A stretch of DNA of 21,977 bases from a virus. Position 1 is the first letter of the stretch; every line of letters starts with the position of its first letter. Below are positions 1 through 21,977 of the stretch, piece by piece. Made by a program: the position numbers and the translations under genes. The notes beneath the pieces are model-generated. The model saw only the letters and a list, made by a program, of their open reading frames with translations, had not been told where the DNA came from and searched no databases. The stretch is from positions 72,476 through 94,452 of the IMG/VR virus record IMGVR_UViG_3300037963_004589; one strand, given 5' to 3'.

Positions 1-841
1 TCCACTTTTGACGAGAATTAACCTCATAAGTTACTTTTGTCCATAAATCCGAATACCGTTTTACCCAATTATATAAATGATTATTTTTGTAATCCCACAG
101 TGATGCAGACCATGCCCTTGCATTATTATACGATATATCAAAGTCCCATCCTTGTTTTAAAAACAAAGGATATTTAATGTATTTAGAATTATCACCACCT
201 ATTAAATATTCTTCCTCATCGGTTTTTACAATACCCCTTACTAATGCTTCAAATTTAAAAGATTTAAATGGAATCTCATATAATGATGGACTTGGTGGTA
301 TTTCAATATAGGTAGTATGGCCATCAAATTGTAACACCTTTTTACTACCAGGGCCTTTTATCATATCTGGTTTATAATAACCCTTTTGATAACAACGCCA
401 AAATAAATCATCATCTTCCATACCCCAACCCCAATAGTTAGTGTGATAACCATTTACTTTTTCAAATTGTTCAATTGTAAATAAAACCACACCACCAAAG
501 TATTCTACATCTCTTAGTGTGTAATCCCATTGAGATAAGTATGCAGCAATTTGTTTTGGTGTTTCTCCTGGATGAGAATAATCACAATCATCTGTTGGTA
601 ACATATCTACATCGTGAAATGCTACATAATCACATCCATCGTTTTTTGCAGCAATAAATGCAGCATTTTTTGTACCACTACGATTAAATTTTTTATCATC
701 TACTTGATGTCCTATATAAATTCTAAAATCAATATTTCTTTCTTTGAAATATTCTTCTAAATATGGCACTAAAGTATCTAAATGTTTTTGTCTTACACCA
801 TCCCCAATATCTCTAAATGGAATACAAATACCCAACTTCAT
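1..841 (-). CDS. GT7-family galactosyltransferase-like protein with LamG-like insert (partial, C-terminus off window)
   Basis: This gene starts at 841 and runs off the window at base 1; 280 codons are visible. The N-terminus begins MKLGICIPFRD, as in beta-1,4-galactosyltransferase-like (GT7, GT-A fold) enzymes. Family marks are FNRSGTKNAAF (about 52-62), the metal-binding DVD in FHDVDMLP (75-82), YFGGV (114-118), and NGYHTNYWGWGMEDDD (130-145). From about residue 168 the protein leaves the GT fold and becomes beta-rich (KKVLQFDGHTTYIEIP), like the start of a LamG/jelly-roll domain. The order matches the downstream gene, so the two look like tandem paralogues. The start codon overlaps the stop of the upstream gene as ATGA, so translation is probably coupled. 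The expected role is transfer of a hexose from a UDP-sugar onto a glycan; donor and acceptor are unknown. The GT7 call is confident; the LamG call is less so because the domain is cut. Confidence 0.85.
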   Translation of the reverse strand, partial: MKLGICIPFRDIGDGVRQKHLDTLVPYLEEYFKERNIDFRIYIGHQVDDKKFNRSGTKNAAFIAAKNDGCDYVAFHDVDMLPTDDCDYSHPGETPKQIAAYLSQWDYTLRDVEYFGGVVLFTIEQFEKVNGYHTNYWGWGMEDDDLFWRCYQKGYYKPDMIKGPGSKKVLQFDGHTTYIEIPPSPSLYEIPFKSFKFEALVRGIVKTDEEEYLIGGDNSKYIKYPLFLKQGWDFDISYNNARAWSASLWDYKNNHLYNWVKRYSDLWTKVTYEVNSRQKW

Positions 842-2274
842 AAATTTACCTTTAGATGTGTAATGTTTCTTGTATTCTTTTCACTCAGTAATTCAAAATG
901 TAAGGTAGTTAATCCATCATTTTGTAAATTAGTTTTATTATTTGCTACTTGGTCATAAAAATGAACTTGGTTTAATCGTGTGCTTTCAGTTCTCCATCTA
1001 CCATTAAAATAACCATTTCGTTGATGTTTTTGTAATTCAAAACTACTATGTCTACGAAATGGTTTCATAATTTTTACATCAGTTAATTCCATTTCAGTTT
1101 TTGGAATACAATTTTCTGTCTTTGCATAAGAACGAGTATTAGCAGGATTAACTAAATTTATAACTTTACCATGTCTATAATCAAATTCTCTGTCAAGAAT
1201 ACAATGTTTCATATCATAATAAATTTTTAAGTTACTTGCAGAACTATATTGGCCTTGAGATGTTAAATAATTTATACCGTAATTATCATGTAGTTCAAAA
1301 ACTTCATTTCCTGCAAGACAGGTATCCCAATAACAAAAATCTTTTACTAAACCTCGATAACTTTTTATATCTCCTTCTCTAACTGGTATACCAGTTCCTA
1401 AATAAAAAAATTGTGGTTTAGAATCAAATACTTTTCGTTTAAGTATTTTTTGTCCAATCCTACGCCCATCTTGATACATCTTAAGAACTCGTGAACCTCT
1501 ATCATAGGTAACAGTTATTCTAGTCAATTTGGGTGGTGAGTGTTCAGAGGTGATTGTGTAACATTCCTTTTCCACATCCCAAATTTCAAATCTATATCTA
1601 TTGAATGAATTGTAACTTATTGAAGTATCCCAACCAGGTATACTGAATACACAATATTCATCGTGTGTTTTTTGATAATCAGGTATGATATCATCTGGTT
1701 TGAATGTACAATGTAATGTAAAATCTTGTTCTAAATCAATAGTATTTAAACAAGTCATATAGGATTCTTCACCATGAAGATATAAACCTGCATTAAATTC
1801 CTTTTCACTTTTATGTACTATAAAATCTGTACCTATTCCTTGTTCAGTAAGGCGTAGTAATAAGTCATCATCTTCAAATCCCCATCCCCAATACTCATTG
1901 GAGTATCCATTGATTCTCTTAAAAGTGTCAATTGGAAATAAAGTGACTCCTCCAAAATAGGTATCAAAAACTTCTTGTTTTCCACCCTTAAATACTGTTG
2001 CAAGGTGTAGTGGAACATCAGATGGAGAATAGTCCACACGAAGTGGTAACATATCTACATCATGAAAAACAACATACTCACACCGTTTTTTAAGTGCTTC
2101 ATTATAACCAATGTTCAGTAACTTACCACGATTAAATGGTAAATCATCATTTTGTTCAACTACGATTAGGTGAAAGGGAATATTACTTTCACCTAAGTAG
2201 TCTTTTATTTTAGCGGTAAATTTACGAAGATGAGTTGGTCGACCACGATATGGTACGATAACTCCAAGTTTCAT
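838..2274 (-). CDS. Beta-1,4-galactosyltransferase-like GT7 enzyme with LamG-like domain inserted in the fold
   Basis: The 478-residue protein has the full set of GT7 marks: VPYRGR (8-12), FNRGKLLNIG (47-56), HDVDMLP (71-77, metal-binding DVD), YFGGV (106-110), and INGYSNEYWGWGFEDDD (121-137). The FNR, DVD, GGV and GWG-EDDD blocks match animal B4GALT enzymes closely. Residues about 161-335 form a separate beta-rich domain resembling LamG/concanavalin-like folds (DFTLHCTFKP, RITVTYDRGSRVLKMYQDG, FFYLGTG, RGLVKDFCYWD). After it the GT7 C-terminus resumes: TRLNQVHFYDQV, then NDGLTTLHFELL (452-463) and a final ITHLKVNL, which mirrors the B4GALT ending DGLNSL...ITVDI. LamG is therefore an insertion, not a terminal fusion. 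There is no signal peptide or TM segment, unlike eukaryotic relatives. The inserted domain probably recognises the acceptor glycan (inference). The donor sugar cannot be assigned by eye. Confidence 0.88.
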   Translation of the reverse strand: MKLGVIVPYRGRPTHLRKFTAKIKDYLGESNIPFHLIVVEQNDDLPFNRGKLLNIGYNEALKKRCEYVVFHDVDMLPLRVDYSPSDVPLHLATVFKGGKQEVFDTYFGGVTLFPIDTFKRINGYSNEYWGWGFEDDDLLLRLTEQGIGTDFIVHKSEKEFNAGLYLHGEESYMTCLNTIDLEQDFTLHCTFKPDDIIPDYQKTHDEYCVFSIPGWDTSISYNSFNRYRFEIWDVEKECYTITSEHSPPKLTRITVTYDRGSRVLKMYQDGRRIGQKILKRKVFDSKPQFFYLGTGIPVREGDIKSYRGLVKDFCYWDTCLAGNEVFELHDNYGINYLTSQGQYSSASNLKIYYDMKHCILDREFDYRHGKVINLVNPANTRSYAKTENCIPKTEMELTDVKIMKPFRRHSSFELQKHQRNGYFNGRWRTESTRLNQVHFYDQVANNKTNLQNDGLTTLHFELLSEKNTRNITHLKVNL

Positions 2275-2280
2275 CAGTAT

Positions 2281-2469
2281 CTACTTCTTTTCTTCTTCAC
2301 CTACGAACTTGTCATGAAAGCGATACAAATACCATTGTATTCTCTCACTCCATTCTGCTTTATCAACATCTTCGAACCATATTGTAAGAGCATCAAGTAC
2401 ATTAGCAATCTTTTCAAGTGCTTTTACTTTTCTCTCTTCTAAAATTAGTTCTTCATTTGATTTTGCCAT
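2281..2469 (-). CDS. Small helical hypothetical protein (62 aa)
   Basis: This is a 62-residue protein of unknown function. It is charged and predicted mostly helical: a first amphipathic stretch (EERKVKALEKIANVLDAL, about 11-28) is followed by a Trp-rich segment (IWFEDVDKAEWSERIQWYLYRF) and an acidic/lysine tail. The start is supported by a TGAGG Shine-Dalgarno-like element five bases before the ATG, read on the minus strand. It lies between two glycosyltransferase genes, six bases before the downstream GT7 start, so it is probably in the same transcript. No enzyme motif is visible. It could be a small scaffold or accessory protein, but nothing in the sequence proves this. Confidence 0.65.
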   Translation of the reverse strand: MAKSNEELILEERKVKALEKIANVLDALTIWFEDVDKAEWSERIQWYLYRFHDKFVGEEEKK

Positions 2470-2516
2470 AGTAACCTCATGAGTTTAATTAATTAATATA
2501 ACTGTAATAAATATAA

Positions 2517-3365
2517 TCATAAACCACGAATATTCAATATTTTTTTAATTAAATGTTTCCAATATCTATATTCATCGTATTGTGATTCTCCTAATGATTG
2601 AAAATAATATTGCCTATCATTTAAATCAAATTTAAAATTTAAATATTCAAGTGATGATAACATCATCTGATATTCTTTAAAAAAAGATTTTCTACTTTTT
2701 GATTCACTAACTTCTTGTAATCGTTTTTTAACTGTTATATCCCATTTAAAATGATGAACTTGTGTAAAGTTATTTTCTACAGGATATCGTAATGGATGTG
2801 ATTTACCCCACGATGTACTTCCATCATCAAATTGTATAAAGTGTTGACCTGATACAACATTATGTTTACCTTTCAACAATGTAACTTTGTTTGCTTCTGC
2901 TTTACTCAAAGGATAACGAAAAAAACCACCTACTGGCATTTCTTTCCATACATTACAATCTATATCTATATCTACAAATTCTCCATTTTTTCCAATCCTG
3001 TCTACAAATCCACCTGTTACAAATTCATTTCCTAACTCCTCACACTCATCAACTATATCTGTTATTGGTTTGGAATAAATTTGTAACTCATCATCATCTG
3101 ATATAATCCACCAATCATCTGGTTTTAATGATGTGGTTTCATTGTAATAATGTGTAACTCGTTCCCAGTCAAATGGTTTTTCTTCCACAATTTTAAATGG
3201 TTTTAAGTTAAATTTATCTAAAATATATCTTGCCTTTTCTATAACAGGGTCATATCGATGGTGAGAATAAATAATAACAAAAAAATTATCCACTATTGGT
3301 TCATAATGTTTTATCATGTGATACAACATCGTAGTGTTATGTCCACAAACTGTTACTAAATTCAT
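2517..3365 (-). CDS. GT-A type glycosyltransferase (DDDE motif)
   Basis: The 282-residue protein starts MNLVTVCGHNTTML, followed by a Rossmann-like alternation typical of GT2/GT92-like glycosyltransferases that handle a distant acceptor (HMIKHYEPIVDNFFVIIYSH). The key motif is WWIISDDDELQ at residues 85-95; the DDDE run is the expected metal and nucleotide-sugar binding site. The C-terminal half contains His-rich segments (VHHFKWD) seen near the end of such enzymes, followed by a basic helical tail. No membrane segment is seen, so it should act in the cytoplasm of the infected cell. A GGAG element lies five bases before the ATG. Its start overlaps the stop of the SGNH-hydrolase gene (ATGA), so it belongs to the glycan-modifying operon. 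The exact CAZy family is not certain. Confidence 0.75.
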   Translation of the reverse strand: MNLVTVCGHNTTMLYHMIKHYEPIVDNFFVIIYSHHRYDPVIEKARYILDKFNLKPFKIVEEKPFDWERVTHYYNETTSLKPDDWWIISDDDELQIYSKPITDIVDECEELGNEFVTGGFVDRIGKNGEFVDIDIDCNVWKEMPVGGFFRYPLSKAEANKVTLLKGKHNVVSGQHFIQFDDGSTSWGKSHPLRYPVENNFTQVHHFKWDITVKKRLQEVSESKSRKSFFKEYQMMLSSLEYLNFKFDLNDRQYYFQSLGESQYDEYRYWKHLIKKILNIRGL

Positions 3366-4012
3366 CTGTACTCCAAGTAAGGTATTAACTTTTTAGCAAT
3401 AAGTTTATGACCATATTGACTTGGGTGTTTTTTATCAGATGCAAAAACTTTATCCTCATCTACTTTTAATCTACGATGGCCATCCCCACCCCATCTTTTT
3501 TCTGACATAAACCAATTAAAATCATTATCTTCACACCAATTATCAGTTATTATATCAAGTAAAGTATTATTTGGTTTACCCCATTCAATAAAATTAGGTA
3601 AAGATAATTGTTCTCCAATAATATAATCATAACCAAAAATTGGATTAAAAGCTTGAGTAATTTTAAAATTATAACCCTCTAATGATTTATAAAGGTCTTT
3701 TAATAAACTTGGCCATTTCTGTAAGATAATGTCAAAATCTCTTTTTAATGTTTTATTTCTCATGTGTATTTTTAAATTACTCTCATCTCGATGTGGTGTT
3801 GTTAATGCAACAATAATCATATCGTTTCGTTTGTTAATATTATATTTTGATATGTTTACCAAATTAATTATACCTTTATTATTAAAACCATTCCAACCCA
3901 TATTATAATCTTCTAATTTAAAATAATCAGCTATGTGTTTGGTGAAAGTTTCATTTCTATTCACACCCTGTCCATGCACCCATGAATCACCAAAAGACCA
4001 TAACTTACCCAT
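3362..4012 (-). CDS. SGNH/GDSL-type hydrolase
   Basis: The 216-residue protein opens with LWSFGDSWVHGQG: the GDS block I of SGNH hydrolases, with Ser10 the likely nucleophile. A block-II-like segment follows (MGWNGFNNKGI, 38-48). The end carries the expected catalytic Asp/His pair in SDKKHPSQYGH (Asp193, His196). Enzymes of this type remove or move acetyl or other acyl groups on sugars and lipids. There is no signal peptide or TM segment. The start overlaps the sulfotransferase gene by eight bases, and an AAGGAAG element precedes it at good spacing. Placed among glycosyl-, sulfo- and methyltransferases, the most likely substrate is an acyl group on a glycan (inference). The block III Asn is not obvious, so the catalytic set is not fully confirmed. 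Confidence 0.78.
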   Translation of the reverse strand: MGKLWSFGDSWVHGQGVNRNETFTKHIADYFKLEDYNMGWNGFNNKGIINLVNISKYNINKRNDMIIVALTTPHRDESNLKIHMRNKTLKRDFDIILQKWPSLLKDLYKSLEGYNFKITQAFNPIFGYDYIIGEQLSLPNFIEWGKPNNTLLDIITDNWCEDNDFNWFMSEKRWGGDGHRRLKVDEDKVFASDKKHPSQYGHKLIAKKLIPYLEYR

Positions 4013-4601
4013 GTAAACTTCCTTTATTACTGTGTGGAAATGTAGTATCTGGTATATCTTTATTCAAATAAGGACAAAGTTTATCCCACCCATCACCTTG
4101 AGTAATATTCATTTCCAAATAAGTTATGTTTAATTTTTTTAACCATAACAGATTACTCGTATGTTTAAAATATGCTTTTTCTTTCATCCATTTTTTTTGA
4201 TATGTTGGATAGTTTTCAAATGTTTTCTCATCACCTACACCCAACCAATTCCAACTATTATAATGTTTGTTTTTTATATCTCTAATTTTATGTCGTAATA
4301 CAGAATCTACATATTCATCCAAATCTCGTGTAAGTGAAATATACTTTGCAGTTGGATTTTCATTTACAAGATGTGAAAATACAATTGGTTCAAAAAATGG
4401 ATAATCAACATAACAATCATAATCATCTAAATTATGTAATATAGGATTTTGATTTTCTATATTTGATTTTATATTATCTAAAATTGTAAAAAATTTATCA
4501 AATGTAATGCCTGTATCTAATACTTTATACCCAAGTATTTGTAATGCATCAGTAAGAGATTTAGTACCTGATTTATTATATCCTAAAACAAATATTTTCA
4601 T
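4005..4601 (-). CDS. P-loop sulfotransferase-like protein
   Basis: The 198-residue protein begins MKIFVLGYNKSGTKSLTDAL. The GYNKSGTKSL segment is the 5'-phosphosulfate-binding loop typical of PAPS-dependent sulfotransferases, followed by the usual helix and ILGYKVLDTG. A second site, KYISLTRDLDEYVDSVLRHK (about 90-109), fits the 3'-phosphate-binding Arg and Ser of the family. At about 200 residues it is compact compared with many family members. The likely reaction is sulfate transfer from PAPS to a hydroxyl on a glycan or small molecule. It overlaps the methyltransferase upstream (ATGA) and the SGNH gene downstream, so it is co-translated with a sugar-modifying set. A phosphotransferase that shares the P-loop is a less likely alternative. 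Confidence 0.8.
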   Translation of the reverse strand: MKIFVLGYNKSGTKSLTDALQILGYKVLDTGITFDKFFTILDNIKSNIENQNPILHNLDDYDCYVDYPFFEPIVFSHLVNENPTAKYISLTRDLDEYVDSVLRHKIRDIKNKHYNSWNWLGVGDEKTFENYPTYQKKWMKEKAYFKHTSNLLWLKKLNITYLEMNITQGDGWDKLCPYLNKDIPDTTFPHSNKGSLHG

Positions 4602-5320
4602 TTTTTTCTAACGAGTGTTAATCCAGTAGAACTTGGTTTATCTTTAATTATACCATGATTAAAAAAATTAAATACTTCAAATTTTCTTTTATCTATTGTT
4701 TTTACAAATTTACTTGGACCTGTTAAATCATCTCCCTCATGTCCATCTATTTCTGTAAAGTTTTCAACATAAGATTTATCAGTATCGTGTATTGTAATTA
4801 TTCCACCTTTATTCATTATAGTTGTATATAAATCAAAATCCTTTTTCACACCATCAAAGGTGTGATTTGCATCTATGTGTAACAAATCAATTTTGATATC
4901 TTGTTTTACAAAATAATTATGATATGCAGTTTCAGTAGTTTCTTTTATAAATTTTGGTGTAAAATGTCTTCTGAATACACTATCTTTATCTTCCCAATCA
5001 ACTTCTCCATTAAAGCCATTACATGCATCTACAATATAGGTTGAACCATTATCTCCCCATTCCATTGTTACATCGTTGTAAAATCCCTCTTGTGATAAAT
5101 CATATCTTGCTTGAGTCATTATCCTCGGTATGTATCCACCACCACTTCCTAAACAGACTAATGTTTTTAATTTGAAAAAATTAATCAAAGTATATATAAT
5201 CAACCCATCACCCAAATGTTGTTCGGTTGCACCATGTGACCAACGATAAGGAACATCCTCACCCTCGTTTGTTGTTATATATCCTTTTATATAATCATAA
5301 TTTAATAAACTATTATCCAT
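4598..5320 (-). CDS. Class I SAM-dependent methyltransferase-like protein
   Basis: The 240-residue protein has a nucleotide-binding motif I (TLVCLGSGGGYIP, about 53-65), an acidic strand-2 region (STYIVDACNG), and a motif reading DLLHIDANHTFDGVKKDFDLY. It then has GGIITIHDTD, which matches the Methyltransf_24-type class I methyltransferases often found in sugar and O-antigen clusters. Related folds include cephalosporin-hydroxylase-like proteins, so an unusual chemistry cannot be excluded. The IDANH and HDTD acids may bind a metal, as in catechol-type O-methyltransferases. An AAGG element lies four bases upstream of the ATG. It follows the Hint-protein gene after 15 bases and overlaps the sulfotransferase gene. 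The substrate is unknown; a glycan hydroxyl is the natural guess from context. Confidence 0.78.
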   Translation of the reverse strand: MDNSLLNYDYIKGYITTNEGEDVPYRWSHGATEQHLGDGLIIYTLINFFKLKTLVCLGSGGGYIPRIMTQARYDLSQEGFYNDVTMEWGDNGSTYIVDACNGFNGEVDWEDKDSVFRRHFTPKFIKETTETAYHNYFVKQDIKIDLLHIDANHTFDGVKKDFDLYTTIMNKGGIITIHDTDKSYVENFTEIDGHEGDDLTGPSKFVKTIDKRKFEVFNFFNHGIIKDKPSSTGLTLVRKK

Positions 5321-5335
5321 AAAACCTTATATAAA

Positions 5336-6391
5336 TTAAAATGGATTGGAATCACTTCCTTTATTATGTACTAAAAATGTTTTTCCAAAATAAACATCTA
5401 ATGGTTCAACATCTATTTGAACCACTTCAAATCCATCTTCATCATCAATAACTTGTTCAAGTTTTGTAATCAAAACTTCCTCACCGTTTTTGTCCATCAG
5501 ATGTCCACCAACCAACATATTTGGTGGTAGATTCCACATCCAAATATTTTCACCTATTGGTTTATACAACATCTCGTGTTCACCAGTAATCATCTCTTCA
5601 CCATTGTTTATATTCCAATAACTACGAACAAAGTCAAAATTAATATCTTGTACACTTGCAGAATGTTGTGTGAATGTTTCTGTTTTTTCATCACCAAATC
5701 TACACTTTCTCCAATCATCTTCATCTTCATCTAATTGACCAGGCATATTCATTGATATTACCCAATCACCTATATCTAAATCTTCTACTTTCTTTGTAGA
5801 ACCATCTGCCATCTCAATAGGTGTTCCCTCAAGTAAACACGATGGTGAACCACCATATGCATCAACAACAGTAACTGCTTTATCTAAAAAAGTATTATAA
5901 TTAGTAGCATGGTCATTAAACCCATCTGATTGTCCATCTTCTTTAAAACTACAACTTATACCAGTAACAATATTATTTGTACCCGCTGGAAAAAAATCAC
6001 TATCATCACCTGTGCCTGTATTTGCGTTTGATATTGCAATTGCAGCAACACTTGCTGTAATATTATTTATTCCTGCTGAGATGTTAAAATCGTTACCAGC
6101 ACCTTTTGTACTCTTCCATTCAAAGTTATCATTCACACTACCTATTTTAGTTTTGAATCTCGAACCCTCACCACTAAATCTTAAATAGTATTCTTCCGTA
6201 GTTTCTTCCCAATGATATGCATATCCATCAACAGAATCTACTGAATCAATAGAAAAATCTGACATTTTTATATCAGTACCACCACCCGCGTGTTGTTTTA
6301 ATGAAGACTCAGAAGTGTAATCACTACGAGAAGAGGACACTGCTCTAGCAAGTTTTCCTAATGATAAGTTTTGTTTTGCTGCTGTAGACAT
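5336..6391 (-). CDS. Phage structural-like protein with C-terminal Hint (intein-like) domain
   Basis: The 351-residue protein has two parts. Residues 1-184 are a Gly/Ser/Asn/Asp-rich region with a segment common in phage structural proteins (SSLKQHAGGGTDIKMSDF). Residues 185-343 form a Hint domain. Cys185 begins CLLEGTPIEMADGS...VEDLDIGDWV (splicing block A); the block B TxxH is TGEHEML (Thr269, His272); the C-terminal block is VYFGKTFLVHN (His342, Asn343). Asn343 is followed by Lys and an eight-residue tail, not by Cys/Ser/Thr. This fits bacterial-intein-like (BIL) domains that cleave or rearrange themselves rather than splice cleanly. There is no homing endonuclease insertion. It sits next to the fibre and glycan genes, so a self-processing virion or fibre part is likely. 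The Hint call is strong; the role of the N-terminal part is inferred. Confidence 0.85.
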   Translation of the reverse strand: MSTAAKQNLSLGKLARAVSSSRSDYTSESSLKQHAGGGTDIKMSDFSIDSVDSVDGYAYHWEETTEEYYLRFSGEGSRFKTKIGSVNDNFEWKSTKGAGNDFNISAGINNITASVAAIAISNANTGTGDDSDFFPAGTNNIVTGISCSFKEDGQSDGFNDHATNYNTFLDKAVTVVDAYGGSPSCLLEGTPIEMADGSTKKVEDLDIGDWVISMNMPGQLDEDEDDWRKCRFGDEKTETFTQHSASVQDINFDFVRSYWNINNGEEMITGEHEMLYKPIGENIWMWNLPPNMLVGGHLMDKNGEEVLITKLEQVIDDEDGFEVVQIDVEPLDVYFGKTFLVHNKGSDSNPF

Positions 6392-6402
6392 ATTAATAAA
6401 TA

Positions 6403-7500
6403 TTAAGAATTATATATTCTCAGTAATGAATCTACCCACCGTTGTTTATCTCCGTATTTTTTATCTAAATATTCTCGAAGTGGAAATACATAGTCTCGTT
6501 TTTCATTAAGAGTCAAATCACATATATTTTTATATTGTTGATGAAATTCTTCTTTAGTAAATGCTCTAAAAGGGTATTCATATTCTGTCAACCAATCTTT
6601 TGATAATATAGGTATTTTACCAAAATCTAATGCTTGGAAAATACTATATCCAAATGGTTCATATATATGTGCAGAATGAGAAACACCCCAATCTCTATTA
6701 TAAAATTTTTCTAAATAATCATAATTAAATTTATAAATTTTCCAATTTGTAGTATCGGTATTTAAATTTTTTCTCCACCATTGAACATCTTTTGGGTCGG
6801 TTGTTAATTCACAAGATAATCCCTCTAAAAAATGTGGACATTTACGAGTTTCCATTCTTGCTGCAAAACCTATTTTATTGCTTTCAGTTACATCTTTATT
6901 GTGTTTGAATTCATAAAAGTTTGGTATGTGTTGAGTGGAATGTTTTAGTTTACCAGGATTTAAACCAATCCAAAATGGATTTTTAGAAATCTCACACAAT
7001 TCGTTTTCCCATTTTCTTTCCATATGAAAATGAAATGCATGTTCTAAATTTAAAACCATTGAGGCTTTCATTGCTAAATCAACCGATACATGAACTGCAT
7101 TACTATAGATTCTGTCTTGATTTTCAATTAAATATTTATGTGGTGAGTAATATCCATGTAGAATATGTATCCTGCGTGCATTTTTCAATAAATCTTGAAA
7201 TTTTTGTATATCATCCCCTTGCCAGTAATGTTCTAAATCATCTTTTAAAACTTCTTTATAACTTTTTTCTATTTTCTTATGAACTTGTCTACCAGTATTA
7301 CCTTTACCACCAGTCTTCACGCTATTTTTAAAAGTTTTAATTTGTTCTTGTGTTTGTTTTGGTTTGATTCTATGAATTAATAACTTTGGTTTTACTTTTA
7401 ATTTGGGTGCAATATTTTCAATCCAATGATTTACCCAAACATCTGCACCACCACCAACCATTGCACCACCACCAGTGCTATAGTATACATCATATTCCAT
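6403..7500 (-). CDS. GT4-like (GT-B fold) glycosyltransferase
   Basis: The 365-residue protein starts with a glycine-rich loop (YYSTGGGAMVGGGADVWVNHW), typical of the N-terminal domain of GT-B enzymes where a short title such as a name-like motif binds the acceptor. Further marks are HILHGYYSP (112-120), HIPNFYEFK (191-199), IGFAARMETRKCP (210-222), and the donor-binding EPFGYSIFQALDFGKIP (281-297), which is the classic GT4 E-x7-E-like region (EPFG...Q-A-L). A charged stretch near residues 47-90 is an insertion of unknown role. It is expected to be cytoplasmic, using a nucleotide-activated sugar. It starts one base after the 97-residue protein's stop, and is followed by the Hint protein after 11 bases. 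It probably acts with the other sugar enzymes on virion parts or host surface glycans. Confidence 0.82.
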   Translation of the reverse strand: MEYDVYYSTGGGAMVGGGADVWVNHWIENIAPKLKVKPKLLIHRIKPKQTQEQIKTFKNSVKTGGKGNTGRQVHKKIEKSYKEVLKDDLEHYWQGDDIQKFQDLLKNARRIHILHGYYSPHKYLIENQDRIYSNAVHVSVDLAMKASMVLNLEHAFHFHMERKWENELCEISKNPFWIGLNPGKLKHSTQHIPNFYEFKHNKDVTESNKIGFAARMETRKCPHFLEGLSCELTTDPKDVQWWRKNLNTDTTNWKIYKFNYDYLEKFYNRDWGVSHSAHIYEPFGYSIFQALDFGKIPILSKDWLTEYEYPFRAFTKEEFHQQYKNICDLTLNEKRDYVFPLREYLDKKYGDKQRWVDSLLRIYNS

Positions 7501-7501
7501 A

Positions 7502-7795
7502 TTAAGGTTGGAATGAACCTGACATCAAAGTATATCTTGTTTTGTAATCTGACCGAGTTGTAACTTGGTTAATAAACTCTGATTTACTACCTGATATATT
7601 TGCTACACTCGAATCATTTAGTAACTTGGGCATCCAATATTCTTGAAATTTACCCCAAACAGAATTCACTTTACCTGATAGTGCAGATTTAAGCCATAAA
7701 TCAGCAGGATTATCTTCATTGTCTTCATCCCAAATTTGCCACTTTAATAATGTCATATCTTCATCTGAAATTGATTGTGATATTATTGTTGCCAT
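7502..7795 (-). CDS. Small conserved phage protein following the fibre gene (97 aa)
   Basis: This is a 97-residue protein with a layout that I associate with small proteins common in marine T4-like phages. It has a D/E-rich first third (DEDNEDNPADLWLKSAL), then GKVNSVWGKFQEYWMPKLL, a short NDSS turn, and a C-terminal VTTRSDYKTRY. No enzymatic motif is present. A strong AAGGAGT ribosome site that overlaps the stop codon of the fibre gene drives it, so it is translationally linked to the fibre. A fibre accessory, adaptor or chaperone role fits the position, but this is only inferred. The family resemblance is from memory and should be treated with care. Confidence 0.72.
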   Translation of the reverse strand: MATIISQSISDEDMTLLKWQIWDEDNEDNPADLWLKSALSGKVNSVWGKFQEYWMPKLLNDSSVANISGSKSEFINQVTTRSDYKTRYTLMSGSFQP

Positions 7796-7803
7796 TTTAT
7801 TTT

Positions 7804-7810
7804 ACTCCTT
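7804..7810 (-). promoter_or_regulatory. Strong ribosome binding site AAGGAGT overlapping the fibre stop codon
   Basis: Read on the minus strand, AAGGAGT ends eight bases before the ATG at 7795 and overlaps the TAA stop of the fibre gene at 7811-7809. It is the clearest Shine-Dalgarno site in the window. It fixes the start of the 97-residue protein and suggests tight coupling with fibre translation. Confidence 0.8.
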
Positions 7811-10800
7811 ATCCTAAAAAATGTCCTAAAAATCTTGATAAACCATTTGAATCACCATTAAGATGCCAACCAGTACCCGTATTATTACCTGATAATTTTA
7901 CTTGTGCAGTATCTCCTAACTCCATATCAGCATGAACTGATACATCAAAACTAAAATAAGATATTGTGGAGTTTGCAATAGTATCCAATCTGACTAAATC
8001 ACCCCAATAAGTTTGATTAGAAGTTACGAGTTGAATCCAAAAGTAAGCTACGGAGGTAGCAATAGTACGAACATCTAAATGTGCAGATAGAAAGTATTTA
8101 CCAGTTAGTGGTGCAGTAAATATACCATTACTTACATTGTAATCACTATCGACATCATATCTTTCTTCATTAAACACTACTGTTTTTGTCTCTGTACCAG
8201 TACCAGTAAATCCAAGGTCTGAAGCAGTTTTATCTGCACTTGTTCGAGCAGAAAAACTTGGTTGATTTGGAAAACTTACACCCGTAGTACTCCCTTCTCG
8301 TGCATCAATCATAACACTACCACCAACCTTAAGACTTGCACTATCTGCAGCTTCTGCTGTCCAGAGTGTATCTAAATCTGTAGTACCACCTGGAGCAAAT
8401 CTTAATCCACCTGCAGTGACTAATCCACCACCAGAGGCTTTTAATGCTGGAGCTGTCAAAGTTGTTGAATCTAATATTACATCTGAATTACCCTCTATAG
8501 AATTTGCATCTGTAAATATAGCTATTTCACCATCACTTCCGTTTGTGGCATCCACTAATGTACTTCCCCAAACACGAGAATCTATCTCATCAGTTTTTAT
8601 TGTTTTATCTGCATCAAGTATTAATACTGAATTATCTTCTCCAGTAGATAATCCGTTTGAAAAGTTTATTCCAGGAACATGCACTTGCATTGGTTCAGCC
8701 TGAACTCCTAGCAAACCTGGTCCACCGACTATTAAATCTTGTAAGTGTGTTCTACCACTAAGGGAATGACTCATATAACCAACAGCTTTTATACCAAAAT
8801 ATGCTAAATCATCTGAATTACTATCAGCCTCACTTGATTGACTCATATATAAAGCAATATTATTCAATCCATCTCCATATTGTGGTGTTCCTTTATAACC
8901 CCTTTCATGAGAAAGTTTTAACAAGACATTCTTTGTACCGTGTGTTATAGTTCCATTACCATAAAATGTTTTGTGTAGTGAACTTGGACCGTTAGAGTTA
9001 GCGGAATCCATTACAAGGGTATCAACTCCATATGAAGCGGTTGCATTAACATTAAAAGCAGCAATTTGCATACCTGTTAAGGGTTTATCAGTTGTTAATG
9101 CTGGGGCTGTTGTATACCCATAATCTGCAGCAGGCAAATTATTAAAACCACCAGGGTCCTCTTGATAGATTGGAAAGTCTTGGCTGTGTAAACCCATTGC
9201 TAAATCAATTCCAACAGTCACACCACTTAATCCAGATTGTCCTGCACCTACGGCTTCCAAACCTTGATAAGTTGCAGTGTTCATTCTAAGTTGCATTCCT
9301 GCAGCAGAACCTGATTGTTGATTAATAGCCGTAAAATGACCTACAGCACCTGCACCCCCACCTTGTGTAATATTAATTAATGTACCCATAGTATTGTGGG
9401 TCGTCCCGCCATTAATATTAATAGCACTTATTGGACCTGGATGTGTCATGGTGTATGCTGCAAAACTTCGTGATACTTGAACATTTGTCTGACCACCTGT
9501 TACTGTATAAGGCATGGGTACATTTACACCAATGGAATTTCTTTCTTTATGTGATGTTACAGGAGCTCTTTCTATTGAGAGAGCACCAAATGATTTCATT
9601 TGAATACCAGGAAATTTTAGGGATTGGCCAAAACCTGGTCCTATCACATATGTTTGAAGTTCATCACTTAACTCCATAACCTCAACACCACTTGAGCCAG
9701 AATAGAATTTGAGTGAGTTTGTTGCACCATCTATTTCAACTCGTCTACCTGATTCTTGTGTAACTATTTTTGCAGTAGCACTACCAGTTAATTGTCCGTT
9801 TTGTAGTGTGAACCCACCAATTTGACCTGCAGTGGCATTAATAGTTCCTTCCATTGTAACATCACCATCTTGAGATAAGTGAAATTTACTTGAACTTATT
9901 TCTATATTACCATTTGAACCACTTACAAAATTACTACTTAAATCTCCAAGTGCAAATGCAGGTGCTTCTAATTTTATATTTGAACCTGAGAGAAATGCTA
10001 CCTCACTCATTATACCAAAACCATTGAATCCCTCTGGTACATTTCTACTTCCTGCTACTCCACTTAAATCACCAACTCTTGTTTTTAACTCTACATCATA
10101 AATACCACTACCAGTTCTCTCAACAATATCCATATAAGGTGTTGCAGCATTTTTTGGATTTGCATTTAATCTTATATAACCACTACCAACAGTATTTGGT
10201 GCATCTCCACTTATATACCGACCAGTACTAACCATTACTTGACCTTCAGTATAATCTTGTGGTGAACCTATCGGGTCTCCAACAGAACCACTATCCCCAC
10301 CTATAAATCCTGCTAACTCTCCATAATCAAGTGATGCACTAAAGTGATTTAAATATATATGAGCATCATCAGTACCATCAGTAGTAACAGCAAGTTGCAT
10401 TTTTATTTTTGAACCTAATGGTGATGGAGAAAGTGAATTATGTTCAAAAAACATATCTCTCTCTACTTGAAAATTGGCACCATCACTTAAACTCCATAAT
10501 CGTGTAGTACCAATCACACTATCAGAATTAGAATTATTTAATAATTTAAAATCTACCGCGGTTCCATCACCTACAGTACTAATTGAACCAGTAATATAAA
10601 CATGAAATGAACCTGAATGTGTATGTCCAGAACTAACATTAAATCCATTTTGGTCACCTGAACTATAATCTTGAACCGAAGTTACATATGCTAAATTCGT
10701 TGTGTCACCATTAGTAAGTGTTCTAAAAATACCATTATTAGCACTATCTTGTACAAATTCTAAACCACCATTTCCCTCACCAAATTTTGATGAATTTGAA

Positions 10801-13800
10801 GCAGATACTCGGTTATAATATCCAATTCCTCTTTTTACAAACAAATTACCAGCTAACCCATCAGGATCATCATCTCCACCAGCATTTGTTCTTGATGCAG
10901 ATACCACTTGAACATATTCAGTATTAAAGCCAGTATCACTAACTTTTTTAATCAATAATATTTCACCCTTTGTAAAACCAGTTACATTTTTTAATGAAAA
11001 TGATGAGCCAGTAGCTGGTGCTGTAGAACCTGTCATTGCAGCAGAGTTTGCTATAAATAATTGACCACCAACTGCATTTACACTTTCTTTTTCAAATGTA
11101 GTAGTGGCAAGTGTACCTCTAATTTTTACATTTTCAAATTCTGCATATCCATTTTCTTCTGCGGTTATAATGAAACCAGCAAAATCACTTTGATAATCGG
11201 CTGATTTTACAAATCCCTCTTTTCCTAATATTAGATTTCCACCTTGTATGGTAGAATTGTTTATAGTCCAACCTGCAATTTGGTTTGTATCTCCTAATCG
11301 AAATATAGTATTACTACCTGATGTTCCTATTAGACCAAAATTTGTACCAGAACCGTGAAATAATCGTATTTTATTATTATCATCTTCCTTTATATCAATA
11401 AATGGTAGAGATGGGTCTGATTGAATTATAATACCCTTACCACTTGAATTAACATCTTGAATTGAATCTGGTGTAATTTCCCATCCTGCAATAGAAGCTG
11501 AAGCAAATTTAGCAAATCCTTGAGAATCTATACTTGAACTAGCATTAGCTACTGTAGATGTAGTACCACCTATGGTTGCAGGTGTTCTGATAGAATCAAC
11601 TGCAATATCACCTCTAACTGTTAAATCACTATTATCCCATTCTATGTATTTTTCGTTTGCTTTATCCCCAACTATCAATTTACCATCTGGTTGTAGATGA
11701 AAATTACTTGATGATATTTCTATTTTAGAATCAGAACCTGAAATAAACTGAGCAGGTGATACAGTTCTTGGTGCACCTAAAAAGAATTCATCAGTAACAA
11801 CTTGAAATGTTGATGGATTTGACCTAAATTTAAGATATCTATCAACCGAACCATGTGCATCAACTATTTCTAAACCAACACCCTCATAAGCTTCAGAGGA
11901 TGTTAATCTATCTGTGATGGAACCACTAAACATTACAAATCCACCACTACTACTTGCTATTGTATTTACAAATCCATTGTATCCAACTGAACGGATAAAT
12001 GATGAACCACCAAACAATTCAATACCACTTCCTCGTGCACCCCCAAGAAATACCGAACCACTTATTAAATTATCATCACCATCAATATTAGCAGGTGCAC
12101 CATCAAATTCTATATTCTCAGTAGATAAAAATACTTCTGCTTGATTATTATTTATATCATAAAACTCAACAAGAAAATCATAAAAATCAGGTTTTTTGGG
12201 AAGTGGGTCTGGCATTGGTATAAAAATTTCAAAGAAATCAGGACTAAAATTAGTTTCTGAATATGGTCGTAAAATAATATCTGATATTACCAATCTACCT
12301 TGATTAATTTTAATCCGTAACTTAGCTGTAATATCACCACCACTTGGTGTAACAAAAGTAACATGATTACCAAGTAATTCTCCTTGTGTGGCATTATCAA
12401 AATTATCAATATTTAATCTACCAAGCGTTATAAATGTATCTGTGCTTTCACCAATTACTTGTGCAGAAGTTGATATTTGAACCTCACAATCAAAATCTTG
12501 TTCTACATTACCATCTGAATTAATACCAAGTTCTTTATAAAAATATGCATCAAATTCAATCGTGTATGGTACATTTTCTTGTAATGGATATGCAAATCTT
12601 GTTGTGAATGTAAGGTGTTGATTTTGTTGATAGTTAGAACCACTAATCAATAGTGCATCTAATAACTTTTCATCATCACGAACAACTGTAGTTCCTAAAT
12701 TAAAAGTAGATGCAGCAGAACCACTTCTCCAATTATTATGAACAACATCCATATTGTGAAAATAACCAGCACTAGTCAAACCAGATGGACTATTTTGGTC
12801 TATTAAAACTTGTGGAGATTCTATTGGCCCATCGTAAATTACTTCAAAATCTCCAAGTGACCCTTGTGATTTACCATAGATTTTTGTTTTAAACACATCA
12901 CCACTAAAAGTTCTTAAATTAGCACCAATTACCTTTGCAAATGACCTTGTATGTGTAGTTGATAAACTAGCAGTAGGTAGTGGTTCAAACGACATTGTTG
13001 TATTTGTAGCAGTAGTCAATAAAATTCCTGCAGGAACCTTTTCACCAGTAGCAGTTCTTGTAATTAAAAAATCATCCTCTGGTACTAAAGTTTTGTTATT
13101 TTTTACCGCTGCAATTGTAGTGGTGAAACTTGTAGGTATTGTAAACTCTGATGTAGGAAATTCTGTAGAATTTACTTGTGGATTGTTAATCGTGAGTGAT
13201 GCACCGACATGTGCACTTGTTGCTACATCTGGTTCGTTTTCATGTGAACTTTCTAATTCATCAATTGTAATAGTAAATGTATCTATTTCAGGTGATGCCC
13301 GTCTAACCTTTCTACCTCTTTTGAAAAAATTTTGATTTTGAAATGGATTTATTTTATTTTTTCGTTTCTTTTTAAACTTTTTTATTCCCTTTCCAATTTT
13401 AGAAATATTAGCGGCATTAATTGTTGGAAATCCAGGTGCACTTGGTACTACATCGGGTGGGGGTGGTGGTAAATTTGGTGCAGGATTTACAGTTAAACTT
13501 CCACTAAGAGTAATAGTACCTATTTCATCAGTTTGTTCAAGGTATGGTTTAACTATCTCAACTACAGTTAATCTTGGTTCTTGATAGAAAAATATTGGTT
13601 CTGCATTTGGTATAGTAGTATTGATAAAAATAGGTTTTACAAACCTAACATTATAAACATCTACAAACTCTGATGGAACATCTTGTTTATCATCTGCATC
13701 ACCAGGTACAATTGCACCAAATGGACTAGAAAACGGATTTGATTCTGCACCACCAGGTCCAAATGGTGTACCTGCAGGTAATACTCCGCCTGGTGTAGGG

Positions 13801-14189
13801 AATTGTCCTGTTATATCATCTGTATTGGCTTCTATCTCAGATAAACTCTTATAATTGGGTTTTAATTCCCCTACAATATAAAGAAATCCATTACCTGGTG
13901 CAGTATCATCATATACTTCAATACTTACTCTTCGTGAATTACCCTCAAGTAAATTAGGTACAGGTTCAGAATATATAGTTTTACCCTCAGAATCTAATAA
14001 CTCTAATTTTAACTCTACCTCAGACTTAAGAAATTTAGAACCTGCAATTAAAAATGAAGATTTACCTTGTGGTATTACATTGGGAAAATCAGTTATTTTA
14101 AAATATCTTGATTCTGCACCGCGTTCATCCTCTAATACAGAGATATCTTTTAAACCTTGATATTTGTTTTCTCGTTTTAATATTGCCAT
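7809..14189 (-). CDS. Giant fibre-like virion structural protein with C-terminal C1q/TNF-like domain
   Basis: This is a 2126-residue protein. Residues 1-110 form a compact N-terminal domain (SRYFKITDFPNVIPQGKSSFLIAGSKFLK), probably the virion attachment part. Next come a Gly/Pro-rich linker, a proline run (NLPPPPPDV, about 239-247) and a very basic stretch (264-297: KIGKGIKKFKKKRKNK, then KRGRKVRR). The long middle contains repeated fibre modules: IEISSSNFHLQPDGK and IEISSSKFHLSQDGD, plus AGWEITPDSIQ, AGWTINNSTIQ and IGGFTLQNGQL. The last 150 residues (from about 1977) show a C1q/TNF-like trimeric domain: PSFSAR, FNEERYDVDSDYNVSNGIFTAP, GKYFLSAHLDV, and SRFLGHFLG at the end. C1q domains usually trimerise and bind ligands, so this is likely the receptor-binding tip. 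It lies between replication and glycan genes; a T4-late-like promoter box sits 35 bases upstream. Confidence 0.88.
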   Translation of the reverse strand: MAILKRENKYQGLKDISVLEDERGAESRYFKITDFPNVIPQGKSSFLIAGSKFLKSEVELKLELLDSEGKTIYSEPVPNLLEGNSRRVSIEVYDDTAPGNGFLYIVGELKPNYKSLSEIEANTDDITGQFPTPGGVLPAGTPFGPGGAESNPFSSPFGAIVPGDADDKQDVPSEFVDVYNVRFVKPIFINTTIPNAEPIFFYQEPRLTVVEIVKPYLEQTDEIGTITLSGSLTVNPAPNLPPPPPDVVPSAPGFPTINAANISKIGKGIKKFKKKRKNKINPFQNQNFFKRGRKVRRASPEIDTFTITIDELESSHENEPDVATSAHVGASLTINNPQVNSTEFPTSEFTIPTSFTTTIAAVKNNKTLVPEDDFLITRTATGEKVPAGILLTTATNTTMSFEPLPTASLSTTHTRSFAKVIGANLRTFSGDVFKTKIYGKSQGSLGDFEVIYDGPIESPQVLIDQNSPSGLTSAGYFHNMDVVHNNWRSGSAASTFNLGTTVVRDDEKLLDALLISGSNYQQNQHLTFTTRFAYPLQENVPYTIEFDAYFYKELGINSDGNVEQDFDCEVQISTSAQVIGESTDTFITLGRLNIDNFDNATQGELLGNHVTFVTPSGGDITAKLRIKINQGRLVISDIILRPYSETNFSPDFFEIFIPMPDPLPKKPDFYDFLVEFYDINNNQAEVFLSTENIEFDGAPANIDGDDNLISGSVFLGGARGSGIELFGGSSFIRSVGYNGFVNTIASSSGGFVMFSGSITDRLTSSEAYEGVGLEIVDAHGSVDRYLKFRSNPSTFQVVTDEFFLGAPRTVSPAQFISGSDSKIEISSSNFHLQPDGKLIVGDKANEKYIEWDNSDLTVRGDIAVDSIRTPATIGGTTSTVANASSSIDSQGFAKFASASIAGWEITPDSIQDVNSSGKGIIIQSDPSLPFIDIKEDDNNKIRLFHGSGTNFGLIGTSGSNTIFRLGDTNQIAGWTINNSTIQGGNLILGKEGFVKSADYQSDFAGFIITAEENGYAEFENVKIRGTLATTTFEKESVNAVGGQLFIANSAAMTGSTAPATGSSFSLKNVTGFTKGEILLIKKVSDTGFNTEYVQVVSASRTNAGGDDDPDGLAGNLFVKRGIGYYNRVSASNSSKFGEGNGGLEFVQDSANNGIFRTLTNGDTTNLAYVTSVQDYSSGDQNGFNVSSGHTHSGSFHVYITGSISTVGDGTAVDFKLLNNSNSDSVIGTTRLWSLSDGANFQVERDMFFEHNSLSPSPLGSKIKMQLAVTTDGTDDAHIYLNHFSASLDYGELAGFIGGDSGSVGDPIGSPQDYTEGQVMVSTGRYISGDAPNTVGSGYIRLNANPKNAATPYMDIVERTGSGIYDVELKTRVGDLSGVAGSRNVPEGFNGFGIMSEVAFLSGSNIKLEAPAFALGDLSSNFVSGSNGNIEISSSKFHLSQDGDVTMEGTINATAGQIGGFTLQNGQLTGSATAKIVTQESGRRVEIDGATNSLKFYSGSSGVEVMELSDELQTYVIGPGFGQSLKFPGIQMKSFGALSIERAPVTSHKERNSIGVNVPMPYTVTGGQTNVQVSRSFAAYTMTHPGPISAININGGTTHNTMGTLINITQGGGAGAVGHFTAINQQSGSAAGMQLRMNTATYQGLEAVGAGQSGLSGVTVGIDLAMGLHSQDFPIYQEDPGGFNNLPAADYGYTTAPALTTDKPLTGMQIAAFNVNATASYGVDTLVMDSANSNGPSSLHKTFYGNGTITHGTKNVLLKLSHERGYKGTPQYGDGLNNIALYMSQSSEADSNSDDLAYFGIKAVGYMSHSLSGRTHLQDLIVGGPGLLGVQAEPMQVHVPGINFSNGLSTGEDNSVLILDADKTIKTDEIDSRVWGSTLVDATNGSDGEIAIFTDANSIEGNSDVILDSTTLTAPALKASGGGLVTAGGLRFAPGGTTDLDTLWTAEAADSASLKVGGSVMIDAREGSTTGVSFPNQPSFSARTSADKTASDLGFTGTGTETKTVVFNEERYDVDSDYNVSNGIFTAPLTGKYFLSAHLDVRTIATSVAYFWIQLVTSNQTYWGDLVRLDTIANSTISYFSFDVSVHADMELGDTAQVKLSGNNTGTGWHLNGDSNGLSRFLGHFLG

Positions 14190-14196
14190 GATTAAC

Positions 14197-14204
14197 TATA
14201 AATA
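14197..14204 (+). promoter_or_regulatory. T4-late-type promoter box TATAAATA facing the RHH gene
   Basis: The exact TATAAATA octamer reads on the plus strand upstream of the only plus-strand gene in the window. In T4 this -10-like box is read by gp55-programmed RNA polymerase. The same octamer also occurs by chance inside genes here, so the call rests on position. Confidence 0.4.
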
Positions 14205-14223
14205 TTAAAAAATAAAATTTCTA

Positions 14224-14231
14224 TATTTATT
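14224..14231 (-). promoter_or_regulatory. Late-promoter-like box AATAAATA facing the fibre gene
   Basis: Read on the minus strand the box is AATAAATA, 34 bases upstream of the fibre ATG, a sensible place for a late -10 element. It is the only such box in an intergenic gap that points in the direction of its neighbouring minus-strand gene. Confidence 0.4.
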
Positions 14232-14266
14232 AATGTATATTAAGTGTGTATTAAATAAGTAGTATT

Positions 14267-14437
14267 ATGAAGAAAAAACGATATAATTTTACATTAGATG
14301 AAGATTTGATGAACTGGTTAAAGGTGTATTGTAAAGAAAACAGAACCACTTGTTCTGCTTTTATAAACCAATCACTTGTTAGAATGAAAAATGGTAAACC
14401 AAAATTACCATCAGTTCCTACTAAACCTAACAGATGA
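14267..14437 (+). CDS. Small ribbon-helix-helix (Arc/CopG-like) DNA-binding protein
   Basis: This is a 56-residue plus-strand gene, the only one in the window. MKKKRYNFTLDEDLMNWLKV gives a basic N-terminus, a short beta strand (RYNFTLD), and helix A. Then come a turn and helix B, with TTCSAFINQSLVRMKNG matching the 'S-x-F-I-x-x-A/S-L' pattern of Arc/MetJ/CopG repressors. RHH proteins bind operator DNA as dimers through the beta ribbon. The tail is Lys/Pro-rich. It is convergent with the Mre11-Rad50 gene and overlaps its 3' end by 27 bases; it is divergent from the fibre gene. No strong Shine-Dalgarno site is seen. It could repress the divergent promoter or shut off the replication operon by antisense transcription (inference). 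A 65-codon ORF on the other strand is rejected because it shows no family pattern. Confidence 0.72.
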   Translation: MKKKRYNFTLDEDLMNWLKVYCKENRTTCSAFINQSLVRMKNGKPKLPSVPTKPNR

Positions 14438-17400
14438 ACTTCCACCAACTTTTTTAATTTCCAATAGCGTATCTACAAAATCTCTCATAGATTCTATGTG
14501 TGAAACCACTAATGAAAACTGAAATTCTGATTTAAGATATTGAAATAATTGTGCAACAGAGTTAAGATTTTCACTATCCATTGTTCCCCAACCCTCATCA
14601 ATAGCAAGAAAATTACTTCGTGGTAAATTACTAACATTCATCAGACCAACTCGTATTGCAAGAGAACTAATAAATCGTTCCATACCACTTGATAATTCTA
14701 ATGGCCATACTCTATCATCATCATAAACAATATGAGTATCGATTTGTTTACCATCCATATTAAATACAATACTGAAATCAACTATCTGTGCCAAGATATC
14801 ATTTACTGCACCCTCAACAGTCGGTAATGATTTACTAATTAAATCATAAGGAACACCATCTCGTTTGATTGCTTCTAATAAAAATTGATATGCTTGATGG
14901 TCACCTTCAAGTTGTTCTACCTTATCAATATTATCATTTATCTGGCTTTCAGTAGTCTTTAATACTTGAATTTCACCATGTAAGGTAGTAAGTTTTTGAT
15001 TTATCATATCAAGTTGGTAATCCAAATTATCACTTTCGTGTTGAAGTTTATCTATTTCTATATCAATCTGTGAATTAAAAACTACATTTTGTTCTTGTGA
15101 TTTTGCTCTTTCCATTTCACTGGTGATAAGATTAAATTGTGTTAATATATTTTTTTGTTTTTCTTTTGTGATGTTTATATTAGATGTAATGTTATCTTGA
15201 TATCTTTGTTTTTCATTTAACTTACCCTCTAACTCATCTAAATCTTTTTTAAATGCACGAACCTTAAATCTTGTTTGAATTTCATCTTCCATTTGTTGTT
15301 TTTTCTGTACATATTCTTGTGCAAGTAACTTATCCTTTTCAAGATTCTTTTTTGTTTCTATTGCATCAATAGTAAATGGATTAGTCATACAGTGATTACA
15401 ATCTTCATCATAAGTTAAATTTCCAAGTTTATCAATCTTATCCAACTTAATTCTAACATCTTGTTTGAGTTTATCAATCTCTACTTGAAATAAATCTCGT
15501 TCCTCTTCAAGCTTTTCTAACTCATAGTATTTTTCTTCTACACCATCATTTTTATAACTTGCTATTTTCTTTTCAATCTCTTTTACTGCTCTATCAAAAT
15601 CATATTGTTCTGTTTCGTATTCTGAAAGTTTACTCTTGACATCTTGTTTTAAAATTTGTAATTTATCATACTCAATTTGTAAATCTTCAATTGATTTTAT
15701 ACTATCATCTACAGGTTTTAATCGTTTTGTTTGTTTTTGTATTTCTTGTTTAACAGTTTTTATTTGAGATTTAATATCAGTTTCATCTACTCTAAAATCT
15801 TTTTCTTTACCCTCAAGTAAAAGTAAATCATCGGTGATAGTTGCAAGTTTAGAATCATAATCAGCTTTTTTGAAATCATTTAAAAGAGTGTTTACTTCTT
15901 TAATATCTTCTGCTGCTTGTTGATACAATGTATCGAATATCTTCAATCCCATAAACTGAGATAATAACTCTTTTCGTTCTTTTTGAGTTTTATCAATAAA
16001 CACAGTTGAGTTATTTTGTGAACTCATACTGGTTAAAACAAAATCATCAAAATTACCAATAACTCTTTTAATATTATTTTGTGTGGTTCTTCTTTGGTCC
16101 CCATTTAATGAAATTTTTTCACCAGTATCGTCTATTGTCCAAAACTCAATATCAACCTTTACATGACCATTTCTTAAATTTTTCTTTCCAAATTTTTCTA
16201 TAAAATAATCCTGCCCACTTACCTCAAAGTTTACTTTACAATGAAATGTATTTTTAGCTTTATTAATAATATTATCTGCCTTATATGCTCGAGAACTCAT
16301 ATCAAATAAGTTAAAACATAATGCATCTAATAAAGCAGATTTACCACTTGCATTAGGAGCAAACAATCCAATCATTCCATTTAATTTTGTGAAATCAACT
16401 ACATTATCTTCACCATAACTAAAAAGATTACTAAATTCAAACTTTTTTAGTTTCCAATGTACATTTCTTTGAATATCTGCTTCTGGTATTACCCTATTTA
16501 AATCTTTTAATATATCTTTTATTTTTATAAATGTATCATCATCAACAAGGTAATTACTTTTAAGATACTCTTGAATTAATTCATATTGATAATCTGGATT
16601 ATTAACATCACCAATATTAATTTTATTATTACGAACCTTATCTGTAGACAACCCATCTACTCTTGTGATAACTGATTCTTGAATCTTCCCCATCTTTTGA
16701 ATTTTAGTCATCAATCGTTTTAACTGAGCAGGTTTTGTATTACTTACTCGTACACGAAGTCTTGGTTTGTTTGGTAAATCACTTAAATCTGGTAGTTTAC
16801 CATTATCAATATCAATAGTATAATAACCATAATCATTATGTACCTCTATATACTTTGATTTGCGGGCAGGAACATCCCAAAGTAAATAACCCTTACCTAT
16901 ATCCTCTCCATGATTTTGTTGAACTAAAGAACCACAATATGAAATAGTTTCATCATCATTTAGATGTTGTCGTTTATGAATATCACCGAGTAATCCTAAA
17001 TCATATCCTTTAAACATACTCATCTTTACTTTAGATGGTAATTTAAATCCTAAATCAGTTTCACTTCTATCAACCGTTCCATGAAACAACACAACCTTAG
17101 TTCTATCACCAGGTACATCTTTTGCTTTTATATAATCTTTTTCTTTGTCCCAAACATCCCAAACAATAAAATCAGTATCTGCACAAGTATAGATACCAGT
17201 TCTTTTTAGATAATGTAAATTAGGATGGTTAAGATTATCGACAATTGGTGATAAACAATCCATTCTATTTAAATTATTTAAATTACAATCGTGATTTCCT
17301 GCAATTAGTATCGTAGGGCAGATATCTGCTAAATTTTTAAATAATCTCGATAACTGGTCTATTAACTCAGGTGACATTTCTGTCTTTGAGTGTGCAATAT

Positions 17401-17572
17401 CTCCACCTATATATGCAACTGCGTTATCAGAATTCTTTTTTACTTCCTCGTATAATCCATTGAATACCTGTTCGTATTCTTTATGTCGTTTCAGATTTCT
17501 AATCTGAATATCAGATATATGGTGTATGTACTTTAGTTTACGAAAAGGAACTTTAACCTTGTCTTGAATCAA
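14411..17572 (-). CDS. Fused Mre11-Rad50 (SbcD-SbcC; T4 gp47-gp46-like) recombination nuclease/ATPase
   Basis: This is a 1053-residue fusion. The N-terminal metallophosphoesterase has SDIQ (20-23), GGD (56-58), GNHD (92-95), FHG (His164) and GDIH (196-199). The Rad50/SMC-like half begins near residue 373: Walker A APNASGKS (405-412), a long coiled coil (about 550-900) with a zinc-hook CxxC (Cys725, Cys728), signature LSSGMER (960-966), Walker B FLAIDEG (Asp992, Glu993), and a switch His in VVSHIES (1025). In T4 these are two proteins, gp47 and gp46, that resect ends for recombination-dependent replication; here one chain holds both, fixing a 1:1 ratio. Motif I normally reads D-x-H; here it reads D-x-Q, so one metal ligand may be lost or replaced. 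The start overlaps the 68-residue gene (ATGA). The stop overlaps the convergent RHH gene. Confidence 0.93.
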   Translation of the reverse strand: MIQDKVKVPFRKLKYIHHISDIQIRNLKRHKEYEQVFNGLYEEVKKNSDNAVAYIGGDIAHSKTEMSPELIDQLSRLFKNLADICPTILIAGNHDCNLNNLNRMDCLSPIVDNLNHPNLHYLKRTGIYTCADTDFIVWDVWDKEKDYIKAKDVPGDRTKVVLFHGTVDRSETDLGFKLPSKVKMSMFKGYDLGLLGDIHKRQHLNDDETISYCGSLVQQNHGEDIGKGYLLWDVPARKSKYIEVHNDYGYYTIDIDNGKLPDLSDLPNKPRLRVRVSNTKPAQLKRLMTKIQKMGKIQESVITRVDGLSTDKVRNNKINIGDVNNPDYQYELIQEYLKSNYLVDDDTFIKIKDILKDLNRVIPEADIQRNVHWKLKKFEFSNLFSYGEDNVVDFTKLNGMIGLFAPNASGKSALLDALCFNLFDMSSRAYKADNIINKAKNTFHCKVNFEVSGQDYFIEKFGKKNLRNGHVKVDIEFWTIDDTGEKISLNGDQRRTTQNNIKRVIGNFDDFVLTSMSSQNNSTVFIDKTQKERKELLSQFMGLKIFDTLYQQAAEDIKEVNTLLNDFKKADYDSKLATITDDLLLLEGKEKDFRVDETDIKSQIKTVKQEIQKQTKRLKPVDDSIKSIEDLQIEYDKLQILKQDVKSKLSEYETEQYDFDRAVKEIEKKIASYKNDGVEEKYYELEKLEEERDLFQVEIDKLKQDVRIKLDKIDKLGNLTYDEDCNHCMTNPFTIDAIETKKNLEKDKLLAQEYVQKKQQMEDEIQTRFKVRAFKKDLDELEGKLNEKQRYQDNITSNINITKEKQKNILTQFNLITSEMERAKSQEQNVVFNSQIDIEIDKLQHESDNLDYQLDMINQKLTTLHGEIQVLKTTESQINDNIDKVEQLEGDHQAYQFLLEAIKRDGVPYDLISKSLPTVEGAVNDILAQIVDFSIVFNMDGKQIDTHIVYDDDRVWPLELSSGMERFISSLAIRVGLMNVSNLPRSNFLAIDEGWGTMDSENLNSVAQLFQYLKSEFQFSLVVSHIESMRDFVDTLLEIKKVGGSSSVRFSRN

Positions 17573-17775
17573 CTAAACTCCTTGAGTATTCTCTTAACTT
17601 TTCTAAATTGTTTTTCATTTACTACAACATCCCACGCAAATTGGGTTCCATCTTTACTATAATAAGTATCAGATTTAATCTCCAAAAACTCTTTTATTTT
17701 TAGGTAGGCATCGTAGTTTTTAATGTGAACTTTTCGGTACTCTTCACCTATACTCCAACTCTCATATATTGCCAT
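17569..17775 (-). CDS. Small hypothetical protein between primase and Mre11-Rad50 (68 aa)
   Basis: This 68-residue protein is of unknown function. It is rich in Lys, Tyr and Glu (YESWSIGEEYRKVHIKNY) and ends in a basic helix (EKQFRKVKRILKEF). The start overlaps the end of the primase gene by 14 bases, and the stop overlaps the Mre11-Rad50 start as ATGA, so it is translated with both. A GAGG element ten bases upstream supports the ATG. An alternating beta-helix pattern (KVHIKNYDAYLKIKEFLE...AWDVVVNEKQFRKVKRIL) hints at a small alpha/beta fold. Being locked between two replication genes suggests a replication or recombination accessory role, but no motif shows it. Confidence 0.7.
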   Translation of the reverse strand: MAIYESWSIGEEYRKVHIKNYDAYLKIKEFLEIKSDTYYSKDGTQFAWDVVVNEKQFRKVKRILKEFS

Positions 17776-18688
17776 ATATTTTCATCCTCATCAATTGTTT
17801 AAAATCTACATTAACTGAAGATGATAATTGCTCCACCATTTTTTGATAACCAAGTTCACTCGGGTCCGAACCCTTTAGTTTTACAAAACTTACTTGAATA
17901 CCGTTTCTTAAAAACTCATCTATCATTTTAAGTGATGAAGTAAAAGCATCATCATCTAATGAAATAATTATATGAGAGACTTGTTTTTCGACTATTTTAC
18001 GAGCTAATTGTGGTAAAATAGTTTTTCCAAATAAAGGTATGGAATTATTTTTTATGGCCATAGCATCAAAAACCCCTTCACAAAGAATTATCGGTAGTTT
18101 CCAATTTACATATAGGTCAAATCCGATTATATCTTTTGGTACGGGTGGATTCTTATATTTCATACCACCTTTGTAAAAATCTCTACCTACAAAATAATTT
18201 AATTGACCATCGGAATCATAACTTGGGATAATTATTCTATTTTGATAAATACCATTTAAACAATAATGTAAATTATATCGTATTATATCGTTCATATCTA
18301 ATCCTCGTTCATATACAAATTTTAATGCATGCATTTTTTGTACTGAATCACCACCATTCCATAATGGTTTTGCTTCTTTAGGAAGATTTAATATTCGTTG
18401 TTTATCAGTTTTAGATTTATTTGAAGTATAATATTTAGAACCAACTGCATCACTCATTTCTTTGAATAATTGTCGTGGTGCATTAACTGCTTTTAATAAC
18501 TGAAAATGATTGTGTCCACCTTGATTACTTACCCAACAATGCCATTTACCAGTCTCTATATTAACTTGTAATTTTGGTTTGTGGTGTTGTACAAATGGAC
18601 TCCACCACATATACTCATTAGTTTTCTTTAACGATTGACCTTTTGATTTTAAGGCTTTATCTAATATATTTATAACTAATTGATTCAT
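17762..18688 (-). CDS. DnaG/T4 gp61-like DNA primase with toprim domain and degraded zinc finger
   Basis: This is a 308-residue primase. The toprim catalytic core is clear: ILCEGVFDAMA (201-211; Glu204, Asp208), IISLDDDAF (241-249; the acidic metal cluster), and KGSDPSELG (272-280; the downstream DP motif). An RNA-polymerase-like core precedes it (NRIIIPSYDSDGQLNYFVGRD, 150-170). The N-terminal region should be a CHC2 zinc finger but keeps the frame of the motif without its ligands: the usual CPFH is SPFV (30-33) and the second pair is HCWVSNQGG (50-58), leaving only Cys51 in place. It is shorter than bacterial DnaG and has no helicase part. It overlaps the nuclease gene upstream (ATGA) and the 68-residue gene downstream. 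It probably makes primers for phage lagging-strand synthesis. Confidence 0.85.
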   Translation of the reverse strand: MNQLVINILDKALKSKGQSLKKTNEYMWWSPFVQHHKPKLQVNIETGKWHCWVSNQGGHNHFQLLKAVNAPRQLFKEMSDAVGSKYYTSNKSKTDKQRILNLPKEAKPLWNGGDSVQKMHALKFVYERGLDMNDIIRYNLHYCLNGIYQNRIIIPSYDSDGQLNYFVGRDFYKGGMKYKNPPVPKDIIGFDLYVNWKLPIILCEGVFDAMAIKNNSIPLFGKTILPQLARKIVEKQVSHIIISLDDDAFTSSLKMIDEFLRNGIQVSFVKLKGSDPSELGYQKMVEQLSSSVNVDFKQLMRMKIYGNI

Positions 18689-19020
18689 TTAATAAGGTCT
18701 ACAAATTCCTTTAATTCTATTACTGCGTAGGTCTTCGACCTGTTTCTTTTAAACACCACAACTGGTGTTCCTTTATGAGCATATTCCTCTGCCTGTTCTA
18801 AAGCACTCCATATATTTAGTTTTTCATGGTTTTTACATTCAAATGAATATGGTATAAGTTTACGGGCTGCAGGTGATAACTGAATATCCTCTCCACTTTC
18901 TCCCATAGTAGTGGATTTAATATCATCTGGTTCTAATTGTTCTTTGAATGTTTCGAGAAGAATATCTCGTACTGAATTTTGTAAGCGTTTTCCTTTGTTC
19001 TTTGCCGAACGAGTTTTCAT
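18685..19020 (-). CDS. PD-(D/E)XK nuclease-like protein (resolvase type)
   Basis: The 111-residue protein is mostly basic at its start (MKTRSAKNKGKRLQNSVRD). The nuclease site reads GESGEDIQLSPAARKL (Asp45), then SFECKNHEKL (Glu61, Lys63), then a helix with Gln76. This D...ExK order is the PD-(D/E)XK fold used by Holliday junction resolvases and VRR/RecB-type nucleases; I associate the GEDIQLSPAARKL...ECKN run with small phage proteins of this type. It sits at the head of the replication operon, overlapping the primase start (ATGA) after a 209-base gap upstream. It may resolve branched DNA before packaging or nick host DNA; the substrate cannot be told by eye. Confidence 0.78.
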   Translation of the reverse strand: MKTRSAKNKGKRLQNSVRDILLETFKEQLEPDDIKSTTMGESGEDIQLSPAARKLIPYSFECKNHEKLNIWSALEQAEEYAHKGTPVVVFKRNRSKTYAVIELKEFVDLIK

Positions 19021-19061
19021 ATAAAACCTAAATTAAAAGTTGTAAGTTATAAATTATTAAG

Positions 19062-19075
19062 CTAAAAGCTTTTAG
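19062..19075. repeat. Perfect 14-base palindrome CTAAAAGCTTTTAG
   Basis: CTAAAAG is followed directly by its own reverse complement, with no loop. Such sites suit a dimeric DNA-binding protein better than an RNA hairpin. It lies 42 bases upstream of the nuclease gene start. In AT-rich DNA short palindromes arise by chance, so an operator role is only possible. Confidence 0.4.
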
Positions 19076-19144
19076 TTATTAATAAATATATTATAAATCT
19101 CTCAGAATTTAATTTTTATTTGTTAATAGACATACTTTTTTCAG

Positions 19145-19167
19145 AGAAAAATAAGGTTAATTTTTCT
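19145..19167. repeat. Inverted repeat (8-bp arms, 7-base loop), possible hairpin or terminator
   Basis: The arms AGAAAAAT and ATTTTTCT flank AAGGTTA. An alternative, mutually exclusive stem pairs AAGGTT (19153-19158) with AACCTT (19172-19177). Both are AT-rich and weak. The element lies 63 bases past the metalloprotease stop, so it may end or attenuate transcription from the accessory block. No G/C-rich stem with a separate U tract is seen. Confidence 0.3.
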
Positions 19168-19229
19168 TTGAAACCTTTAATGAATTCATAACTTAAGTTA
19201 ATAATATATATGGCACTGAATCGCTAAAA

Positions 19230-19619
19230 TTAGAATTTATTTTTCCAAAATCGATTATATTCTTGTCTTGCCCAATTTTCTGCTTTTTCTTCCCATTTAT
19301 TATCATCGTGAGGGTCTAATCCTCGATAAGTTGCCATGGTTCCAGCTTGAGTATATTTTTTCATAAACTTTTTCACACCATATTTATATGCTTGTTTTGC
19401 ATGATGTATCTCATGTAATACAGTAATTATAAACTCTTTAACACTTGGATAACTTCTGTTTAAAAAAATAGTATCTGTTTCTGGTTTGTAATCTGCTAAA
19501 TTACCTGGTGAACCAAATTTTATTTTACTTTTAAGTTTATAATATTTTACTAATTCAGAAGCAATGTATTGAAAATCTGCTCGTTCTAAAAGTAAATGTA
19601 TATCCTTTAAACTTGTCAT
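19230..19619 (-). CDS. Small zinc metalloprotease-like protein (HExxH)
   Basis: The 129-residue protein carries VLHEIHHAKQ (67-76), a clear HExxH zinc site (His69, Glu70, His73), and downstream KWEEKAENWARQEY (108-121), which gives the third ligand (Glu111 or Glu114) in the E-x-x-A-x-x-x-A style of SprT/ImmA-like zincins. No TM segment or secretion signal is visible. The N-terminus, MTSLKDIHLLLERADF, contains SLKDxxLLLE, similar to the MIKLKDLL tags of the next two genes upstream; a cleavage after Glu12 would fit a T4-type prohead protease. The start overlaps the PAP2 gene (ATGA). It could be packaged in the head and injected, or act in the cell; the target is unknown. Confidence 0.75.
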   Translation of the reverse strand: MTSLKDIHLLLERADFQYIASELVKYYKLKSKIKFGSPGNLADYKPETDTIFLNRSYPSVKEFIITVLHEIHHAKQAYKYGVKKFMKKYTQAGTMATYRGLDPHDDNKWEEKAENWARQEYNRFWKNKF

Positions 19620-20233
19620 GATAAAAACTTCATTAATTGTTCTGCAAGTTTTTTTCCACCACTCTTATCACTTTCGTAATGTGCTTTTGCTATAATTCGT
19701 GATTCAGCAATTTCTTCACCAACATCTCTATAGTGTACTGCATGTTTAGGGTCTTTTAATGCAAGATATTCTCCAATCAAATATCCTTGTGTTGCATGTC
19801 CACTTGGATAACTTGGGGTTTTCATACTATCTAATTCAGTTCCATTTAAATCAATACCATAAAAATTTGCAATTTGAAATGGTCTTGGACGGTTATAATG
19901 ATATTTTATTTCCATAATATATCTTACACTATCTTTAATTAAAATATCAATATCAGTTTTAAGTTTAGGGTCTAAATGTTCAATTTCTTTTTTAAAAACC
20001 TCTGCAATATCATCTCCCTCTTTTACACGAGTTACATCTGGTTCTATACTTGCTAAATATTTTATTTCACCGAGAGTTACATTTGAATCATTATCTGGTG
20101 GTGGTGGTAGTTTTACAAAGGTGTTTATATCTAACATCTTTGGTTCACGAGACATTTTCTTTTTATGTTTTGGTTTTATTTTATCAGTATATGCAAGTTC
20201 TCGTAAAGTTAATAAATCTTTTAGTTTAATCAT
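19616..20233 (-). CDS. PAP2/class A acid phosphatase-like protein with MIKLKDLL N-terminal tag
   Basis: The 205-residue protein has all three motifs of the PAP2 / haloperoxidase superfamily with exact spacing: K-x6-RP in KYHYNRPRP (Lys110, Arg117), PSGH in YPSGHATQG (143-146), and SR-x5-H-x3-D in SRIIAKAHYESD (178-189). The catalytic pair is His146 (acid) and His185 (nucleophile). The fold normally dephosphorylates lipids, sugars or nucleotides, or with vanadate acts as a haloperoxidase. There is no signal peptide and no TM segment, so a soluble enzyme is expected, unlike most bacterial PAP2 proteins. Residues 1-8 (MIKLKDLL) are identical to the next gene upstream and are followed by TLRE (L-x-E), a T4 gp21-like cleavage site. 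The start overlaps that gene by ATGA. Confidence 0.86.
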   Translation of the reverse strand: MIKLKDLLTLRELAYTDKIKPKHKKKMSREPKMLDINTFVKLPPPPDNDSNVTLGEIKYLASIEPDVTRVKEGDDIAEVFKKEIEHLDPKLKTDIDILIKDSVRYIMEIKYHYNRPRPFQIANFYGIDLNGTELDSMKTPSYPSGHATQGYLIGEYLALKDPKHAVHYRDVGEEIAESRIIAKAHYESDKSGGKKLAEQLMKFLS

Positions 20234-20682
20234 AATCTTGAACTTCCCATTACAAAAGCACCATTCATAGCTGGTGTGTATGCTAAATGGTATGTATTTC
20301 CATCCTTCATTAAATAAAAATGTGTTGGACCTGACTTTTCTATTTTATACCCACTAAATCCTTTTTTCATATCTTTAATAAAAGCTTCTAAAGGATATTC
20401 ATATAGTTTTCTGCCAGGTACTACACCATCTCCAACTTGATAATCTACCTCAACACCTTTTCTTTTTTCTCTATCAATTGGTTGTCCAAAATCTCTTGGT
20501 GGGGATATTTGAATATCATAAGTTTTCACTGTCTTATCTAACTTACCATATCCTAATTCCTTAGACCTTTTTTTAAACGCCTTATCAAAATCTCTTAAAA
20601 ATTGTTTTGATGCACCTTTCTTAGAATCTCTCATTGCACGAGTACTTGGTGTTTCTAATAATAAATCTTTTAACTTAATCAT
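20230..20682 (-). CDS. Hypothetical protein with MIKLKDLLLE N-terminal tag (150 aa)
   Basis: The start is set at 20682 rather than an upstream ATG at 20736. The 20682 ATG has TTGGAG seven bases before it and yields an N-terminus identical to the neighbouring PAP2 protein (MIKLKDLL); the upstream choice would add 18 residues that overlap the membrane-protein gene and break that match. The tag ends LLLE before Thr11, fitting an L-x-E prohead protease site. The rest is basic (RAMRDSKKGASKQFLRDF) with a beta-rich end (THFYLMKDGNTYHLAY). It contains no recognised catalytic motif. Length, charge and tag resemble internal head proteins of T4-like phages, which is an inference. It overlaps the membrane-protein gene by eight bases and the PAP2 gene by ATGA. 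Confidence 0.72.
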   Translation of the reverse strand: MIKLKDLLLETPSTRAMRDSKKGASKQFLRDFDKAFKKRSKELGYGKLDKTVKTYDIQISPPRDFGQPIDREKRKGVEVDYQVGDGVVPGRKLYEYPLEAFIKDMKKGFSGYKIEKSGPTHFYLMKDGNTYHLAYTPAMNGAFVMGSSRL

Positions 20683-20989
20683 CTGCATGCTCCAATAGTT
20701 TATTATCATTCTCTTGATTATTAAACCAAAAATCAATTACTTTGGCAAATGAACCAACAAATCCACCCAACATTAGTAATAGTATTTCTTTCCATCCATC
20801 AGTAACATCTTTACCTTGACTCATAAAAAATATCATAAGTGCAAGTATTAAAGAAAACATTCCTACTACAGCAATACTTACATACCACTTTCGTGATTGT
20901 CTGTATTCTATTAAATCTACTAATTTTACATTTATAAAATGTTTTTGATTTTGTCTAGCATCTTTTGTAGTTAAATCTTTAGCATCCAT
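20675..20989 (-). CDS. Two-TM membrane protein, possibly holin-like
   Basis: The 104-residue protein has a polar N-terminus (about 1-34) and two hydrophobic helices: WYVSIAVVGMFSLILALMIFF (about 35-55) and ILLLMLGGFVGSFAKVIDFWF (about 69-89). A charged tail follows (NNQENDNKLLEHADD). Two or three TM helices and a charged C-terminus of this length are typical of phage holins, and the LLGGFVG...DFWF...NKLLE pattern recalls holins of gene-transfer-agent type. No lysis enzyme is next to it, so the holin call is weak. Its start shares a base with the stop of the 48-residue basic gene (TAATG), so their translation is coupled. Confidence 0.65.
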   Translation of the reverse strand: MDAKDLTTKDARQNQKHFINVKLVDLIEYRQSRKWYVSIAVVGMFSLILALMIFFMSQGKDVTDGWKEILLLMLGGFVGSFAKVIDFWFNNQENDNKLLEHADD

Positions 20990-21135
20990 TATCTTCTACC
21001 ATATATTGATTTTTTTGTATTAGGATTTTTCTTTTTCCATTTCTTATGTTGATTTGATGTACGACCCTCTTGTTTCCACTTTTTATTTAAAGCAAGTCTT
21101 CTTTGCTTTTTCTGTTTTGCTTTTTTATTTGGCAT
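20989..21135 (-). CDS. Very basic small protein (48 aa)
   Basis: This 48-residue gene reads MPNKKAKQKKQRRLALNKKW and continues with EGRTSNQHKKWKKKNPNTKK to IYGRR. Twenty of 48 residues are Lys or Arg, so it surely binds nucleic acid or an acidic surface. It has no recognised fold. Its stop overlaps the start of the membrane-protein gene (TAATG), and a GGTGAT stretch lies about 12 bases upstream of the ATG. The good coupling and its place in an otherwise gapless operon make it likely to be real although it is short. It could be an internal head or DNA-condensing protein; this is a guess from charge. Confidence 0.6.
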   Translation of the reverse strand: MPNKKAKQKKQRRLALNKKWKQEGRTSNQHKKWKKKNPNTKKSIYGRR

Positions 21136-21147
21136 TTGTAATAAATA

Positions 21148-21801
21148 TCACCTTTCTGAAGATTTAACTAAATTACTTGAAACTTGTGAACTTAGTAATG
21201 ATTGTATAGTAAAGTATAAAGATGGATTTCTTTTCAACAAATCCTTAAATTCTCTCTGTTTCCAAACTAAACATATTGCATCGTATTTTACTCTACAAGT
21301 TGCAGTTGCAACCTTTTCAGTAAGAAAGGACATCTCTCCTACAAACTCTCCATCTTTAAGTTGAGCTATATCTTCACCATTAACTTGAACATCTACGGTT
21401 CCATTATATATAAGATATAAATCAGGTACAGGCATACCTTGAGTTATTATTCTCTGTCCAGATTTCAAAGTTACCCATTCTGCTGCTTTACTAATTTTAA
21501 GATATTCTACTGGTGTCATTTGTTGAAACAAAGTTTGATAGAGTTCTTCATTTCTATCATCCATTTTTACTTCTCGTTTCTCATATAGGATAACTCCTAT
21601 GTGATAAACATTTACAATAACGAATATAAGATTCCAATTAACTGCCAACCACATGGGTTCGGTAGGAATTGTATAATTATAAAATACTGAAAATAAACTA
21701 GCTAATATTGAAAGTAATCGTAACCATAGAATATCTTTTACAAGAAATGAAAAAGCAATTAATCCAAATGCTAAATGACCTGATAAAGTTGCGATGTCCA
21801 T
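21148..21801 (-). CDS. Popeye-like (POPDC-like) membrane protein with cyclic-nucleotide-binding-type domain
   Basis: The 217-residue protein has three hydrophobic segments in residues about 4-73 (GHLAFGLIAFSFLV, LRLLSILASLFSVFYNY, NWNLIFVIVNVYHIGVILY). A cytoplasmic beta-roll domain follows: GQRIITQGMPVPDLYLIYNG (115-134), VDVQV, and the phosphate-binding-cassette region GEFVGEMSFL (151-160). The order and the NWNLIFVIVNVYH...LYEKREVKM...LYQTLF run match animal POPDC1-3 (three TM helices, then the Popeye domain), including the ending CLVWKQREFKDLL...PSLYF. Canonical cNMP domains keep an Arg about eight residues past GEM/GEL; here that place reads Val-Ala-Thr, so classical cAMP binding is doubtful. 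It follows the thioredoxin-like gene by three bases. A role in membrane sensing is an inference. Confidence 0.8.
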   Translation of the reverse strand: MDIATLSGHLAFGLIAFSFLVKDILWLRLLSILASLFSVFYNYTIPTEPMWLAVNWNLIFVIVNVYHIGVILYEKREVKMDDRNEELYQTLFQQMTPVEYLKISKAAEWVTLKSGQRIITQGMPVPDLYLIYNGTVDVQVNGEDIAQLKDGEFVGEMSFLTEKVATATCRVKYDAICLVWKQREFKDLLKRNPSLYFTIQSLLSSQVSSNLVKSSER

Positions 21802-21804
21802 ACA

Positions 21805-21977
21805 TTAAAACACATCTTCAGATAAAACATCATCAATTGCACCTCTGATATCTTTGTTATCACAATCTAATTCCCCATCCATATCTGCTTTCCATGTTTC
21901 TTTCTTACTACCATCATAGAACAGAACCATAGATGGAAAGTTTCTTAATCTAAGTTTTTTTGTTACTTTTGGTGCTT
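21805..21977 (-). CDS. Thioredoxin-like protein, C-terminal end (partial)
   Basis: Only the last 56 codons are in the window; the start is past base 21977. The visible part reads RLRNFPSMVLFYDGSKKETW, then DMDGELDCDNKDIRGAIDDVL. The FPSMVLFYDG run has the cis-Pro and the strand-turn-strand of the thioredoxin fold (compare IPTLLLFKNG in E. coli thioredoxin), followed by the final helix. The CxxC active site would be upstream, off the window, so redox activity cannot be confirmed. The stop lies three bases before the POPDC-like start, so the two are in one transcript. Confidence 0.65.
   Translation of the reverse strand, partial: APKVTKKLRLRNFPSMVLFYDGSKKETWKADMDGELDCDNKDIRGAIDDVLSEDVF

Follow-up and report, generated by a model that had tools for sequence, protein, structure and literature searches.

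The phage gene described here encodes a 217-residue membrane protein that is a bacterial-type relative of the POPDC (Popeye) family, not an animal-type or canonical POPDC protein, and its Popeye-like identity is well supported. It lies in the window, by which we mean the whole stretch of DNA analyzed, namely the 21,977 bases at the end of an IMG/VR record of 94,452 bases. We further propose that the protein acts as a dimeric membrane receptor of a host nucleotide within a phage envelope/pilin module, and we give this proposal as a whole, family assignment included, a probability of about 0.5.

Reviews of the POPDC proteins describe the family as unique, give its range as hydra to man, and name bacterial CRP as the closest relative outside it (PMC4973886, PMC6952887). 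Our literature search, which covered titles and abstracts, mostly without subscription journals, returned no paper describing members in bacteria or phages, although the Pfam/InterPro entry may already list bacterial ones. What seems to be new is the joining of a POPDC transmembrane (TM) module to a GE-type cassette of a cyclic-nucleotide-binding domain (CNBD), Arg-less in phages, in proteins encoded by bacteria and phages. Such a family would give a group of heart-and-muscle proteins a prokaryotic relative, its bacterial and phage members would provide small, tractable models for POPDC, a family for which we found no solved structure, and the origin of the Popeye cassette from a GE-type one would become testable. 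The recurrence of a nucleotide-receptor-like membrane protein with phage prepilin-like and PilB-N-like genes suggests, in addition, remodeling of the infected-cell surface.

Gene and Protein Architecture

The open reading frame is intact and begins with ATG, and between it and the contig end lies a single upstream gene, itself cut by that end. A chance reading frame is excluded, because 33 other viral contigs in IMG/VR encode the protein at 66–82% identity and dN is far below dS within the phage family (e.g., 0.04 versus 0.6–1.3). The features of the gene and its product are as follows:

21148..21801, minus strand: gene of the POPDC-like (Popeye-type) membrane protein, 217 aa; intact ORF, PF04831 and PF00027 matches, 33 viral homologues
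21742..21795, minus strand: TM helix 1 (aa 3–20); AlphaFold2 helix and hydropathy
21670..21729, minus strand: TM helix 2 (aa 25–44); AlphaFold2 helix and hydropathy
21577..21651, minus strand: TM helix 3 (aa 51–75, with W56, N57, N64, and H67); AlphaFold2 helix and alignment
21490..21567, minus strand: cytoplasmic linker (aa 79–104), where the PF04831 match ends; TM half scanned alone
21226..21489, minus strand: CNBD (aa 105–192); PF00027 at 4.1e-16 on the CNBD half alone, Foldseek matches to HCN, CRP, and PKA CNBDs
21295..21354, minus strand: phosphate-binding-cassette region DGEFVGEMSFLTEKVATATC (aa 150–169); alignments, GE kept, canonical Arg absent, no DSPE or FQVT
21154..21225, minus strand: C-terminal alpha-C helix (aa 193–216); model, spacing compared with PMC9830914

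The original prediction, made from the letters of the sequence, had described three TM helices followed by a cNMP-type beta-roll, and this layout was borne out by the AlphaFold2 model (pLDDT 80.5) together with hydropathy peaks, which place the helices at residues 3–20, 25–44, and 51–75 ahead of the beta-roll CNBD. The segments that it had quoted as resembling animal POPDC proteins were located at aa 55–67 (NWNLIFVIVNVYH), aa 72–80 (LYEKREVKM), and aa 178–185 (LVWKQREF). Charged residues (K22, R28, and the YEKR that follows TM helix 3) point to a topology in which the short N-terminus would lie outside and the CNBD in the cytoplasm. Eight residues are invariant across 39 phage and cellular proteins (S18, R28, A34, W56, N64, G134, G155, and W180), so that TM helix 3 contributes two of them, W56 and N64, conserved in 39/39 homologues.

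Relationship to the POPDC Family

The whole protein exceeds the Pfam gathering thresholds of both PF04831 (POPDC1–3; 54.3 bits, threshold 28.1) and PF00027 (cNMP_binding; 57.3 bits, threshold 27.5). When the halves are scanned separately, the TM half (aa 1–104) matches PF04831 with 51.0 bits and 2.2e-13 over aa 7–95 (profile positions 5–95) and has no other credible match, and the only Pfam match of the CNBD half is the generic PF00027. Since the two halves match these profiles independently, the likeness to POPDC amounts to more than a shared cNMP fold, and, as judged from the profiles, it is carried by the TM module and linker, not by the promiscuous CNBD fold. PF04831 gave 0 matches in 14 control genomes.

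These results bear directly on a CRP- or HCN-type CNBD joined to unrelated TM helices, the reading against which the original prediction had set its own; it is ruled out by the TM half, which matches PF04831 and no other family. The structural side of that comparison was less informative: Foldseek with the model returned only the CNBDs of HCN, CRP, and PKA and covered no TM part, a search among viral models gave CNBD matches and no full-length relative, and a PDB sequence search found no POPDC structure and hence no POPDC TM part to compare. The claim of a Popeye-domain-like protein thus stands for the TM half, which by itself is recognized as PF04831, but DSPE and FQVT are missing, which rules out a canonical POPDC protein and leaves a relative of the family.

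The animal proteins POPDC1–3 (BVES/POPDC1, POPDC2, and POPDC3; PF04831) share with the phage protein the single-chain arrangement of three TM helices, a linker, and a CNBD in the cytoplasm, a PF04831 score above the gathering threshold that comes through the TM half, the hydrophobic spacing of the alpha-C helix, and an unusual cassette without the canonical Arg. The phage protein differs in lacking DSPE and FQVT while retaining GE, in having no variable C-terminal tail, and in belonging to a family encoded by phages and bacteria; moreover, whereas the extracellular N-terminus of POPDC is N-glycosylated (PMC6726836), TM helix 1 begins here at aa 3 and leaves an N-terminus too short for such sites. 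The bacterial cyclic-nucleotide-gated SthK and MloK1 and the HCN channels are likewise membrane proteins with a cytoplasmic CNBD, the part covered by Foldseek, but the phage TM half matches no Pfam channel-pore family and has only three helices. CRP/FNR regulators have in common with it a CNBD and dimerization through the C-helix, but the phage protein is membrane-anchored, ends with the alpha-C helix, and showed no DNA-binding domain in the Pfam scan.

The Cassette and the Alpha-C Helix

The cassette of the phage family reads DG(E/Q)F(V/I)GEMSF(L/I)T(E/D)KxATA(T/D/S)C and retains the classical Gly-Glu. The DSPE and FQVT motifs are crucial to cAMP binding by POPDC (PMC6562197); where DSPE would stand, the alignment places G-E-M-S (aa 155–158), of which the G and E recur in nearly all of the 39 homologues, and where FQVT would stand it places A-T-A-T (aa 165–168). 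The original prediction was right that the conserved cassette Arg is replaced, since it is absent from every phage member, in which A165 and T166 occupy positions G+10 and G+11. Where the Arg would fall can be aligned only to within one residue: G+10 carries no Arg in any homologue, and G+11 is R or K in 6/19 cellular members, for which reason we toned down the missing Arg as a family-wide trait.

Because the canonical phosphate-contact Arg is missing together with the DSPE and FQVT of POPDC, nucleotide binding may have been lost. The phage protein could then be a ligand-independent scaffold, which dimerizes and binds partners, for instance in superinfection exclusion. Such a reading is in keeping with the absence of the Arg from all phage members and with a TM module that is highly conserved (mean pairwise identity 0.80), more so than CNBD strands 1–5 (0.60), but conservation in the phage family peaks in the cassette itself (GEMSF...ATATC, 0.88), and animal POPDC proteins bind cAMP despite a non-canonical cassette (PMC6562197, PMC6952887). 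The high conservation of the cassette argues for a ligand site that would have been kept, perhaps an unusual one, and we consider a scaffold unlikely.

In POPDC1, the helix of the dimer presents L245, F249, I253, I257, and L261 (PMC9830914), and the phage alpha-C helix carries hydrophobic residues every four positions with equal spacing (L195, I199, L203, V207, and L211). The step from V217 to L245 in POPDC1 and that from A167 to L195 here both measure 28 residues (numbering as in PMC6562197 and PMC9830914), so that the register of the helix agrees once one allows for the variable loop of the cassette. On this basis, we infer that the protein probably dimerizes via its alpha-C helix.

Distribution and Origin

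Among the products of the record is a T4-type major capsid protein, which marks the contig as that of a phage. This capsid protein shares 52–58% identity with its counterparts in Flavobacterium phage immuto, Microcystis phage Mel-JY01, and an uncultured phage, and 55–72% with the capsid proteins of six further contigs that have the Popeye gene. The gene occurs in 1/23 examined contigs of the capsid lineage, the one being a Popeye contig found before, which is a lower bound since the contigs are fragments, and it looks like an accessory gene of this T4-like lineage. Neither the window protein nor its Bacteriovoracaceae homologue had a match among GenBank phages.

Full-length chromosomal homologues are found in a Bacteriovoracaceae MAG (41% identity) and a Phycisphaeraceae MAG (37%). 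Cellular proteins of the same size exceed the PF04831 cut-off in 13/291 Bdellovibrionota and 6/294 Planctomycetota genomes, and PF04831 exceeds its cut-off in 14/129 genomes of the Bdellovibrionota family to which the Bacteriovoracaceae MAG belongs. In a 39-row tree built from phage and bacterial sequences, the phage proteins form one clade (support 99/98) apart from the cellular ones, which would be consistent with a single capture of the gene by phages. A recent transfer from an animal is not supported, given the bacterial chromosomal homologues and the single phage clade, and the idea that the protein is a phage-specific oddity borrowed from animals gives way to the finding that bacterial chromosomes encode the same architecture. 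It is possible, although we hold this broader history only tentatively, that Popeye proteins did not arise in animals, that a bacterial family combined the POPDC TM module with a GE-type cassette, that animal POPDC proteins are derived from it or sister to it, and that phages took it up to control, in response to a nucleotide, a pilin/envelope module that they themselves encode.

The cellular genes sit among housekeeping genes, with neighbors conserved within subgroups (by eye, metallopeptidase-like, topoisomerase III-like or RecQ-like, and CBS-domain-like genes), and no recognized cyclase, defense, pilus, or lysis genes are found among the nearest of them. As a separate observation, in one Bdellovibrionota subgroup (L074, L076, and L077) the gene upstream of the cellular homologue shows, by eye, CBS-domain repeats and may encode a second nucleotide sensor.

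Gene Neighborhood in the Phages

The recurrent phage neighbors of the Popeye gene are envelope genes, pilin-like genes, and, in some lineages, lysis genes:

21805..21977, minus strand: secreted thioredoxin-fold-like gene, upstream of Popeye and cut by the contig end; identified through full-length relatives
20989..21135, minus strand: small Lys/Arg-rich gene (48 aa), downstream of Popeye; recurrent neighbor in 8 loci
20675..20989, minus strand: gene of a 104-aa protein with two TM segments; its cluster lies near Popeye in 22 loci, with weak matches to PHROGs of unknown function
L010:10863-12928, L004:3773-4910, L014:7801-8915, L015:13877-15930, L027:3625-5122, L034:11296-12429, and others: prepilin-like arrays; PF07963

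Two contexts can be distinguished. In the first, the Popeye gene is preceded by genes for a secreted 430-aa protein, a lipoprotein-like protein, an MshEN-like membrane protein, and the secreted thioredoxin-fold protein, and is followed either by prepilin-like genes or by the 48-aa gene and a holin-like gene; in the second, the order is the 104-aa membrane gene, Popeye, and a GH108 endolysin. The thioredoxin-like neighbor noted in the original prediction is real, and it ends 3 bases before the Popeye start; its cluster is found in 17 other loci besides the window and directly upstream of Popeye in 11. The copy in the window is truncated, however, and the complete relatives, which begin with a signal-peptide-like N-terminus, match thioredoxin weakly (E = 0.016) and lack CXXC, so that the product would not be a classical thiol oxidoreductase.

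The MshEN-like protein occurs in 16 loci (L020:8923-9606, L012:8966-9607, and 14 more), in many of them two genes upstream of Popeye, and consists of an MshEN-like N-terminus followed by a TM segment and a coiled coil; its best matches in a PDB profile search are PilF, PilB, and MshE (3.4e-8 to 8e-3), and Pfam gave no match over the cut-off. The prepilin-like genes form arrays of 1–4 (GFTLIELxMVxIILGILAAVAIPRY), together with a divergent GNSLAEFAVTT form, and often adjoin Popeye. A prepilin motif (N_methyl, PF07963 over the cut-off) is present on 13/20 Popeye contigs versus 0/22 contigs that share the capsid lineage but lack Popeye, an association with a Fisher p of 3e-6 (5e-5 among contigs 40 kb or longer) that overstates independence, the contigs being related, fragmentary, and in some cases near-duplicates. 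In the capsid-bearing Popeye subset alone, the proportions are 3/7 versus 0/22 (p = 0.01). The contig of the window, which ends inside the thioredoxin-fold gene, yielded no prepilin gene, and no pilus/T2SS-type assembly ATPase (PF00437) exceeded the Pfam cut-off on the Popeye contigs; partial, sub-threshold matches to this T2SS/T4P ATPase were not counted.

The second context raises the alternative of a regulator of lysis timing, in which Popeye would work with phage holin-like proteins and endolysin and a nucleotide level would be the cue for lysis. A GH108 endolysin (Pfam 2.9e-25; PHROG lysis) comes next after Popeye in 7 loci, usually with the 104-aa two-TM gene just before, and a GTA_holin_3TM-like gene lies near Popeye in 5 further loci. 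In more than half of the loci, however, the examined stretch contains no recognized lysis gene, the holin calls are weak (sub-threshold, E = 6e-4), the 104-aa protein, possibly holin-like, has no assigned function, and there is no lysis context around the bacterial homologues; we judge a role in lysis timing to be quite improbable.

Three loci (L034:10726-11064, L021:8773-9111, and L022) have, within two genes of Popeye, a gene whose 113-aa product combines a single TM segment with a region resembling the MscS beta-domain (PF00924, sub-threshold at E = 0.02), which suggests a mini mechanosensitive-channel-like protein.

Proposed Mechanism

In the mechanism that we propose, the Popeye protein would dimerize and bind a small host-made nucleotide such as cAMP, cGMP, or the like, and the CNBD would relay the ligand state by way of the linker and then the TM helices to a membrane partner. 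No class III cyclase (PF00211) was detected in the 20 Popeye-bearing viral contigs, which are fragments, and the ligand would thus be host-derived. As an accessory envelope gene, Popeye would help to control phage-encoded surface proteins (the prepilin-like, the PilB/PilF-N-like MshEN, and the secreted ones) or, alternatively, the host pilus or secretion machine that those proteins would use, and the outcome would be an altered surface of the infected cell. The envelope/pilin role is suggested by gene context, and the ligand and partner named here are likewise putative; that role is opposed by the lack of pilus genes among the nearest neighbors of the cellular homologues, by the lack of an over-threshold assembly ATPase on the Popeye contigs and of a prepilin gene on the window's own contig, and by the 7 endolysin loci, in which prepilins are several kilobases distant or not seen.

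A different use of nucleotide binding would be counter-defense, with the protein serving as a membrane decoy that soaks up cCMP, cUMP, or another immune cyclic nucleotide, or as a dominant-negative partner of Pycsar-type receptors. The best PADLOC match of the CNBD is to PycTIR and related TIR effectors (2.3e-16), and the layout of TM part and CNBD recalls PycTM, itself a membrane receptor for cyclic mononucleotides, but the match is limited to aa 97–207, no PycTM-type model matched, the conserved R97 kept in PsPycTIR is missing in the phages, a membrane receptor makes a poor sponge, and no conserved defense genes surround the cellular homologues, all of which makes this reading improbable to much the same degree as one based on lysis. 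That the protein is itself a Pycsar effector or defense gene is rejected on the absence of a class III cyclase from the 20 fragmentary contigs and on a PADLOC match to the CNBD only: compared with PycTIR and PycTM, with which it shares the CNBD fold, the phage protein has a TM part that matches POPDC only and lacks a cyclase partner (PycC), the cassette Arg, and a TIR domain. Nor did anything specific emerge for the earlier suggestion that the ligand is a nucleotide of host defense, as the 20 contigs encode no class III cyclase and the cellular homologues have no conserved defense genes nearby.

Other Features of the Contig

The gene at 5336-6391 of the window encodes a protein that ends in HNKG and whose C-terminal part has a match to a virion structural PHROG of phages and a weak one to Hint (intein/hedgehog) modules; it is possibly a self-processing virion protein. 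Positions 2-7500 of the window and the 40–80 kb part of the contig (L041 and L042) hold a long run of genes that, by eye, look like glycosyltransferases, methyltransferases, SGNH hydrolases, and radical-SAM proteins, as if forming a large island for surface-sugar or fiber modification.
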